Below the pieces are notes generated by a model, which saw only the letters and a list, made by a program, of their open reading frames with translations, was not told the origin of the DNA and did no database searches. This document shows positions 1 to 64,000 of a stretch of 64,000 bases of DNA, piece by piece (within the stretch, counting starts at the first letter, position 1; the number at the start of each line of letters is the position of its first letter). The DNA comes from Actinomycetota bacterium (GTDB lineage Bacteria; Actinomycetota; Thermoleophilia; BMS3ABIN01): NCBI GenBank assembly GCA_023382335.1, contig JAMCPM010000008.1:1-64000 (forward strand), in the 5' to 3' direction. The position numbers were made by a program, and so were the translations under genes.

Positions 1-77
1 TACTCCTCCGCGTGATCGAGCACCATCCGTACTGCTCGTTCCTTCAACTCTTTGGGATACCGCTTTCGTGTGTTCAT
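1..77 (-). CDS. IS3 transposase OrfA, N-terminal fragment (runs off window)
   Basis: The start codon is at 77 and the frame stays open to the window edge. The 25 visible residues begin MNTRKRYPKELKERAVRMV, the usual opening of the OrfA helix-turn-helix protein of IS3 elements (Lys/Arg-rich start followed by the first helix). OrfA binds the terminal repeats and is normally extended into OrfB, the DDE transposase, by programmed frameshifting. OrfB would lie outside the window. The family call rests on a short but distinctive segment plus the adjoining terminal repeat. Confidence 0.75.
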   Translation of the reverse strand, partial: MNTRKRYPKELKERAVRMVLDHAEE

Positions 78-127
78 GACTCCATCCTCTCAAAAGATGG
101 AGCCTCCAGGAAACCCGGGGCGATTCA
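1..127 (-). mobile_element. IS3-family insertion sequence, terminal part
   Basis: The minus strand begins at 127 with an IS3-type terminal inverted repeat (TGAATCGCCCCGGGTTTCC, continuing as TGGAGGCTCC). About 50 bp inside it is the start of an OrfA transposase reading leftward off the window. TGA at the tip, the repeat sequence and the OrfA start distance are all typical of IS3-family ends. Only this end is visible, so group, length and target duplication cannot be read. Its outer border falls inside an open reading frame that runs rightward to 801, so the insertion appears to have truncated that gene. Confidence 0.8.
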
Positions 128-801
128 GAGCTAGCATTTAAACCTGTTTGAATAATCATTGTCCCGTGAAGCAAGGTGTTCGAGATCACGCTAATCTGAT
201 CGGGGTAGTCTGGCTTCGGTTCAAGGCCCGTAATTGAATAAAAGTCCTGATCTCCATCGTTTGCCATTGGATGCACGTGCGTAGATCCATAGTCATAACC
301 GAAGCGGTATAAGAAAGTCATATCCATCGCCTTGGCTACCGATTTTGGTTTAGGCCGGTGCCATGTGGGTGGTGAATCTGACAGTGATTGTGCGCGCTTA
401 ACCTGCTCATCTGTCAAATTGAATAGGTCGACTGCTTTCGCCCCGCCGAATTCCGGATCACTACGTACGCGATTAATAGCATTGTACTGTTGAAGGAAAG
501 ACCAAGACTCAAAGATTTCGAACTCGTTCTTCTCATGAAGTTCATGCAAATGGAATAACCTGTCAAGTAAGCACCTATGAAGAATCCAGCAATCCTGGTA
601 GTCCTCAATCTTCCATAATTCAAAAATGCCTCTCATAGTCATGTCGGTGCGAGCAAAAAAGTTTCGAATTATCGTATCCTTGATGCTTCGTGGTTCGCGC
701 GCGAATTCAAAGAGAAGTGTGACTATAAAATTATGAAAGATGCCAAGAGCCTCCAAATATTTCTCAATTGGCTGATAATCACTTGAGCCAAACTTAGGCA
801 A
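128..801 (-). pseudogene. DUF5677-like protein truncated by the IS3 element
   Basis: An open frame runs on the minus strand from a TTG at 801, preceded by a good ribosome-binding site (AAGGAG, 4 bases upstream), to the IS3 border at 127. It then continues into IS DNA without an in-frame stop in the window. About 224 native residues remain, predicted mostly helical, with the late motif YGSTHVHPMA. That conserved His-x-His-Pro segment resembles DUF5677 proteins, which are of unknown function and often found in defence-rich islands. The 3' end is missing, replaced by insertion-sequence DNA, so the gene is probably dead or encodes a hybrid tail. The family assignment is from memory of motif pattern and is moderate. 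The 120 bp between this start and the next gene show nothing else. Confidence 0.55.
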
Positions 802-921
802 TTTACTCCTTATTGGTCTTGCATCAGCAGAAGCCGCGTATGTGAAGCTCTGAATCTGCTAGCTCTCAATGCGATAGAAAGGCATTGACTGCCACTATTT
901 AAGTGTATCTATCCATTAAGA

Positions 922-1692
922 CTATGAATGGTTTGCTGCTAGGTCAACGGCATCCTGAGCTCCTTTTAAATAAAGCCCGTGATGTTCAAGCAAAAAATCA
1001 ATCCAATAATCATGCCCTCTACCAGTACTCAGAAGTATCTTTTTTGATTGCGGCTCGATTATCTCCGCCGCAAAGTATCTGAGGCGGGGCGTTATGATAT
1101 GCGTCGCTTCATGCCGTGCGCCTACGCCCTTTCCGGCTTCAAGCTCCTGGAATTTTCCATCTCTGAACTTCGCTAGTTTCTTCAATTCTTCTGTATCCTT
1201 TGCGGCATCAGTTTTCTTCAACATCTCTATTACCTTTGAAAAATTGCAACTGGTCTGCAAGCCGAGACTAAAGGCGAGATCAAGGAAAATCGCTACGCGA
1301 TCCCAGCAGCTTGATGCATTACGCAAGCCTGCATCGATATAGAACCAAAAAAGACTGTCCGACATGGTTGGCCGCACATATGGAGGATCAGCCGTTTGCC
1401 GGACATTCGGTCGATGCAACGACGCCAACCCGATCGCGAAAGCTAACTGGTCAGAAATCCAAGCAATTTCCTGCCCCAAAAGATCAAAACGATATTTTTC
1501 GCTAATATCCCAAAACGTGGCTGGTCGATTTTTATTCTTCCTAGCCGGGACGACCGTATTTAGTCGCTGACGCACGTTTACGCATTCTCTCGGAATCAAA
1601 ACCCATAAAGGATGGCGATCATCCCATGTCGGGATTAATCCTAATTTTGCTAGTTCACGTTCAAGTTCGACTGTAATTTCTTCAACTGTCAT
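922..1692 (-). CDS. Hypothetical HEPN-like protein
   Basis: This 256-residue protein is largely helical, with no signal peptide or membrane segment. Residues 193-198 read RHEATH, an R-x4-H arrangement like the catalytic motif of HEPN RNases. A Trp-rich helical stretch lies near residues 115-140. It resembles the loosely defined Cthe_2314-type HEPN proteins, but the match is by pattern only. It sits 14 bp downstream of another HEPN-like gene (1707-2828), so the two are probably co-transcribed. No partner minimal nucleotidyltransferase is adjacent, so a classical MNT/HEPN toxin-antitoxin pair is not supported. AT-rich composition matches the surrounding island. Confidence 0.5.
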   Translation of the reverse strand: MTVEEITVELERELAKLGLIPTWDDRHPLWVLIPRECVNVRQRLNTVVPARKNKNRPATFWDISEKYRFDLLGQEIAWISDQLAFAIGLASLHRPNVRQTADPPYVRPTMSDSLFWFYIDAGLRNASSCWDRVAIFLDLAFSLGLQTSCNFSKVIEMLKKTDAAKDTEELKKLAKFRDGKFQELEAGKGVGARHEATHIITPRLRYFAAEIIEPQSKKILLSTGRGHDYWIDFLLEHHGLYLKGAQDAVDLAANHS

Positions 1693-1706
1693 CTTGAATA
1701 CTAAGG

Positions 1707-2828
1707 TTAACTTGGAATAAAGAAGTAGAGCTGATCTAAAGTAAGAAGGCCAATTGTGGCTGCTTTTAAATCAAAATCTTCCTGATGTGCCACGCCATGA
1801 CTGACAGAGTGCCGAGATATTTTGGGCCGACTGCTCGGATCAAAATTGGCGAAGTAGGCTTCCTTCAAGAATCGTTCAAAGTTTCTGGGAAACAGCCAGC
1901 TGGCCTCATGAAGCCTTTCTTGGCTGGCTACAACGTGGGCGCTGGCAAGATTGGCTTGCGTTGGCGCTAGCTGCTCAAGGCCTCTCTCAAGAAGGGTTCT
2001 CATCATTCCTTCTAGCCTGGGATAGATAATGGCTGTTGCGCTAATGTAATCTTCTTTTTCATATTCCTCAAGTGCATGTTTCAATAGTTTGATATGTTCA
2101 TCGTATGCATTATGTCCTTCCCATCTTTTCCTCATCTCCTCTAAATTGGCGAGAACCTCCTGACGAATTTGAGGCAGCATGGGATAAATCAAGTCTTCAT
2201 TTCGCACATGCTGAACCATGTCCCTCAGTGTCGCCTTCTTTAGCGTTGCAAATAAAAACCACTGTTGATCAATAAGCGCCGACCATTCGTCGTCCGTTAA
2301 ACTAAAAAGATTTCTCTGCGCGACATAGGCATAATGTCCGCCCAGTACTTTGTTAATATCAAATTCTCTTTGCGGATTATCCTTTCTCAATGGACCAAAG
2401 TCATAGAACATGCCTTTGCGCCAACCAAGTGAGAAAATGAGGAGTATACCGGCGTCAGGTGGAAGCTCGACATCGAAAGATAGACTGCGTATGTCCACGA
2501 TGTCATCTTCGCCAACGAGCGTACCTGCCGCAATGGAACCTTTGGCCTGTGTGCTTGCGATAAAGGGCAGCTCGTTTGTATAGACTGTTGTTTTTTTATC
2601 CGGTTGAATTACAGCAAGAAGATGATCAAGTTGCGAGGGGACAATTCTTGACTCAGGTGGAAGCTCATTTAAAAGTTGACTTGGAATACCTTCGAGCCTA
2701 GAAATAAAAAGTTCTCCATCCTCGGATGAAACGAACTCTCGAAAAATTATCTGGACATCCTCGCCATTTCTGGCGGTCTCCAATGCGTAGCCGGCTGGAA
2801 GGTCATCAAGTGTAATTATTACAGGCAT
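1707..2828 (-). CDS. Hypothetical protein with C-terminal HEPN-like domain
   Basis: This 373-residue protein has two apparent parts. The N-terminal half is unrecognised and mixed alpha/beta. The helical C-terminal part, from about residue 240, ends with RHSVSHG at 339-345, an R-x4-H followed by Gly. That arrangement, followed by a long hydrophobic helix, is typical of HEPN-fold proteins near abortive-infection and restriction loci, where the Arg and His form the RNase site. It is the upstream member of a two-gene unit with 922-1692. A role in defence is inferred from the motif and from the neighbouring AbiE and restriction-modification genes. The N-terminal half may sense or recruit something unknown. 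Confidence 0.5.
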   Translation of the reverse strand: MPVIITLDDLPAGYALETARNGEDVQIIFREFVSSEDGELFISRLEGIPSQLLNELPPESRIVPSQLDHLLAVIQPDKKTTVYTNELPFIASTQAKGSIAAGTLVGEDDIVDIRSLSFDVELPPDAGILLIFSLGWRKGMFYDFGPLRKDNPQREFDINKVLGGHYAYVAQRNLFSLTDDEWSALIDQQWFLFATLKKATLRDMVQHVRNEDLIYPMLPQIRQEVLANLEEMRKRWEGHNAYDEHIKLLKHALEEYEKEDYISATAIIYPRLEGMMRTLLERGLEQLAPTQANLASAHVVASQERLHEASWLFPRNFERFLKEAYFANFDPSSRPKISRHSVSHGVAHQEDFDLKAATIGLLTLDQLYFFIPS

Positions 2829-3149
2829 AGAAAAAATATCTCAATCGTCAGCAGTTCAAGTCTCTTTTGATAACCGGGAAATCCAACTCCGCCTATTCCT
2901 TGCAAAATAACATGGTGAATACTAGACGTTTTACATTTTTCAATATCATATTTCAGCTTGGGGAAAGGGTAAAGTTCGAACCCTGTTTGGTGTCATGATT
3001 TCGCGCAAGAAAAAATGGCTTAACAAAGCCATAAATGAGGGTTCAGAAAGTGGTGGACGTAATCGGCACTTATTCGAACTTACATCTGCTGAATCGGTTA
3101 GTAAAAATAGTTGGGATAATCCTTGCATAATTGATATCTATCGGAGAAA
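2829..3149. other. Non-coding spacer holding recombination-type site A
   Basis: This 321-bp stretch is AT-rich. A 60-codon open frame on the minus strand (2946-3128) shows no ribosome-binding site or recognisable protein character and coincides with the repeated site described separately, so I do not call it a gene. The remainder is the probable 5' region of the HEPN-like pair and the 3' region of the small membrane-protein gene. Confidence 0.5.
2971..3081. repeat. Site A: attachment-site-like repeat
   Basis: This segment begins AAAGTTCGAACCC. After 81 bp it continues GGTGGACGTAATCGG, and 20 bp after that it has ATTCGAAC. The same boxes at the same spacings occur at 5132-5243. A small hairpin (ATGGCTT/AAGCCAT) lies between the boxes. 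A shorter relative covers the 3' end of the serine recombinase gene near 18245. The site separates the HEPN block from the AbiE block, as expected for the border of an inserted segment. Confidence 0.5.
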
Positions 3150-3509
3150 TCACGGCCCACCGCTCAACGTGTAAATCAAGATATTTCCATCTTTTTGCTT
3201 TAAGAAAAGAAGTGTAGGTGTGCCATGGGGTCCCGGTGTTTCATATACTTCCAGTCTGTTCACTATTATCGGTCCCAGGGCTTCTCCCGTTGGCGCAGAT
3301 TGATTGATGTAATCCAGAAGAGCCTGTGGCTGATTTTTACCTTGGCGCTTGCCAAGGTAATAACGCCTGCCGTGGTATTCAACCCTGTCCGGAGGATCAA
3401 AGGGGTTAAAGATGCCGAAGCTCACCCGGACGTAACCCAAATAGGCAATCGTCACAATAGCAAGAGCTGCCACACAGGCCGAGATAAGTACAATTATCTT
3501 TTTCACCAA
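3150..3509 (-). CDS. Small membrane-anchored hypothetical protein
   Basis: This 119-residue protein has one strongly hydrophobic N-terminal segment (about residues 4-27, preceded by Lys-Lys). It is either a signal anchor or an uncleaved signal sequence, leaving a roughly 90-residue outer domain. The outer domain has a Tyr/Arg/Gly-rich start (residues 44-56) and a C-terminal beta-rich part. No family is recognised. It lies 19 bp downstream of the AbiEii-like gene on the same strand and may belong to that cargo block, bounded by sites A and B. Nothing in it indicates a toxin or immunity function. Confidence 0.55.
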   Translation of the reverse strand: MVKKIIVLISACVAALAIVTIAYLGYVRVSFGIFNPFDPPDRVEYHGRRYYLGKRQGKNQPQALLDYINQSAPTGEALGPIIVNRLEVYETPGPHGTPTLLFLKQKDGNILIYTLSGGP

Positions 3510-3528
3510 GATTTATCCTCATCTTGAT

Positions 3529-4284
3529 TCATAATATCTCCAACAAAGGCTCAACATTTGATTTCAGTGTTTTTGTACCAATTTCTTCCCTGTAATACAA
3601 ACTCTCAGCGCCGGAGCTTTTTGCTTCCTCGGCAATTTCAAGATTTTCAAGGATAGATTCTTTGCTCAGAGGTTTTCGAAGTTCTTTCTGTTTCAGGATT
3701 TCCAAAATCTCTTTAGGCGCAAAACCATTCTTCTTCATCATCATTGCCAGATCATAGAAATCCCGATACCTAGCTCTTTCGTTAACGGCTCTGACTTTCT
3801 CGGCGCAGATTTCTTTGGCTGTCATAGCGGAAACGGTTACCGGCACCCCATAAACGTTTTTATATTCTGCCTTCTTTGCAGGAAGGATCAGCTCTTGGGT
3901 CAGATCGACATCAAGTTTAATAGAATTTGGCTGTTCCAAGGGACCCGAGAACTTCAGCCTTTGAATCTTCAGAGTGAAATCCGACTGATAGCTTTTTAGA
4001 ATATCCAGAAAATCGTACGGCTCAATAACTTCCCTCAAGTCATCTTCAGTAATTTTGTCGGTGGTCTGGAAATCCAAATCTTCGGAAAACCTCAGCTGGT
4101 CAAGATAAATATGATGGATGGCAGTACCGCCTTTGAAGACCAGTGAGTCCTTGAGCTTTGAACTGTAGATAATTTGTAGGACAATCGCCAGGAAATAGTC
4201 TTTCTCGGCAATCGCCAGCGGATAGCGAAAGCTATTTTTATTGAAAATGGAAAGCTGGGCCCTATTTAGTAAATCGTTCTTCAT
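3529..4284 (-). CDS. AbiEii/AbiGii-type nucleotidyltransferase (toxin of AbiE system)
   Basis: About 251 residues from the ATG at 4284, chosen because GGAGG lies 7 bases upstream. A TTG at 4305 in the same frame is a longer alternative. The nucleotidyltransferase signature is plain: FKGGTAIHHIY followed by RFSEDLDF, giving the GG(T/S) loop and the metal-binding Asp pair, and later YRDFYDLAMM. AbiEii proteins are DNA polymerase beta-fold enzymes; characterised relatives nucleotidylate RNA targets and stop growth during phage infection. The start overlaps the upstream AbiEi-like gene by 23 bp, so antitoxin and toxin are translationally coupled. Fold and pairing are secure; the actual substrate is not known. 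Confidence 0.88.
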   Translation of the reverse strand: MKNDLLNRAQLSIFNKNSFRYPLAIAEKDYFLAIVLQIIYSSKLKDSLVFKGGTAIHHIYLDQLRFSEDLDFQTTDKITEDDLREVIEPYDFLDILKSYQSDFTLKIQRLKFSGPLEQPNSIKLDVDLTQELILPAKKAEYKNVYGVPVTVSAMTAKEICAEKVRAVNERARYRDFYDLAMMMKKNGFAPKEILEILKQKELRKPLSKESILENLEIAEEAKSSGAESLYYREEIGTKTLKSNVEPLLEIL

Positions 4285-5032
4285 AGTAGAGCCTCCACTT
4301 GGCATTAAATATATTTGATTTTTTTGTCAGCTTCGCAAAACCGGGGGTTCCTTTGAGATTCTTATGAAGCCCCTCGGATTCAATCCCTGCAAGACCAAAC
4401 AGGAATCCCAGACGCCGCCTCAGAGTTATAGGATAAGTTTTTGCAAGATCAGTTATTTTGGCAACATCAATTTCATTTTTGGCTTCTTGAAACTTTTCAA
4501 CTAAAAGGTCAACTGTGTAGCCATCTCTTCGGAAATGAAGGAAATCCAGCAGGGCTTTTTCAAGATCGGCAACTCGGGCGCTCTGTCCTTCAATTGTTAT
4601 CTCCTTGAATCCTTTCATCATTTCGAACTTAGCTTTGACAAATAGATATTCTGTGTTCTGAAATTCATAGCGCTTAGTATTTGAGGTTGTAACTGAAGTG
4701 ACCTTTGCGGGCAACTGGTCAAAGTGGCCGTGGTAATTCAAGGCATATTCGAAAGAAACGTATGAGTCTGCGACAAGCACCTGCGCGATAGCTAGCGGGG
4801 AAATATTGGAAAAACTATGCGATTCCAAATTCGCGATGGCAAAATAACCTCTTTTAATTCGGATCAGCCAACCGTTCCTAACCATTTTGCCGACCAAGTT
4901 CCTCGACGCTTGCTGGCTTATTCCAAGCTTGGCTTCGATTTGTCTGGAAGTAACGATATAGCCATAATCCGAAATAAGGCTTTCCAGCAAGTAAAGCTCT
5001 TTTTCTGACAAAATTGTCTTTTTCATATCCAT
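4262..5032 (-). CDS. AbiEi-like antitoxin / transcriptional repressor
   Basis: This 256-residue protein has an N-terminal winged helix-turn-helix (residues about 10-60, including TSRQIEAKLGISQQASRNLV). The C-terminal AbiEi-type domain contains SFEYALNYHG, a beta-rich middle and an ALLDFLHFRRDGY segment. Type IV AbiE antitoxins repress their own promoter through the winged helix and neutralise the nucleotidyltransferase indirectly. The upstream inverted repeat at 5033-5057 is well placed as its operator. The gene precedes and overlaps the toxin gene, the standard abiEi-abiEii order. No obvious Shine-Dalgarno sequence is seen before the ATG at 5032; an in-frame ATG at 5026 is a second possibility. 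Confidence 0.85.
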   Translation of the reverse strand: MDMKKTILSEKELYLLESLISDYGYIVTSRQIEAKLGISQQASRNLVGKMVRNGWLIRIKRGYFAIANLESHSFSNISPLAIAQVLVADSYVSFEYALNYHGHFDQLPAKVTSVTTSNTKRYEFQNTEYLFVKAKFEMMKGFKEITIEGQSARVADLEKALLDFLHFRRDGYTVDLLVEKFQEAKNEIDVAKITDLAKTYPITLRRRLGFLFGLAGIESEGLHKNLKGTPGFAKLTKKSNIFNAKWRLYYEERFTK

Positions 5033-5057
5033 ATAATACTCTGTTTGGGGGTATTAT
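5033..5057 (-). promoter_or_regulatory. Perfect 7-bp inverted repeat at the abiE promoter (candidate operator)
   Basis: ATAATAC at 5033-5039 and GTATTAT at 5051-5057 form a perfect inverted repeat with an 11-bp spacer directly before the AbiEi start codon. AbiEi proteins are known to bind inverted repeats in their own promoters for negative autoregulation. Position and symmetry fit that role; binding is inferred. Confidence 0.55.
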
Positions 5058-5131
5058 CCTGTAACAATTAAGACAGATTAGAAATAGTCTTGCAAGCGCT
5101 TTATCTGTGAAAAAGCCTGCCAATTAGAGGG

Positions 5132-5243
5132 AAAGTTCGAACCCGAACCACTGTTTACGTTATTGCAAATCAAAAAATGCCTCTTTGCAGGCATTTTTTA
5201 AGTACTGATCTTGGTGGACCTTACCGGTAGCTATTCGAACCTA
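5132..5243. repeat. Site B: attachment-site-like repeat
   Basis: AAAGTTCGAACCC at the left and TTGGTGGACCTTAC starting at 5212 are followed by ATTCGAAC at 5233. The distances between boxes are identical to those of site A. The 14-base core TTGGTGGACCTTAC is identical to the core at the end of the recombinase gene (18244-18257). A strong terminator hairpin sits in the middle. The site marks the border between the AbiE block and the restriction-modification block. Confidence 0.55.
5172..5199 (-). terminator. Rho-independent terminator downstream of the mod-res operon
   Basis: AAAAAATGCCT, a 6-base loop and AGGCATTTTTT form a perfect 11-bp palindromic stem with A/T tracts on both sides, so it could work in either direction. 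Read on the minus strand it ends in six T residues about 110 bp after the stop of the restriction subunit gene. Confidence 0.8.
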
Positions 5244-5311
5244 TTAATCCTGGTACAGCTTGAAAAAGCGGTAAACAGGCTCTTGGTAGCTTAAAAAATC
5301 ATCCAGAATAT

Positions 5312-8260
5312 TTAGTTCACAATCTTTTCTGCAAAATCCGGGAAGTTATCAAACCAATATCTCCTATAGCTCTCCGGTACACTGGCAATGCCACTTTTAG
5401 GCTTGAGAAGTAATTTTGCCTCAACACTAAATCCGTTGTATTTGTGTGTTTTACTTTTTTGGCCTTTTTCAATTTCGAATATCTTCGAAAAACCATCAAT
5501 CTTTCTGAATGCATCTGTATGCTCTGTCCCTTTAGGGTCTACAAACAAGATTGTATATTTGTCGCCTTTTTTCATCCAAAATATGAAATCAGGCATGAAT
5601 TGAGCAATCCTATTGTCTTTGGGGTTGTAATACGGAATGAAAACTTTATCCAACGTTTGATCGAGCTTGGAGAATAACCACCAATCATAATTTTCAAAAA
5701 TATTACCATCGACCTGCAAATACTCTTCCAGTTGTTCTATAAATTTAACTTCACTTTCCACATCTATAACGTGATTTATAAAATCAACTTTTTCATTTTC
5801 TGAAATAATTAATGGGATGTAGTAATGATTTTTAATGTAGTTAATTTTTAGTTTTTTCCCATTACATTCGAAACTTTGGTTGTCTTTTATTGCTTGAGCC
5901 TTTTTCAGCATTTCTTCAAATGAAAGCTCTTTTGCGTCAAAGGCTTTCTTTAATGCTTCCTCCTTTTTGGGAAGTTGCTTTACTTCCTTAATTTTTCGCA
6001 GAATCTGATCAAATTTTTCCTCACCTTTGAATTTAATTTTTCTGAAATGAACTATCTCATTTTCGAGTATTTGATAGCTATCAAATTCTTCATCTCTCAC
6101 ACTTAAGTAATCAAGAATTCTATCAAGCAATAATTCCGGGTCAGCTAAGATTCTTTTTTCAGTGTCGTCGTAATATTTAGCTGATTCTTTCAGACTTTTA
6201 CTAATAGTTTTTATTACTTTTACATCACACTCGTATTTAGCCATAGAAATTTTTTCACCGAGATAATCAAATAGCTTCTTAGTTAAAATTAAATCTTCCT
6301 TGTTTACACTGAACTTCTGGGGCGTTTGCTCTTCTGCAAAAATTTTCTTTGAACTTTTATATTTTGGGATCAAAAGGATTTTATCTAAAGCATCCTGATT
6401 TACGATAAATTCCTGACCTAAATCTTTTTCTTGTTTCTCTTCCTTGAGTGCCTTAATTATTTCTTTCAGATTCTCCGCATTGGTACCAAAAACGAAAAGA
6501 CTTTCTAATGGCAAAATATAGTTCTTAACTTTCTCAAATACTCTCTTATCAACTTCTTGTGCATTCAGTAAATTTGTTAGTCTCTTCCTTTTGTCCTTTT
6601 CAGGCTCAATACGTACACCACGACCAACGGATTGAAGCACAAATTTTTTCGAATCACTGCCTACACCAATATTTACGAATAACAAAATGTTCGGTCTACT
6701 AGAATCCCATCCTTCGTAAAAAGCTCTTGAACCCATAAGTAGATTTATTTCAGAATCATCATCATTGATTTTGTGGAAAATACTCTCGTTTTCAAAGCTT
6801 TCAATAATCTCATATCCGCTAAGCTTTTCTTTAAGCCATCCTGAAATGTCACCGATCTTAATTAGTCCAAATGGTTTATCACTAGTCTTCAACTTAAAAA
6901 TTATCTCTTGCGTATTGCCTGGTATCTTTAAAACTTCAATATTGCCCGGGGTTTTTGAATTGAACACCTGCTTTAAAATGTCCCCGTATTCAATCTTGTT
7001 TAAAAGTCCTTTATTTAATGAGACTGATAGGTCACTTTCAAAAAGATAATCGCGTTGTCCATTAACCATTTCCTCAATTAATTCTTCCTTTGCTTCATTA
7101 AACAGGCTTTCCTTAATTTCGTTTTTTGCTATCTTTTCAACTTCTGAAAAAAATAGCTTTAAATCAGCTTCCTTAGTGTCAACTGAATTGACCAGTGTTA
7201 AGAGGAGAGGGCGGTGGTATAGAGATTTGTCTACCCTTCTTACCTTATCGAAGAACTTTAAAATATATGTCTGTAATAAAAGAGTCTTTAAGACGACTTT
7301 TTGCTTGGCAGCTTTTGAAAAGTCATCCTTATCCTTGAATGCAGTGACTTCCTGATCCGACACATAAATATGTTTTCCATAACCATCTTCAACATATTTT
7401 GAGAGGTTGAAGTCGAAAACACATGTGGCAAAATCGCGCGGATCGGTAAACGTGGCTGAAAAATTAAACAAGAAACCATTTCTTGAAAGAATCGAGTATA
7501 GGACCTGCCTCTTACTGTCTTCCTTGTCTCCCTTATGTGCTTCGTCTAATAATATGTACCAATTACCGCTATTATCGTAATTCTTATAATCAACGATTTT
7601 CTCCGTATCAACGTCAGAAATTAAATCTGAGCGATAGTAAAATATTGTGATTTCATTTTTGAAGAATGGTATTACATTGTCTCGTTTAACATTTTCATAG
7701 TCTTTCAGGCTCTTTAAGTTAATCTTCGTTTCTGTATTAGTTTTATTAAATTCTTCAATATGTTTCCTGAACTGCTCCAGTAGATCATCTCTGTGAGCTA
7801 AAAATAAAATATCATTCTGTGGTATTTCATTATCCTGGCTAAGCTTTCCGAGTAATTCGATTAATTTCACAATTATCAGAGTTTTTCCTGATCCTGTCGC
7901 CATCCAAAAACTCATTCTATTTAGAAATGATTCAAACGATATCTTTTTATCCTTAACAGGATAATCTTCGCTGTATTCGAGCAGATACTGAGCAGCTTTC
8001 TTTCCTTCCTTTTTTTCTAAAACATAATCTAAGTTACCCTCGTAACCGTTGGAAATATATTGATCCAGCAGTAATGCTTTATCAGAATTATTTTCACGAT
8101 AGTAAAATGAAAGCCCTTTGGCCGCATTTCTTAATGCCCTGCTTTGAAATTCAAATAAGGTTTTTTTCTCCGAAAAACTTGAATAATCAAAGCCCTGCCA
8201 TTTTGGAGGTAGGCTTTCAAAGGGGATATCTTCAACTATGGATTGTAAATATAGCTTCAA
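5312..8260 (-). CDS. Type III restriction-modification Res subunit (helicase-nuclease)
   Basis: This 982-residue SF2 translocase/endonuclease subunit has Walker A (ATGSGKT, 121-127), a DEAH box (LLDEAHKGD, about 245), a SAT motif (FSATFTD) and motif VI (QSVGRGVRIEPE, near 540). A C-terminal PD-(D/E)xK nuclease follows, with PDF at about 890 and VDPKG at 907-911. Type III Res subunits hydrolyse ATP to move or switch along DNA and cut when two unmethylated sites face each other; they need Mod for recognition. The gene begins 1 bp after the mod stop, so it is the second gene of a tight operon that ends at the terminator at 5172-5199. Length and domain order are normal for the family. Strong A+T bias contrasts with the backbone. 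Confidence 0.9.
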   Translation of the reverse strand: MKLYLQSIVEDIPFESLPPKWQGFDYSSFSEKKTLFEFQSRALRNAAKGLSFYYRENNSDKALLLDQYISNGYEGNLDYVLEKKEGKKAAQYLLEYSEDYPVKDKKISFESFLNRMSFWMATGSGKTLIIVKLIELLGKLSQDNEIPQNDILFLAHRDDLLEQFRKHIEEFNKTNTETKINLKSLKDYENVKRDNVIPFFKNEITIFYYRSDLISDVDTEKIVDYKNYDNSGNWYILLDEAHKGDKEDSKRQVLYSILSRNGFLFNFSATFTDPRDFATCVFDFNLSKYVEDGYGKHIYVSDQEVTAFKDKDDFSKAAKQKVVLKTLLLQTYILKFFDKVRRVDKSLYHRPLLLTLVNSVDTKEADLKLFFSEVEKIAKNEIKESLFNEAKEELIEEMVNGQRDYLFESDLSVSLNKGLLNKIEYGDILKQVFNSKTPGNIEVLKIPGNTQEIIFKLKTSDKPFGLIKIGDISGWLKEKLSGYEIIESFENESIFHKINDDDSEINLLMGSRAFYEGWDSSRPNILLFVNIGVGSDSKKFVLQSVGRGVRIEPEKDKRKRLTNLLNAQEVDKRVFEKVKNYILPLESLFVFGTNAENLKEIIKALKEEKQEKDLGQEFIVNQDALDKILLIPKYKSSKKIFAEEQTPQKFSVNKEDLILTKKLFDYLGEKISMAKYECDVKVIKTISKSLKESAKYYDDTEKRILADPELLLDRILDYLSVRDEEFDSYQILENEIVHFRKIKFKGEEKFDQILRKIKEVKQLPKKEEALKKAFDAKELSFEEMLKKAQAIKDNQSFECNGKKLKINYIKNHYYIPLIISENEKVDFINHVIDVESEVKFIEQLEEYLQVDGNIFENYDWWLFSKLDQTLDKVFIPYYNPKDNRIAQFMPDFIFWMKKGDKYTILFVDPKGTEHTDAFRKIDGFSKIFEIEKGQKSKTHKYNGFSVEAKLLLKPKSGIASVPESYRRYWFDNFPDFAEKIVN

Positions 8261-8261
8261 A

Positions 8262-10700
8262 TTACCACCAGATTAAAGGCTTTATTTTCTTGTAGTCCAA
8301 TTCGCTAATATCTATCTCAGAACCATCATCAAACTCAGTCTTTTTGCCGTCTATGTGCTTTATCATTCTTCCCGACAAATTAGAAAGACTTTCGGCAATA
8401 TCAATGTCTGGATACAACTTTGACAAGTCTACAACTGCGCGATTTTTCTTCTCATCAACTTCCATAGCGGCAAGCATTTTTTCATCCTTCATAAAAACGT
8501 ACTCGTTGTATGGGGATCTACCAGGTACGTTAAATAAGTCGCAGTCCTCATATTTGCAATTGTCTAACGCTTCCTCATACTGTTCGAGTTCATAGTATTT
8601 GAAGAATCCGCCACCCTGCCAACCAACATCTTTGGTCAAATGAGGTCTTCTATCTGATTCCAGACACGAAATATTTCTATCGCCATTAAGAACCCACTTC
8701 ATTCTACCTTTCACACCTAGTCGCTGCCCTTTTTCTGTTTCATATATTTCTTCAAAATGGTCGCCCATTTCAATGCCAATCCACTTTCTACCTAATTTGT
8801 GAGCAACTGCTGTTGTTGTACCTATTCCTAAAAAGTAATCCATAACAATTTGATCTTTTTCTGTTGTGGATTGAATGATTCGCCTCAACAGGTTTTCCGG
8901 TTTTTGTGAAGAGGTAAAGCTGAAACTTTCACTAACTCTCATTTCTGATTGTGTGAAGGAAAAGATGTCGTTCCAAATGTCTCCTACTGGAAATAATTTC
9001 TCTCCTTCTGGGATTTCAACTTTTTCAAGTTCCAAGGAACCGTCATTCCACTTTTCAATCTTATATTCGAAATCAGCTATCTTTTTTGGGGCTACTTTTT
9101 TCGGAAATGCTATTAGGTCCAGCCAACCGATGTTTAAATTAGTTGTATTTCTGTTTGGCTTCCATAATTTCCGAAATAGATATTTGTCGTTGCGACAGTA
9201 AAATAAAGTTTGGTGTTTAAGTTGAAAATTATCACCAAAACTTTTGTACCCGAACAAATCTGCTTCCTCATCCTTTGTAGCGTTCGTGTCAAATATTATC
9301 TCTGTAAGTTGAGAGAATTTACCTTTTATAAGCTCCTTGCCATAATCATTTGCATTGTCATCTAAATGAAGCCAAAAACTTCCATCGCTATTCAAAAACT
9401 CAAAGCCGGCACTTAATCTGTCATTCATTAAACTCAACCAGCTGGAATCTTTAAACTTATCGAGATAAGGAAAATCATCCCCCGTATTAAATGGTGGATC
9501 GATGTATATTGATTGAATCTTTCCTTGGAACTTTGGAAGAATGGTCTGTAGGGCTTGGTAGTTTTCACTCTTAATAAGCCAGCCATCTAATTGATTGTCT
9601 AAATCGTTGAAGAGGGACAGTATTTCATTTTCAAGTGCTTTAAAATGCTTTGTATCTATTGGTAAGTGAGCGAATTTCTTCTCTATCTTTTTTTCTTTAG
9701 AGCCACTTTTAAAAATATCGCTAGCTTTGAACTTCTTATCTGCAATTCCCAGAGCTTGCCATTCTTTTATTTGATCTTTCATCCCCCCTGCTTTTAAAAT
9801 TTTGTTTACAACCGCCAGGTCGCCGATCCTGTCGAGCGTAATAACATAATTGCTATTGCGAACAAACTTTGGTTTATTCCAGACTCTTACCAACTCTTCT
9901 TCAAACTGACTTATAAAATCAATGGTCTTAAAAGCAATATCTTTGAGAACCTGTAATTCATTAATTCTATCTTTTGACCAATCGTTTGCACCCACCCAAA
10001 AGTATTGATAACTCCATAGCTTAAACTGTTCTTTCAAAAAAGCGTTCGCATTCTTGTTGATAAAATAATCCACTTGCGACTGTCGATTAAATATCTTAAA
10101 CGCCTTAAGAAGTTGCTCTTCAGATATGCGAATCTTTTTCTTCTTCAGCTCTTTTAGAATTACATCATGTTTCGTTTTTGCACCACCCTTTGAATAATTC
10201 ACCGCAAAAACTATTACTCCATCTGTCCTAATATTTTTTAAGTCGAACACTAGTGATCGCTTCTCATTGGCTCTTTTGCCCTGCATGGTGGACGCATCGA
10301 AGAATAGCTTTAGGTCATCGAATTCAATTGGGAGGCTCCGAAATATATTGTCCGTTTTGACATAGAAGAGCATGTGCGTTTTCCAAAAAAGAATTACATC
10401 TTGCTCATTCGTATACACCTTTTCGTAAACATTGTTATGGAATGGTGTGGAATTAAAAAGGATTGAACCGCTCTCAGAGAAATACCGGCTGAAGAAGGAA
10501 AATAATTTATCAAATAGTTCCTCCCGAAAAGCAGGATATTTTTTTACCGTTTTATCAATATCTGCCTTTAATAGTTTTTCAATTTGCGAATAATATCGGG
10601 ACTTTATCCGCATCAGATTTATGAACCCACCCTCACCTTCAATCTTCACTCCAACAAATACTTCTTGAAGGGCTTTAAAAAAATTCTCTTCTTTGGTCAT
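8262..10700 (-). CDS. Type III restriction-modification Mod subunit (DNA methyltransferase)
   Basis: This 812-residue N6-adenine/N4-cytosine methyltransferase is of the beta arrangement. The catalytic DPPFNTG is at 401-407 and comes before the S-adenosylmethionine motif DYFLGIGTTT at 621-630. The stretch between them should hold the target-recognition region, and WNDIFSFTQSE fits the Mod-type segment before motif I. Mod provides sequence recognition and protective methylation and partners Res immediately downstream. The protein is odd in carrying about 350 residues before the methyltransferase core, longer than in classical Mod proteins (DPPY usually near residue 120). The start at 10700 has a GAGGAT ribosome-binding site 3-4 bases upstream. 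Confidence 0.88.
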   Translation of the reverse strand: MTKEENFFKALQEVFVGVKIEGEGGFINLMRIKSRYYSQIEKLLKADIDKTVKKYPAFREELFDKLFSFFSRYFSESGSILFNSTPFHNNVYEKVYTNEQDVILFWKTHMLFYVKTDNIFRSLPIEFDDLKLFFDASTMQGKRANEKRSLVFDLKNIRTDGVIVFAVNYSKGGAKTKHDVILKELKKKKIRISEEQLLKAFKIFNRQSQVDYFINKNANAFLKEQFKLWSYQYFWVGANDWSKDRINELQVLKDIAFKTIDFISQFEEELVRVWNKPKFVRNSNYVITLDRIGDLAVVNKILKAGGMKDQIKEWQALGIADKKFKASDIFKSGSKEKKIEKKFAHLPIDTKHFKALENEILSLFNDLDNQLDGWLIKSENYQALQTILPKFQGKIQSIYIDPPFNTGDDFPYLDKFKDSSWLSLMNDRLSAGFEFLNSDGSFWLHLDDNANDYGKELIKGKFSQLTEIIFDTNATKDEEADLFGYKSFGDNFQLKHQTLFYCRNDKYLFRKLWKPNRNTTNLNIGWLDLIAFPKKVAPKKIADFEYKIEKWNDGSLELEKVEIPEGEKLFPVGDIWNDIFSFTQSEMRVSESFSFTSSQKPENLLRRIIQSTTEKDQIVMDYFLGIGTTTAVAHKLGRKWIGIEMGDHFEEIYETEKGQRLGVKGRMKWVLNGDRNISCLESDRRPHLTKDVGWQGGGFFKYYELEQYEEALDNCKYEDCDLFNVPGRSPYNEYVFMKDEKMLAAMEVDEKKNRAVVDLSKLYPDIDIAESLSNLSGRMIKHIDGKKTEFDDGSEIDISELDYKKIKPLIWW

Positions 10701-10734
10701 ATTATCCTCAGATTTTAGTGTTTTATACGTAACC

Positions 10735-10763
10735 AGTATAAGGCTATTTAGTTGATATATGAA
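10735..10763 (-). promoter_or_regulatory. Candidate sigma-70-type promoter for mod-res
   Basis: On the minus strand TATACT (10740-10735) lies 17 bp from TTCATA (10763-10758), about 35 bp upstream of the mod start. The -10 is good and the -35 weak. This is a consensus match only. Confidence 0.4.
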
Positions 10764-10784
10764 TACTTTTATGTTGTTTTAGCA

Positions 10785-10811
10785 ATTTTGTAATACATAA
10801 CATTACAAAAT
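10785..10811. promoter_or_regulatory. Perfect 10-bp inverted repeat upstream of mod (candidate operator)
   Basis: ATTTTGTAAT, 7-bp spacer, ATTACAAAAT. The arms are perfect, there is no T-run typical of a terminator, and the position just upstream of the mod promoter suggests a protein-binding site. The rest of the 287-bp gap between mod and the divergent gene at 10988 is AT-rich with no other signal seen. Confidence 0.45.
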
Positions 10812-10987
10812 GAAGCGGACAGAAGTTATTCGTTGACAGCTTCTAGATACGGTGATAAATTTTCCGGCTGATGAGCCAATACAATCAGTTTAGTCGGAAA
10901 TGCTCGTTTCCGCGGTAATCATATCGCTTTTTGTAGCAATGCTCATCTTTATCATACTTTCCGCCCCAATTATGAAAGGAGCAGGTA

Positions 10988-11533
10988 ATGCTTTCGATAA
11001 CTGGATTTTTTTGGATTTTAATTATCGTGCTCATTGTCGCAACAATCTTAAGACTCACTAAGAATCTCAAAGAGGAAAACGTAGTTCAAAGATGGGGTGC
11101 TTATCTCCCTGGGCAGAATCAAGCGGGCGAGGAATATTTAGCTCTTGCCGAGCAAGAAATTGCAAAGAGAAACACAAACTTCACCAAAGAGCGAATCAAT
11201 TTCGGTCTAACAGGTCAGGGTGGGCCTGCTTTAAGAATCGTCTATAGCCCTACTTATTCGAGCTACATCACCTATGACATAACTGGTGATGACCTCTTCC
11301 TCCATTACGTCCTGTATCGAAGAGGTGATTGGTTCTACAGTATTCCATTTCTCGGCAAGATCTTATTTCGGCTGTTTAAGAACATTTACGTCCATGACCA
11401 TAACAAGCTGATTGGCTTTGCCTCCGTAACCATCGACTGCGCCAAGGAAGCCGCCGGCAATCTCATGGATAAATTCAGCATGGACAAATCGAAGCGAATC
11501 AAGGAATCCAGTGGTCTGCTTGGTCCGCTTTAG
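10988..11533 (+). CDS. Membrane-anchored hypothetical protein
   Basis: This 181-residue protein has a hydrophobic N-terminal anchor (about residues 4-23), a basic stop-transfer region and a soluble domain of about 150 residues rich in aromatic residues. A second moderately hydrophobic stretch (FYSIPFLGKILFRLF) lies near 110-130. The ribosome-binding site AAAGGAG is about 6 bases before the ATG. No family is recognised. It is convergent with the VirD4-like gene and overlaps its end by 4 bp, so it belongs to the mobile element by position. One possibility is an envelope component for DNA transfer or an accessory of the ATPase; this is only a guess from location. Confidence 0.55.
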   Translation: MLSITGFFWILIIVLIVATILRLTKNLKEENVVQRWGAYLPGQNQAGEEYLALAEQEIAKRNTNFTKERINFGLTGQGGPALRIVYSPTYSSYITYDITGDDLFLHYVLYRRGDWFYSIPFLGKILFRLFKNIYVHDHNKLIGFASVTIDCAKEAAGNLMDKFSMDKSKRIKESSGLLGPL

Positions 11534-12921
11534 TCTAGGAAGCTATAGGGCTCGTCCTGCTCGGCGGCAATTGGATCAGGGAATGTGACAACTTCTGAAT
11601 CGGGAAAAGTAACTTCTTCGTCCAGTTTGGCTAAGCTGATTGTTCTTCCTGATTCCTTATTAAGTCGTCTAAGCGTTGCCAGATTCTGTTCCAGTCGCCA
11701 GCTTTCTTCCAAATCGAAGGTTCGGAATGTCATATGATCTTTGCCCTTCGTTTTTAGAATGGCGACCTGAGTTGGAAGGCCGATTAGTTCGCTTATGCCT
11801 TCCTCCCTCTGCTCGTCCTTCGTGAAATAGGTATATGAGTCCTCGTTTCTGAGCTTCCAATCATATGGGTCGTAATCTTTGATGTACTTCACGATCAGTT
11901 CAGCGTCCTGCCTGTCGCATCTGTAAATAACAAAGTTCTTTGCGTTGCCGAGGATGATATCTCGTAATTGCTGGTCGAGCTGAACAAGACTCTGATGTGC
12001 CAGGACAAGGGATAGGCCGTATTTCCTGGCTTCGCTCATGATCTCCGCAAAACTCAACGTTGCGTAGTTCTGAAACTCGTCCACATATAGATAAAATGGC
12101 TTCCTGGCTGACGGCGGTAAATCAACTCTCGACATTGCTGCCATTTGGATTTTGGCCACGAATAGAGCTCCAAGAAGAAAGCTGTTTGTTCTCAATACTC
12201 CCTTAGCCAGATTTATGAGGACCACTTTCTCTTCATCCATAATCTGCCTGAAATCAATCGTTGATTTCTTGGCTGAGAGCATGAGACGGATTCTTGGATC
12301 GCTTGTAAATGAGGAAACTTTGTTGAGTGTAGATTCGATGTTCGATATTCTCTCTTTCTCATTCCACTTCTCATATCTGTTGTGCCAGAAGGAATCGACG
12401 GCCTCATAAGTCACGTGCTTCATTTTTTCTTTGCGGAACTGTTCATTTGTGAGAAGCGGTTCGATGTCGAGCATCGTTCCGCCCGCTTCGATGAGGGTCA
12501 AAACAGCATTCCGCAATATCTCGATCAGCCTGGGTGTCTTGTCATCTGAGAGGTTCCAGATTTTCCTGAAAACCTCGATGAGCTCCAAGGTCTGGGTGTA
12601 CGGGTCGATTCCTTCTTGCTGTTCGAGAGGGTTGAAACCAATGATGTTGTCGGGGTCGGTCATTTCGACCAGGGTGACGTTTCGAAAGTCGTCAAGATTT
12701 CCAACTATGTCATTCACTAAATCGCCGTGAGGATCAATAACCCCACATCCATTGCCGTTCATGATATCGCCGAGTATCCAGGTCGCCAGACCCTTTGACT
12801 TGCCAACACCTGAACTACCAAGCACATAGACGTGTGTAGATCTGTCCTCTTCGGGCAAATAAAAACCGACGACCTCGTCGGCATCGTCATAGGTCATACC
12901 AATTTTCAGAGCTGAATCCAT
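11530..12921 (-). CDS. VirD4/TraG-like DNA-transfer ATPase (type IV coupling protein family)
   Basis: This 463-residue FtsK/HerA-superfamily ATPase has Walker A GSSGVGKS at 35-42, a downstream IDPHGDL motif and Walker B FYLYVDEFQNYAT near 275. A sensor-like segment (LVLAHQSLVQLD) follows soon after. The DPHGD and DEFQ(N) motifs are typical of TraD/TraG-type coupling proteins, which dock relaxase-DNA at a secretion channel. No N-terminal membrane helices are present, as in many coupling-type ATPases of small integrative elements. No relaxase or other secretion genes are obvious in the window, so the element may be mobilised rather than self-conjugating. The gene lies downstream of the excisionase-like gene in the minus-strand element operon. 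Confidence 0.75.
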   Translation of the reverse strand: MDSALKIGMTYDDADEVVGFYLPEEDRSTHVYVLGSSGVGKSKGLATWILGDIMNGNGCGVIDPHGDLVNDIVGNLDDFRNVTLVEMTDPDNIIGFNPLEQQEGIDPYTQTLELIEVFRKIWNLSDDKTPRLIEILRNAVLTLIEAGGTMLDIEPLLTNEQFRKEKMKHVTYEAVDSFWHNRYEKWNEKERISNIESTLNKVSSFTSDPRIRLMLSAKKSTIDFRQIMDEEKVVLINLAKGVLRTNSFLLGALFVAKIQMAAMSRVDLPPSARKPFYLYVDEFQNYATLSFAEIMSEARKYGLSLVLAHQSLVQLDQQLRDIILGNAKNFVIYRCDRQDAELIVKYIKDYDPYDWKLRNEDSYTYFTKDEQREEGISELIGLPTQVAILKTKGKDHMTFRTFDLEESWRLEQNLATLRRLNKESGRTISLAKLDEEVTFPDSEVVTFPDPIAAEQDEPYSFLD

Positions 12922-12955
12922 ATTGAATGATTATATTCCGAGCCTTAATCATTGC

Positions 12956-13279
12956 TCAAGAATAATCAGAACTCTTCTGCTCAATCCAGTCCATCAAGCT
13001 TTTCATCGGAATGCGGATTGAGCGTTCACTAAGTCTTATCGCGATCTTGCCCCATTCACCGTTATAGAGCATCTGATAGGCGGTCGAGCGGGACATTCCG
13101 CACAAAGCTCCTGCTTCAGTAATCTTGAGAAGTAGACGGTCTTTGTACAGATCCATGCAAGGTGGTTCGTAAACAGCGAATTTCTCTGGCTCGGTTTTTA
13201 GAACCTTTGCGATCTCACGTAATTTTTGTTGGCATTCTTCAACAAGTTCCAGCGCCTGTTTGCAGTTTTCACAACCCAT
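12956..13279 (-). CDS. Excisionase-like helix-turn-helix protein
   Basis: About 107 residues from the ATG at 13279, chosen because AAGGAGG lies 5 bases upstream; an earlier in-frame start at 13354 lacks such a site. The N-terminus has CENCKQ and a short coiled coil. The C-terminal half is a MerR/excisionase-type winged helix (LLKITEAGALCGMSRSTAYQ followed by a basic strand and RIPMKSLMDWI). This is the standard helix-turn-helix_17 DNA-binding layout used by excisionases and small element regulators. It likely acts on element DNA, either as a directionality factor for the recombinase or as a regulator of the transfer gene 34 bp downstream. Confidence 0.7.
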   Translation of the reverse strand: MGCENCKQALELVEECQQKLREIAKVLKTEPEKFAVYEPPCMDLYKDRLLLKITEAGALCGMSRSTAYQMLYNGEWGKIAIRLSERSIRIPMKSLMDWIEQKSSDYS

Positions 13280-13356
13280 CGTTCCTCCTTCAGTTTCGAT
13301 TATCACTTTGAAAGAATAAAGGCACAGTTTTGAGCTGTGCCTTATTTTGCGCAATT

Positions 13357-13785
13357 TTAGCGCATGATACTTTGAACCTTTCCTCCCGACGCTATGACAA
13401 CCGAATCAAGAAGCTGTATGCCCAAGATCTCTGATGATTTCCTGAGCCGTTCTGTCAGATTCATGTCTTCCATGCTTGGTTCGGGACTGCCACTCGGGTG
13501 GTTGTGAACAGCAATGATGGCCACCGTGCCGTTTATGACGGCTTTTCTCATCACGTCTGCCGGTCTGACTATGCATGAATTCACACAACCGATTGCGGTC
13601 AGCTCTTTCTCGATCACCTGATTCCTGGCGTTGAGGTGGAGAATCCAGAAGCACTCGCGGTCGGCCATTGCTTCCTCGCTCATGTTTCCCTGAACGAACT
13701 TGGCCACGTCATGCGGAGAGCGGATAGGTTCACCCTTGGCGATATCCCTGACCTTCAGAAGTTCAAGATTCATGGCGTCCAGCAC
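13357..13785 (-). CDS. RadC-like JAMM/MPN-domain protein
   Basis: This 142-residue protein has the complete JAMM signature HNHPSGSPEPSMEDMNLT (His-x-His-Pro, Ser and Asp ligands) around residues 94-111, preceded by a conserved RADVMRKAV-like segment. It lacks the N-terminal helix-hairpin-helix of chromosomal RadC and so is the short form common on plasmids, phages and integrative elements, including relatives of YeeS. The biochemical role is unresolved; zinc-dependent hydrolase chemistry is implied by the ligands. Its start overlaps the end of the DUF6908-like gene by 16 bp, placing it in the same operon. Confidence 0.85.
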   Translation of the reverse strand: MLDAMNLELLKVRDIAKGEPIRSPHDVAKFVQGNMSEEAMADRECFWILHLNARNQVIEKELTAIGCVNSCIVRPADVMRKAVINGTVAIIAVHNHPSGSPEPSMEDMNLTERLRKSSEILGIQLLDSVVIASGGKVQSIMR

Positions 13786-14174
13786 CCGACCCTCTCGAAC
13801 CCCTGCTCAAGGATGTATGAAAGCCACTGGTTCAGAAAGACGTTTAAGTCCTTCTTGGCCTTTAGATACACCTGACTGGGCGCAGGATAGACTTCGCGGT
13901 AGCCGAAGCTGTCCTGATAGGTCAGGGCCTCAGCCATTTTCATTTCCGGGTAGATTCTTACTTCCATGTCCGGGTCGGGAATCATGTCGCCGTTCTGCTT
14001 GAAGTAGTGGCTCAGGGCAATGGTGACTGATTCTTCGTCTTCGTGAAGAAGATCAACGTTCAGCTCCATGAAACCGCGAGCCCGGAATTGCTGATATTGC
14101 GGTATGTCCTCCATGTCCTCCCCCAGAATTTTCTCCAACTTTGCGAAAATCCGTTCGTAGATTGTCAGGGTCAT
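13770..14174 (-). CDS. DUF6908-like hypothetical protein
   Basis: About 134 residues from the ATG at 14174 (AAGGAGG ribosome-binding site 5 bases upstream). It starts MTLTIYERIFAKLEKILG, then an acidic and aromatic middle (VRIYPEMKMAEALTYQDSFG) and ends in a helical stretch. This pattern resembles DUF6908, a small family on conjugative and integrative elements, often next to RadC and replication-relaxation genes as here. The function is unknown. It is the first gene of the DUF6908-radC-excisionase-coupling ATPase set. Confidence 0.6.
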   Translation of the reverse strand: MTLTIYERIFAKLEKILGEDMEDIPQYQQFRARGFMELNVDLLHEDEESVTIALSHYFKQNGDMIPDPDMEVRIYPEMKMAEALTYQDSFGYREVYPAPSQVYLKAKKDLNVFLNQWLSYILEQGFERVGCWTP

Positions 14175-14364
14175 GACTTCCTCCTTAAATTGGTGTGCGG
14201 GCATGCAGAGGCCAGCACAGGTTTTGGGAAACGCATTGGGTGGGTGGCGGTACTTTGAGCCTTCGGCCCGATTCAGGGACGCTTACCCGCAGCCTGAACC
14301 GGACCTTCCGAAGCCGGTGAAGAGCAGTACCTACCGAATGTTCAAAGTGCGTGGTAAGTTTTCG
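14175..14364. other. Probable promoter/leader region of the element operon
   Basis: This interval, more GC-rich than its flanks, lies between the terminator at 14365-14407 and the DUF6908-like start. Several short Gly/Pro-type self-complementary patches are visible, but I cannot build a convincing structure or assign a promoter. No protein-coding frame is supported. Confidence 0.35.
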
Positions 14365-14407
14365 AAAAAGAGCCTTGTCCTTTTGGGATCTAACTCCGAA
14401 GGCTCTT
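14365..14407 (-). terminator. Terminator after the replication-relaxation gene
   Basis: On the minus strand AAGAGCCTT, a 22-base loop, AAGGCTCTT and then further T residues (five in a row in all) lie 12 bp after the stop of the replication-relaxation gene. The stem is perfect over 9 bp; the large loop lowers confidence. Confidence 0.6.
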
Positions 14408-14418
14408 GCCCTGGCGGG

Positions 14419-15258
14419 CTATTCCAACAAAGAAGTTGGTGAATCTGTGAAGGGAGAAAGCCATATGCTTCCTAGGGGGCTTTTTCTCTGAATCTCTGAG
14501 AAGGTCGTAAACAGAAACATCTGCCTCCCCCCAGCTTTCCCTGTCGCCTGAATCAAATTGACCAGGCGTCTTTCACTTTCCGCGACCGTCAGGACGCGAA
14601 AGTGATTAAAACCGTATTCCTCTGTGTACTGTCGTGATTTCCAATATCTTTTGTAAGCTGTCACCTTCTCAGCGAACCGCGACAGCGTTTCCGTTCCCAT
14701 ATCTACTTCCAAGAAGAAGATATGTTTGCCTCTCCCGCTCTGTATTCCAAAGAATGCGTCAGGTGCGACGACGAAATACTTCTTCTTGGCTCCCGTTACG
14801 GAAATCCGGCGCAGGTGCGATTTGTCGCCCCGCTGATAGAAAAAGATCTCTTCCGGTCTTCCAGCAAGCGCGATATCAAGACAAACCTTGAACTCCGAAA
14901 CCCCGAGCGTGTGATCCATGAACAGCCATTCAACGCGGTTGCTGGCGCGGTTCCATCTAATCTTGTGGCGATCCACTTCAAGCGAAGTCGCCACAATGTC
15001 AGCCCCACGCTTGTCGAGGGCGTAAACTGCCTGTGCGATGACGGAAGTTGCCGGACGCTCAAGGCGATCCACAAATTGGTGCTCGTTGAGTTTCTTGAGG
15101 CGCATATTGCATGCCACCAATGAAGCGTTGGGGAAAAAGAGCCGCTGGATCTGGTCGCGCTTCAAAAACCGGTTCTCGTAAACGCTCAGGATTATGGATA
15201 CATCCCGAGTAGTAAGAACCATTGGCGATATTCGATTGTTCTCTCTTTTTCTTGTCAT
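14419..15258 (-). CDS. Replication-relaxation family protein
   Basis: This 279-residue protein has an N-terminal winged helix-turn-helix (about residues 14-75, with RDVSIILSVYENRFLKRDQI and a wing) and a C-terminal domain with WLFMDHTLGVSEFKV, PDAFFGI and FFLEVDMGTETLSRF. The latter contains the E/D-x-D and metal-ligand-like residues expected of a restriction-endonuclease-like fold. The layout matches the replication-relaxation family (PF13814), found on plasmids and integrative elements and presumed to act at replication or transfer origins. The 190-nt inverted-repeat structure (15275-15465) lies 16 bp in front of its start, so that structure is either its mRNA leader or its DNA target. Confidence 0.75.
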   Translation of the reverse strand: MTRKRENNRISPMVLTTRDVSIILSVYENRFLKRDQIQRLFFPNASLVACNMRLKKLNEHQFVDRLERPATSVIAQAVYALDKRGADIVATSLEVDRHKIRWNRASNRVEWLFMDHTLGVSEFKVCLDIALAGRPEEIFFYQRGDKSHLRRISVTGAKKKYFVVAPDAFFGIQSGRGKHIFFLEVDMGTETLSRFAEKVTAYKRYWKSRQYTEEYGFNHFRVLTVAESERRLVNLIQATGKAGGRQMFLFTTFSEIQRKSPLGSIWLSPFTDSPTSLLE

Positions 15259-15274
15259 TGGTTTTCGTGTTTTT

Positions 15275-15465
15275 CACCAGGGGAAATTAAGCGACCGAAG
15301 GAAGCGCCGTCTGGCTGTAAGCCAGACTTCCCGCGCCTCGACGTAGTGAACCCGTAGGGCGAGGGGCGGGAAGTCGGGCTTCGTTTCGACCTACAAACGA
15401 AGACAGACGGCGCAGGATTGAAGTGGGCTAAATGCCCCGCAAATCCTGTTAATTTCCCCCTGGTG
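15275..15465. ncRNA. Large multi-stem structured element (RNA or DNA origin)
   Basis: A closing stem pairs CACCAGGGGAAATTAA (15275-15290) with 15449-15465, with one bulged base. Inside, GCGCCGTCTG (15304-15313) pairs with 15404-15413, GACTTCCCGC (15325-15334) with 15366-15375 and then CCTCG (15336-15340) with 15360-15364. CTTCGTTT (15379-15386) folds on 15395-15402, and AGGATT (15414-15419) pairs with 15442-15447 around a GGGC/GCCC hairpin. An alternative hairpin GTCTGGC-tgtaa-GCCAGAC (15309-15327) competes with the second stem. The fold is nested and nearly saturates the segment, which is much richer in GC than its surroundings. It lies between two minus-strand genes. It could be a 5' leader RNA, a stand-alone RNA, or a hairpin origin (oriT or replication) recognised by the adjacent protein. 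I know no named family matching it. Confidence 0.6.
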
Positions 15466-15487
15466 GTTTTAATGTTTTCAAGGTTTT

Positions 15488-15536
15488 GGGTCTTATAATT
15501 GGGTCTTACAGCGGTTGTAAGTATCAATGTAAGACC
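15488..15536. repeat. Iteron-like CTTAYA boxes
   Basis: GGGTCTTATA (15488) and GGGTCTTACA (15501) are direct repeats 13 bp apart, followed by TTGTAAG (15515) and ATGTAAGACC (15527) in the opposite orientation. The outer pair GGTCTTACA/TGTAAGACC is a perfect inverted repeat. Regular spacing of about one helical turn and closeness to the structured element suggest a replication or regulator binding cluster. Confidence 0.45.
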
Positions 15537-15691
15537 TATTGGGTGGGTTTAGGCGCTGTATCTGCCGCTTTCAGGGCTTCTCTTTCTTTGTCGAGCATCT
15601 CCTCGGCCGCATCCAAAAAGGCGGTCACCAGCTTATCCAGCTGGCGCTTGACCCTCTCAGGATCGATCTTTTTGGGATAGACCTCGATCAT
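15536..15691 (-). CDS. Small acidic/basic helical protein, 51 residues
   Basis: The frame runs from the ATG at 15691 to TAG at 15536-15538, with GGAGAGG 5-6 bases before the start. The product begins MIEVYPKKIDPERVKRQLDK and continues as one long amphipathic helix (roughly residues 11-43, rich in Glu, Lys and Ala) ending in a Pro/Thr tail. It has protein-like composition and a good ribosome-binding site. No family is recognised. It is the upstream neighbour of the structured element and the replication-relaxation gene and is divergent from the XRE regulator, so it may be an early element gene. Confidence 0.6.
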   Translation of the reverse strand: MIEVYPKKIDPERVKRQLDKLVTAFLDAAEEMLDKEREALKAADTAPKPTQ

Positions 15692-15715
15692 TTTTGCCTC
15701 TCCAAAGCTCTTAAA

Positions 15716-15729
15716 TCGTATGCTTACGA
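15716..15729. promoter_or_regulatory. Palindromic TCGTA-N4-TACGA box (candidate XRE operator)
   Basis: TCGTA (15716-15720) and TACGA (15725-15729) form a short perfect inverted repeat upstream of the 51-residue gene. The half-site ATCGTA recurs at 15801-15806 nearer the divergent XRE gene. A shared operator in the divergent region is a normal layout for XRE/ImmA-controlled elements. Confidence 0.4.
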
Positions 15730-15740
15730 TATAGTGAGGG

Positions 15741-15767
15741 AAAAAGAAACGGGATTTCTTTCCCGTT
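15741..15767 (-). terminator. Hairpin with T-tract in the divergent control region
   Basis: On the minus strand AACGGGA, a 6-base loop and TCCCGTT are followed by TCTTTTT. The form is that of a rho-independent terminator, but it lies upstream of the 51-residue gene, so it may be an attenuator of that transcript or act as insulation. Confidence 0.5.
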
Positions 15768-15862
15768 AGCTCCCTGCCCTGCTATATGTATTAAAATAAT
15801 ATCGTAGTCTTACAAGTGCCGTCAATAGGAAAGTTTTCCACAGATTGTGTATAAAAAGGGTC

Positions 15863-15891
15863 TTGCCAGAGTTCTGTTTCTGTTCTATATT
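15863..15891 (+). promoter_or_regulatory. Sigma-70-type promoter of the XRE-ImmA-recombinase operon
   Basis: TTGCCA (15863-15868), a 17-bp spacer and TATATT (15886-15891) lie 28 bp before the XRE start. A TTTTCCACA segment resembling a DnaA box lies about 30 bp upstream. Spacing and sequence are close to consensus. Confidence 0.65.
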
Positions 15892-15919
15892 AGGAGAAAT
15901 TAGCGTAAGGAAACGATAA

Positions 15920-16279
15920 ATGGCCAAACATTTTGGCGACAAATTAAGACAATTGAGGCATGAGCGGGGCATCGGCCAGGAGCAGATACGGGAAGCTCTG
16001 GGCTATAAGACGAACAGCTACATCTCGGATGCCGAGCGAGGCAAGTTCATTCCCCAGGGCGACAAGCTCTACAAATGGGGCGAAGTCCTCGGACTCTCCC
16101 CCGAGCAAATGGACGACCTCCTTTTGGAATACAAGCTTGAGGCATTGGGATTGGATGATCCTGCGTTCACGCTGATGTTCAAAGAAGTCCCGAACATGAC
16201 CCGCGAGGAAAAGCAGTCTTTAATCAGGTCGTTTGAGAACGTCATTCATTCCCGAACGCCCAGAAAGAAACGATCATGA
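15920..16279 (+). CDS. XRE-family transcriptional regulator
   Basis: This 119-residue protein has an N-terminal five-helix HTH_3 domain (residues about 6-62; KLRQLRHERGIGQEQIREAL then YISDAERGKFIPQGDKLYKW). The C-terminal helical tail probably serves oligomerisation or contact with the peptidase-like partner. AAGGA lies about 10 bases upstream of the ATG. Its last 4 bp overlap the ImmA/IrrE-like gene. In ICE-type elements an ImmR-like repressor holds excision and transfer genes silent and an ImmA metalloprotease cleaves it after DNA damage. The gene pair and its position between the divergent operons fit that logic. Confidence 0.85.
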   Translation: MAKHFGDKLRQLRHERGIGQEQIREALGYKTNSYISDAERGKFIPQGDKLYKWGEVLGLSPEQMDDLLLEYKLEALGLDDPAFTLMFKEVPNMTREEKQSLIRSFENVIHSRTPRKKRS

Positions 16280-16746
16280 AGCGAGTAATCGACAGAGCCA
16301 ATCATATACACGAAAACTACGGGACCGATCTAGACAGAATTGCAGACGGTCTTGGTCTTTCTGTTATCTACGATGACAAGCTAACGGGGAGAATGCGGGA
16401 GTACTACTTTCGGGGCTCAATTGTGATCCGTCAGGATTTGTCCGTTCGGGAAAAGCGGGAGCTAGTAGCTCACGCAGTCGGACACCATCTGTTTCATGCC
16501 GGCAACCATCTCGCCATGCAGAAGCGGATTTACTCCTTCGGCAACTACCATGAGAAGCAGGCTAACGTCTTCGCCGCCTGTCTGCTCATTCCACTTTCTT
16601 CGCTTTTGCGACTGATGGCTGACAAGGCGCGCCTAGATGAGATCGCCGAACACTTTCAGGTCCGCGAGGAACTGGTTCGGCTACGGCTCAAAGTCTGGGC
16701 TAATTTCGAAAAAGGGTTAAGCGGCAGCAGCGCCAGGGTGGGTTAA
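16276..16746 (+). CDS. ImmA/IrrE-family metallopeptidase-like protein lacking the catalytic Glu
   Basis: This 156-residue protein has the IrrE/ImmA core. The expected HExxH reads HAVGH at 66-70, in VAHAVGHHLFHAGN, so both zinc-binding His residues are kept but the general-base Glu is Ala. The downstream third-ligand region EKQANVFAACLLIP (about 95-108) is intact. Family members cleave an XRE repressor (ImmR, DdrO). Without the Glu, classical hydrolysis is doubtful, so it may act as a zinc-bound sensor or anti-repressor, or be inactive. It is translationally coupled to the XRE gene by a 4-bp overlap and is followed 3 bp later by the recombinase. Confidence 0.8.
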   Translation: MKRVIDRANHIHENYGTDLDRIADGLGLSVIYDDKLTGRMREYYFRGSIVIRQDLSVREKRELVAHAVGHHLFHAGNHLAMQKRIYSFGNYHEKQANVFAACLLIPLSSLLRLMADKARLDEIAEHFQVREELVRLRLKVWANFEKGLSGSSARVG

Positions 16747-16748
16747 AA

Positions 16749-18272
16749 ATGAACTGTGTTATTTATCTCCGAGTATCAACCAAAGAACAAGCTCAAAGGG
16801 CTGATAGCAATGAGGGCTATTCTATCCCTGCCCAAAGAGAAGCGTGCGTCAAATATATCGAGGAAAAGGGCTGGAAGCTTATTGATGAGTACACCGACCG
16901 GGGCGAATCGGCCAGGTCGAAAGACCGACCACAGCTTCAAGAAATGCTCTCAAGAATCAAGAAAGAAAAAGATGTTCAGGTAGTCGTCGTTCACAAGATC
17001 GACCGGCTCGCCCGGAACATGGAAGATCACATCACTATCAAAGCGATTCTCAAACGGGCCGGAACCGTCCTGGAATCTGTCATGGAGAATATTGAAGATT
17101 CTGCCTCTGGCAACTTGGTTGAGGGTATTCACGCTCTCATGGCTGAATTCTATTCCGCAAATCTCGCTACTGAAGTAAAAAAAGGGATGGCAGAGAAAGC
17201 CAAGCGGGGCGGTTGGCCGTTTAAGGCCCCCGTTGGCTATAAAAATGAAAGAAAGGGTTTCAGGAAAAACAGCATTTCCAAAATCGTAGTAGATCCCGAA
17301 ACTGCTCCTCATATCAAAGAAGCTTTTCAGCTGTATGGCACTGGCAATTACTCTACTCACGATATTCGAGAATTCCTGGTTCAAAGGGGCGTTACTAATC
17401 GGAGAGGCGGTAATAATCCGATGGCTCTTTCCAGCGTCAATGCTCTTCTCTTGAACCCTATTTATATTGGTCTTATCCCGTGGAAAGGTGTTAATTACCC
17501 GGGAAACCACGAGGCGCTGATTGACGAAGATACTTTCGAGAAGGTTCAGGAAGTGATGAACGTTCACAATGTTGCCGGTGAACGCACACGCAAACATCCC
17601 CACTATCTTAAAGGCACGCTTTATTGTGGGGAATGTGGTTCAAGAATGTCTGTCGATGTCGCCAAGAAAAAATATGTCTATTTCTACTGTGTAGGCCAGA
17701 AAAAGAAGTTCACAAAATGCAAAGAGCTATATGTGAACACAGTGGATATCGAATATCGTGAGTAGAGTAATTGAGAGAATATCCAGCTGACCCAGGATCA
17801 AATTGAAAAGATAAAAAAAGATTTCAATGAGAAGCTGATTGGCCGTCAGTCAAACAACGCTATGGAAGAACAATTCCTTGGCAAGAGAATCACCAAACTG
17901 GCTGATGAAAAGCTGAAACTGATGAAAGCGTATTATGCCGGAGCAATCGAGCTGGACGTTCTCAAAGCAGAGCAAGACAGGATTTCGGCTGAAATGAAGT
18001 CCTCAGAGAAACGGCTAAAAACGATAAGGGGCGGTCTGGATCAATACAGAGTGATTCTAGATAAGGCGGCGCACCTGGCTTCCCACTGTGCCGAGGCTTA
18101 TAAACAATGCAAACCCAAAACAAAAAGGCTCTTTAACCAAGCCTTCTTTGAAAAGCTCTACGTGAAGGATCGTAAGATTTATAAGGTTGAATATACCGAC
18201 TTATTCGGAGCCCTATTCGACGAAAGTTCGAATAAGGATGATTTGGTGGACCTTACGGGGTTCGAACCTTGA
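16749..18272 (+). pseudogene. Large serine recombinase, interrupted by two in-frame stops
   Basis: The first part (338 residues, 16749-17765) has the resolvase domain with nucleophile Ser10 in YLRVSTKEQA, the conserved VHKIDRLARN and the recombinase domain. A zinc ribbon follows (YCGECGSRM and two later Cys). TAG at 17763 and TGA at 17772 then break the frame. The same frame continues from 17775 with ENIQLTQDQIEKIK and a coiled coil to 18272, giving about 505 codons in total, normal for the family. Reading one base over through the gap gives VSRVIERI, so a pair of compensating indels is as likely as nonsense changes. The C-terminus (DLVDLTGFEP) is encoded by the attachment-like site C. The element may be locked in place unless the first fragment is active or the gap is an assembly error. 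Confidence 0.8.
18223..18272. repeat. Site C: recombinase-end attachment-like site and right border of the island
   Basis: AAAGTTCGAA (18223), then TTGGTGGACCTTAC (18244-18257) and GGTTCGAACC (18259-18268). The core is identical to site B; the spacer is 59 bp shorter than in sites A and B. Its complement looks like the T-loop and acceptor 3' end of a tRNA (GGTTCGAACC to GGTCCACCA), but no full cloverleaf follows. GC-rich backbone genes begin just beyond. Confidence 0.55.
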
Positions 18273-18323
18273 CGAATAATCCCATTGAGAACGACATAAC
18301 CTCCCCCCGGAACCGCCTCGCTT

Positions 18324-19169
18324 TCACTTCCCCGGCTCGATATGGATGATCACATCCGTCTGCTCGCCGTACCTGTCTTTTAGGCGCCGCTCGACATGTG
18401 ATGCCAGGCTATGCGATTTCTTTGTGGTCAGCTGCGGCTCCACCAGCAGGTGCAGGTCGATCCAGTAGCCTGACTCGCTGCCGCGGGTGCGGATCTTGTG
18501 GCAGCCGAGGATCCCCTCGTCGCCCGCGCTCATGCAGATCTCCTCGATCGCCTTCGGGTCGAGCACGGCGCGGTCGAGCAGCACCACCGAGGCTTCCCTC
18601 ATGATGCCGAGAGCCGCGTAAGCTATGACCAGCGCGATGAAGCCGCCGACGACGGCGTCGATCATGGGATATCCCAGGCGGACAGCGGCCAGGCTGGCAA
18701 TGACCGAGAAGGACACGTAGATGTCGCTCAAGGTATGGCGCGAATCGGCCACAAGAAAGACGCTGCTCAACTTCCTGCCCTGCCGGCGCTCGTAGAGGGT
18801 CACGGCGACATTAATGACGATGGTCACGCCCATGACCGCGAAAGGCAGCAGCCCGGCTTCCGGGACGGCAGGGTTATCTGATGTCACCCTGCCATAGACG
18901 CTCTCACCGATCTGAAAAGCGGTCAACAGTAGCAGGATAACGATTCCCATGCTGGCGAAGGTCTCGAACTTGGCATGTCCGTAGGCGTGGCTGTCGTCGC
19001 GGGGCCTGGCCGCCAGACTGATGCCGATCAGGCCGATGACGTTGGAGGAGCCGTCCATGAGGGAATGGAAAGCGTCGGCCACCATGCCTATCGAGTCCGC
19101 CCGCCAGCCAACTACGCCCTTTCCGAGCGATACCGCCAGGTTGGCGACCAGTACATAGACGAGCACCAT
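18324..19169 (-). CDS. Cation diffusion facilitator (CDF) family transporter
   Basis: This 281-residue protein has about six membrane helices, with the metal-site signatures ADSIGMVADAFHSLMDG (helix 2, D-x3-D type) and ADSRHTLSDIY (helix 5, H-x3-D). A cytoplasmic C-terminal ferredoxin-like domain ends VIIHIEPGK. CDF proteins export Zn, Co, Fe or Mn by proton antiport across the plasma membrane. The ATG at 19169 starts directly at helix 1 and lacks a ribosome-binding site. The frame remains open upstream to the TAG of the preceding gene through an Ala/Lys/Pro-rich repeat, but no ATG, GTG or TTG occurs there; only an ATA follows a GAGGGGGG tract. The true start is therefore unclear. It is the first backbone gene beyond the island. 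Confidence 0.85.
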   Translation of the reverse strand: MVLVYVLVANLAVSLGKGVVGWRADSIGMVADAFHSLMDGSSNVIGLIGISLAARPRDDSHAYGHAKFETFASMGIVILLLLTAFQIGESVYGRVTSDNPAVPEAGLLPFAVMGVTIVINVAVTLYERRQGRKLSSVFLVADSRHTLSDIYVSFSVIASLAAVRLGYPMIDAVVGGFIALVIAYAALGIMREASVVLLDRAVLDPKAIEEICMSAGDEGILGCHKIRTRGSESGYWIDLHLLVEPQLTTKKSHSLASHVERRLKDRYGEQTDVIIHIEPGK

Positions 19170-19310
19170 GCGGATGCTGTGGTAGCGCCGGTCGCCCGCC
19201 GGTTTTTCGGCACCCGGTGGTTTTGCCGCGCCCGCCGGTTTTGCCGCGGCCGCTGATTTTGCCGCGCCTGCCTGGTTTACAGGGTTTGCTATGAAGCCCC
19301 CCTCAGCCCG

Positions 19311-20426
19311 CTATTTTTTCCGGCGGAACATCTTCGTGGCCGCCGCCAGGCCCACAAGCGCCGCGGCCGCGACAGCGATAACGTCCGCCCGGCTCCTTCC
19401 CTGATTCTCGATCTCCGCCCCTTCCGGGAGATAACTCTGCAGCAGCTGCCCCCACTCGGTCTCGGCGATGCGGTTGAGACGCGGCCAGCCGACGAAGGGA
19501 TACCAGTAATAGTCGTAAAAGAGTTTCGATTGCACGCCGTAGGGGGCGCCGCCCTCTCCCCTGAACTGGAAATCGACGGCGGCGATGTCTTCCCCGATGA
19601 TCTCGATGTCATCGAAGGCGCCGCAGCCGAGACCGCGCTCGCCGGCCAGCCGGATGTACCTGATGTCCATGGGATCGAAGCCCATCATGTGCGCGGCGAC
19701 GGCGTCCACGGCCACCTGGTCGGCGCCGGCGATGATGTAATCCTTGATGAACGGCATCAACTGCCTGGGTCCGGGACCGTCGCCGCAGATGGTACCGTCG
19801 GTGACCGCGAAGCCACCGCTGTGGACTTCCTTCTGGATCGCCAGCAGATCGACCAGGACCTCGTTGATGTCAGTGCTGTCCTGCCCGCTGCCCATGACCA
19901 TGCCCGCCAGCGCATTCTCCATGGCCCCGGCGGTGCCGGTCAGCAGGCGCGTCTTTACCGTGGGCAGATGGATGACATTGGTATCAAAGATGACTTCCGG
20001 CAGGAAGATTCCCTTTTCCTGGAAGAGCCTGTCGAGGACGAGCATCTCTGATTTGGGCTCATAGCGGATCCAGTCGACCGGCGGTTCGTGCAGCCGGGTG
20101 AGCTCAAGCCCATGGCTGGCGGCGACGGTGGTGAAACCGTTGTAAGCCGCTCCGGCGTGGTCGTCGACGTCATCGCTGTGGCCGAGCGCCGGAATGATCG
20201 ATTCGGCGGCAAAGCCGTCGTCGAGGAGCGCCTTGATGACGCCATCGAGCTGCCAGGGCGTGGTCGACGCGGCCGGGAACCAGACATCGCTGGAAAGATT
20301 GATTCTGAGGCAGGTTTTTTTGCTGCGGTCGATGTGATCGAGATAACCGGCGGCCCGCATCAGCTTGCCGAAATCCTCGACCGCTGTTTCCGGACCTGTC
20401 TTGATGACGGCGACTCTGGCTTTCAT
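19311..20426 (-). CDS. DUF362-domain protein with C-terminal membrane anchor
   Basis: This 371-residue protein has the DUF362 fold: VAVIKTG at the start, NLSSD and ALGHSDD in the first half, LPTVKTRLLTGTAGAMENALAG in the middle (partly), and DGTICGDGPGPRQ followed by GADQVAVDAVAAHMMGFDP. The last 25 residues form a hydrophobic helix ending in basic residues, a likely membrane tail. DUF362 proteins often carry ferredoxin domains; none is present here and no Cys clusters are seen. The function is unknown. It is co-directional with recN upstream and the CDF gene downstream. Confidence 0.75.
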   Translation of the reverse strand: MKARVAVIKTGPETAVEDFGKLMRAAGYLDHIDRSKKTCLRINLSSDVWFPAASTTPWQLDGVIKALLDDGFAAESIIPALGHSDDVDDHAGAAYNGFTTVAASHGLELTRLHEPPVDWIRYEPKSEMLVLDRLFQEKGIFLPEVIFDTNVIHLPTVKTRLLTGTAGAMENALAGMVMGSGQDSTDINEVLVDLLAIQKEVHSGGFAVTDGTICGDGPGPRQLMPFIKDYIIAGADQVAVDAVAAHMMGFDPMDIRYIRLAGERGLGCGAFDDIEIIGEDIAAVDFQFRGEGGAPYGVQSKLFYDYYWYPFVGWPRLNRIAETEWGQLLQSYLPEGAEIENQGRSRADVIAVAAAALVGLAAATKMFRRKK

Positions 20427-20451
20427 TCGTTCACTCCTCGGACTTGCATTT

Positions 20452-22224
20452 TTACTCCTCCAGCAGGCTGGCGGCGTGGGCGCGGGCCTTTTTGTCTTCG
20501 GGGTTGGAACCCATCATGCGGCAGAGTTCGTCTACCCGGGCGCCGCCCTCGAGCCTTTCGACCGATGTTGTTGTCTTTCCCGCTTCCGACAGCTTTAGCA
20601 CACGAAAACTGGTCTCGGCGCAGCTGGCGATCTGGGGCAGGTGGGTGATGCATATGAGCTGCGTGTCCGCCGACAGGCTCCTCAGCTTGGCGCCGACCGC
20701 CGCTCCGGTCTTGCCGCCGATGCCGGCGTCGATCTCGTCGAAGACCAGAGTCGCGGTATCGCGAGAAGTGGACACCGCGCTTTTGATAGCAAGCATGATC
20801 CGTGACAGCTCGCCGCCGGAAGCCGTTTCGCGCAGAGGCGTTGCCGGCATGCCGGGGTTCAGCTGCACCAGGAATTCGGCGCTGTCGGCGCCGGTGGAGT
20901 TCAGCGATTCGGGGTTGATTTCTCGCTCGCCGGTTTCGCTCCCCGCCGTCGAGAGCCGCACCTCGAAACCGCAATCGTTGAAGGCAAGGTCGCGGAGGTG
21001 CTCCCCCGCCTCTTCCTGCAGCCGCGCGGCGGCTTCGCGGCGAAGAGCGCTCATGCTTGTTGCCAGCACGATCATTTCCTGCTCGGTTTCGGCGAGTCTG
21101 GCTTCGAGCGCCGGCTTGCCTTCGAGGTCGCCGGCGAGCTCCTCGAGCCGCCCGGCCTCCTTGTGGGCGTATACCAGGATGGCGGCAACCGCGCTCGGGC
21201 TCGTGCCATCGGCACAGGTGTCCGCGACGCTCGCGTCCGCGGCGGCGGCTTCGCCGGCCTCGCCGTATTTGCGCTTGAGCTGCCCGATGAGGTCGAGCCG
21301 CTGCTCGATCTCCGCCAGGCGGGCGGGGTCGTCCTGAACGCCCTCGGAATATTCGCGGGCCGAGCGCCCGATCTCTTCCAGCTCGTAAAAGATTTTCTGC
21401 AGGCGCCCGGTGATGCTGTCGAGATCGCCGTCGGCGCCGGACACGTTCTCGAGGCGCGAAAGCGCCAGGGAAAGCGAGTCGATCAGGCCTTCGCTCTCGC
21501 CGCCCGGGTCGCCGCCGGCAAGCGCCGTCGCCAGGGCTCCGGAGGCTTCCCGCAGTTCACGTGCATGGCCCAGGCGGTCACGCTCTGACGCCAGATCCGT
21601 ATCTTCCCCGGGGGCCAGCTCCGCCGCCTCGATCTCGGCCAGCTGGAACTTAAGCAGCTCGGCCTCGCGCTGCCGGGCTTCGAAATCATGGTCGAGGTCG
21701 CTGAGCCGCGACTGCAGTTGCGCGCGGCGGCTGTAAAGGATGGAATATTCATCGAAAAGCGCCGCCAGCCCACTCCCAGCAAAGTCGTCAAGGATGTCAA
21801 GCTGGCGCGAGGCCATCATCATGCGGCGCTGTTCGTGCTGCGCCGAGAATGCCAGCAGGCGTCCGGTGAGTTCCGAGAGCACCGCGAGCGTCACGGTGCG
21901 GCCGCCGACAAAGGCGCGGCTGCGCCCGTCACGCGAGATACGGCGGCGCACGGCGAGCTCTTCCCCTTCAGGAATGTCTATCTCGCCCTCGAGGTCGGCA
22001 AAGCAGCCATCGGGCAGGCTGAACACCGCCTCGACGGTCGCCTCGGTTGCGCCGGGCCTGATCAGCGCGCTGTCGGCGCGCACTCCCAGAAGCAGGGAGA
22101 TCGCATGCGCAAGGATGGTTTTGCCGGCTCCGGTTTCGCCGGTGATGACGTTGAGCCCCGGGGAGAAGAGCATCCGGGCGCCGTCGATCACGGCCAGGTT
22201 CTCTATGTGAAGCTCACTCAGCAC
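20452..22224 (-). CDS. recN: DNA repair protein RecN
   Basis: This 590-residue SMC-like ATPase has Walker A GETGAGKT at 29-36, two coiled-coil arms broken by a central hinge-like region, the ABC signature ASGGELSRIMLA near 475 and Walker B LVFDEIDAGIGG soon after. The final part has the usual ICITHLPQIAS. RecN helps gather broken DNA ends during recombinational repair in the cytoplasm. Length and order are standard. It follows nadK by 9 bp, a conserved arrangement (tlyA-nadK-recN) in Gram-positive and other bacteria. Confidence 0.95.
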   Translation of the reverse strand: MLSELHIENLAVIDGARMLFSPGLNVITGETGAGKTILAHAISLLLGVRADSALIRPGATEATVEAVFSLPDGCFADLEGEIDIPEGEELAVRRRISRDGRSRAFVGGRTVTLAVLSELTGRLLAFSAQHEQRRMMMASRQLDILDDFAGSGLAALFDEYSILYSRRAQLQSRLSDLDHDFEARQREAELLKFQLAEIEAAELAPGEDTDLASERDRLGHARELREASGALATALAGGDPGGESEGLIDSLSLALSRLENVSGADGDLDSITGRLQKIFYELEEIGRSAREYSEGVQDDPARLAEIEQRLDLIGQLKRKYGEAGEAAAADASVADTCADGTSPSAVAAILVYAHKEAGRLEELAGDLEGKPALEARLAETEQEMIVLATSMSALRREAAARLQEEAGEHLRDLAFNDCGFEVRLSTAGSETGEREINPESLNSTGADSAEFLVQLNPGMPATPLRETASGGELSRIMLAIKSAVSTSRDTATLVFDEIDAGIGGKTGAAVGAKLRSLSADTQLICITHLPQIASCAETSFRVLKLSEAGKTTTSVERLEGGARVDELCRMMGSNPEDKKARAHAASLLEE

Positions 22225-22233
22225 GGCGATTGA

Positions 22234-23091
22234 TTATCCAGAAGGGTGGATGAAGCGGTCCCGGAGCGTGCGGTAAAAATCGGCGCCCGGAGGCTGCACC
22301 AGATGGGCCTTCTGCGAGGCCAGGGAGATCCTGATGCTCTCGCCGGTGGCGATCTCTCCCCCGTCGCGGCCGTCCACGTATATTTTTGCGGCGCAGCCCC
22401 GGGTCTCGTTGCCAAGCTGGACCTCGACGCCGGGGCCGATGACCAGAGTCCGGAACATCAGGGTGTGGGGCGATATCGCCGTCAGCGCCATGGTTTCCAG
22501 CGCCAGCGACATCAGCGGGCCGCCGTTGGATAGATTGTATGCCGTCGAGCCCGCCGGAGTGGCCAGCACCATGCCGTCGCAGGCCAGGGGCGGGAACTGC
22601 ACTCCCGCGACCGCATAGGAGAGCCTCACCACCGAGCCGCCGTCGGGTTTGTGCACTACGACATCATTGAGCGCCAGAGATCTGGCGCCGTCCTGGTCCA
22701 TCTCGATGAGGCTGAGGTCGAGCGTGTCGAATTGGCCTTTGAGAATGCTTCTGAGGCGATCCGGGACCTCTTCCGGCCCGATCGCCGAAAGGAAGCCGAC
22801 GCGGCCGAAATTTATTCCCAGAACCGGGGTCTGCATTTCCGGGAAACGGTTGAATGCCCTGAGGATGGTGCCGTCGCCGCCGAGGGCGATACAGAGATCG
22901 ACACTGGCGTCATCGAGGTTGGGAACAACCGTGGCCAGATCGCCGCAGTCGCCGAGCGCATGTTTCTTGACCTCGCGGCTGGGGACGAGCGCCTCGATCG
23001 ACAGCTCGCGGCATAGTTCCAGGACCTGGATCAGGGCGGCATGGGTCGCATCCGGCTGGCGATGGCTGATGACTGCGATTCTTGTTACCAG
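22234..23091 (-). CDS. nadK: NAD kinase, apparently starting at CTG
   Basis: NAD kinase phosphorylates NAD to NADP. The conserved GGDGT lies at residues 71-75 only if translation starts well upstream of the first ATG (22836). In this frame no ATG, GTG or TTG occurs between the upstream TAA and that ATG. A CTG at 23091 has AGGGGG about 8 bases upstream and gives LVTRIAVISHRQ, a normal NAD-kinase opening, and a normal 285-residue length. The later motifs NLSNGGPLMS and SPHTLMFRTLV are intact. The CTG overlaps the tlyA stop by 7 bp, consistent with translational coupling. An ATG start would remove the catalytic GGDGT, so it is rejected. Confidence 0.85.
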   Translation of the reverse strand: MVTRIAVISHRQPDATHAALIQVLELCRELSIEALVPSREVKKHALGDCGDLATVVPNLDDASVDLCIALGGDGTILRAFNRFPEMQTPVLGINFGRVGFLSAIGPEEVPDRLRSILKGQFDTLDLSLIEMDQDGARSLALNDVVVHKPDGGSVVRLSYAVAGVQFPPLACDGMVLATPAGSTAYNLSNGGPLMSLALETMALTAISPHTLMFRTLVIGPGVEVQLGNETRGCAAKIYVDGRDGGEIATGESIRISLASQKAHLVQPPGADFYRTLRDRFIHPSG

Positions 23092-23906
23092 GACCGATCC
23101 CCCTGATTAAGTATTTTTTCTATCGTGCTGTCTCGCTCGAGCGGCTCGGCCGCCTGCTGAAACGACTCGGCCGCGTGCCGGCCATCGGCCAGGTAGATCA
23201 GATATTCGATGTTGCCCTTGGGGCCCCGTACTCCGGACTTGGTCAGCCCCAAAACGTCGAGCCCCAGCTCTTCGGCGTAATCCCATATGCTTGCGAGCAC
23301 CTGCCGGTGGGTTTCCTTGTCGCGGACGACTCCGCCCTTGCCCACGCTTTCGCGGCCGGCCTCGAACTGCGGCTTGATCAGCGCCACTATCCGGAAACCG
23401 GTGCTGAGGCATTTTATCACAGCGGGAAAAACTTTCTTGAGGGAAATAAAGGAGACGTCGAAGGTGGCGAAATCCGGCGGTTCTGACAGCATGTCCGGCG
23501 TGAGGCCGCGGACGTTTGTGCGTTCCAGGACCTCTACCCGCGGATCCTGGCGCAGCTTCCAGTCGAGCTGGCCGTAGCCGACGTCGACGGCGATCACCTT
23601 GCGGGCGCCGTGCTGCAGCAGGCAGTCGGTGAAGCCGCCGGTCGAGGCGCCAACGTCGATCGCGGCCTTGCCTTCGACATCGATGGGAAATTGCTGGAAG
23701 GCGCGTTCGAGTTTGAGGCCGCCGCGGGAGACGTAGCGGGTTTCTTCCTTGAGGGTGATTTCGGCGTCCGGGGAGATCTGGGCGCCTGCCTTGGTTATGG
23801 TCTGGCCGGCGACTTTCACTTCCCCGGCCATGACCGAAGCGGCGGCCTGGGACCGCGTGGCGAACAGTCCCCGCTCAACGAGGATGGTGTCTAGCCGCTT
23901 TTTCAT
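23085..23906 (-). CDS. tlyA: TlyA-type 2'-O-ribose rRNA methyltransferase
   Basis: This 273-residue protein has an N-terminal S4 RNA-binding domain (about 3-62, KRLDTILVERGLFATRSQAA) and an FtsJ/RrmJ Rossmann domain with the S-adenosylmethionine site AIDVGASTGGFTDCLL near 88-103. TlyA enzymes methylate 16S and/or 23S rRNA cytidines and affect capreomycin sensitivity; the older label haemolysin A is misleading. It leads the tlyA-nadK-recN cluster. The upstream side abuts the REP-type repeat of the transposase unit. Confidence 0.92.
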   Translation of the reverse strand: MKKRLDTILVERGLFATRSQAAASVMAGEVKVAGQTITKAGAQISPDAEITLKEETRYVSRGGLKLERAFQQFPIDVEGKAAIDVGASTGGFTDCLLQHGARKVIAVDVGYGQLDWKLRQDPRVEVLERTNVRGLTPDMLSEPPDFATFDVSFISLKKVFPAVIKCLSTGFRIVALIKPQFEAGRESVGKGGVVRDKETHRQVLASIWDYAEELGLDVLGLTKSGVRGPKGNIEYLIYLADGRHAAESFQQAAEPLERDSTIEKILNQGDRSW

Positions 23907-23930
23907 GGTTTTAGGGACAAGATTTTAGGA

Positions 23931-24838
23931 TTTTAGGGACACATTACTTAATTGCCAGTTTTAGGGACACATAACGTCTTGGGACCGGTTTTCTGTTTTC
24001 GCAGCGAACGCCCCAGTTCGGCCTCCAGCTCCCGAACGAAGCTGTCTCCGCCAAGGGGCCTTCCGGAACGCTCGTGCTTTTTGAAGATTTCCGCGTCGGA
24101 GGGTTCAATCCCTTCCCCGATGAAACGTTTCCAGTCTGCGATCATCGATGGGAGCCTCGCCCCGGCGACCAGCCTGTCCTTCTTCCCGAACATATTGGCC
24201 GCGGCGCTGCTCCAGGGATATTCTTCGGGTCGCTTGGCCAGACCTGCGCGCAACGGATTCAATTCGATGTACCTGCCGGCAAGCAGCAAGTGGGCGTCGT
24301 CCATGGGGAACGAGAAGTACCGGCCCTGCCACAGATATCCCTGCCAGCCCTCGCGCCGATTGACGCGCAGCGTGTAGCGACGGTGGGTTTCCCTGAGGGT
24401 GAGGGTCAGACCTGGAGCCGTATCAGGCACGGCGATCAGATGGACGTGGTTGGGCATGAGGCAATATGCCCAGATTTCAACGGCGAAGCGATCGCACCAC
24501 TCCGCCAGCAATTCAATGTATGCCCGATAGTCTCCGCTGTTAAAGAACGTCCGCTGCTTGCGATTTCCGCGTTGCGTAACGTGATGTGGCACTCCGGGCG
24601 CAACCACCCGCGCGATTCTTGGCATGACATTAGCTTATATTCCGTTTCTAAATACATGTCAATCAGAATCGGCTGACGCCAGAAATCACTTGCCGCATTT
24701 TGGAACAAAAAAAAGCAGCCGGTGTAGCTGCCCGATCAACCTATCCCTGAAATCGCCAATTAGTTAATGTGTCCCCAAAACTGGCAATTAAGTAATGTGT
24801 CCCTAAAACTATGAATTTAGTTATGTGTCCCCAAAACT
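23931..24838. mobile_element. REP/RAYT unit bounded by long inverted repeats
   Basis: The left copy (23931-23974) contains TTTTAGGGACACATTAC, a spacer with AATTGCCAG and a second TTTTAGGGACACAT. The right copy (24763-24809) is its near-perfect inverse, with a further GTGTCCCCAAAAC box at 24825-24837. Together they enclose one Y1 transposase gene. The paired GGGACACA boxes are arranged like REP/REPIN sequences around a RAYT gene. The right copy runs into dxs and the left into the end of the transposase frame. The 137 bp between the transposase start and the right repeat show no other gene. Confidence 0.7.
23948..24625 (-). CDS. REP-associated tyrosine transposase (Y1_Tnp, RAYT)
   Basis: This 225-residue IS200-type HUH nuclease has a start typical of the group (MPRIARVVAPGVPHHVTQRG). 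The metal-binding HUH is LMPNHVHLI (about residues 57-65), a basic middle follows, and the catalytic Tyr is in AGRYIELNPLRAG (about 117-129). RAYTs nick single-stranded REP sequences and are usually domesticated, spreading REPs rather than moving themselves. The last codons (VPKTGN and stop) are written by the left inverted repeat. It is the only mobile gene in the backbone part of the window. Confidence 0.88.
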   Translation of the reverse strand: MPRIARVVAPGVPHHVTQRGNRKQRTFFNSGDYRAYIELLAEWCDRFAVEIWAYCLMPNHVHLIAVPDTAPGLTLTLRETHRRYTLRVNRREGWQGYLWQGRYFSFPMDDAHLLLAGRYIELNPLRAGLAKRPEEYPWSSAAANMFGKKDRLVAGARLPSMIADWKRFIGEGIEPSDAEIFKKHERSGRPLGGDSFVRELEAELGRSLRKQKTGPKTLCVPKTGN

Positions 24839-26887
24839 GTCCCCCTGATATTCGTCGCCGGAGACCTTGCGGCGGTCGGCGGAGATGATCTTCTTCTCCA
24901 GCAGCTTGCCGCCGACGTAGTCAGCCACCGCTTCCGGAGTCAGGCCGATGTCGCGCAGTAGTTGATTGCGGTTGCCGTGGCTGACGAAGCGGTCGGGCAC
25001 GGCGAAGCTCTTTATCGGGACCCCGGCCTCCTCGGCCAGCAGCTCCCGCACGGCGGCGCCAAAGCCTCCCTGGCGGGTGCCCTCCTCCACCGTGATCACC
25101 AGCTCATGCTCGGCCGCCAGTTCACGGATCAAGCTTTCATCAAGCGGCTTCAGAAAACGGGCGTTGACGACGGTGGGCCTGAGGCCGAAACGCTCGGCCA
25201 GCATCCGCGCCGCCCGGCGGCAGATGCCGACGCCGGTGCCCAGTCCCAGCAGCAGCGCCCCTTCGCCGCGGTCGATGACTTCTGCCTTCCCCACCGGCAG
25301 CAGCTCGAAGTTCTCAGGCATGGCCACGCCGCGCCCGGCCAGCCGCGGATAGCGGATCGCCGCCGGCCCGCCCAGCGACAGCGCCGTAAACAGCATGTTC
25401 TGCAGCTCGGCCTCGTCCCCGGGCGCCATTACCGTCATGCCCGGCACCAGGCTCAGATAGCCCAGGTCGAGGATGCCGTGATGCGTGGGTCCGTCGTCCC
25501 CCACAAGCCCTGCCCGGTCAAGGGCAAACACGACCGGAAGGTCCTGCAGGGCCACATCCTGGACCAGCAGGTCAAAGGCTCTCTGCAGGAAAGTGGAATA
25601 GATCGCCACCACCGGCTTGAAGCCGCCGATGGCAAGCCCGGCGGCGAAGGCCACCGCGTGCTCCTCGGCGATGCCGACGTCAAAGAAACGGTCGGGAAAG
25701 CTGCGCTCGAAATGGTAGAGCCCGGTGCCGCTGGACATGGCGGCGGTGATTGCCACGATCTTCTCGTCGTCGGCGGCCATCCGCGCCAGCCCCTGGCCGA
25801 AAGCCTCGGTGTAGGTGATGGGACCGGGCTTCTTGATCGCCTCGCCGGTGCTGATGCTGAAGGGCGCGATGCCGTGGAAGGTGTCGGGGCGCGCCTCAGC
25901 CGGCTCATAACCCTTACCCTTGGTGGTCTTGATGTGGATGAGCACCGGGCGCTCGATCTCCATCGCCGCCCTGATGCTCTTCCTTAAAGCCTTGACGTCA
26001 TGCCCGTCGACGATGCCGATGTAGGCGAAGCCCAGTTCCTCGAACAGCATTCCCGGCACCAGGAAAGCCTTCATGCTCTCCTTGAGCGAGCGTGAGGCGC
26101 CGCGGATCCCGGGGATCTTGTCGAGGCCGTGCTCGAGCTCCTCGCGCAGCTTGTAGAGTGTCGGATCGAGCCGCAGCTTGTGCAGATATTGTGAGATGGC
26201 GCCGACGTTGGGCTTGATCGACATCTCGTTGTCATTGAGGATGACGATCAGCGGCGTCTTCAGATGCCCGGCCTGGTTGAGTGCCTCGTAGGCGATGCCG
26301 CCGGTGAGGGCGCCGTCGCCGATGACGCAGGCGACGTGGCCGCCGGTGACTTCCTCCAAAACCTCTTTGCCGCCGTCGACCTCGAGCAGCGCCTCGGCCC
26401 CGGCAGCAACGGCATCGGCCGCCTCACCGTCCAGCGACTTGCCGCTTTCAACCGTGGCCTCCACCCCGGCCAGTTCGGCCTGCGCCGCCGCCAGCCGGAT
26501 GGCTTCCTGTATCCCCACTCCGTGGCTGATGGATGTAGAGCTGTGGCCGGTGCCGACGATGTCGTGCTCTGATTCGCTGCGGCTGGGGAATCCTGAAAGG
26601 CCGCCGTATTGCCTGATGGTATGGAAGCTGGCGGCGCGGCCGGTGATGATCTTGTGGGCGTAGCACTGGTGGCCTACGTCCCAGATGATCTTGTCCCGCG
26701 GGCTGTCGAGAACGCTGTGCAGCGCCAGGGTCAGCTCCACCACTCCCAGGCTGGGAGCCAGATGGCCGCCGACCTTGGAGACGGCGCCGATCATGAACTC
26801 GCGGATCTCGTCGGCGAGCACCTGCAGCTCGCGGTCGTTGAAACGCTGGAGATCGGAAGGGGAATGGATTTGCTCTAGAAGAGACAC
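24821..26887 (-). CDS. dxs: 1-deoxy-D-xylulose-5-phosphate synthase with a central insertion
   Basis: This 688-residue thiamine-diphosphate enzyme makes the first intermediate of the MEP isoprenoid pathway from pyruvate and glyceraldehyde 3-phosphate. Visible motifs are WDVGHQCYAHK (70-80), GHSSTSIS (114-121), the thiamine-binding GDGALTGG (190-197) to NDNEMSI, and the catalytic Glu in AEEHAVAFAAGLA. Between residues 131 and 182 there is an Ala/Glu/Gly-rich insertion of roughly 45 residues not seen in typical DXS. The C-terminal residues DSFGDT and the stop lie in the REP repeat, so the tail has been replaced. It follows the prenyl synthase gene by 3 bp, forming an isoprenoid operon. Confidence 0.93.
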   Translation of the reverse strand: MSLLEQIHSPSDLQRFNDRELQVLADEIREFMIGAVSKVGGHLAPSLGVVELTLALHSVLDSPRDKIIWDVGHQCYAHKIITGRAASFHTIRQYGGLSGFPSRSESEHDIVGTGHSSTSISHGVGIQEAIRLAAAQAELAGVEATVESGKSLDGEAADAVAAGAEALLEVDGGKEVLEEVTGGHVACVIGDGALTGGIAYEALNQAGHLKTPLIVILNDNEMSIKPNVGAISQYLHKLRLDPTLYKLREELEHGLDKIPGIRGASRSLKESMKAFLVPGMLFEELGFAYIGIVDGHDVKALRKSIRAAMEIERPVLIHIKTTKGKGYEPAEARPDTFHGIAPFSISTGEAIKKPGPITYTEAFGQGLARMAADDEKIVAITAAMSSGTGLYHFERSFPDRFFDVGIAEEHAVAFAAGLAIGGFKPVVAIYSTFLQRAFDLLVQDVALQDLPVVFALDRAGLVGDDGPTHHGILDLGYLSLVPGMTVMAPGDEAELQNMLFTALSLGGPAAIRYPRLAGRGVAMPENFELLPVGKAEVIDRGEGALLLGLGTGVGICRRAARMLAERFGLRPTVVNARFLKPLDESLIRELAAEHELVITVEEGTRQGGFGAAVRELLAEEAGVPIKSFAVPDRFVSHGNRNQLLRDIGLTPEAVADYVGGKLLEKKIISADRRKVSGDEYQGDSFGDT

Positions 26888-26890
26888 GGG

Positions 26891-27793
26891 CTATTGGCGG
26901 CGTTCGTAGATGTAGTTGGCGATCCCGGCAAGGGCGTCGGTTTTTCCTCCTACCCGGCTGAGGGCCGAAAGGGCCCTTTCCCGGGATTCGAGCGCCAGGC
27001 GCTCCGCTGATTCCAGTCCGAAGACGCTGACATAAGTGTGGCGCTCGAGCCTGGCGTCGGTGCCGGCCTGCTTGCCTAAAAGCGCCGTTTCACCAACGAC
27101 ATCCAAAATATCGTCTTTTATCTGGAATAGCAATCCTAGCTCGGCCGCAAAACGGCGAAGATTTGTTAACTCTTTTTCCGGCGCCTGCGCCAGCAGGCCG
27201 CCGCAATGGACGCAGGCCATGATCAGGCGCCCGGTCTTGAGCGAATGCAGAAGCCTGATATCGTCGGCGGTTTCGCCTGCGGTTCCGGACACGTCGAGGT
27301 ACTGGCCGCCGACCATGCCTTTGACCCCGGTGGCGATGGCGATCTCCTTGATCACCTCGAGCAGCACGGCCGGCCCGGCTTCCTGCCGCTCGCAGATGAG
27401 GCGGAGAGCCTCCGAGAAGAGCGCATCCCCGGCCAGGATGGCTACGCTCTCGCCGTACTTGATGTGACTGGTGGGCTGCCCCCGGCGCAGGTCGTCGTCG
27501 TCGAAAGCCGGCAGATCGTCGTGGATCAGGGAATAGGTGTGGATCATCTCCAGCGCCGCGGCGGTCGGCAGCAACCCGGCCGGTTCGCGGCCGAAGGCGG
27601 CCGCGGCGGCCAAGAGCAGCACCGGCCGGACGCGCTTGCCTCCCGCCAGCAGAGAATACTGCATGGCATCTGCCAGCGGCGAGATGACCGCGTCCTCGCC
27701 GTAGGCAAGTCCGCTCAGGTAATCATCCACCAGGCATGTCAGTTCGTCGGGATAGCTCAAGGCAGAATTCCTGTCAGTTCGTCGGGGTAGCAC
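26891..27793 (-). CDS. ispA: Polyprenyl (farnesyl/geranylgeranyl) diphosphate synthase
   Basis: This trans-isoprenyl diphosphate synthase of about 300 residues has the first Asp-rich motif DDLPAFDDDD (93-102) and the second FQIKDDILDV (about 218-227), plus GGKRVRP for diphosphate binding. Residues before the first motif include two aromatic/bulky positions (HTYSLIH), which limit product length to about C15-C20. It precedes dxs. The first 20 residues contain a tandem duplication at DNA level (20-bp units at 27737 and 27772, 35 bp apart), so the true start may be the later one. Exact chain length cannot be decided here. Confidence 0.88.
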   Translation of the reverse strand: MLPRRTDRNSALSYPDELTCLVDDYLSGLAYGEDAVISPLADAMQYSLLAGGKRVRPVLLLAAAAAFGREPAGLLPTAAALEMIHTYSLIHDDLPAFDDDDLRRGQPTSHIKYGESVAILAGDALFSEALRLICERQEAGPAVLLEVIKEIAIATGVKGMVGGQYLDVSGTAGETADDIRLLHSLKTGRLIMACVHCGGLLAQAPEKELTNLRRFAAELGLLFQIKDDILDVVGETALLGKQAGTDARLERHTYVSVFGLESAERLALESRERALSALSRVGGKTDALAGIANYIYERRQ

Positions 27794-27808
27794 AAAACCG
27801 GCGTCCCG

Positions 27809-28096
27809 TCAGATTCCCGGGATGGGGTCCTGCTCCTGCTCGTCTTCCCCGGAGCCGTAAACGACATCCTGGACCACCCGGTCGAGCTTCTGGCTGCTCT
27901 CCATCGCCAGTTCATTGGCTTCGGACAGCATCCGCACCGACTCTTCCCAGTCAGAATCCCCGGCTTCGAGCTTGCGGACGATCGTCTCCATGTATTCGAT
28001 GCTCTGGTTGAGGCTCTCGAGAGTCGACTCCAGCGCGCCGGTCAGCTCGTCGGCGCTCTCGCTGGAGATTTCCTCAATATTGTTCTCTTCATTCAT
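27809..28096 (-). CDS. xseB: Exodeoxyribonuclease VII small subunit
   Basis: This 95-residue acidic helical protein has the XseB core LNQSIEYMETIVRKLEAGD (about 29-47) and a second helix (MLSEANELAMESSQKLD). XseB multimers cap the XseA nuclease that degrades single-stranded DNA. The usual partner xseA is not in this window; nusB precedes and ispA follows, the normal neighbourhood apart from the missing xseA. A long acidic tail follows the core. Confidence 0.85.
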   Translation of the reverse strand: MNEENNIEEISSESADELTGALESTLESLNQSIEYMETIVRKLEAGDSDWEESVRMLSEANELAMESSQKLDRVVQDVVYGSGEDEQEQDPIPGI

Positions 28097-28105
28097 GGAA
28101 ACTCC

Positions 28106-28525
28106 TCACTTTTCCGCGCCCTCTTTGCCGGCAATACTGCCGAGGACGCCGTTTACCAGGGCGCCAGCTTCGTGTGAGCAGAAGCGTTTGGCGAGTTCCA
28201 CCGCCTCGTCGATGCTGACCTCGGCGGGAATGTCGTCCCGGAAACGCAGCTCGTAAATGGCAAGCCGCATGATGTTGCGCTCGAGGGCGGCCAGACGGTG
28301 GGCCGGCCAGCCTTCAGCCGATTCATCGATCAGCCCGTCGATCTCTTCCCGTCGGGAAAGGACCCCTTCCACTTCCTCGCGCGTGAAGGCATCGAGCTCG
28401 CGGCCCTCGTCTTTCTCGAGGTTATTATACAACTCCGCCACCGGGTTCCCGGTCAGGTCGTGCTGATACAGCAGCACCATGGCGTCACGGCGGGCCTGCC
28501 GTCTTGATGTCGATGGAGGGTTCAT
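28106..28525 (-). CDS. nusB: Transcription antitermination protein NusB
   Basis: About 139 residues from the ATG at 28525; a TTG 24 bp upstream (28549) in the same frame is an alternative. The all-helical NusB fold is recognisable from SRRQARRDAMVLLYQHDLTG, RNIMRLAIYELRFRDDIPAEVSIDEAVELAKRF (in part) and the final VNGVLGSIA. With NusE (S10) it binds boxA RNA and prevents premature termination in rRNA operons. It is followed 9 bp later by xseB. Confidence 0.92.
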   Translation of the reverse strand: MNPPSTSRRQARRDAMVLLYQHDLTGNPVAELYNNLEKDEGRELDAFTREEVEGVLSRREEIDGLIDESAEGWPAHRLAALERNIMRLAIYELRFRDDIPAEVSIDEAVELAKRFCSHEAGALVNGVLGSIAGKEGAEK

Positions 28526-28570
28526 GGGGTCATCATGTCTTTCCCCCAAAAGATTAAAACTGAACCGCGG

Positions 28571-29920
28571 CTAGGGAGCCAGCAGCGCGGCATTTTCCTC
28601 GATGAAGGCCGTGGAGTACTCGCCCTTGAGGAACGCCGGCGCCTCCAGGATCCGGGCGCAGAGCTCTTTGTTGGTGGTCACGCCTTCGATGACGAACTCG
28701 TCGAGGGCCCTCAAGGCCCGGCGGACGGCCGCCGGCCGGTCGGAGTCCCAGACGATCAGCTTGGCCAGCAGGGAGTCGTAAAAAACAGGGATGGTGTATC
28801 CCTCGTAAAGATGCGAGTCCACGCGCACGCCGGGTCCCCCGGGGGGAATGTAGCGGCTGATGGTGCCGGTATTGGGCCGGAAATCGTTGGCCGGGTCCTC
28901 GGCGTTGATGCGCATCTCGATGGCGTGGCCGCGGGGCTGGATGACGCCGGTCATCGGCAGCAGGTCGCCGCGGGCGATGCGGATCTGCTCGCGGACGATG
29001 TCCACGCCGGTGACCATCTCGGACACCGGATGCTCGACCTGCACCCGCGTGTTCATCTCCATGAAGTAAAAGTTGAGGTCGTCGTCGACCAGGAATTCGA
29101 TGGTGCCGGCGTTGACGTAGCCGCAGGCGCGGCAGGCCGCCGTCGCGGCCTCGGCCAGCTTCTGCCGGGTCTCGTGGTCGAGCAGCGGCGAGGGCGATTC
29201 TTCGATCAGCTTCTGATGGCGGCGCTGTACCGAGCAGTCGCGCTCGCCCAGGGCCAGCACCGAGCCGGCCCTGTCGGCCAGCACCTGCACCTCGACGTGA
29301 TGGGGCCCGACGATGGCCTTCTCCAGATAGACGGCGCCGTCGCCGAAAGCGGTCTCAGCCTCGCTGCAGGCAGTGTTGAAAAGGTTGTCCATCTCCTCGG
29401 AGGAAGGAACGAGCCGCATGCCGCGGCCGCCGCCGCCGGCGGAAGCCTTGATCATGACCGGATAGCCGTATTCGGAAGCCAGTATCGCCGCCGCGGCGGA
29501 ATCGGCGACAGTGCCCTCGGAGCCGGGCACCACCGGGATACGCGCCTGCATCATCGTCTGCTTGGCCAGCGACTTGTCGCCCATGCGCCGCATTATCTCG
29601 GCGCTGGGGCCGATGAAGATCAGGTCGTTATCCTCGCAGGCCAGCACGAAATCGGGATTCTCCGCCAGGAATCCGTATCCCGGATGGATGGCGTCACAGC
29701 CGGTGATCTGGGCGGCGCCGATGATATGGGGGATCTTGAGGTAGCTCTCGCTGACGGGGCCGGGTCCGATGCAGACCTTCTCATCCGCCTCGATCACATG
29801 CATCGAGTCGGCGTCGGCCTCGGAGTAGACGGCGACGCAGGGAATGTCGAGTTCGTGGCAGGCGCGGATGACCCTGAGCGCGACTTCACCCCTGTTGGCT
29901 ATAAGGATCTTGGATATCAA
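28571..29920 (-). CDS. accC: Biotin carboxylase subunit
   Basis: This 449-residue ATP-grasp carboxylase has an N-terminal MISKILIANRGEVALRVIRA, the glycine-rich loop ASAGGGGRGMR near 166, catalytic EMNTRVQVEHPVSEMVTG and final INAEDP. It carboxylates biotin with bicarbonate and ATP. The preceding gene (30225-32063) supplies a carboxyltransferase and a biotinyl domain, so the pair more likely forms a two-subunit pyruvate carboxylase than acetyl-CoA carboxylase, though the subunit could serve both. About 300 bp of repeat-rich DNA separates the two genes. Confidence 0.92.
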   Translation of the reverse strand: MISKILIANRGEVALRVIRACHELDIPCVAVYSEADADSMHVIEADEKVCIGPGPVSESYLKIPHIIGAAQITGCDAIHPGYGFLAENPDFVLACEDNDLIFIGPSAEIMRRMGDKSLAKQTMMQARIPVVPGSEGTVADSAAAAILASEYGYPVMIKASAGGGGRGMRLVPSSEEMDNLFNTACSEAETAFGDGAVYLEKAIVGPHHVEVQVLADRAGSVLALGERDCSVQRRHQKLIEESPSPLLDHETRQKLAEAATAACRACGYVNAGTIEFLVDDDLNFYFMEMNTRVQVEHPVSEMVTGVDIVREQIRIARGDLLPMTGVIQPRGHAIEMRINAEDPANDFRPNTGTISRYIPPGGPGVRVDSHLYEGYTIPVFYDSLLAKLIVWDSDRPAAVRRALRALDEFVIEGVTTNKELCARILEAPAFLKGEYSTAFIEENAALLAP

Positions 29921-30224
29921 ATCTCGGAATTCCTGTCAATGACTGTGATTACGGGGCCGGGAAGATCCCGCTCCGCTTTTGCCTCGGGAAGAACCGCTCC
30001 GCGGAATCTTCCCGACCCCGGTTATCAGCATTCGACCTGCTATGGCTTCGCTACCGCACGCCGGGCATGCCCTCACGTGACTGGTGCCGGTTCAGGCCCG
30101 CATGCCGGGCATGTTGCCTTAAGCGAGACTGGTGAAGCAGGGCTAGATTGCACATGCCGGGAATGTTTCCCGAGCGGGACTGGCGAAGCCGTCCAAGCGA
30201 GGGGAACTTACCGGCATTGGCATT
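29921..30224. repeat. Repeat-rich spacer between the carboxylase genes
   Basis: Two structures fill this 304-bp gap. First, an imperfect long hairpin: GGGAAGATCCCGC near 29959 pairs with GCGGAATCTTCCC near 30011. Second, three degenerate units of about 45-50 bp begin near 30058, 30099 and 30151, each with a GCCGGGMATG box followed about 15-30 bp later by GACTGGYG. No protein frame is supported. The hairpin may terminate or stabilise the upstream transcript. Confidence 0.55.
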
Positions 30225-32063
30225 CTACGCCTCGACCTCAACCGGCTCGATGTACAGCAGCGACTGCCCATACTCGACCGGCTTGGCATTCTCAACGCAG
30301 ACGCGCCTGACGATGCCGTCGATCTCACAGGTGACCTCGTTCATCAACTTCATGGCTTCGAGGATGCAGAGCGTCTGGCCGATCTTGACCGTGTCGCCTT
30401 CCTCCACGAAGGGATCGCTGGTGGGCGAAGCCGCCCGGTAAAAAGTTCCCACCATGGGTGACTTGACCACATGGTAATTGTTGGCTTCTTCCTCCGCCGC
30501 CGCAGCTGCAGCCGCCCCTGCGGCCGACGCTGCGGTCCCCGCTTCCGCCGGCGCCGCCTCGGCGCTCTTGCGGACGGTTATCCTGGTGTCGCCTTCCTCG
30601 ATGGTGATCTCCGCGATCGAGGATTCCTCGACGGCGGTAATGAGCTCCTTGATCCGGTCTACATCCATCTCAACCCCACTTGCTGCCTCCGTTTCCTGTA
30701 TCTGAAACACGTCCTCCTCCACCCGGTGCTGCCGCTTCTCCAGGAAGGTGCGTCCCGTCGCCGGGAAGAGCGCGTAAGTGAGCACATCCTCCTCGTTGTG
30801 GGCCAGGGCGCCGATCTCCTCGGCGAACTTCTCCACGGTCTCATCAAGCAGGTCCGCCGGCCTGACGATCATCGGCTGCTCGTCACCGAGCACCTTGTGC
30901 ATGACGTCGGGATTGATCGGTCCCGGCGCCTTGCCGTAACGGCCGCGCAGGTAAGACTTCATCTCGTCAGGAACGACCTGCCAGCGTTTTCCCGAAAGCA
31001 CGTTGAGCACCGCCTGGGTGCCGACGATCTGGCTCATCGGCGTCACCAGCGGCGGGTAGCCGACTTCGGCGCGCACGATGGGTATCTCCTCCAGCACCTC
31101 CGGCAGCCGGTCGAGCGCATTCTGCTCCGACAGCTGGCTCTCCAGGTTGGAGATCATGCCGCCCGGCACCTGGTGCGAGTAAACCTGCATATGGGTCAGG
31201 GAGGTGACGCCACGCTTGTACTCGCCACGGATACGCACGCCTTCCCAATATTTGGCGATCTCAAAAAGTTTGCCTAGCTCGAGGCCCGTGTCGTATGGCG
31301 TTCCCGTCAGCGCGCTGACGACCATCTCCGTAGCCGGGTTCGAGGCTCCGAATGCCAGCGGCACGGTGGCGGAGTCGATGATGTCGACGCCGGCCTCGAT
31401 CGATTTCAGATAGGTCATCGGGGCCAGGCCGCCGATGTAGTGGCAGTGCAGCTCCAGCGGCAGGTCGATCTCTTCCTTGATGCGGCGCACCAGCTGCTCG
31501 CCGTGATAAGGCGACAGCAGCGCCGCCATGTCCTTGATGCACAGCGAATCGGCGCCCATGTCGGCAAAGATGTGGGCGACTTCCATGTAATGGTCGATCG
31601 TGTGCACCGGGCTGATGGTGTAGGAGATGGCTCCCTGGAAATGCTTGCCGGCTTCCTTGATGGCCTCGGCCGCCACCTCGACGTTGCGGGTGTCGTTCAA
31701 AGCGTCGAAGACGCGGAAGATGTCGACGCCGCTCTCGGCCGAGCGCGCCACGAAGCGGCGGACGATATCGTCGCCGTAATGGCGGTAGCCGACAAGGTTC
31801 TGTCCGCGCAGGAGCATCTGCAGGGGAGTCTTGGGGCAATGCTGCTTGATCGTCCGCAGCCGCTCCCAGGGATCCTCGTCCAGGAAGCGGATGCAGCTGT
31901 CGAAAGTGGCTCCGCCCCAGACCTCCAGGGAATAAAAACCGATATCGTCCATCGCCGACAGGATCGGCAGCATCTCGCTGGTGCGCATGCGCGTCGCCCA
32001 GAGGGACTGATGGCCGTCCCTGAGGGTGGTATCGGTGATGAGAATGCGGCGAGCCTTGGCCAT
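30225..32063 (-). CDS. Pyruvate/oxaloacetate carboxyltransferase with C-terminal biotinyl domain
   Basis: This 612-residue protein has an HMGL-like TIM barrel ([18 protein letters not shown] at 10-27, catalytic Lys in [10 protein letters not shown], metal ligands in ELHCHYIGG) and a conserved carboxylase domain. An Ala-rich flexible linker (about 505-535) and a biotinyl domain with EAMKLMNEV near 580 follow. This is the PycB/OadA architecture. No membrane decarboxylase subunits (OadB, OadG) are nearby and biotin carboxylase follows, so an anaplerotic pyruvate carboxylase is favoured over a sodium pump. Confidence 0.88.
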
Positions 32064-32075
32064 ATGGATGCTAGC

Positions 32076-32633
32076 CTAAACCCTTTCTACATAGTTGCCG
32101 GTGCGGGTGTCGATCTTGAGGCGGTCGCCGTTCTTGACGAAAAGCGGCACGTTGACCGTGGCTCCGGTCTCCAGCGTCGCCGGCTTATTGCCGCCGCTGA
32201 CGGTGTCGCCCTTGACGCCCGGCTGGGTGTCGGTCACTTCCAGCTCCACGAACATCGGCGGCTCGATCTGGGCCGGCTTGCCGTCGATCAGCTGGACCTC
32301 GACCTCCATATTGTCCTGGATGTACTGCAGGCGGTCGCCCGCAAGCGCCGGGGGCAGCGACAGCTGCTCGTAGTTCTCGTTGTCCATCAGCACGATCTCG
32401 TCGGGAGTCGCGTACAGGAATTGCATCTTCTTGGCCTCGACGCGAACACGGCGGAACTTGTCCACCGGCCGGAAGGTCCGGTCGATGACGGCGCCGGTCT
32501 CGATGTTCTTGAGCTTTGTGCGCACGAAGGCGCCGCCCTTGCCGGGCTTGACATGCTGGAACTCCACGATCGTGAATATCTGGCCCTCGACCTCGATGGC
32601 CATGCCGTTCCTAAAGTCGCTGGTTGAAACCAA
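32076..32633 (-). CDS. efp: Elongation factor P
   Basis: This 185-residue protein has the three beta-barrel domains of EF-P. The loop that enters the peptidyl-transferase centre reads KPGKGGAF with Lys32 at the tip, so a lysine-modifying pathway or unmodified lysine is expected rather than the arginine (rhamnosyl) type. EF-P rescues ribosomes stalled at proline runs, and several neighbours here (PilM, the 37127 protein) are proline-rich. It lies 12 bp upstream of the carboxyltransferase gene and downstream of the peptidase gene. Confidence 0.95.
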   Translation of the reverse strand: MVSTSDFRNGMAIEVEGQIFTIVEFQHVKPGKGGAFVRTKLKNIETGAVIDRTFRPVDKFRRVRVEAKKMQFLYATPDEIVLMDNENYEQLSLPPALAGDRLQYIQDNMEVEVQLIDGKPAQIEPPMFVELEVTDTQPGVKGDTVSGGNKPATLETGATVNVPLFVKNGDRLKIDTRTGNYVERV

Positions 32634-32760
32634 GATTCCTCCGAAGGGTCAAGAAGACTGCACAAACAGGGGCAAGAGGGAATTTTACACTATTAGACCT
32701 GATTAAGGGAAGAACCGGGATCCGGGCCTCGTGCAGCCTCAGGGTCGGGGCGGCGCCGTT

Positions 32761-33861
32761 TTAGGAGAGTCTGGTGAGCTCGCGTGGAAACTTCGTCAGG
32801 GCCTCGGGGCCCCGGTCCGTGACCAGGACCGTGTCCTCGATCCTGACACCGCCCTTCCCTTCCAGGTATATCCCCGGTTCCACGGTCACCGCCATCCCCG
32901 CGGCCAGTACGTCTTTGGAGCCGCGTGAGAGCACCGGGCCCTCGTGCCCTTCCAGCCCCACCCCGTGCCCCAGCGAGTGGCCGAAAGCGGCGCCGTAGCC
33001 GGCGGCCTCGATGTGTTCGCGCGCCAGGGCGTCGACGCCGGAGGCGGCGGCGCCCGCCAGGGTACCATCAAAAGCCCGCTGCCGGGCTTCCTGCACGATG
33101 AGGTATATCTCCCGAAGCTTTGCGGGAAGGGGGCCGGTGGCAAAGGTCCTGGTCACGTCCGAGCAGTAGCCGCCGACGCTGGCGCCCATATCGATGACGA
33201 CCAGCTCTCCCTTGCCGATGACGCGCTCGCTGGCGACGCCATGGGGCATGGCCGATCGCGGCCCAGAGGCGACGATGATCTCGAAAGGCGTCGGCCCCGA
33301 GCCGCCATCGCGCATGGCGGACTCGAGCCGCCAGGCGATCTCTTTCTCGGTCTTGCCTATGACCCGGGAACGGACCAGCTTCCCGTAGGCGGCATCGGCG
33401 ATCTCGCAGGCCTGGCGCAGTTTGGCGATCTCGGCCCGCGTTTTGACCTGGCGCATCTTCTCGACCGCGCCGGCGGCTTCGGTAAAAGCCATGCCCTTGA
33501 GGAGTCTTTTTATCAGCTTGAACTGCAGCAGGGTCAGATGGGCGCCATCGATGCCGATCTTTCCCGTCTTCAGATTGCGGGCGGTTATGTAGCGGCAGCA
33601 GCCATCGAGCGAGGAGCCGGCGGTGATACGGACGTCGAAATCCCTGACCTCGCGCCGGGCCTGGTCGCGGTAACGGAAATCGGTGAAGAAATAGCGCCGG
33701 CGCGGCGTGATCAGGACGCAGCCTGACGAGCCCGTGAATCCGGTCAGATAGTGAACGTTGGGGAGATGGGTGACCAGCAGTGAATCGTGCCTGGCCGGCA
33801 TCGCCGCCTTGCCCCTGGCCGGCATCGCCGCGGCCCTGGCTCTGCCCCGCGCCCCGGTCAT
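32761..33861 (-). CDS. Xaa-Pro aminopeptidase/dipeptidase (M24 family)
   Basis: This 366-residue pita-bread metallopeptidase has an N-terminal creatinase-like domain (HLPNVHYLTGFTGSSG). The M24 metal ligands are Asp in VVIDMGASVGGYCSD and SDVTRTFATG, His in GHSLGHGVGLEGHEGP, and Glu in VTVEPGIYLEG and GVRIEDTVLVT. It removes residues before proline in the cytoplasm. The gene sits between aroQ and efp, a common order. The first 24 residues include a duplicated MPARGKAAMPAR segment caused by a 24-bp tandem repeat, so translation may begin at one of the internal Met codons. Confidence 0.88.
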   Translation of the reverse strand: MTGARGRARAAAMPARGKAAMPARHDSLLVTHLPNVHYLTGFTGSSGCVLITPRRRYFFTDFRYRDQARREVRDFDVRITAGSSLDGCCRYITARNLKTGKIGIDGAHLTLLQFKLIKRLLKGMAFTEAAGAVEKMRQVKTRAEIAKLRQACEIADAAYGKLVRSRVIGKTEKEIAWRLESAMRDGGSGPTPFEIIVASGPRSAMPHGVASERVIGKGELVVIDMGASVGGYCSDVTRTFATGPLPAKLREIYLIVQEARQRAFDGTLAGAAASGVDALAREHIEAAGYGAAFGHSLGHGVGLEGHEGPVLSRGSKDVLAAGMAVTVEPGIYLEGKGGVRIEDTVLVTDRGPEALTKFPRELTRLS

Positions 33862-33862
33862 C

Positions 33863-34327
33863 TCAGCTGCCGGGGATCAGCCGCGAGGCCAGCCACTGCA
33901 GAGCCTCGACGTAACCTTCCGGGCCCTTGCCGGCGATCGTGAGGTCGCAGACGTCGCTGATCACTGAATGGCGGCGCCATTCCTCGGGGCGGTTGGCCAC
34001 GTCCGATAGATGGACTTCGACGATCGGCCCCTCGACCAGCTCCAGGGCGTCGCGGATTGCGTAGCTGTAGTGGGTCCAGGCGCCGGGGTTGATTATCATC
34101 CCCGATGACATCAGGCGCAGCTCCTGGATCTTCTCGACCAGGGCTCCTTCGTGGTTGGTCTGGAAGGAGCTGCAGAGCATGCCCAGCCGCTTGGCTTCCT
34201 CGACCGCCCTGGCCTCGAGTTGGGCCAGGGTCTGGGTGCCGTAGTGCTCCGGGTCGCGCTGCCCGAGCATATTGAGATTGACCCCGTGCAGAAGCGCGAT
34301 GTTAACGGTACGTAGTTCGCTGTTCAT
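33863..34327 (-). CDS. aroQ: 3-dehydroquinate dehydratase, type II
   Basis: This 154-residue flavodoxin-like dodecameric enzyme has LHGVNLNMLGQRDPEHYG (about 13-30, catalytic Tyr and Arg loop), IINPGAWTHYSYAIRDAL (about 78-95, Asn and His) and VEVHLSDVANRPEEWRRHS. It dehydrates 3-dehydroquinate by a trans route, the third shikimate step. It directly follows aroB (2 bp) in the aroCKBQ cluster. Confidence 0.95.
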   Translation of the reverse strand: MNSELRTVNIALLHGVNLNMLGQRDPEHYGTQTLAQLEARAVEEAKRLGMLCSSFQTNHEGALVEKIQELRLMSSGMIINPGAWTHYSYAIRDALELVEGPIVEVHLSDVANRPEEWRRHSVISDVCDLTIAGKGPEGYVEALQWLASRLIPGS

Positions 34328-34329
34328 TT

Positions 34330-35421
34330 TCAGCCTCCCTGCGCCAGGCGCCCGATCTCGCGCGACAGTAGCGACGCATCCACGTCACAGTTTATGACCG
34401 GCTCGCCGATCTCCTTCAGCAGCACCATGTTGGTGGAAGTGTCGTCCGCCTTCTTGTCGCTGGACATGGTCGCCATGATCTCGGCCGGGTCAAGTCCTTC
34501 CATCCGGGTCGGCAAGCCCAGGAGGTCCAGCAGCGATCTCAGCCTCTCGGCGTAATCACCCGGAAGCGAGAACACTTCCTCGGAGATCCTCACTGCCGCC
34601 AGCAGGCCCAGGGCGACGGCCTGCCCGTGGGAATAAGCGGAGTAGTTGCCGGCGGTCTCGATGCCGTGCCCGACGCTGTGTCCCAGGTTGAGGACCGCGC
34701 GCCGGCCGTAATCACGCTCGTCCTCGGAGACGACGCCCAGCTTGTACTCGATGCAGCGCCGGACCATCGGTTCGACGAAAGCCATGTTGAGCATCAGGAA
34801 TTCCTCGTAACTGGATTCCAGCGCGTAGAAGAATTCTTCCCCGGAGAGCAGTGCGTACTTGACCACTTCGGCCAGGCCCTCCACCAGCTGTCCCCGCGGC
34901 AGGGTCTTCAGCAGGGCCGGGTCGGTGATGACCATGTCCGGCTGATAGAAGGAGCCGACGAAATTTTTTGCTTCCTTGATGTTGACCCCCACCTTGCCGC
35001 CGATGCTCGAGTCGACCTGGGATAGCAGCGTCGTGGGGATCTGCACCAGGCCGATGCCGCGCATGTAGGTGCTGGCGATGAAGCCGGCCAGGTCGCCGAC
35101 CACGCCGCCGCCCAGCGCGCAGACCGCGTCACGGCGCCGGATCTGCATGCGGAAGAGTTCAGAGTAGAGCCGTGTGGCCTCGGCCAGGCTCTTGGCTTCT
35201 TCGCCGGCGTCGACGACGATCGCCTTGACCGCGATCCCGGCTGAGGTGAACGCCGTCTCGACCTTGCCCAGGAAAAGGTTGGCCACGTTGCTGTCGGTGA
35301 TGATTACCGCTTTGCCCTTGTGACCCTGCGAGGTCCAGAGCTGGCCGGCCTCAAAAGCGGCGCCGGAGCTCAGGAAGACAGGATATTCCTTGCTGCGGGT
35401 ATTGCCGAGCAGCTGGATCAA
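34330..35421 (-). CDS. aroB: 3-dehydroquinate synthase
   Basis: This 363-residue NAD- and Zn/Co-dependent enzyme has GGGVVGDLAGFIASTYMRG (about 105-123), QIPTTLLSQVDSSIGGKVGVN (about 128-148) and the metal-binding Glu/His sites in EVVKYALL and NLGHSVGHGIE. It closes DAHP into 3-dehydroquinate. The start overlaps the end of aroK by 4 bp. The DAHP synthase, aroE and aroA genes are not in this window. Confidence 0.95.
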   Translation of the reverse strand: MIQLLGNTRSKEYPVFLSSGAAFEAGQLWTSQGHKGKAVIITDSNVANLFLGKVETAFTSAGIAVKAIVVDAGEEAKSLAEATRLYSELFRMQIRRRDAVCALGGGVVGDLAGFIASTYMRGIGLVQIPTTLLSQVDSSIGGKVGVNIKEAKNFVGSFYQPDMVITDPALLKTLPRGQLVEGLAEVVKYALLSGEEFFYALESSYEEFLMLNMAFVEPMVRRCIEYKLGVVSEDERDYGRRAVLNLGHSVGHGIETAGNYSAYSHGQAVALGLLAAVRISEEVFSLPGDYAERLRSLLDLLGLPTRMEGLDPAEIMATMSSDKKADDTSTNMVLLKEIGEPVINCDVDASLLSREIGRLAQGG

Positions 35422-35945
35422 AGGGTACCGGTCCTTTCATGGATCAAATCGACGATCCTGTCGGCGACTTCGCCGGCATCGAGTTCGCGCGTATCGACGA
35501 CGTACTTGGCGACGCTGCGATAGATGCTCTCGCGTTCTGCATACAGGGAACGAAAATGCTCCCGGTCAGAGGCGAGCGGCCTGGTGCCGCCATGGGCGCG
35601 CTGCCAGGCACGGTCGACGTCTTCCTCGAGCAGCACCACCATGGGCTCATCCAGAAGTTTTTCGTAAACGGCCGGTATGGTCACGGCGCCGCCTCCCAGG
35701 GAGATCACTGTTCCGCGGCCGGACCTTGTGGCCTCGCCGAGCAAGCCCATGACCACGGCTTCCTCTGCTTTACGGAATCCCGGCTCGCCGTGGATCTCGA
35801 AGATCTCCTTGATCGACATGCCCATGTGTTCCTCGACCAGGGGATCGGCGTCAAAGAAATCCCGGTCCAGCTTCTCCGCCAGGCGTTTGCCGACGGCGGT
35901 CTTGCCGCTTCCCATGAAACCGGTGAGGATCAGGGCTTCGGCCAA
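35418..35945 (-). CDS. aroK: Shikimate kinase
   Basis: This 175-residue P-loop kinase has GFMGSGKTAVGKRL (8-21), shikimate-binding Asp in DADPLVEE, Arg in GEPGFRKAE (about 54-62) and SLGGGAV (about 80-86), and an adenine-side Arg in the lid (GTRPL). It phosphorylates shikimate with ATP. It overlaps aroC upstream by 16 bp and aroB downstream by 4 bp, so translation is coupled along the cluster. Confidence 0.95.
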   Translation of the reverse strand: MAEALILTGFMGSGKTAVGKRLAEKLDRDFFDADPLVEEHMGMSIKEIFEIHGEPGFRKAEEAVVMGLLGEATRSGRGTVISLGGGAVTIPAVYEKLLDEPMVVLLEEDVDRAWQRAHGGTRPLASDREHFRSLYAERESIYRSVAKYVVDTRELDAGEVADRIVDLIHERTGTL

Positions 35946-37108
35946 TTTCCCCTCAGTCTCCCCAGGTACGCCAGGTAGGATTCCTTGATGTCGGCGACGC
36001 TGTCGGACCCGAACTTGGCCAGCATGGCATCGGCCAGGACCACAGCCACCATCGCCTCACCGACCACTGCCGCCGCTGGCACGGCGCAGACGTCACTGCG
36101 CTCCTTCAGCGCCGGCTGCTCTTTCCCGGTTGATACATCTACAGATTTGAGTGGAGACGTCAGCGTCGGGATCGGCTTCATGGCGGCGCGGGCGATCAGG
36201 GCCTCGCCATTGGTGACGCCGCCCTCGAGCCCGCCGGCGTTGTTGCTGCCGCGGGAATAGCCGTTTTGCTGCTGGAAAAAGATTTCGTCATGAACCTTGG
36301 AGCCAGGCAGGGCAGCCAGACTGAAACCGCCGCCGATCTCGGCTCCCTTGATTGCCGGGATGCTCATCAGCGCCCCGCCGATCCGTCCACCGAGGCGTTC
36401 GGGGCCCGATGCATAAGAGCCGAGCCCGGGGACCAGTCCGAAGACCACGACTTCAAAGACGCCGCCGAGCGATTCTCCCGCCTTGCGGGCGTCGTCGATG
36501 GCCGCCTTCATGGATTCCGCGGCTTCGCCGTCAAGGCAACGCACCGGCGACTCATCTACCTTGAGGAAGTCATCGGGAGTAAGCCCGGCGCCCAGATCGG
36601 CCTCAACCCGGCCGATCCTGATCACGTGGCTCAACACGGTTACGCCGAACCCGGATAGAAGCTTGCGGGCGATGGCGCCTACCGCGACCCTGGCCGCCGT
36701 CTCACGGGCGCTGGCGCGCTCGAGGACGCTGCGCACGTCGCCGAGCCCGTACTTCTGCAGGCCGGCGAGGTCGGCGTGCCCCGGACGAGGCACGGTCAGT
36801 GGCGTCTCTTTGCCGCCGGCCGCCGGAGCGTCAGCTGACATCGACTCCTGCCAGTTCTTCCAGTCGGCATTCTCGATCCGGACGGCGATCGGTGAACCCA
36901 GCGTCGTACCCTGGCGCACGCCGCTCACGATCGAGGCGGTGTCGGTTTCGATCTTCATGCGGCCGCCGCGGCCATAACCTAGCTGGCGGCGGGACAGATC
37001 GGAGTTTATGTCAGAAGTGCCGAGAGTGAGTCCGGCCGGCACGCCTTCGGTGATGGCGATGAGTTCCGGTCCGTGAGATTCGCCCGCGGTAGTATAACGA
37101 AACGGCAA
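35930..37108 (-). CDS. aroC: Chorismate synthase
   Basis: This 392-residue flavin-dependent enzyme has TAGESHGPELIAITEG (7-22), LGYGRGGRMKIETD (about 43-56), RPGHADLAG, and later NAGGLEGGVTNGE with MKPIPTL. It converts EPSP to chorismate, the branch point feeding the trp operon located just beyond pilM. It begins the aro cluster and is preceded 18 bp upstream by the pil-associated gene 37127-37711. Confidence 0.95.
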   Translation of the reverse strand: MPFRYTTAGESHGPELIAITEGVPAGLTLGTSDINSDLSRRQLGYGRGGRMKIETDTASIVSGVRQGTTLGSPIAVRIENADWKNWQESMSADAPAAGGKETPLTVPRPGHADLAGLQKYGLGDVRSVLERASARETAARVAVGAIARKLLSGFGVTVLSHVIRIGRVEADLGAGLTPDDFLKVDESPVRCLDGEAAESMKAAIDDARKAGESLGGVFEVVVFGLVPGLGSYASGPERLGGRIGGALMSIPAIKGAEIGGGFSLAALPGSKVHDEIFFQQQNGYSRGSNNAGGLEGGVTNGEALIARAAMKPIPTLTSPLKSVDVSTGKEQPALKERSDVCAVPAAAVVGEAMVAVVLADAMLAKFGSDSVADIKESYLAYLGRLRGNWPKP

Positions 37109-37126
37109 GATATCAACCCCCGGAGC

Positions 37127-37711
37127 TTATTTGCCCGGCTGGGGTGTGCTCGTACCGCCCGTGCCGCCGGTGCCTGATGTGCCACTGGTGCCCGACGTGC
37201 CGCTCGTGCCGGACGTGCCGCTCGTGCCGGACGTGCCGCTGGTTCCGGACGTGCCGCTCGTTCCCGACGTGCCGCTGGACCCGGTCGATCCGGTGTAAGT
37301 GGTGCCGGACGTGCTCGTGGAGCTGCTGGTCGACGGTGTCGTCGATGTGCCGGTTCCGGTCCCGGTGCCCCCGGTGCTGCCTCCCTGCGATACCTGCTGT
37401 TTAAATGGATTCTTGCGGGAGCCGAAAACCGTGCTCCACATGTTGGCGCCTGATTGGGAACTGTCTGTAGATGAAACCGAATATCCACCGGTAGTTGGCG
37501 ATAGCGGCTTGGTTGATTTATTAGTGCTGGTCGAGGTGCTGGGCAAGGTCTGCGATTTCGTCTGCGGCGAAGATGCGGACGGAGCGGTCTCATCGCCGCC
37601 GCCGCATGAAACCGCCAGCGCTACCGCCAGCACTACCAGCAGGATCGCCGCGACCGCCGCCAGTATCGGCGAGCCCTTGAAGCTCTCAATTTTGTCAAAA
37701 ATGTCTTTCAT
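37127..37711 (-). CDS. Pil-locus membrane-anchored protein with Gly-Thr-Ser repeats (PilP position)
   Basis: This 194-residue protein has a short cytoplasmic start, one membrane helix (about 15-34, ending VSCGGG), a Ser/Thr/Pro-rich outer region and the segment VFGSRKNPFKQQ (about 95-106). About ten GTS triplets follow before a Gly/Pro tail. The gene occupies the place of pilP after pilM-pilN-pilO, and the short NPF-type segment is reminiscent of the DPF stretch in PilP-like proteins, but the usual C-terminal PilP beta domain is missing. A lipobox-like VSC could make it a lipoprotein. The repeats are an expandable 18-bp minisatellite. Confidence 0.6.
   Translation of the reverse strand: MKDIFDKIESFKGSPILAAVAAILLVVLAVALAVSCGGGDETAPSASSPQTKSQTLPSTSTSTNKSTKPLSPTTGGYSVSSTDSSQSGANMWSTVFGSRKNPFKQQVSQGGSTGGTGTGTGTSTTPSTSSSTSTSGTTYTGSTGSSGTSGTSGTSGTSGTSGTSGTSGTSGTSGTSGTSGTGGTGGTSTPQPGK
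37165..37280. repeat. 18-bp minisatellite coding for GTS repeats
   Basis: Units of the type GTGCCGCTSGTKCCSGAC recur about six times in tandem, in frame, within the gene at 37127-37711. Slippage would change protein length in steps of six residues. Confidence 0.75.
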
Positions 37712-37725
37712 GGCTCTATTCCGCC

Positions 37726-38385
37726 TTAGGGACCGGTGCCTGCGCCGCCGCTGGTGTTACCGCCACCGCCGCCGCTGGTATCCGCCGACCTCGGCGCCGC
37801 CGTCTTGGAGGCGGGCGGCGGGCTGGTCATGTAGGCGTCGGCGCTCAGCTTGGCCAGCACCTGCGGGAAGTCGCCTATCGCTGGCTTCGAAAGATTGACG
37901 CTCATGACGTTTATCAACCTGCCGCTCACGGTTACGTCGTTTCCTTCCATCCTGGCGTAGTTCTCAACCCGGTAGAGAAAATCATTGACATCGATGTAGT
38001 CACCCTGGAAATCCATGCTGATCGGCACAATGGTGGCGCCGGTGGTTCCGGCTACTGGTGTATCGGGCACGATCTTCATAAATTTAATTCCCGCGTCATT
38101 GGCCGTAGCCTGCAGCTCGACGATCATCGACGGCACCTGGCTGTCGGCTGGAATCAGCTTGTTGAGCTTGAGCAGGTCGCTGGCTGCCTGTTTTGCAGCC
38201 GTGCGCTCCTCGTCGAGCCTCTGGGCCCGGGCAAAATTCTGGTCGTACGCCTGCTTTTCAGTCTGGTATTCATTATCCTTGGAGGCGGTATCATCGCGGA
38301 TGGGAGTGATGATCAGGAACCACCACGCCACCAGCAGCACCAGGACTCCCAGCACTATGAGGATTAATATGTCTCTTTTCTTCAA
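37726..38385 (-). CDS. pilO: Type IV pilus assembly protein PilO
   Basis: This 219-residue protein has an N-terminal membrane helix (about residues 7-28, ILILIVLGVLVLLVAWW), a periplasm/outer-face coiled coil (about 35-85) and a ferredoxin-like domain (LQATANDAGIKFMKIVPDTP then SMDFQGDYIDVNDFLYRVEN). PilO pairs with PilN to link the inner-membrane platform to PilM. It is the third gene of the pilM-N-O set. The Gly/Pro-rich tail after residue 195 is low complexity. Confidence 0.85.
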   Translation of the reverse strand: MKKRDILILIVLGVLVLLVAWWFLIITPIRDDTASKDNEYQTEKQAYDQNFARAQRLDEERTAAKQAASDLLKLNKLIPADSQVPSMIVELQATANDAGIKFMKIVPDTPVAGTTGATIVPISMDFQGDYIDVNDFLYRVENYARMEGNDVTVSGRLINVMSVNLSKPAIGDFPQVLAKLSADAYMTSPPPASKTAAPRSADTSGGGGGNTSGGAGTGP

Positions 38386-38400
38386 GTAATACTCCCCGGA

Positions 38401-39144
38401 TTACCTGGTCGTGGTTCGCGGCGTCGTGCCGGTGGGGCTCGTAGAAGTCCCCGTCGGCGTTGTCGAGGTCCCGGTCGGTGTCGTCATCGGTGAGTTCCCG
38501 CTTCCACCGGTCGTCGGCGAAACCGAAGGGGAAGTCTGATTGGCGGCCGTCTGCTTGAGCGTGGCGCCGATCTTGAAGTTGACCACGGTCCTGTCCCCGA
38601 TGGCGACCTTCTCGGCGCTCTCGAGGGTGACATCGGTCAGGGAAGGTATCAGACCCAGCCTGATGATAAACGTCGCTACCGAAGACATCTCGTAAGTGTA
38701 GCCTTCGATCTCGACGTCGTGCCCGGCCGCGCTCCCTCCCGAAGCGCCCGTGGCGCCGGTGGGGGTAGCGGTGCCTGCGGGAGTCGACGCGTTGATCGAT
38801 ATCAGCCAGACGTCGTCAGGAATGACAAAAGAAAGATCGTCAAAGGTTCTCGACCAGCGGATCCTCTGACCGTAGATAGTATTGACCGTATTGAGCTGTG
38901 TCTGTTTCTTGTTCTTGATCTCCTGGTAGCTGTCGAGCTCTGCAACCTTCGGCTGCAGGCCGGCCTTGCTGGCCTGGATGTTCTTCAGCTGATCATCGGC
39001 GCTGCTCAACTGGCTGTTGTAATAGACATAGCTTCCGCCCAGGAAGGCTACGACCAGGATGGCGCTGGCCACCGGCACGACATAGAACTGGCGGCGGAAT
39101 TCGCGCGCCCGCTCTTCCTTGGGAACCAGATTTACTTTTGGCAT
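38401..39144 (-). CDS. pilN: Type IV pilus assembly protein PilN
   Basis: This 247-residue protein starts MPKVNLVPKEERAREFRR, the conserved NLxP motif that docks into PilM. It has one membrane helix (about 23-45), a coiled coil, and a beta-alpha domain containing WSRTFDDLSFVIPDDVWL. The C-terminal 45 residues are Thr/Ser/Pro/Gly repeats (TPTGTSTT type). It follows pilM by 3 bp. The intact NLVP motif argues that the enlarged PilM still works in the pilus machine. Confidence 0.88.
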   Translation of the reverse strand: MPKVNLVPKEERAREFRRQFYVVPVASAILVVAFLGGSYVYYNSQLSSADDQLKNIQASKAGLQPKVAELDSYQEIKNKKQTQLNTVNTIYGQRIRWSRTFDDLSFVIPDDVWLISINASTPAGTATPTGATGASGGSAAGHDVEIEGYTYEMSSVATFIIRLGLIPSLTDVTLESAEKVAIGDRTVVNFKIGATLKQTAANQTSPSVSPTTGGSGNSPMTTPTGTSTTPTGTSTSPTGTTPRTTTR

Positions 39145-39147
39145 CTG

Positions 39148-41511
39148 CTAGTCCTCGTCCTCGAGCGCCAGTCCGATAGAGATCGTCAGCCTCGGCGCCA
39201 GGGCCTGAAGCTCCTCATCGGTCAGCTCTGATTTGTTCTGGGTGATCCGCAACAAGGGGTTGCCGATCTCGACAGGGAACGGAAATACCTGGTTGAAATG
39301 CAGGTCAAGATTCCTGAGCATGGCGCCGCCGCCGCTGATTATCAGCCTGCCGATGGGCACCGACTGCTCCTGTGACATGTAGTAGTCGAGCGAGCGCCGG
39401 ATCTCGTCGGCCAGAGAGTCGGCGCTGATCTCCAGAGCCCTCTGCAAGTCCATGGTCCTCTCCTGCTCGTTATCCGGCTCCCCTGGCGCGGTCGCGCCCC
39501 ACGGGGTATCTGCTTTCGATTCTTCCGGGATACTGCCGATGCGCGGAGCTCCCGTGTGAGGAATCTCCGTGGGCGGCGGGCCTACAGGCGGAGCGCCCTC
39601 AGGCCGGGTTCCCTCAGCCGGCCTCTCGCCGAGCGGGGTTTCACCAAACGGCGACCCCGGTTCCGGCGGCGCGCCCTCAGGCGGAATGATCATGGTCGGC
39701 TCTTCCGGGAAGCGTTCCGGCATGCCTTCTCCTCTTGCCGGCGCTTCAGGATATGGTATTTCCGGCGGGCGCATCTCCGGCTCCTCGGGGCGCGGCCCTG
39801 GTTCTGCAGGATACGGCTCTTCCGGCCTTTCCGGATACGGGCCCGGTTCTTCGGGTCTTTTTTCTTCCGGAGCCTGAGGCTGAGTTTCCGCGCCTTCTTC
39901 GACCCGCAGCGACTTCTGGGCGAGGCCGACCCGGGCTTTGGTCTCTTCGGCTTCGATAAAAGATACGCCCTCGAGGTCCTGCACGGACTTGGTGAAGTCG
40001 TCGCCGCCGAAGGAGATTATTCGCGTGAACTGCGGCTCTCCGGCGACATCTACTACCAGGTTGGTGACGTCGGAGGCTATGTTGGCGATCGCCGTGGCGC
40101 GGTCGGAGGTGCCCTCGTCGAGAAAACTTGTGGGAGCCAGCGCCCTCAAAAGGGCGAATGCCTGGAGGTCGACGCTGGCGACCTGCAGACGGGCGCGTTT
40201 TACCGCATTGATGAAATCCATGACCATGTCTTTCTGGGCGGCCACTACCAGGACTTTCTGGCGCTCCACGCCTTCCCCGTCGGTGACGCGGCCAAGTATG
40301 TGGAAATCGAACACGGCATCCTCGACCGGGATGGGGATATAATCCTGTGCCTGAAATTCTATCGCCGCCCGCAGCTCTTTCTCTTCGAGAAGCGGAAACT
40401 GGAGTGTCCTGACTACGACCTTCTGGTTGGCGAGGCCCAGCGCGACCTTCTTGCCCTTGATCTTGTTCGCCTTCCAGAATTCCTTGATGGCAAACGACAG
40501 GGCCTCGACATCCTTAACCTCGCCCTCCTGGATGATGCCGTCCGGCAGGGTGTCGAGCCCGGCCTGCAGGATCATGGAGCCGCCGGTCTGGTGGCGCAAC
40601 CGCACCGCCGATATCGAGGACCGGCCGAGGTCGAGTCCGACCGGGCTCATCTTCGAGCCGCCGATGCCTCCCGACTTTGATTTCTTTTTCTTGGTGGTCC
40701 GTGGCTCCTTGACGCGGGGCTGCCTTGGTCCCTTCTTGCCGGGTTTGCCGGCTCCCGCTTCTTCAGCGGGCATGACCGCGGTTTCATCCGCTGCGGGATT
40801 GGCCTCGCCGGCAGCAGGTTCCACGGCCTTCTTCTTGCCAAAGGAAAACAGGGGCTTCTTCGGGCCCTTGGGTTTCTTCTCCCGCGGTGTCCTTGCTTTC
40901 TTCTCGCGGGGTTCTTTGATCTTTTTCTCGCGAGTGTGTTTTGCTTTCTTCCCGCGCACAGGCTTCGGTTTCTTTTCTTTTTTCGGTTTGCCGGCGCCGG
41001 CACTACGGCCGAAGAGGCCTTTCTTCGCAGGCTTGGCGGCAAGCGGCGCTCCCATCTGCGGCGGTTTTGACGTGGCTACCGGGGCCCCCGGCATCGCCGG
41101 ACCGGGCATGACCGGTTCCTCCAGTCCGGCCGGGGCGCCCGCCGGCGGAGTAGCCGCGGGTGGAGTCGCCGCGGGTGGCGGCAGCTTGGATTTTTTCTTG
41201 CCAAAGGAAAACAGCGGCTTCTTCTTGCCACGAGGTGGTTTCGGTTTCTTCTCCCTCGGCGTTTTTTGTTTCTTTGCCCGCGGCAGTTTCTGTTTCTTCT
41301 CCCTGGGAGCTTTGGGTTTTTTCCCGGAGGGCACCTGAGCCTGCTCGCGCCCTTTCAAAGGTTTGGGATTATGAGGCCCCTTCTTGGCGAAGAGGCCGCC
41401 TTTGGCCGGCGGCGGCGGCGGTTGGGGCGTGCCGGCGCCTTCCGGCGGGACAGATTGTCCCGTCTTGGGCGCTTTGTCTTTATCAGACCGCTTTTTAAAG
41501 AAGCTTGCCAT
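39148..41511 (-). CDS. pilM: PilM-type pilus ATPase with giant Lys-rich N-terminal extension and Pro/Glu-rich insert
   Basis: The actin-like PilM core runs from SPVGLDLGRSSISAVRL (residue about 300 of the longest frame) through GLANQKVVVRTLQFPL, FQAQDYIPIP and IISGGGAMLRNLD. Before it lie about 290 residues of Lys/Pro/Arg repeats (PREKK, KPKxPR). These include two copies of KKPLFSFGKKK about 120 residues apart, so a block has been duplicated. Inside the core, about residues 551-695 are Pro/Glu-rich. Normal PilM is about 350 residues; this is about 787 from the ATG at 41511 (an upstream TTG at 41544 is possible). The basic region could bind membrane, nucleic acid or a partner; that is inference. 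Confidence 0.87.
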   Translation of the reverse strand: MASFFKKRSDKDKAPKTGQSVPPEGAGTPQPPPPPAKGGLFAKKGPHNPKPLKGREQAQVPSGKKPKAPREKKQKLPRAKKQKTPREKKPKPPRGKKKPLFSFGKKKSKLPPPAATPPAATPPAGAPAGLEEPVMPGPAMPGAPVATSKPPQMGAPLAAKPAKKGLFGRSAGAGKPKKEKKPKPVRGKKAKHTREKKIKEPREKKARTPREKKPKGPKKPLFSFGKKKAVEPAAGEANPAADETAVMPAEEAGAGKPGKKGPRQPRVKEPRTTKKKKSKSGGIGGSKMSPVGLDLGRSSISAVRLRHQTGGSMILQAGLDTLPDGIIQEGEVKDVEALSFAIKEFWKANKIKGKKVALGLANQKVVVRTLQFPLLEEKELRAAIEFQAQDYIPIPVEDAVFDFHILGRVTDGEGVERQKVLVVAAQKDMVMDFINAVKRARLQVASVDLQAFALLRALAPTSFLDEGTSDRATAIANIASDVTNLVVDVAGEPQFTRIISFGGDDFTKSVQDLEGVSFIEAEETKARVGLAQKSLRVEEGAETQPQAPEEKRPEEPGPYPERPEEPYPAEPGPRPEEPEMRPPEIPYPEAPARGEGMPERFPEEPTMIIPPEGAPPEPGSPFGETPLGERPAEGTRPEGAPPVGPPPTEIPHTGAPRIGSIPEESKADTPWGATAPGEPDNEQERTMDLQRALEISADSLADEIRRSLDYYMSQEQSVPIGRLIISGGGAMLRNLDLHFNQVFPFPVEIGNPLLRITQNKSELTDEELQALAPRLTISIGLALEDED

Positions 41512-41544
41512 ATTTAATAATTTGGACAGGCGGACCTTGCCCAA

Positions 41545-41796
41545 AAAGGACTGGAGATAAGTTTCGACAGTTGCGACATCTTTTCCTTTACTGCCTTTGA
41601 CGGGGAGTTGACTGCAGAAATCGCCTGCAAGTCCGCCTGGGGAACGCCCGCCGTGAGTTAGCCTTCCCCCTTAACGGCCGGCAGACTCGATTACTTGAGT
41701 CCGGCAGCGGATTTTTTTCAACTAATGCCCCGCAGGATTTTCCTTTCTGGCGTGATCGCCAAACATTTACTGCAAATCTCGTTATATTGCAAATGA
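41545..41796. other. Spacer between trpC and pilM
   Basis: This 252-bp gap is the only sizeable break in this part of the minus-strand array. It probably holds the end of the trp transcript and the pil promoter. A hairpin with GGACTC/GAGTC arms lies at about 41687-41706, with an A7 tract (T7 on the plus strand) on its trpC side at about 41712. A second CCAG-type stem is nearby. I looked for cyclic-di-GMP riboswitch signatures, given the pil genes, and did not find them. Confidence 0.4.
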
Positions 41797-42591
41797 TTAG
41801 AAGGACAGGAGTTGGCGGAGCATCGACCTGGGATCTTCACTTCGCATCAGGGTCTCGCCGACCAGGACCGCGTCGACGCCCGCTGCGGCAAGCCTGGCGA
41901 CATCTTCACTGCTGGCGATGCCGCTTTCACTGACCACGGGGATCCCCTCGGGGACAGACTTTATCAGATTCACGGTCGTTTCCAAATCGACATCGAAGCT
42001 TTTCAGATCGCGGTTGTTGATGCCCAGGGCGGCGCGGTCGCCGGTGACGGGAGCGGACAGCGCGATTTTCAGCTCTTCGAGATTGTGGACTTCCACCAGG
42101 GCGTCGACTCCGGCGCTGCCTGCCTCCACCAGCAGATCCTGAAGCTCCGCGGGCGTCAGCGCGGCCACGATCAGCAGGATGGCGTCGGCTCCGGCGGCTC
42201 TGGCTTCCCATATCTGATAGGCGTCTATGATGAAATCTTTTCTGAGGAGGGGCAGGCCGCAGGCATGGCGGGCTGTGCGCAGATCGTCCAGGCTGCCCTT
42301 GAAATGCCGCTCCTCAGTGAGCACCGATATCGCCGCGGCGCCTGCCTGTTCGTAGGCGGCGGTGATGGCGGCGACGTCGAGGCCGGGCCTGATGTCTCCC
42401 TTGGAGGGAGAAGCCCGCTTGATCTCGGCGATCAGCGACACGCCCGGCCGCGTTATAGCACTTATCAGCGATCTATCAACTGAAGGCGATTCAGCGGCGG
42501 CGTCCCTGACCTCTTCCAGAGGCCGGCTGTGCTTGCGGACCTGCAGGTCCTCGCGGGTGCTTGCCATGATCTTTTTCAGGAATTCCGCCAA
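41797..42591 (-). CDS. trpC: Indole-3-glycerol phosphate synthase
   Basis: This 264-residue TIM barrel has the catalytic Glu/Lys in SLIAEIKRASPSKGDIR (about 51-67), LLRKDFIIDAYQIWEARAAG (in part, about 113-130), ALGINNRDLKSFDVDL and VVSESGI. It decarboxylates and cyclises CdRP to indole-glycerol phosphate. It is the last gene of the trpE-G-D-C run; trpF, trpB and trpA are not in the window. It is separated from trpD by 46 bp. Confidence 0.95.
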   Translation of the reverse strand: MAEFLKKIMASTREDLQVRKHSRPLEEVRDAAAESPSVDRSLISAITRPGVSLIAEIKRASPSKGDIRPGLDVAAITAAYEQAGAAAISVLTEERHFKGSLDDLRTARHACGLPLLRKDFIIDAYQIWEARAAGADAILLIVAALTPAELQDLLVEAGSAGVDALVEVHNLEELKIALSAPVTGDRAALGINNRDLKSFDVDLETTVNLIKSVPEGIPVVSESGIASSEDVARLAAAGVDAVLVGETLMRSEDPRSMLRQLLSF

Positions 42592-42637
42592 CTATGCCCT
42601 TGCCGGCCGCATCTTCATGCCGTTGCCGTCTCAGTCT

Positions 42638-43675
42638 TCACGCCGTTGCCGCCGTGGCCTCGATGAAAGCCTCGAGCTTGCCTTTGGCGGCGCCGCTGTC
42701 GATGCTGGCCGCCGCCTGGCTGACGCCGGCGGCGATGCTGTCGGCGGCGCCGACGGCGTAGAGGGCCGCGCCCGAATTGAGCAGGACGACGTCACGACGC
42801 ACGCCCTGTTCCCCATCGAGGATGCTGCGGAGTATCCCGGCGTTCCTGGCGGCGGTGCCGCCCGCGAGCATGTCGCGGCTGCCGGCCCGCTCCAGCCCGA
42901 AATCCTCGGGCGTGATGGTGTAGAGGTCGACCTCGTCGGCTCCCTCACGGATCTCGGCGATGTCGGTCGGTCCGGTGATGGTGATCTCGTCGAGCCCGTC
43001 GGAACCGTGCACGATCAGGCCGTGGCGGCAGCCCAGCTCCTTGAGCGACCAGGCGAGCACTTCCACGTATGAGCGGTCGGAGACTCCGATCAGCTGGAAA
43101 CCGGCGCCGGCGGGATTGGTCAGCGGTCCCAGGAAATTGAAGATGGTGCGGATGCCCAGAGCCTTTCGGACCGGCACCACGTGCTTCATGGCCTCGTGAT
43201 GAAGCGGCGCGAACATGAAGCCGATGCCGACCTTCTCGATGCAGCCGGCGACCGCCTCGGGCGGCTGGCTGAGATTGACGCCCAGCGCCTCGAGCACGTC
43301 GGCGCTGCCGCACTGGCTGGTGGCGCTGCGGTTGCCGTGCTTGGCCACCTGCGCCTCGGCGCCCGCCACCACGAAGGCGGCGGTCGTGGAGATATTGAAG
43401 GTCCCGGACTTGTCGCCGCCGGTGCCGCAGGTGTCGACCAGGTTGACGCCCCCGGCCTCGACCCGCACCGAGAAGCGGCGCATGGTCCGCGCCAGGCCGA
43501 CGATCTCCTCGACGGTCTCGCCCTTGGCGCGCAGCGCCGTCAGGAAGGCCGCCGTCTGCACCTCGCTGGCCTTGCCGGACATGATCTGCTCGAGCACCGA
43601 CTCGGCCTCGTGCCCGGTGAGGTCGACGCCATCGGCGAGGCGGTCGATGGCGTAGGTCAGGATGTCGTTAGGCAT
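42638..43675 (-). CDS. trpD: Anthranilate phosphoribosyltransferase
   Basis: This 345-residue protein has the PRPP-binding DTCGTGGDKSGTFNISTTAA (about 81-100), KHGNRSATSQCGSADVLEALG (in part, about 110-129) and a late EVDLYTITPEDFGL. It transfers the phosphoribosyl group to anthranilate made by TrpEG. Length and motifs are standard. It lies 42 bp after trpG. Confidence 0.95.
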   Translation of the reverse strand: MPNDILTYAIDRLADGVDLTGHEAESVLEQIMSGKASEVQTAAFLTALRAKGETVEEIVGLARTMRRFSVRVEAGGVNLVDTCGTGGDKSGTFNISTTAAFVVAGAEAQVAKHGNRSATSQCGSADVLEALGVNLSQPPEAVAGCIEKVGIGFMFAPLHHEAMKHVVPVRKALGIRTIFNFLGPLTNPAGAGFQLIGVSDRSYVEVLAWSLKELGCRHGLIVHGSDGLDEITITGPTDIAEIREGADEVDLYTITPEDFGLERAGSRDMLAGGTAARNAGILRSILDGEQGVRRDVVLLNSGAALYAVGAADSIAAGVSQAAASIDSGAAKGKLEAFIEATAATA

Positions 43676-43717
43676 TTTTTCTCCTGCGGTATTCGTTTAT
43701 TTGATATGCCGCAAAGC

Positions 43718-44296
43718 TTAGACTTTCATCTTGAGGAAGTTCCCCAGTATCTGCTTGCCCGGCGCCGTGAGGATGCTCTCCGGGTGGAACTGCACGCCCT
43801 CGAGCGCCGGCAACTGCTTGTGGCGCACGCCCATGACTACATCATCTTCCGTCCAGGCTGTCAACTCGAGCACGTCCGGCAGCGGCCTGGCCACGATCAG
43901 GGAATGATATCTGGTGGCGGTGAAGGGGTTATCGACGCCCTCGAAGATGGCGCGCCCGTCATGGCTCACCGATGAGGTCTTGCCGTGCACCGGCGCCTCG
44001 CCGCGCTCGATCGTGCCGCCGAAGACCTGGCCGATCGACTGGTGGCCGAGGCACACTCCCAGCAGCGGCACCTTGCCGCCCAGCTCGCGCACGACCTCCA
44101 TGGAGATGCCAGCCTCGTTGGGCGTGCACGGCCCCGGCGAGATGACTACGTGCGTCGGCTTCAAAGCCGCGATCTCCCCCACGCTGATGCGGTCATTGCG
44201 GAAGACTTCGATCTCCGCTCCCAGCTCGCCCAGGAACTGCACAAGGTTGTAGGTGAAGGAATCGTAGTTGTCGACTATGATGACTTTTGTTGACAT
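43718..44296 (-). CDS. trpG: Anthranilate synthase glutamine amidotransferase subunit
   Basis: 192 residues from the ATG at 44296 ([20 protein letters not shown]). A longer in-frame start at 44470 would add 58 Arg/Pro-rich residues overlapping trpE and is rejected. The class I amidotransferase triad is visible: Cys in [17 protein letters not shown] (about 78-94) and His-Glu in [11 protein letters not shown]. It supplies ammonia to TrpE and may also serve aminodeoxychorismate synthesis, as no pabA is seen here. Confidence 0.95.
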
Positions 44297-44360
44297 CAAA
44301 CTTTCTCCATGGTTGAAACCGTCGGCACATCTTCGACCAGTCCGCCGTCGCGGGCGGCCA

Positions 44361-45884
44361 TCATTCCCATTCTCCCTGGCCCTGGGCCAGCTCGATGGCG
44401 GTGAACAGCGCCCGGGCCTTGTTGCGGGTCTCCTCATACTCGCGCTCCGGCACCGAGTCGGCCACGACACCGCCGCCGGCCTGAACGTAGGCGACGCCGT
44501 CCTTGACCACGATGGTGCGGATGCATATACAGGTGTCGAGGTCGCCGCAGTGGAAGCTCAGGTAGCCGATGGCGCCGGCGTAGGGACCGCGCCGGGTCGG
44601 CTCGAGCTCGTTGATGATCTCCATGGAGCGGATCTTGGGAGCCCCGGAGACCGTTCCCGCCGGGAAGGCCGCCTTGAGCGCGTCGGTCGCCTTCATGCCC
44701 TCTTTGAGCTTGCCGACCACCACCGAGACGATGTGCATGACGTGTGAATAATACTCGATGCGCATCAGGTCGACCACCTCGACCGTGCCCGGCACGCAGA
44801 CCCGGCCCAGGTCGTTGCGGCCGAGATCGACGAGCATGATGTGCTCGGCGTGTTCCTTGTCGTCGGCCAGCAGATCCTCGGCCAGCTTCTTGTCCTCTTC
44901 GGGAGTGGCGCCGCGCGGGCGGGTGCCGGCGATCGGGCGCGTCTCCACCCAGCCGCGGTTGACCTTGATCAGCGGCTCGGGCGACGAGCCCACCAGGCTG
45001 AAATCATCGAAAGCTATGTAGTACATATATGGCGAAGGGTTAACTGTCCGCAGGCCACGGTAGATGCCGAAGGCCGAGACGTCGACGCCGACCTGGAAGC
45101 GCTGCGAGGGCACGGTCTGGAAAGAGTCGCCGGCAAAGATATATTCCTTGACCCTGTCGACCGCCGTCTCGAAGTCGTCCTTGCTGAAATTCGACGAGAG
45201 CTCGCCCAGGGCCTGGCGCTCATGGCGCACCGGTTTGGACAGCGGCTCGTCGAGCAGCTGCTTGAGCTTGCGGACCCGGGCGCAGGCCTCCTCATAAGAC
45301 TCGGCGATGTCCTTGCCCTCTTCCACCAGCACGTTGGCCAGCAGCAGGGTCGTATGCTTGAGGTGATCGAAGATGACGGTGGAATCGGTCACCAGGAAGG
45401 CCATGTCGGGCAGCCCCAGCGCGTCTTCCTTCGGCGGCGGCAGCTCTTCCACCCAGCGGACTAGGTCGTAGCCGAAGAGGCCGACGGCGCCGCCGATGAA
45501 CGGCGGCAGGTCCTCGAACTCAGGCGCCTGATAGCGTGACATGTAATCGCTGATGGCGTCGAAGGGGTCGTCGGTGGCGGTGATGGTCTCGTCCTCGCCC
45601 TCGCGGATGGTCAGCTCGCCGTCCTTGAAGCTGACCACGGCGCGGGGATCGAAGCCGAGGAAAGAGTACCGCCCGATGCGCTCGCCCTGCTCGGCGCTCT
45701 CCAGCAGGAAGGAATTCTTCATCGCCCCCAGCTTCAGGAATGCCGAGACCGGCGTCTCCAGGTCGGAGATGAAGCTGTGATATACGGGGATGAGATTGTA
45801 CTGCTTGCCGAGGCGGCGCACTTCTTCGAGCGATGGACGAATCTCGAGGCCCGCCGGCCCGGACTTCGTCCCGGTCATTTCCAT
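44361..45884 (-). CDS. trpE: Anthranilate synthase component I
   Basis: This 507-residue chorismate-utilising enzyme has [17 protein letters not shown] (about 315-331), [35 protein letters not shown] (about 413-429) and a C-terminal [12 protein letters not shown]. The N-terminal region includes the feedback site segment [17 protein letters not shown] (about 59-75), so tryptophan inhibition is expected. The start overlaps the end of hisIE by 10 bp, linking histidine and tryptophan genes on one transcript. Confidence 0.95.
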
Positions 45885-46504
45885 CGCTTGAGCAGCTCCT
45901 CGTAGACGTCTGTGAGCGGCACATCCGCTTTCGCCAGCAACACTCCTACGTGGTACATCAGATCGGCGGCCTCATAGACGACCTCGTCGCGGTCGCCGCC
46001 CTTGGCGGCGACGATCAGCTCCGAGGATTCCTCCCCCACCTTCTTGAGGATGGTGTCGGTTCCCTTTTCAAAGAGGCTGGTCGTATACGAGCCGGGCGGC
46101 ATCAGCCGCTTGCGCTCGCCGATGAGGTCAAAAAGGCGTGAGAGCGATTCGAAAACGGCCGGCTTCAACGGCGCGCCGTCGATCGACCGGTGGAAGCAGG
46201 TATGCTCGCTGGTGTGGCAGGCCGGCCCATGCTGCCTGGCCATGATCAGGAGGCAGTCGAGGTCACAGTCGTAGCGCACCGACTTGACGAACTGGAAGTG
46301 GCCGCTGGTCTCGCCCTTGTTCCACAGCTTCTGCCGGGAACGGCTCCAGAACCAGGTGCGTCCGGAATCGAGCGTCCGCTTGAGGGACTCCTCGTTCATG
46401 AATGCCATCATCAGGACCTCTCCGGTTTCCCAGTCCTGAACGATCGCGGGGATGAGCCCTTGGGCGTCGAAGGTAAGCTCGGGTATGGAAGTTTGCTCCA
46501 CCAC
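45875..46504 (-). CDS. hisI: Bifunctional phosphoribosyl-AMP cyclohydrolase / phosphoribosyl-ATP pyrophosphohydrolase
   Basis: This 209-residue fusion (often written hisIE) carries steps 2 and 3 of histidine synthesis. The HisI half has [19 protein letters not shown] (about 51-69), [15 protein letters not shown] with metal-binding Asp/Cys, and ACHT. The HisE half (from about 115) has [14 protein letters not shown] and [14 protein letters not shown], the pyrophosphohydrolase metal-binding Glu/Asp cluster. It overlaps trpE by 10 bp. No other his genes are in the window. Confidence 0.94.
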
Positions 46505-46533
46505 ACCCGGATTCTATCAGAAAGATATCGGAT

Positions 46534-46615
46534 TTTTCAGGCTGCGAGGCGGCCGGTCGTCAAGCCGGTTTTCAGGCTGCGAGGCGGCCGGTCGTCAAGC
46601 CGGTTTTCAGGCTGC
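46534..46615. repeat. 35-bp tandem repeat, 2.3 copies
   Basis: Two identical 35-bp units (46534-46568 and 46569-46603, beginning TTTTCAGGCTGCGAGGCGG) are followed by the first 12 bp of a third. They fill the gap between hisIE and the small zinc-ribbon gene. Confidence 0.9.
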
Positions 46616-46888
46616 TCACGCTACCAGGCGGAAGCCGTTTTCCCTGGCTTCCTGCCTGCAGACCGAGCAGACGACCAGCGACTGATCGGAGCCGGGATCG
46701 GAGTAGACCTCGAGGCTCTCGCCCGTAAGCAGCGTCCTGCCGCAGACGCCGCAGGCATGGTGGCGCCTGACGCCGCCGCCGTCGATGACCCCCCTCCGCC
46801 GGGACCCCCCCTGGCCCTCCCCACCCGCGCGCACTTCACTGATGTAAGGCAAAATATTTTTTTTCAGAAGCTCAACTAAAGCCGACAT
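46616..46888 (-). CDS. Small zinc-ribbon protein
   Basis: About 90 residues if started at the ATG at 46888, which has GAGG 8 bases upstream; earlier in-frame starts reach 46927. It opens with SALVELLKKNILPYI, then a Gly/Arg-rich linker and a zinc ribbon with CGVCGR and, about 30 residues later, CSVCRQ, so four Cys ligands. No enzymatic motif is seen. It precedes hisIE, separated by the 35-bp tandem repeat. It may be a nucleic-acid- or protein-binding accessory; the function is not known. Confidence 0.65.
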   Translation of the reverse strand: MSALVELLKKNILPYISEVRAGGEGQGGSRRRGVIDGGGVRRHHACGVCGRTLLTGESLEVYSDPGSDQSLVVCSVCRQEARENGFRLVA

Positions 46889-47043
46889 CGGCATCACCTC
46901 GAATACTCGATTGTTTTCCTGCAACAATCTTTGTTCTTCCCGCTTCGCGGAAAAGTATTCATAGGAGAAATAATGATGCGGCAGGCTGAATTGTGATGAT
47001 GTTTCAGAGTCCGGCGCAGGCCGGTCACGGATCCCGGCCGGGG

Positions 47044-47745
47044 CTATTCCCGGTGCTCGGCGAACTCGTTCATGATCTCGACCGCATGGCTGGTTCCCAG
47101 GCGGGCAGCCCCGGCGTTGATCATGGTCTCGGCGTCCTCGGCGGTGCGGATGCCGCCGGCGGCCTTGACGCCGATGTTCTCCGAAAGCTCGTCGCGCAGC
47201 AGCTCGACGTCGGCGACGGTAGCGCCTTCAGGGCCGTATCCGGTTGAGGTCTTGACGAAGTCGGCGCCGCCGTCCTCGATCATCTTGCAGGCCAGCTTCT
47301 TGAGCTTCTTGTCGAAATACGTGGTCTCCAGGATGACCTTGACCAGCACCAGGCCCTTGCCGACGTTGACGCTCTTCATGCGCACGGCGCGCACGACGGC
47401 GGCGATCTCGTCGCGCACCAGTCGGAAGTTGCCCGAGAGCATGGCGCCGATGTTGATGACGAACTCGACCTCGTCGGCGCCGATGCCGACGGCGTTCTCG
47501 GCCGCGCGCACCTTGGTGCGCGTGGTGTCGCCGCCGAAGGGGAATGAGATCACTGTGCATACCTTGACGTCATGGCTCTTTAAGAGCGTCGCCGCCAGCG
47601 GCACGTAATAAGGATAGATGTTGACGGCAGCGAAATGATGCTGGCGCGCTTCCTCACAGAGGCGTTCGACATCGGCGCGCGTGGCGTCGGGTTGCAGAAG
47701 CGTGTGGTCTATGGTCTTGGCCAGCTCTTCGATTCTTAATGCCAT
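47044..47745 (-). CDS. deoC: Deoxyribose-phosphate aldolase
   Basis: This 233-residue TIM-barrel class I aldolase has the Schiff-base Lys in GADFVKTSTGYG (about 162-173) and the second Lys in LVKVILETTYF (about 132-142). Other conserved segments are DHTLLQPDATRADVERLCEEA (in part, near the start) and GGIRTAEDAETMINAGAARLG (in part). It splits deoxyribose 5-phosphate into glyceraldehyde 3-phosphate and acetaldehyde. With cdd upstream it supports deoxynucleoside salvage. The 115 bp between its end and the zinc-ribbon gene hold nothing I recognise. Confidence 0.95.
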   Translation of the reverse strand: MALRIEELAKTIDHTLLQPDATRADVERLCEEARQHHFAAVNIYPYYVPLAATLLKSHDVKVCTVISFPFGGDTTRTKVRAAENAVGIGADEVEFVINIGAMLSGNFRLVRDEIAAVVRAVRMKSVNVGKGLVLVKVILETTYFDKKLKKLACKMIEDGGADFVKTSTGYGPEGATVADVELLRDELSENIGVKAAGGIRTAEDAETMINAGAARLGTSHAVEIMNEFAEHRE

Positions 47746-47803
47746 CGACGTCCTCCGGTAGGTTGTAATTCATCCCTCGCGGGCGGTTTCTATCTTATCA
47801 CAG

Positions 47804-47840
47804 GGCGCAAGCCGCGCCGCCTGGCGGCGCGGCTTGCGCC
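47804..47840. terminator. Perfect 18-bp GC palindrome between era and deoC
   Basis: GGCGCAAGCCGCGCCGCC (47804-47821) is followed after one base by its exact complement (47823-47840). It lies about 50 bp beyond the era stop. On neither strand does a long T-run follow, so it is either a non-classical terminator or mRNA-stabilising structure, or an intergenic palindromic repeat. Confidence 0.45.
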
Positions 47841-47851
47841 CGGCTTTTCGG

Positions 47852-47917
47852 CCTTCAGAGCCCCAGGTCTCCCAGGACCCTTTCCCTTCAGAGCCCCAGG
47901 TCTCCCAGGACCCTTTC
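47852..47917. repeat. 33-bp exact tandem duplication at the era stop codon
   Basis: The unit CCTTCAGAGCCCCAGGTCTC plus 13 bp occurs at 47852-47884 and again, identically, at 47885-47917. The right copy encodes the last era codons and the stop; the left copy repeats them, stop included, beyond the gene. Confidence 0.9.
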
Positions 47918-48832
47918 GTTCTGCCGCCACTTTTTCTTTACCCTCACGGTCAGGTTCATAAAGACCTTCGATCCCAGCAGCGTCTCGATCTCGGCTCGCG
48001 AGCGGCTGCCGATCTCCTTGATCATCTTCCCCTGTTTCCCGATCACTATTCCCTTCTGGGACTCGCGCTCGACGATGATGATGGCTTCGAGGTCGACGAT
48101 ATCCTTCTCTTCCCGCTGCTGCATGTCGACGATGTCGACCGCGACCGCGTGCGGGACCTCCTCACGGGTCAGCCTCAGCGCCTGTTCGCGGATGAGCTCC
48201 GCCGCCAGTTCCCTTTCCGGCTGGTCCGAGACCTCCCCTTCGGGAAAATATCTGGGCCCTTCCGGCAGCCGGGAGACGATGGCGGCCTTGAGCTCGTCGA
48301 GGCTCCAGCCCCTGCGGGCGCTGACGGGAAATATCTCCTGGTAGTCGCCGAGCCCGCCCGCCTCCTCGATCAGCGGCAGCACCACATCCGGGCCGGTGAG
48401 GTCGGTCTTGTTGAGCGCGATGATCACCGGCGTACCGGTGCGGAAAGACGCGTCGCTGACGAAGCGGTCGCCGCCGCCGATGCCTTCGGCGGCATTGAGC
48501 ATGAGGATGATCAGGTCCACTTCCCTCAAGGTGGTGTTCACGGCAGTCTGCATGCGTTCGGTGAGCAGGTCGCGCGGCTTCTGGAATCCTGGCAGATCGA
48601 GCAGCACCGCCTGGTAGCCCGGTCCGTTGACGACGCCGGCGATGCGGTGGCGCGTCGTCTGCGGCACCCGCGAGACAATGGCCACCTTCTCGCCGACCAG
48701 GGCGTTGACCAGCGTCGACTTGCCGACGTTGGGGCGTCCCAGCACGGCGACAAAGCCGGAGCGGAAAACGCCGCCTTCCGTGCTTTCTACGCCTTGCGTC
48801 TTTTCTCCGCCCATTTTGATATCTTCACTCAT
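47888..48832 (-). CDS. era: GTPase Era
   Basis: This 314-residue protein has G1 GRPNVGKSTLVNALVG (about 32-47), the switch segment VPQTTRHRIAG, G3 DLPGFQKP, G4 ALNKTDLTG and a C-terminal KH domain with GIVIGKQGKMIKEIGSRSR (about 260-278). Era binds the 3' end of 16S rRNA and helps 30S maturation at the membrane. Its start overlaps the acetyltransferase gene end by 8 bp. The short N-terminal extension (about 25 residues) is not conserved. Confidence 0.95.
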   Translation of the reverse strand: MSEDIKMGGEKTQGVESTEGGVFRSGFVAVLGRPNVGKSTLVNALVGEKVAIVSRVPQTTRHRIAGVVNGPGYQAVLLDLPGFQKPRDLLTERMQTAVNTTLREVDLIILMLNAAEGIGGGDRFVSDASFRTGTPVIIALNKTDLTGPDVVLPLIEEAGGLGDYQEIFPVSARRGWSLDELKAAIVSRLPEGPRYFPEGEVSDQPERELAAELIREQALRLTREEVPHAVAVDIVDMQQREEKDIVDLEAIIIVERESQKGIVIGKQGKMIKEIGSRSRAEIETLLGSKVFMNLTVRVKKKWRQNERVLGDLGL

Positions 48833-49310
48833 TTATATTATTCCTCAGCCCGGCCGCGAGCATGATGCGGTCACGCCCGGGCCCGTAATGATTCTGCTCC
48901 CGTCCGGTCTCGATGAAACCGGCCCTCCGGTAGAAACCGCGCACGCTTTTGTTTCCGGGCGCGACGGTCGCCAGCATGCGGTCAAAACCCTCGCTTGCGA
49001 GAATCCTGATGACACCCCCAAGCAGTTCAAGGCCATGCCCCTGCGACTGGTATTCCGGACGGATATAGAAGCCTTCGAGGTAGAGACCGCCCTCATCAAA
49101 GCAGCGGATGATCTCCGCGGCGCCGACGATCTCCCCATCAAGCATACCAACATAGAGTCTGCCGTGCTCCGTGATGACGGGAAGCATCCACTCATCCAGC
49201 GCCGACTCCCCCAGGGCCGAGCGGCCATATGCAACGAGCGAATCGAGCAGGGAAGGGTCGAGCCGCCTGAGCCTGACGACCTCCAGGACAGCGTCCCCGG
49301 ACTCAGTCAC
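48825..49310 (-). CDS. GNAT-family N-acetyltransferase
   Basis: 161 residues from the GTG at 49310 (VTESGDAVLEVVRLRRLD), with AAGGA a few bases upstream inside the end of cdd. Longer starts in the same frame give Arg/Pro-rich residues antisense-like to cdd and are rejected. The GNAT fold shows in GEIVGAAEIIR, LEGFYIRPEYQSQGHGLELL (acetyl-CoA loop Q-x-x-G-x-G/A type, about 100-119) and NKSVRGFYRRAGF. The substrate is unknown. It is coupled by overlaps to cdd upstream and era downstream. Confidence 0.8.
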   Translation of the reverse strand: MTESGDAVLEVVRLRRLDPSLLDSLVAYGRSALGESALDEWMLPVITEHGRLYVGMLDGEIVGAAEIIRCFDEGGLYLEGFYIRPEYQSQGHGLELLGGVIRILASEGFDRMLATVAPGNKSVRGFYRRAGFIETGREQNHYGPGRDRIMLAAGLRNNINE

Positions 49311-49719
49311 GATTATCCTTCTTATCAAAAGCGTCGGGCAGGAGCTCGGTGAGCGGCCTGGTGACATAGCCGCCCTGGCTCCGGTAAGTGACCTTGAGCG
49401 CCGGCGAGAACTCAGACAGCGCCTGACGGCAGGCGCCGCAGGGCGGAGCGTCGGCCTCGCCGCCATCGGCCTCGGCGACAACGGCCAGCTCGGTGAAGTC
49501 GCGCTCGCCTTCGCTGACGGCTTTGAACAGCGCGACGCGCTCGGCGCAGATGGAGAGTCCGTAGGAAGCGTTCTCGACGTTGGCGCCGGTGAACATGCGC
49601 CCGCCGGCGGAGACGATGACCGCCCCCACGCGAAAACCCGACGACGGCGCGTAAGCGTTCCGCGCGGCCCATCGGGCCTGTTCCAGAAGCGAATGCCTCT
49701 CAGGGGTCAGTCCGGACAT
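49303..49719 (-). CDS. cdd: Cytidine deaminase
   Basis: This 138-residue zinc enzyme has the catalytic SICAERVALFKAV (Cys-x-Glu, about 57-69) and PPCGACRQALSEF (about 91-103), the three-Cys homotetrameric type. It deaminates cytidine and deoxycytidine to uridines. It sits in the ybeY-dgkA-cdd-era run that is conserved in many Gram-positive bacteria. Confidence 0.95.
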   Translation of the reverse strand: MSGLTPERHSLLEQARWAARNAYAPSSGFRVGAVIVSAGGRMFTGANVENASYGLSICAERVALFKAVSEGERDFTELAVVAEADGGEADAPPCGACRQALSEFSPALKVTYRSQGGYVTRPLTELLPDAFDKKDNRD

Positions 49720-49772
49720 GTCTCCTCCCTCAGCCGGTCAGATGCGGTGCCGGAATCTGTACGCACTTCCCC

Positions 49773-50483
49773 TTATCCCCAAAGCTGGAAAAGGATCGTG
49801 GTCACGATGATGCCAAGCAGTCCGCCGAAAAACACTTCCAGTATCGAATGGATGCCAGATTCCACCCGGCTCTGCGCCACCAGCACCGCCATGATGAAGG
49901 CCAGGGCCGAGATCAGCACGCCATGCTCGAAAGAGGCCGAAACGTATGTGATCGCCGTCCAGCCGGCGAAAGCGACGGCGGCGTGACCGGACGGCATGCC
50001 CCCGTGGAACGGGGTGCCGCGGTGCAGCACCGCCTTGGCGACGATAGCCGCCAGCACCACCAGGATCAGCGCGATGACGGTGATATGGGTCGGCGACTGC
50101 CGCACCAGCGAGATCATGTCCTGCGAGGGCTGGGCGATGCGGTCGAAGAAGACGAGATAGGCCACCGCCAGAGCGTTGATGGCGGCGATCAGGACCGCGC
50201 CGGCGGCCACGTCCTTGGCGATCTTGGCGGCCGGGTCGAAAGCGGTGCCGAAGGTATCGATGGCCGCCTCGACCGCCGTGTTGACCATCTCCATCACCAG
50301 TACGAACGATATCGATAGCAGGATGGCGATCAACTCGGTGCGCGAGAGGTCGAAGAACAGGCTGCCGACGATGACCAGGAAGGCCACGGCGAAATGGATC
50401 TTCATGTTGCGCTGCGTGCGCAACACGTGGACGATGCCCTCAAAGGCGAAAGTGAAGCTCTTCAGGGTGCTGCGGCGATACAT
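49773..50483 (-). CDS. Diacylglycerol/undecaprenol kinase fused to PAP2 phosphatase
   Basis: This 236-residue membrane protein has an N-terminal DgkA domain with FEGIVHVLRTQRNMKIH and the catalytic EMVNTAVEAAIDTF (about 65-78) on three helices. The C-terminal PAP2 domain (from about 130) has RGTPFHGGMPSGHAAVAFAG and SRVESGIHSILEV. The PAP2 C3 motif thus ends in Glu rather than Asp. Kinase and phosphatase in one chain suggest a lipid carrier recycling switch (undecaprenol/diacylglycerol and their phosphates) at the inner membrane. It lies 12 bp after ybeY. Confidence 0.87.
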   Translation of the reverse strand: MYRRSTLKSFTFAFEGIVHVLRTQRNMKIHFAVAFLVIVGSLFFDLSRTELIAILLSISFVLVMEMVNTAVEAAIDTFGTAFDPAAKIAKDVAAGAVLIAAINALAVAYLVFFDRIAQPSQDMISLVRQSPTHITVIALILVVLAAIVAKAVLHRGTPFHGGMPSGHAAVAFAGWTAITYVSASFEHGVLISALAFIMAVLVAQSRVESGIHSILEVFFGGLLGIIVTTILFQLWG

Positions 50484-50495
50484 CGCTCCTGGCTC

Positions 50496-51023
50496 CTATT
50501 CCTTTTCCCGGCACATTTCATGGAACAGCCGGTGCTGCATCTTCTCCATCTCGCCGGAATCGGCCTCGTGGTTGAAACCGGTGATGTGGAGAATGCCGTG
50601 GATCAGCAGCAGGCAGAGTTCCTGCGCCAGGGTATGGCCATGGTCTTCAGCCTGGAGATCGGCGATCTCGGGACAGATGACGACGTCGCCCAGCAGCATC
50701 GGCACCTCTCCGGAACCGGTTCCCGCCGGGGCGAGCACCCCCGAGAGCAGGACCTCTTCCTCGGCCTGGAGCTCGGCATCGTAGCCGGCCTCCAGCTCCA
50801 TGGCTCCGGCGTCCAGCGGGAAGGAGAGCACGTCGGTGGCGCCCTTGCGGCCCATGTACTGGATGTTGAGCTCTTCCATCTCCTCGGCGGTCACATAGGT
50901 GACGCCGAGCTCTCCGCCGGAGTACCCCAGCCGAACCAGGATGGCCGCTGAAAACCCTGCGGCCCTTTCAGTGTCGATTCCATAACCCGAGCGATCCTCG
51001 GCCAGAACCTCAGGCACGCTCAT
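50496..51023 (-). CDS. ybeY: Endoribonuclease YbeY
   Basis: This 175-residue protein has the zinc-binding LIHGILHITGFNHE (H-x3-H-x5-H, about 146-159) and upstream LGDVVICPEIA and ATDVLSFPLD. YbeY takes part in 16S rRNA 3'-end maturation and ribosome quality control. It overlaps the 3' end of the HD-domain gene by 4 bp. Confidence 0.95.
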   Translation of the reverse strand: MSVPEVLAEDRSGYGIDTERAAGFSAAILVRLGYSGGELGVTYVTAEEMEELNIQYMGRKGATDVLSFPLDAGAMELEAGYDAELQAEEEVLLSGVLAPAGTGSGEVPMLLGDVVICPEIADLQAEDHGHTLAQELCLLLIHGILHITGFNHEADSGEMEKMQHRLFHEMCREKE

Positions 51024-53251
51024 TTGTCGCCTCCGACGATTTTCTCCGGAGGCTCGCTGCCGGCCTTTTCCACAGGTTCGCGTCCGGCCTTCGGACGCTC
51101 GGCCACAGCCGCGGGGCCGCGCCCCTTCCTCGCTTCCTTCTTTTCCTCGCTTGGATAGGCGATACGCATGGCGCCGAAGCCCTGAAGGCTCTTCTCGAAG
51201 ACCTTGCGGACCTTCTCCAGGTCGCCGAAGGTCATACGGCTCTCGCTCAGCTGGCCGTCGCGCAGCCGCTGGTCGAAGATGTCGCGGATGACCGTCTTGA
51301 TCCGCCTTGGCGTCGGGTTCCGCAGGGAACGCACCGCTGCTTCGACCGAGTCGGCCAGCATGATGATGGCCGCTTCCCTCGAGGCAGGCTTGTGGCCGGC
51401 GTAGCGGTAGGCTTCCTCGTCAACGGGGCCCTCGCGGGCGATCTCTTTGGCCTTATGGTAGAAATATGACAACACAGTCGTTCCGTGATGTTCCTTGATG
51501 ATGTCAATGATGTCAGGTGGCAGCCCTTCTTCGGTTGCCAGGGTGACGCCATCCTTGACGTGCGAGGTGATCGCCAGCCGTGACAGCCCCGGAGTCAGGC
51601 GGTCATGCGGATTCTGCACGTGGAACTGGTTCTCGATGAAATAGTCGGGACGGTTGAGCTTGCCGATGTCGTGATAGTAGGCGCCCACGCGCGACAGCAG
51701 CTGGTTGGCGCCGATGGCCTCGGCCGCGGCCTCGGCGATGTTGCCCATGATGATGCTGTGATTGTAAGTGCCGGGAGCCTTCATCATCAGCTCCTTGAGC
51801 AGCGGCCGGGTGGGATCGGCCAGCTCCAGCAGTTTCTGCGGCGTCGGCAGGTTGAAGACCATCTCGTAAACGGTCAGCAGCCCGATCGTCATCATGATGG
51901 CAAGGACGGCGTTGCCGACCCCCCAGGCGGTGCCGGTCCCCAGCCTCGAGAGCGAGCTCTCGCCGATCTGGCTGGCGCCGGCAGCGGTGGCGATGACCAC
52001 CAACCCGGCGATCAGCCCCGCCCGCATGAGATCGCGCCGCTGCGAAACGTGCGTCACCAGGAAGACGGCCGCCAGGCCGCCAAAGAGCCCCACCAGAATG
52101 AACTGCGGGTCCGATCCCGCGACGATGGCCAGATTGACGCTGGCGAGTATGACCAGATTGGCCGACATCCGCGTTCCCAGCATCAGGGTTCCCAGCATGC
52201 CGAGAGCCGCCATCGGCACCAGCAGCGGGGAAAGAGACGTCAGGACTGAAATGCGGTCAAAGAAAGTAAACAGGACCAGCAGCGACGCCGCGATAAAGAT
52301 CAGCGACCGTGAATCGCGGATGTGCCTCTCGAATCGCCTCATGTAAAGGGCCATGAAGATGATCTCGATGGCCATGATCAGCGCCAGCCCCGCCAGCGTG
52401 CCGAACTTGCGGCCCTGTTCCGTGAGCCCCAGCGCTTTGAGGGTCGCGATGTTGTCGTCGGTGATCACCTGGCCGGGAGTGAGGATGGTCTCGCCACTGC
52501 GCACCGTCGCCATCACCGGCTGCACGTCGGCGGCGGCCTTGTCCTTGGCCTGCTGGGTCTTGTCGGCGTTGTAGATATTGTTGGGCTCGAGGAATCCTGC
52601 CGCGACCTCGCCTGCCGCGGCTGTCTCCTGCGGCGTCAGCGACATCGTCCCGATGACCGACTGCAGCCGGTCCTTGTCGGTAGACAGGCTCGAGTCGGTG
52701 ACGTTGCCCTCGAGTATGCGCTGGGTGCTGTCTATAGCACCATTTCTCAGCTGTGCCAGATGGGGATCGTCGAGCGAGGCCAGGGTGGCCGCCGTGGCGT
52801 CGCTTACCGGCGGCGGTCCGGGAATCTCCTGGATAAGCTTCGTTACTTTGGCGGTGTCATAAGGCGCCGCCGCCGCTTGCGCCGCTGCTCTCTCACCGGC
52901 GATGATCCTGGCGACATTATCAAAGTATGAATTGATATTACGGGTGACCCTTGGCAGAACGGTCCCGTCAAAGACGTAGACCTTCGGCGTCTCGTCGGCC
53001 GCCTGGCTGCGGCGCCGTTGCGTCTCCGCCGTGTTCTCAAAGGTGAGGGTCCGCGGCGCCCGGATGAGATCCGGGGCGACATCGCCGGCCGTCAGGTCGA
53101 AACTCCCGGGGAAGAAGGCGCTGCCCACGATCAGCAATATCGCCAGCCAGGTGAGGACGGCGACGATGATGCCGAACGTCTTCAGATCGATGGAATTGAA
53201 GTAACGCCGCGTGGCGGCAATGCCGCGGCCCAGTGAGGAAGGTGTATCCAT
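51020..53251 (-). CDS. PgpH-type 7TM-HD cyclic-di-AMP phosphodiesterase family protein
   Basis: This 743-residue protein has an N-terminal helix (about 28-50), a long extracytoplasmic domain (to about 285) and seven membrane helices (about 285-475). The cytoplasmic HD domain has HSIIMGNIAEAAAEAIG, AYYHDIGKLNRPDYF (HD pair near 530) and EHHGTTVLSYF. In Listeria and other Firmicutes this architecture hydrolyses cyclic di-AMP; here the substrate is inferred. The C-terminal 50 residues are Lys/Glu/Pro-rich. It lies between phoH and ybeY in the usual order. Confidence 0.9.
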   Translation of the reverse strand: MDTPSSLGRGIAATRRYFNSIDLKTFGIIVAVLTWLAILLIVGSAFFPGSFDLTAGDVAPDLIRAPRTLTFENTAETQRRRSQAADETPKVYVFDGTVLPRVTRNINSYFDNVARIIAGERAAAQAAAAPYDTAKVTKLIQEIPGPPPVSDATAATLASLDDPHLAQLRNGAIDSTQRILEGNVTDSSLSTDKDRLQSVIGTMSLTPQETAAAGEVAAGFLEPNNIYNADKTQQAKDKAAADVQPVMATVRSGETILTPGQVITDDNIATLKALGLTEQGRKFGTLAGLALIMAIEIIFMALYMRRFERHIRDSRSLIFIAASLLVLFTFFDRISVLTSLSPLLVPMAALGMLGTLMLGTRMSANLVILASVNLAIVAGSDPQFILVGLFGGLAAVFLVTHVSQRRDLMRAGLIAGLVVIATAAGASQIGESSLSRLGTGTAWGVGNAVLAIMMTIGLLTVYEMVFNLPTPQKLLELADPTRPLLKELMMKAPGTYNHSIIMGNIAEAAAEAIGANQLLSRVGAYYHDIGKLNRPDYFIENQFHVQNPHDRLTPGLSRLAITSHVKDGVTLATEEGLPPDIIDIIKEHHGTTVLSYFYHKAKEIAREGPVDEEAYRYAGHKPASREAAIIMLADSVEAAVRSLRNPTPRRIKTVIRDIFDQRLRDGQLSESRMTFGDLEKVRKVFEKSLQGFGAMRIAYPSEEKKEARKGRGPAAVAERPKAGREPVEKAGSEPPEKIVGGDK

Positions 53252-53309
53252 GATTAGCTGTTTCGGTCCGTTTTCGCCGTTTTAGGTCGATTGGCGCGCC
53301 CGCCGCGCC

Positions 53310-54260
53310 CTATTGTTGCTGCCCGCCGGAATATTGCTTGTAAGCCGCCACGATCTTCTGCACCAGTTTGTGGCGGACGACGTCCTTGCTCTCGAAGTTG
53401 ATGAAAGAGATGTCTGACAGCCCGCCAAGGATGTCGACGACTGTCGCCAGGCCCGAGAACCTGACATCCGGCAGGTCCACCTGGGTGATGTCGCCGGTGA
53501 CGACCATGCGCGAACCGAAGCCGAGCCGGGTGAGGAACATCTTCATCTGCTCGGGGCTGGTGTTCTGAGCCTCGTCGAGGATGATGAAGGAATCGTTGAG
53601 CGTGCGGCCGCGCATGAAAGCCAGCGGCGCCACCTCGATTGCACCTTTCTCCATAAGTGTAGTCAAACGATCCGGCTCCACCATGTCATACAGGGCGTCA
53701 AAGAGCGGCCGCAGGTAAGGATCGACCTTCTCCAGCATCGTGCCCGGCAGAAAACCTATCTTCTCCCCCGCTTCCACCGCCGGCCTGGTGAGGATGATGC
53801 GATTGACCCGCTTGGAAAGCAGCTCGCTCACGGCCAGGGCCAGGGCCAGGTAGGTCTTGCCGGTGCCGGCGGGGCCGATGGCAAAGGTTATGGTGCTGCC
53901 GCGGATGGAATCCACGTATTTCTTCTGATTGATGGTCTTTGGCACGATCTTGCGGCCGCGGTGTTCCCAGACGATGTCGCCGAAGACTTCCGCGGCTTTG
54001 CCCGAGCTCTCGGCGATCACGGAGCCCACCGACTCGACCGTTTCGCTATTGATCACATGCCCGGCGGCGATCAGCTCCAGTAGCTCCTCGACGATCGCCA
54101 GGCCGCGCTCCACCTCCGGCTCCTCCCCTTCCAGGGAGATGACGTTGCCGCGAACGCCGATGTCGCATCCAAGGCGTTGCTCCAGCGCCTTGAGGTTGGT
54201 ATCGTGGTCGCCGGTGAACTCGGCGACTATGTCGTTGTCGATTTCCAGCGTCGTCTTCAT
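53310..54260 (-). CDS. phoH: PhoH-family ATPase
   Basis: This 316-residue protein has an N-terminal KH-like segment, Walker A GPAGTGKTYLALALAV (about 132-147) and Walker B SFIILDEAQNTSPEQMKMFL (about 222-241). A GDITQVDLP motif follows. PhoH2-like helicase cores associated with YbeY are linked to RNA metabolism; direct evidence is limited. It is translationally coupled to yqeY upstream (4-bp overlap). Confidence 0.93.
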   Translation of the reverse strand: MKTTLEIDNDIVAEFTGDHDTNLKALEQRLGCDIGVRGNVISLEGEEPEVERGLAIVEELLELIAAGHVINSETVESVGSVIAESSGKAAEVFGDIVWEHRGRKIVPKTINQKKYVDSIRGSTITFAIGPAGTGKTYLALALAVSELLSKRVNRIILTRPAVEAGEKIGFLPGTMLEKVDPYLRPLFDALYDMVEPDRLTTLMEKGAIEVAPLAFMRGRTLNDSFIILDEAQNTSPEQMKMFLTRLGFGSRMVVTGDITQVDLPDVRFSGLATVVDILGGLSDISFINFESKDVVRHKLVQKIVAAYKQYSGGQQQ

Positions 54261-54706
54261 TTTCCCGAAAGCTTTCCCTTCACCATCTCGCTGAGCGCCT
54301 TGCCGTCGGCGCGGCCGGCCACAGCCGGCATCAGCAGCGCCATGACCTTGCCCATGTCCCTGATCCCGCTGGCATCGGCATCTGCGATCGCCTGCTCGAC
54401 CAGCGCCTGCAGCTCGGCTTCATCCAGCGCCTGGGGCAGGTAGGTATCGATGACGGCGGCTTCCGCTTCCTCCATGGACGCCCGGTCGTCACGCCCGACA
54501 TCATGGAAGGCCTCGGCCGACTGCATCCGCTTCTTCTTCTCGGCCATCAGCACCCTGATCTCCCGGTCTTCGTCCAGCTCGCCGCCGGCCTCCTTGGCTT
54601 CCAGCTGCAGACGGCTGAGCAACATCCTCAGGACTGATGCCTTTTCCTTGTCGTGGGCTTTCATCGACCCGATCATGTCTTTTTGCACCCTGTCGACCAG
54701 GCTCAA
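54257..54706 (-). CDS. GatB/YqeY-domain protein
   Basis: This 149-residue all-helical protein has the YqeY tail domain: RVQKDMIGSMKAHDKEKASV at the start, IRVLMAEKKKRMQSAEAF, and VMALLMPAVAGRADGKALSE near the end. It resembles the tRNA-binding tail of GatB but stands alone; the cellular role is unclear. It sits between HIT and phoH genes with 4-bp overlaps on both sides. Confidence 0.9.
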   Translation of the reverse strand: MSLVDRVQKDMIGSMKAHDKEKASVLRMLLSRLQLEAKEAGGELDEDREIRVLMAEKKKRMQSAEAFHDVGRDDRASMEEAEAAVIDTYLPQALDEAELQALVEQAIADADASGIRDMGKVMALLMPAVAGRADGKALSEMVKGKLSGK

Positions 54707-55062
54707 AGTTCCCCCTCGATGTCAAAACCGACAGAACTGCGCGCCAGCAGATGCCAGTGTAGATGGAAGATCGCCTGGCCGCCGCCGCTGCCGACGTTGT
54801 TGATCACCCTGTAGCCGGACTCCTTGACCCCGAGCCTGCCGGCCACCTCCACCAGGAACTCCAGCATCGCCTTGCAGAATTCCGGGTCTGAATCGCCGAT
54901 GTCGTTGAGCCAGTGGATGTGGCGCCGCGGAATCACCAGCACGTGCACGGGCGCTTTGGGGTACAGGTCGTTGATGGCGATGAACCGGTCGTTCTCCATC
55001 ACTCTCTCCGCCGGAACCTCTCCGGCGACGATGCGGCAAAACAGGCAGCTGTCCTCATTCAT
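54703..55062 (-). CDS. HIT-family nucleotide hydrolase/transferase
   Basis: This 119-residue protein has the C-terminal His triad IFHLHWHLLARS (H-x-H-x-H, about 97-108) and an N-terminal CLFCRIVAGEVPAERVMEN with two Cys that may hold zinc. HINT-like proteins hydrolyse nucleoside phosphoramidates such as AMP-lysine. It overlaps mtaB by 8 bp and yqeY by 4 bp. Confidence 0.93.
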   Translation of the reverse strand: MNEDSCLFCRIVAGEVPAERVMENDRFIAINDLYPKAPVHVLVIPRRHIHWLNDIGDSDPEFCKAMLEFLVEVAGRLGVKESGYRVINNVGSGGGQAIFHLHWHLLARSSVGFDIEGEL

Positions 55063-56317
55063 CGACTATCACCTCTCCAATGACGGCGCTTGACGAGACA
55101 CCGGTTGCGCGCACGCGCGCGACCTCTCCGGGAGCACCGCCCCGGACCTCGAATCTTGTGTAATCGGTACTGTACCCTCCATGGACGCCCGGCGCGACCG
55201 GCGACTCCAACAGGATTTCGCCTGTAAGGCCGACTTTCCTTTGCCTGTGGACGCCCTGCAGCTCATCCGACAGCTTCCTCAGCGCCTGGCTGCGGCGCTT
55301 TTTTTCCTCGGGAAGCACATGATCTCCCATCCCGGCGGCAACCGTTCCCGGCCGGAGCGAGTAGGTAAAGACGTGGACCTTGCTGAAACCGGCGGTTTCC
55401 ACCAGTCGCAGGGTGTTCTCAAAGGCGGCTTCATCCTCGCCGGGAAATCCGGCAATGACGTCAGTGGTGAGATTGACCCCGGGCAGCATGTCGCGAACGC
55501 GGCCGACTGCTTCCATAAAAGCGGCGGCGTCATATCTGCGCCCCATCGCGGCCAGCACCCGGTCGTCGCCGCTTTGCAGCGGCAGGTGCAGATGGGTGCA
55601 AACCGCGCGCTGCCGTTGCATGACCTCAAGCAGCCGCGGCGTGACCCTGCCGGCTTCGATCGAGCTGAGGCGCAGCCTCTTCAGGCCCGGCGTGGCCGCC
55701 AGCGCTTCCAGGAGATCGGCGAGCTCGAGACCGCCATCACGCCAGGAGCCGGCGTTTATCCCGGTTACGACCAGCTCGGAAAAACCCGCCGCCACCATCT
55801 CCACGGCCGACCGCCGCACCACTTCGAGCGGGAGGCTCCTGGGCCTGCCGCGCACCTGGGGGATGACACAGTAGGAACAGCCGTTGGCGCAGCCATCCTG
55901 GATCTTGAGGAAAAATCGGGTGCGGCCCGGCGTGGCGCCGTCGCTCTTCGGCCGGCTGTATGCAGTTGCGGCCCCGGCGGCCGCGGCCGGTTCCAGACCA
56001 TCCAGAACCGCGGTGATCGCAGCGGCGGCCTCGCGGGGCTCCCCGGCGACAACCGTTACGTTTTCAGCCAGTCCCGAGAAAGCTTCCGGCCTAAGGCGCG
56101 CAGCGCAACCGGTAACAAAGACGCGACCCTGCGGTCCCGCCCGGCGCGCCGCCCGGCGCACTTCCTTGCGCGACTGCTTCTCACCTTCGGCCGTGACGCA
56201 GCAGGTGCCTACCAGCGAGGCGTTCACCCGGCCGCGCCCGCGCAGAAGCTCAGCCACCGCCTGAACGTCGGCGTAGTTGACCTTGCATCCCAGAGTATGT
56301 GTCCTCAGACTGCCCAT
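55055..56317 (-). CDS. mtaB: tRNA threonylcarbamoyladenosine methylthiotransferase MtaB
   Basis: This 420-residue radical-SAM enzyme has an N-terminal UPF0004 domain with cluster Cys in THTLGCKVNYADVQAV, VGTCCVTAEGE and FVTGCAARL. The radical-SAM C-x3-C-x2-C is in GCANGCSYCVIPQVRGRPRS (about 152-171), and a TRAM-like C-terminus follows. It adds methylthio to t6A37 in tRNAs decoding ANN codons. It is encoded between rsmE and the HIT gene. Confidence 0.93.
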   Translation of the reverse strand: MGSLRTHTLGCKVNYADVQAVAELLRGRGRVNASLVGTCCVTAEGEKQSRKEVRRAARRAGPQGRVFVTGCAARLRPEAFSGLAENVTVVAGEPREAAAAITAVLDGLEPAAAAGAATAYSRPKSDGATPGRTRFFLKIQDGCANGCSYCVIPQVRGRPRSLPLEVVRRSAVEMVAAGFSELVVTGINAGSWRDGGLELADLLEALAATPGLKRLRLSSIEAGRVTPRLLEVMQRQRAVCTHLHLPLQSGDDRVLAAMGRRYDAAAFMEAVGRVRDMLPGVNLTTDVIAGFPGEDEAAFENTLRLVETAGFSKVHVFTYSLRPGTVAAGMGDHVLPEEKKRRSQALRKLSDELQGVHRQRKVGLTGEILLESPVAPGVHGGYSTDYTRFEVRGGAPGEVARVRATGVSSSAVIGEVIVDE

Positions 56318-56360
56318 GATATTTTTTGCGCCTAGCCCGCGAAAGATAAACTAAAAAACC

Positions 56361-57176
56361 CTAGCCCAGCGCTCCCAGCCGGTTCATGACGATCGCCGCG
56401 GCCACAAGCGCGGCAGTCTCGGTTCGCAGCACCTGCGTCCCCAGGCTGGCAAAGACAGCGCCGGCCCCGGCCATCATCTCTATCTCAGAATCTGAAAAGC
56501 CGGCTTCAGGCCCCACCAGAAGCGACAGGCGCTCCGGTCGAGGGGCCGCCGTCTTTCCCGGTTCAAACGCCGCCGTCTTTCCCGGCCCCACCGCAGCCTC
56601 AGTAACACATAACAGCGCATCAGTCAACGGCCTGGCGCCGGCTTCTGTCGCCAGCGCCAGCAGCGGCTGGGAACATTCTTTCAGCCATCGCTCAAGCTTT
56701 ACGGGCGCCGCGATCTCCATGACCCGGGTCCGCTTTGACTGGCCGGCCGCCGCCCTGGCGATGCGCCGCCACCTTTCAAGCTTCTCATCGCTGTCCCTTG
56801 CCGGCCTTGCCACCGATTTTCCGGTGAAGACCGGGACCAGCCCGGCGACGCCTATCTCGCTCAGCTTCTCGACCACCAGGTCGAATTTTTTCCCCTTGGG
56901 AAGCGCCTGCGCCACCGTCAGCTCCACCGGCGCGGCCTGCGCCGGCCCGGCCGGCTCTCCCCCGCCAACCTCTTCCCCGACCGTGACTTCAACCGGCCCG
57001 TCGATGCGCTCGACCACCGCCTCGAAGACGCGGCCGGCGGCGTCAGCAAGTTCCATCAGGGAACCGCGCTTCAGCCGCAGGACCCGGCTGGCATGGAAGG
57101 AGTCGTTGTCATCCAGGCGGACGCTGTCGCCCGCAGCGATGTCACCGGATACGAAGAATCGATGGATGTGTTTCAA
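56361..57176 (-). CDS. rsmE: 16S rRNA m3U1498 methyltransferase RsmE
   Basis: This 271-residue SPOUT methyltransferase has an N-terminal PUA-like domain (HRFFVSGDIAAGDSVRL). The trefoil-knot SAM site shows in SLLVGPEAGFSDSEIE (about 222-237) and ASLGTQVLRTETAALVA. About residues 196-212 have a duplicated PGKTAAFEPGKTAAPRP segment, produced by a 24-bp-period tandem repeat (56545-56585) and absent from ordinary RsmE. It follows dnaJ by 43 bp, a standard pairing. Confidence 0.92.
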   Translation of the reverse strand: MKHIHRFFVSGDIAAGDSVRLDDNDSFHASRVLRLKRGSLMELADAAGRVFEAVVERIDGPVEVTVGEEVGGGEPAGPAQAAPVELTVAQALPKGKKFDLVVEKLSEIGVAGLVPVFTGKSVARPARDSDEKLERWRRIARAAAGQSKRTRVMEIAAPVKLERWLKECSQPLLALATEAGARPLTDALLCVTEAAVGPGKTAAFEPGKTAAPRPERLSLLVGPEAGFSDSEIEMMAGAGAVFASLGTQVLRTETAALVAAAIVMNRLGALG

Positions 57177-57219
57177 GAAGCGACCCCCGGGAAAGCGCTC
57201 GGCGGCCTCCCGGCGCGGA

Positions 57220-58335
57220 TTAACGGAAGGCGGCCTTGATGCGGTTGATCAACCCTTCATCACTGGCATAGTTCTTGTCATGCGTAGCTTCAGCGAACTG
57301 TTGCAGCAATTCCTTCTGCTCGGTGGACAGGTGGCGGGGGATCATGATCTCCATGATCAGTTTGAGGTCGCCGCGGCCGCGGCCGCGCAGATATGGCATC
57401 CCGCGCCCACGCAAAACCTTGACCTCCCCCGGCTGCGTGCCCGGCCTGACCTCGTAATCCTCAGGCCCCTCGAGCGTCGGGATCCCGATCGTGGCTCCCA
57501 GGGCCGCATCCACCATCGTCAGCGGCAGGCGGTAGACCAGGTCATTGCCATCCCGCATCAGATCCTCGTCTTCGGCCACGGAGACCTGGACGAAGAGATC
57601 GCCTGCCCCGGCGCCGCGCTCGCCGACGCCGCCACGGCCCGGCAGCCGGATGCTCTGGCCGTCGGAGATCCCGGCGGGAATCTCGATCTCGACATTTTTG
57701 ACAGTCTTGACGATCCCACGGCCCTTGCAGTCGGGGCAGGGCGAGGTGATCGTCGAGCCGGCGCCGCCGCAGTCGCGGCAGGGGCCGGTGCGGACGAACT
57801 GTCCGAAGGCGGTCCTGGTCATGGATCGCACCTGGCCGCTTCCCTGGCAGGTCTTGCAGGTCTCGCGCTCGGCGCCGGGCGCCGCGCCCGTACCTTCACA
57901 GGAAGGACAATAGTCAACAGTTTCGTACTCGACCTCGCGTTTGACGCCCGATGCCGCCTCGGCCAGGGTGATGTCGACCGCCGCCGCTATGTCGGCGCCG
58001 CGAGCCGGGCCGCGAGAGCCGCCGAAGATATCGCCTCCGAACATTCCTTCCCCGAAGAAAGTGCGCAGGATATCCTCGAACGAGAACTGCGAGAAATCAG
58101 AAAAGCCGCCGCGCTTGAGCCCGTCAAAGCCATAGCTGTCATAGGTGGCGCGCGTCTCGGCGTTGCTTAAGACCTCATAGGCCTCAGCGGCCTCCTTGAA
58201 CTTGCTCTCCGCCTCGGGATCGCTGGTGTTGACGTCCGGGTGCAGCTGCCGCGCCATCGAGCGGAAGGCTTTCTTGATCTGCTTCTCGTCGGCCGAACGC
58301 GGCACGCCCAGCACTTCGTAATAATCTCTTTTCAT
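57220..58335 (-). CDS. dnaJ: Chaperone DnaJ
   Basis: This 371-residue type I DnaJ has a J domain with HPD in [13 protein letters not shown] (about 30-42) and a short G/F region ([13 protein letters not shown]). Four zinc repeats follow ([32 protein letters not shown]), then the C-terminal substrate domains. It stimulates DnaK ATPase. dnaK and grpE are not adjacent; the gene follows hrcA by 33 bp. Confidence 0.96.
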
Positions 58336-58368
58336 GGATTTAAAGACACTCTCCTGTGAATGGGTTCT

Positions 58369-59427
58369 TTAGTTATAGATCTCTTCGACCAGCCGGCTGA
58401 GCGACCTGGCCGTAAGCTCGACGCTGCCGATCACCGACGGATAGTCCATGCGGGTGGGCCCGAGCACGCCCACGGTGCCCAGGTTGCGATGGGCCAGGCC
58501 GTAATTTGCCGCCACCAGGCTGCAGCCCCGCATGGCCGACCCCGGCATCTCGCGGCCGATGCGCAGATAGACGCGCCGCTCGGAGATGGCCGTTCCCAGC
58601 AGTTCCACTATTTCTTCCTGCCGGTCAAGCAGCTGCATCAGGCTGCGGATCGCCGGGTTGCCGTCCGCCTCCAGCCGCGAGAAGAAACTGGAGACGCCAT
58701 CGACATAAAGTCCGCGGGCGCCGCCTGCGGCGCCGAATGCTGGAGCCAGCGATGCCAGAAAAGATCTCTCCATCTCCGTGAGCCCGGGCTCCTCGAGGCG
58801 CATCATTACCCGCCGGCTGCCGAGCTGCAGGCCTTCGACGGCCTCGTTGAGATAGCTGCGGGCCCAGTTGACCAGGCCCGGGTCGACGGCGTCGTCGAAG
58901 ATCACCATCTTCTTGGCGACCCCTCCCGACGCGGTGATGATCACGACCACCAGCATCTCCGGATGAAGCTGCAGCACCTCGACGTGTTTTATCGCGGTGC
59001 TGTCCTGCGACGGCGCCGAGACCAGCGCCAGCAGTCCCGTGGCCCGGGCCAGCAGCGCCGCGCACTGTCTCAGCGAATCCTCGATCTCGCCCTCGAGTTC
59101 GCCGGGGCCGGGAGCATTCACCCGCCGGCGGCTGAGCCGCTCGCGCGCCGAGGTGTCGACGTAAAACCGGTAACCCTCATCCGTGGGAACCCTGCCCGCG
59201 GAAGTATGAGGGTGGGTGAGGAAGCCGAGCCTCTCGAGCTTGGCCAGCTCGCCGCGGACGGTCGAGGCCGATACCTCAAATCCGGCCGTCTGGCATAAAA
59301 ACCTGGAACCAACCGGTTTGCCGGTGGCGACGTGATATTCGATGACAGCGCCGAGGATCTGCGCCAGTCTCGGCGTCAGGCTCGCGGTTCCATCGTTGGA
59401 TATTTCATTCATGTTCATATGGTTCAA
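58369..59427 (-). CDS. hrcA: Heat-inducible transcription repressor HrcA
   Basis: This 352-residue protein has an N-terminal winged helix (LGAVIEYHVATGKPVGSRFL, about 29-48, then STVRGELAKLERLGFLTHPHTSAGRVPTD in part). A GAF-like domain and the conserved late RMDYPSVIGSVE follow. HrcA represses chaperone genes through CIRCE elements. I looked for a CIRCE repeat in the 49-bp gap upstream and near hemW and did not find one, so its targets probably lie elsewhere. Several Met codons at the start make the exact start uncertain by a few residues. Confidence 0.94.
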   Translation of the reverse strand: MNHMNMNEISNDGTASLTPRLAQILGAVIEYHVATGKPVGSRFLCQTAGFEVSASTVRGELAKLERLGFLTHPHTSAGRVPTDEGYRFYVDTSARERLSRRRVNAPGPGELEGEIEDSLRQCAALLARATGLLALVSAPSQDSTAIKHVEVLQLHPEMLVVVIITASGGVAKKMVIFDDAVDPGLVNWARSYLNEAVEGLQLGSRRVMMRLEEPGLTEMERSFLASLAPAFGAAGGARGLYVDGVSSFFSRLEADGNPAIRSLMQLLDRQEEIVELLGTAISERRVYLRIGREMPGSAMRGCSLVAANYGLAHRNLGTVGVLGPTRMDYPSVIGSVELTARSLSRLVEEIYN

Positions 59428-59476
59428 GATTCATGCTTCATGATTTCCGGCTGGTCCGGATCGGGCAAAGCTTTCC

Positions 59477-60610
59477 CTAATCCCGCAAAAGACGCGCACA
59501 GACTTCATTGGCCACAAACCGGCCCTGACGCGTCAGGCATATTCTACCACCTTCATTTACAAGGAATCCATTTCGTAGCAGGCCCTTTTCCTGCCGCTTA
59601 TCAAGCACCGCCTCCACCGCGCCCCGATCGACGCCGCGGTCGCGCCTGAGCCCCAGCAACAGTCTTTCGGCGACTTTCTGCAGCGGGTCGAGATGTTCCG
59701 TCTCGCGAATGGCCTGCCAATCGCCGGCGCCGGCTTCGACATAGCTCTCCAGCGACTCGATGTTCCTCCAGCGAAGCTCTCCCACGGTGCTCCAGGCTCC
59801 GGCCCCCAGGCCCACATGGTCGGCGCCGCCCCAGTATGCGAGATTATGGCGGCACTCCTTCCCCGGCAGGGCAAAATTGCTGGTCTCATACCAGCGGTAA
59901 CCCGCGCCCTGAAGGCGGTCGACCGTCAGCTCATAGAAGTCGCGGCCCTTCCCTGCCGCCCTCTTGAGCTCCTTCCGCCAGCGGCGCTGGAAGTCGCTGC
60001 CCTTCTTGACAGTCAGCTCGTAACAGGAGAGGTGCTCCGGCTCCAGCGCCAGCGCCAGGTCCAGGTCGCGCTCGAGATCCGCCGCCGTCTGCCCGGGAAT
60101 GGAAAACATGAGGTCAAGCCCGATATTGCCTATGCCCGCCCGGCGCAGGTTGCCGACCGCCGTGGCGATCGCCTCCGCGGCGCCGGCCCGGCCCAGGTTG
60201 CGCCGAAGCACGGAATCGAAACTCTGGGCTCCCAGCGACACCCGGTTGACTCCGGCCTCCGCGAGCCCCGCGGCCAGCTCCGCAGTCACCGTCGAGGGAT
60301 TTGCCTCGACCGTGACCTCAGCTCCAACAGCGCAGCGATCGAGCGCCGAACTCAACACCGGCGCCAGCAGATCCGCCCCCAGCAGCGACGGGGTGCCGCC
60401 ACCCAGGTAGACAGTGTCCAGCGCGCCGCCGTGAGCGCCGGGCTCCATGCCTGCCCCTGCCTCACGCGGGCACGCGGATTCCATCTCCGCCCGAACGGCC
60501 TCGGCGTAGGCGGGCGCCAGCTCCAGCCGCCCGGCCTGGGAAAAGAAATCACAATAGCCGCAGCGGCTCGAACAAAAAGGAAAATGGATGTAAAGATGCC
60601 TGATTTTCAA
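59477..60610 (-). CDS. hemW: HemW-like radical SAM haem chaperone
   Basis: About 377 residues from the TTG at 60610 (LKIRHLYIHFPFCSSRCGYC), preceded by GGTGG; a longer start at 60700 gives an unlikely N-terminus. The cluster motif C-x3-C-x2-C is CSSRCGYC. YLGGGTPSLL, ANPSTV, NRVSLGAQSFDS, DLMFSIPGQT and YEISNF-like YETSNFALPGKECRHN follow, all typical of HemW (former HemN-like, without coproporphyrinogen oxidase activity). It is thought to deliver haem to respiratory enzymes. It precedes hrcA. Confidence 0.9.
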   Translation of the reverse strand: MKIRHLYIHFPFCSSRCGYCDFFSQAGRLELAPAYAEAVRAEMESACPREAGAGMEPGAHGGALDTVYLGGGTPSLLGADLLAPVLSSALDRCAVGAEVTVEANPSTVTAELAAGLAEAGVNRVSLGAQSFDSVLRRNLGRAGAAEAIATAVGNLRRAGIGNIGLDLMFSIPGQTAADLERDLDLALALEPEHLSCYELTVKKGSDFQRRWRKELKRAAGKGRDFYELTVDRLQGAGYRWYETSNFALPGKECRHNLAYWGGADHVGLGAGAWSTVGELRWRNIESLESYVEAGAGDWQAIRETEHLDPLQKVAERLLLGLRRDRGVDRGAVEAVLDKRQEKGLLRNGFLVNEGGRICLTRQGRFVANEVCARLLRD

Positions 60611-60685
60611 CAACCACCAAATCTGGTCTGAAACTTTATCTAATATGATATTATTGCACTTGGTTCGGCTCGTTGCCGCCCACCC
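60611..60685. promoter_or_regulatory. Divergent promoter region between hemW and the kinase-RRE operon
   Basis: This 75-bp gap contains an AT-rich core (TAATATGATATTATT at about 60638-60652) unlike the GC-rich genes around it. TAATAT and TATTAT hexamers occur in both orientations, suitable as -10 boxes. Specific start sites cannot be assigned. Confidence 0.4.
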
Positions 60686-61786
60686 TTGTCCCCAGGGCAT
60701 GACACCTTGACATCAGACTTCGATTCCAGTGCCATTGCCGGCCTCGTGCGGCTCGGCCAAAAGCAAACCGGAACCGCGCTTTCGGCGGCTTTTTTCGACG
60801 TCCATGGGGTCAGGACCAGGGCTGAGTCAAATTCCGGGGAAGTCACCGGGGCGCTGACCAGATTCCTGCGCGCCTTCCCCGGCAATGAATCCGCCGCGGC
60901 CGACATCCAGGTTTATCTGTTCACCGTTGATTCACTCGATGAGGCCATGCCGGCAGTGCCTGAAACGGCGCCGCTGCTGTATGATTGGGGCAAGGTAAAG
61001 ATCCACCACGAGGGCCCGTTGCGTTACCAGCAGGTGGACACGCGGGCGATCGTGGTAGCCGACGTCGAACACCGGGTGGCGGTTGGATTTGCCGAGAAGG
61101 GTCTGCTGCAGACCGACTGGCTGATCACCAACCTGTTTTTTTATCCGCTCTGGGGACAGCTGCTCAAGGAGTGTGGGCTCTTCCCGCTGCACGCCGCCGG
61201 CCTGGTGAGGGACGGCCGCTCCTGCCTCTTTTTGGGGCGCAGCGGCTCGGGCAAGTCGACCTTGACGCTGCACCTTGTCCGCAACGGTTACGGACTGCTC
61301 AGTGACGACACGGTTTTCCTGCGTGATAGCGGCGGCACCGTGGAAGCTCTTTCCTTCCCGGAGGAAATCAACGTCAGTGAGCAAACTATAGAGTTAATAC
61401 CGGAACTTTCCCGGGTAGAAAATTTTACGGTGAACGAATTGCGGCAGAAATCCTCGTTTTCGATCGAGGAGCTTTATCCCGGTTGTGTCGTCGACGGCTC
61501 GGTGCCGGCGCTAATGGTGTTCCCGGAGATAACCGAGGTGGAAGCAACCGCGCTGGAGCCGATGACCAGCACTGCGGCCCTGGCGCTGGCGCTGCGTTTC
61601 GGGTTCTTTTTTCTGGACCCCTCGACGACGGGAAGGCATTTCGAGATCCTGTCGCTGCTTGCCAGGCAGACCAGTGGATACAGATTGTATTCCGGTAGCG
61701 ACCAGGAACAGCTGGAACAGGTGGTTGACGAGCTCCTGACGAGCTCCCTTGAGCAAGATCAGACATCCGGCGAGAGGAAAGAATGA
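60686..61786 (+). CDS. HprK-like kinase of a lasso-type RiPP locus
   Basis: 366 residues from a TTG at 60686 (a second TTG at 60713 is possible). The N-terminal 160 residues are unrecognised. The C-terminal half has an HPr-kinase-type P-loop fold: FPLHAAGLVRDG, Walker A GRSGSGKST at 184-192, GLLSDDTVFLRD (about 202-213), and FPEITEVEATALEP. Related kinases in paeninodin-type lasso clusters phosphorylate the C-terminal serine of precursor peptides; others occur in unclassified RRE loci. True HprK is unlikely because the carbon-control neighbours are absent. Its stop overlaps the RRE gene start by 4 bp. Confidence 0.75.
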   Translation: MSPGHDTLTSDFDSSAIAGLVRLGQKQTGTALSAAFFDVHGVRTRAESNSGEVTGALTRFLRAFPGNESAAADIQVYLFTVDSLDEAMPAVPETAPLLYDWGKVKIHHEGPLRYQQVDTRAIVVADVEHRVAVGFAEKGLLQTDWLITNLFFYPLWGQLLKECGLFPLHAAGLVRDGRSCLFLGRSGSGKSTLTLHLVRNGYGLLSDDTVFLRDSGGTVEALSFPEEINVSEQTIELIPELSRVENFTVNELRQKSSFSIEELYPGCVVDGSVPALMVFPEITEVEATALEPMTSTAALALALRFGFFFLDPSTTGRHFEILSLLARQTSGYRLYSGSDQEQLEQVVDELLTSSLEQDQTSGERKE

Positions 61787-62085
61787 TTCAAAAAGAGCGA
61801 TACCTGGTGAAGGACCACGATGTACTGTTCACCTCGATGGGGGAAGACGCAGTGCTGCTGCACGCCCAACGCGGCGATTACTACAGCCTCAACAAGGTGG
61901 GCGCGAGGCTCTGGGTCCTCACTGACGGCAGCAAGACCATCGAAGAGCTTGCCGGGCTGATTACCGAGGAATTCGACATCTCGAAGGACCAGGCTGAGCA
62001 GGATATCGTCGAGCTGGCTGAGCAGCTGGAAAAAGAGGGCTTGGTGAAGGTAGTTGAAACTCCTCAGAACGCTCAAGAGACTTAA
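61783..62085 (+). CDS. PqqD-like RiPP recognition element (RRE) protein
   Basis: This 100-residue protein has the PqqD winged-helix arrangement: VLFTSMGEDAVLLHAQRGDY (beta strands, about 14-33), SLNKVGARLWVLTDGSKTIEEL (in part) and a final helix-rich AEQDIVELAEQLEKEGLV. Such proteins (LasB1-type) bind leader peptides of RiPP precursors and present them to modifying enzymes. The next gene, a B2-like protease, starts within its last 32 bp, so the two would be made together as the split LasB1/LasB2 pair. Confidence 0.85.
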   Translation: MIQKERYLVKDHDVLFTSMGEDAVLLHAQRGDYYSLNKVGARLWVLTDGSKTIEELAGLITEEFDISKDQAEQDIVELAEQLEKEGLVKVVETPQNAQET

Positions 62086-62494
62086 GCATCCACGCGACCT
62101 CTGGCTCTTCCTCCGGATACTGATACTGCTCATCCTGCTGCCCGGGCAGATACGCCGCCAGAGCCTGCCGGACCTGCTGGCGCGGCTTGACCCCGGCGTC
62201 GGGCCGGGGCCGCGCGATCAGATCCTTCTGGAAAAGACCTCCGGCTTCATCGATTCCCTCCTCAATTACCGCTTCTTCCGGCGTTACGGCCGCTGTCTTC
62301 TGAGATCGCTCGTCCTTTTCAGATTCCTTCGCGGCCAGGGCTGGCCGGTGGAGATCCATTTCGGCGTCCGCAAGACGGCTGAGGGAATGGCCGACATCAC
62401 CGGCCACAGCTGGCTGGTGCTCGACGGCGAGCCCTTCCTGGAAGACGAGAGTCAGCGCGGTTCGTTCGCGACGACCATGCGGTACCCGGAATGA
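62054..62494 (+). CDS. Lasso-peptide B2-like leader peptidase (transglutaminase fold)
   Basis: 146 residues from a TTG at 62054 overlapping the RRE gene. The transglutaminase-like Cys-His-Asp triad is visible as Cys81 (YGRCLLRSLVLFR), His118 (ITGHSWLVLDG) and Asp124. An N-terminal hydrophobic stretch (about 17-30) may associate with the membrane. LasB2/McjB-type enzymes remove the leader peptide before ring closure. The asparagine-synthetase-like cyclase (LasC) and a precursor are not visible between 60611 and the window end. Confidence 0.85.
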   Translation: MKLLRTLKRLKHPRDLWLFLRILILLILLPGQIRRQSLPDLLARLDPGVGPGPRDQILLEKTSGFIDSLLNYRFFRRYGRCLLRSLVLFRFLRGQGWPVEIHFGVRKTAEGMADITGHSWLVLDGEPFLEDESQRGSFATTMRYPE

Positions 62495-64000
62495 AAGCAA
62501 GCGATATCGTTCACAGCCGCCGGGCCGCTGCCCCGCTGGTGGCCTTGTCGGGTTTCCTTGGCGGGGCGGTCCTGCTGACCTCCGTCGTCGAAACGGCCAA
62601 TCCCCGCAACGCCGCGACCTTCGCGAGCGCGGGCCTGGCCGGCGCCGTGGTTTACTTCCTGCTGTGGCTCGGGGTGACAGCGCTCTGCTCGCGCCGCACC
62701 GGCCGCGGCGCCGCCGGGTTGGCGCCGGCCACGGGCCTGGCGTTCGCCTTCAGCCTGGCGCCGCTGATCTCGTATCTGCCCTACCTGATGTACCGCACTT
62801 CACTTCAGGGCGATTCGGTGGAGCTGCCAACGCTGTCATCGCGGCCGTCGGCGATAATGCTCCTGGTCTGGTCGCTGCTGCTTTTGACCCTGCTTTTGCG
62901 GATGACCCTCGGCGGCGCCGACAGCCGTTTCATCCCGGCGCTCACCCGGCGTCCGGCCGTCACCCTGACGCTGATGATCGTGGCCTGGCTCGCCGTTTTC
63001 TTTCCGCTGGACTTCCTCAAGGATCAGTACATGCAGACGACGACGGTCAACAGCGCCTTCTTCCGTGAGGGCATGACACATGTGCTCGACGATCGCGGCT
63101 TCATGTTCAGTAATCTTGCCTACGGCAGCGGCGCCTCTATCTTCAGCGTTCACATCAGCGCCATCTTCATCTTCATCTTTCCGTTGTTCCGCATCTGGCC
63201 GGATTACAGGTTCCTGCTGCTATTTGGGGACATCGCCCTGGCGCTCAGCGCCGTGCCCATCTATCTGATCGCGCGCCGCCGTTTCAGCTCAGCCCTGAGC
63301 CTGCTCTTCGCCGGCATGGTCCTCCTGAGCCCGATCATCACCGCAGCCCCCGGCCGCGGCGATTTTTCCGAGATACGCTTCATGCCGGTCCTGTTCCTGA
63401 CGGCATTTTATTTTTTCGAGAAGAAACGTTTCTGGATGTTCATGCTGGCGTCGGTGGCGATGATGACCATCAGGGAAGACATGGGCCTCTTCATCGCCTT
63501 CTTCGGTTTCTACGGGATCATCCGCCGGCGCAGCCTCAAATGGATCCTGGCGCCGCTGGCGGCCGGGTTCGGCTGGTTCGGACTGATGGGCGGCATCCTG
63601 CTGCCCCGGATAGGGCCCAGCGGCACCGCCGTGCGCGCCTCCATGCGTTACGCCAACCTGGGGTCCAGCGGCAGCGAGATCGCCAGGACGATCGTCTTCA
63701 GGCCGTGGCGGGCCTTGCGGGCGGCGCTGTCGACTCCATCGCATGTCGGAGCGGTATACGGGATATTGCAGATCTCGGGACTGGGGGTGGCTTTGCTGTC
63801 GGGCGCTGTCATCTTCGCCATTCCGGCGGCGGCGGAGCTGCTGTTTCAGCAGACGACGACCTTCAACAATTTCATGGCCGTGCCGCTGGTGCCGACCCTG
63901 ACCGTCGCCGTCGTGCTCGGACTCGACCGGCTCGACCGCTTCAGCCGGCATCGTTTCAACATCGACGCCGGCAGGACCGCGGCGCTTGTGGGCGTTTTCA
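62491..64000 (+). CDS. DUF2079-family multi-spanning membrane protein (incomplete at window end)
   Basis: The ATG at 62491 overlaps the stop of the B2-like gene (ATGA), and the frame stays open for 503 codons to the window edge. At least ten hydrophobic segments are visible. FSVHISAIFIFIFPLFRI, the aliphatic ALSAVPIYLIARRRF stretch and MMTIREDMGLFIAFFGFYGI are typical of DUF2079, a GT-C-like family of polytopic proteins with unknown substrates. Translational coupling to RRE and B2 genes is unusual for this family and raises the possibility of a glycosyl- or phospho-transfer role in the same pathway, or of export. No function is established. Confidence 0.75.
   Translation, partial: MKASDIVHSRRAAAPLVALSGFLGGAVLLTSVVETANPRNAATFASAGLAGAVVYFLLWLGVTALCSRRTGRGAAGLAPATGLAFAFSLAPLISYLPYLMYRTSLQGDSVELPTLSSRPSAIMLLVWSLLLLTLLLRMTLGGADSRFIPALTRRPAVTLTLMIVAWLAVFFPLDFLKDQYMQTTTVNSAFFREGMTHVLDDRGFMFSNLAYGSGASIFSVHISAIFIFIFPLFRIWPDYRFLLLFGDIALALSAVPIYLIARRRFSSALSLLFAGMVLLSPIITAAPGRGDFSEIRFMPVLFLTAFYFFEKKRFWMFMLASVAMMTIREDMGLFIAFFGFYGIIRRRSLKWILAPLAAGFGWFGLMGGILLPRIGPSGTAVRASMRYANLGSSGSEIARTIVFRPWRALRAALSTPSHVGAVYGILQISGLGVALLSGAVIFAIPAAAELLFQQTTTFNNFMAVPLVPTLTVAVVLGLDRLDRFSRHRFNIDAGRTAALVGVF

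Follow-up and report, generated by a model that had tools for sequence, protein, structure and literature searches.

The window is a stretch of 64,000 nucleotides from an Actinomycetota bacterium and carries an integrated element in which a structured segment lies between a relaxase gene on the minus strand and a plus-strand module of regulator, peptidase and recombinase genes (Table 1). The relaxase gene starts 17 nt left of the structure. The coupling ATPase was the only secretion gene found in the examined part of the element. The recombinase gene of the window copy is broken and an intact tRNA is absent, whereas the serine recombinase is unbroken in L078, an element from a different genome with 99% identity. 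Cargo at 3529-10700 of the window included an AbiE-type pair (an AbiEi_4 protein and a probable AbiEii partner) as well as a ResIII helicase and an N6/N4 methylase, which are type III restriction-like.

Table 1. Genes and structural features of the window element. Paired segments are separated by a slash.
Feature	Position	Strand	Support
TraG/TraD/VirD4-like coupling ATPase, 463 aa	11530..12921	-	
MOBC-type relaxase, PF13814 Replic_Relax, 279 aa; predicted winged helix and PD-(D/E)XK-like nuclease domain	14419..15258	-	
Structured element, candidate oriT: closing, main and distal stems, two side hairpins	15274..15466	+	Folding z, covariation in 23 copies, covariance model matches
Closing stem, 16 bp, one bulge	15274-15289/15450-15466	+	Helix 1: 99.5% of cells paired; two-sided changes in 3 pairs
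Small weak hairpin	15291-15305	+	
Main stem, 10 bp	15306-15316/15401-15411	+	Helix 3 of covariation analysis
Competing hairpin GTCTGGCT-GTA-AGCCAGAC, perfect 8-bp stem	15309..15327	+	98.4% of cells paired; two-sided changes in 2 pairs
Distal hairpin, 24 bp, interrupted	15320-15348/15353-15380	+	Helix 4: 8 pairs with two-sided changes
Side hairpin TCGTTT..AAACGA	15381-15386/15395-15400	+	Helix 5
Side hairpin GCAGGATT..AATCCTGT	15412-15419/15442-15449	+	Helices 6 and 7 (including inner hairpin)
Inner hairpin GGGC TAAAT GCCC within 15412..15449	15423-15428/15434-15438	+	
T-rich linker, conserved, right of structure	15467..15485	+	
Adjacent variable-stem hairpin, X..X..X'..X' pattern, GGGTCTTAC..GTAAG..GTAAGACC	15486..15535	+	
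XRE-type regulator, constant neighbour	15920..16279	+	
ImmA/IrrE-like peptidase, Peptidase_M78	16276..16746	+	
Large serine recombinase gene, in-frame stops in window copy	16749..18272	+	

The relaxase matched the Replic_Relax profile (PF13814) with an E value of 3.3e-31 and a score of 109 bits, above the cut-off of 25.3. PF13814 represents the MobC relaxases in CONJscan (PMC5357655), and MOBC relaxases are described as restriction-nuclease-like (PMC5714925). Residues H116, P166-D167, E184, D186, K198 and Y202 are invariant. A structure model of the protein had a pLDDT of 87.7, and Foldseek produced weak matches to XisH (2okf), AddB and EcoO109I, all with E values above 0.001. The model weakly suggests a winged helix and a PD-(D/E)XK-type nuclease region, which agrees with the restriction-nuclease-like nature of MOBC relaxases.

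Fold, covariation and distribution of the structure

Folding of 15274-15466 gave a minimum free energy of -104.8 kcal/mol on the plus strand (z -7.3) and -97.5 kcal/mol on the minus strand (z -7.6), and 0 of 200 shuffles were as good on either strand. Folding as single-stranded DNA with DNA parameters, over 15272-15540 and thus including the adjacent hairpin, produced z values of -10.2 (plus) and -8.5 (minus). In a scan over 10.9-18.4 kb the segment was the sole strong outlier (z -5.8, runner-up -3.7). The multi-stem structure proposed here by a sequence-only reading was recovered by refolding with its coordinates and stems, among them the 16-bp closing stem and the 10-bp main stem, and it also stood clear of the shuffled controls. 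Its GC content exceeds that of the element core, as had been noted (0.59 vs 0.48), and is below that of a stretch of host chromosome (0.63), so that the enrichment is relative to the element alone. Scans of Rfam 15 at gathering and permissive thresholds placed the structure in no family and returned only sub-threshold chance matches to microRNA models, and a nucleotide search of plasmids and phages gave no match.

The competing hairpin, which the same reading had described as an alternative to one of the stems, is itself conserved. It is mutually exclusive with the main stem and with the base of the distal stem. When it is formed, the right-hand hairpin can be extended in the register i+j=295, in which 139 of 184 cells were paired. 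The pairings with and without this hairpin are two isomers of a four-way junction, and we infer that the structure switches between the two hairpin sets.

The structure was present at six places in the source genome, five of them found by nucleotide search and one (C15:116872) added by a covariance model. This model, R1, was built from 12 copies and searched against 399 genomes of the class. Matches were obtained in nine genomes, all within the source genome's family of 19 genomes; the family consists of uncultured Thermoleophilia/Gaiellales/Actinomycetes MAGs. In 23 model-aligned copies, 97.7% of cells formed standard pairs compared to 90.3% in shuffles, and 23 of 64 pairs showed two-sided changes compared to 14.0 in shuffles. 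These are the compensatory changes that had been named as support for the fold, and the covariation is strong, with a score of 0.233 against 0.101 in shuffles. The observed pairing and number of two-sided changes were reached by 0 of 500 shuffles. The alignment was fitted to the structure and the counts therefore lean towards it, and many of the changes split just two groups of copies, which means fewer independent events than cells. Shifting the pair partners by 1-3 columns decreased pairing to 35-55%. Wobble pairs comprised 42 GT (21 without one invariant pair) vs 7 AC, a mild preference for folding of the plus strand.

The structure is a repeat that splits short-read assemblies, so copies are hidden and absence is uncertain. 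In one genome the end of contig G005:C55 (L073) and the start of contig G005:C76 (L177) both break within the structure, and L177 starts inside it. The copy on G013:C24 (L070, 6790-7083) has a tandem internal duplication inside the structure.

Conservation extends past the structure to about 15535 and includes the second conserved hairpin at 15486-15535. Units of the form X..GGGT..X..X'..AGGCA..X' were found there, in L007 at about 9053-9330 and in the right flanks of L065, L066 and L009. The segment X differs between units, including units of a single element, and the frame around it stays constant. In addition, relaxase-less elements carry arrays of several X..X..X'..X' hairpin units.

Element classes, integration and linkage to the relaxase

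Two classes of element carry the structure. Class A has the order coupling protein, RadC, DUF6908, relaxase (minus strand), structure (plus strand), XRE regulator, optional IrrE-like gene and recombinase. Class B has no relaxase, is about 3 kb long and consists of the structure, optional VapBC or other cargo, XRE regulator and recombinase, ending at tRNA-Pro. On the left side of class B, homology towards the flank usually ends about 10 nt before the closing stem and the structure is usually the leftmost feature. In the relaxase-less element L007 the segment lies at 8845-9051. A class B-like copy with additional genes on the left side (L008) and two copies with internal deletions (L060 and L009) were also found. 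The XRE-recombinase module is linked to the structure as consistently as the relaxase is. The contents of class B together with these three copies argue that the structure is neither only a relaxase leader nor only a part of attP.

The serine recombinase genes lie next to the 3' ends of tRNA-Pro (L007, L061-L065, L068), tRNA-Met (L071, L077), tRNA-Val (L070) or tmRNA (L072, L074). Their coding sequences extend into the target's 3' end and yield C-termini such as GFEPPTSRSRTVRSTRLSHTP that are read antisense through the tRNA. For attL of the window element, the attR segment was not repeated anywhere in the window, and the empty-site comparison for one small element returned no informative empty site. 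With an integrase, a relaxase and site-specific integration, the family has these features of integrative mobilizable elements. Co-occurrence of relaxase-less with relaxase-bearing elements gave a Fisher p of 0.003. This value was discounted because relaxase-less-type recombinases also occur in genomes lacking the relaxase, and because the structure coincides with many contig breaks.

All close relaxase homologues examined that have an assembled upstream region carry the structure within a few tens of nucleotides of the relaxase start, with one exception, a genome with a broken relaxase gene that shows no structure. At L092 the relaxase is 47% identical over its length and the XRE, IrrE-like and recombinase genes are arranged as in the window; at the same position the model matched with an E value of 2e-8, giving the same fold in mostly different sequence (folding z -3.8). 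The cargo of L092 at 2933-4318 encodes an ApeA/HEPN protein. A 35-nt inverted repeat lies directly upstream of the relaxase in L094 (34% identical), and upstream of the relaxase in L093 (36% identical) no structure beyond shuffles was found. Besides its PF13814 relaxase, the L094 element has SSB and coupling ATPase genes; its contig is binned as a Thermoplasmata archaeon and could be mis-binned bacterial DNA. At most of the distant PF13814 loci scanned, the sequence directly upstream was not strongly structured. A structured oriT next to the relaxase is therefore no general feature, and the proposal that PF13814 loci carry such a structure directly upstream was not supported.

Four distant PF13814 loci share another conserved structured element, GCAGACCCCTTATCGTAAA..TATCGAGGGGTCCGCT, downstream of the relaxase (L099 at about 7498-7640, L101, L112 at about 2640-2780 and L116 at about 7430-7580), with a compensated pair change in L116. 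The hosts are Desulfocarbo, Phycisphaerae and Desulfobacteraceae, and Rfam gave no match for the copies in L099, L112 and L116. This element is possibly another type of MOBC oriT.

The structure as a candidate oriT

The 190-nt structure is probably the oriT core of an integrative mobilizable element family, used by the PF13814/MOBC-type relaxase. A relaxase gene lies nearby, and the structure has inverted repeats in an extrudable fold, as is looked for in an oriT. An oriT is the simplest account since it covers the location beside the relaxase, the persistence in relaxase-less elements, the covariation across divergent sequence and the MOBC precedent described below. The equally consistent tie to the XRE-recombinase module and the weakly structured upstream regions of most distant PF13814 loci count against it. 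The sequence-only reading had offered a leader RNA, a stand-alone RNA and a DNA origin in hairpin form that the neighbouring protein processes. This third option fits best, the neighbour being a PF13814 relaxase, and a leader RNA of the relaxase is insufficient.

In the putative mechanism, the relaxase would bind the extruded structure, which has two exclusive hairpin sets at the four-way junction, the main and distal stems or the competing hairpin with the extended right-hand hairpin. Binding may shift the hairpin set and thereby expose the nick site. The relaxase would then nick one strand within or beside the structure, and the VirD4-like coupling protein, together with a type IV secretion channel that is borrowed, would take over the nicked strand. 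On elements without a relaxase, a resident relaxase could act in trans.

An unlikely alternative is that the structure is a single-strand origin or single-stranded DNA promoter (sso, ssi or Frpo-like) that works only after transfer, with the oriT elsewhere. The entering strand would fold, and RNA polymerase or a primase would start the complementary strand or early expression there. The structure does fold very well as single-stranded DNA and sits between the relaxase and XRE-recombinase genes, and the second structured region of pAM373 (z -9.25), near leading-region-like genes, shows that such elements can lie near MOBC relaxases. However, a search with the sigma-70 consensus found no -35/-10 pair inside 15274-15466, the plus-strand pair being at 15863-15891, and Frpo is a hairpin that imitates a double-stranded promoter, unlike the multi-branch junction and conserved competing hairpin seen here. 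On this explanation, no other segment in the z-scan would stand out as a strong oriT candidate of the element. A single-strand site could serve as oriT as well.

Equally improbable is a structured RNA, either the minus-strand 5' leader of the relaxase or a plus-strand RNA, leader or stand-alone, from the XRE-recombinase operon or the element. Regulatory RNAs typically show strong covariation and an alternative hairpin that is conserved, a minus-strand promoter-like site at 15825-15796 could drive transcription through the structure into the relaxase gene, and the wobble pairs favour folding of the plus strand. The same wobble bias speaks mildly against a minus-strand RNA, there is no Rfam match, and control of the relaxase is not enough to explain a structure that is kept in relaxase-less elements. 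Most of these elements have only about 10 nt left of the structure, which leaves no room for an element-encoded plus-strand promoter. That they carry the structure at the left end favours a DNA site acting in cis over a leader RNA.

Finally, an accessory site for the serine recombinase or XRE regulator that controls integration or excision and not transfer is very unlikely: the structure-XRE-recombinase module is constant in both classes and the structure abuts the left end of the small elements, but such a role would not explain why it is so tightly linked to the start of the relaxase. In the large elements, about 2.8 kb separate the structure from the attachment site on the recombinase side, and on its other side it lies inside the element, which excludes it from attP in that class. 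Attachment sites of large serine recombinases are about 50 bp.

The oriT reading can be carried further, and more tentatively, to an undescribed family of branch-migrating multi-branch oriTs. It is conceivable, though rather doubtful, that MOBC-type relaxases read DNA shape at a two-isomer four-way junction and that minimal relaxase-less elements (structure, XRE regulator and recombinase) parasitise larger ones via the shared structure.

Few oriTs of MOBC relaxases have been characterised in any depth, and oriT sites are difficult to spot in genome sequence. With a covarying structure, oriTs can be found by covariance search, not by sequence, and such a search reveals small elements without transfer genes that otherwise resemble isolated recombinases. 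If the switching is true, the ability of a relaxase to drive a hairpin switch, which the unrelated MobM is known to have, would extend to a relaxase with a restriction-enzyme-like fold.

Comparison with known transfer systems

The Enterococcus pheromone plasmids pAM373 and pAD1 (relaxases Orf8/TraX) resemble the islands in having MOBC relaxases. pAM373 is MOBC by PLSDB typing with a PF13814 relaxase. CloDF13 was left out of the comparison because the PLSDB gene table lists no PF13814 relaxase for it. In pAM373, nested perfect inverted repeats of 18 and 25 bp span 14392-14533 (142 bp, z -14) and are accompanied by 12-nt direct repeats at 14551-14625, the whole segment lying between the relaxase and coupling-protein genes. 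This segment is reportedly the mapped oriT (Francia & Clewell 2002). Both systems have large nested inverted repeats of ~140 bp near the relaxase and a coupling-protein gene close by, and the layout, for which the sequence-only reading could name no RNA or oriT family, has a precedent in pAM373 even though Rfam was empty. Unlike the multi-branch junction with a competing hairpin in the islands, pAM373 has one long nested hairpin with direct repeats, and no sequence similarity was noticed. Inverted repeats in the oriTs of pAD1 and pAM373 are also described in PMC5587640.

pAM373 (L117) has a further very stable extended hairpin at 12095-12512, the second structured region mentioned above, flanked by the relaxase side and by genes for an AcrIIA9-family protein, a PcfJ-domain protein and SSB. 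It is a candidate single-strand origin or single-stranded DNA promoter of a MOBC plasmid. Frpo promoters are folded single-stranded DNA (PMC11541004). Frpo and ssi sites share with the island structure the folding when single-stranded and the location near relaxase genes, whereas the island structure is branched and has no promoter hexamers inside.

At the oriT of pMV158, MobM (MOBV1) uncovers the nick site by converting one hairpin into another (PMC5863519). The mutually exclusive hairpins next to the relaxase gene are common to both systems; the relaxase family and fold differ, the pMV158 structure is much smaller and there is no homology, so the likeness is one of mechanism only.

Among chromosomal elements, two streptococcal IMEs have the same protein-family trio as the window element, a serine integrase, a MobC relaxase and a VirD4-like protein. 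They belong to another phylum, and no structured oriT is described for them in the available parts of PMC5357655 and PMC5704250. In concept, the islands correspond to the iMOB and iOriT hitchers (PMC11389934), the large relaxase-bearing elements to iMOB and the relaxase-less ones to iOriT.
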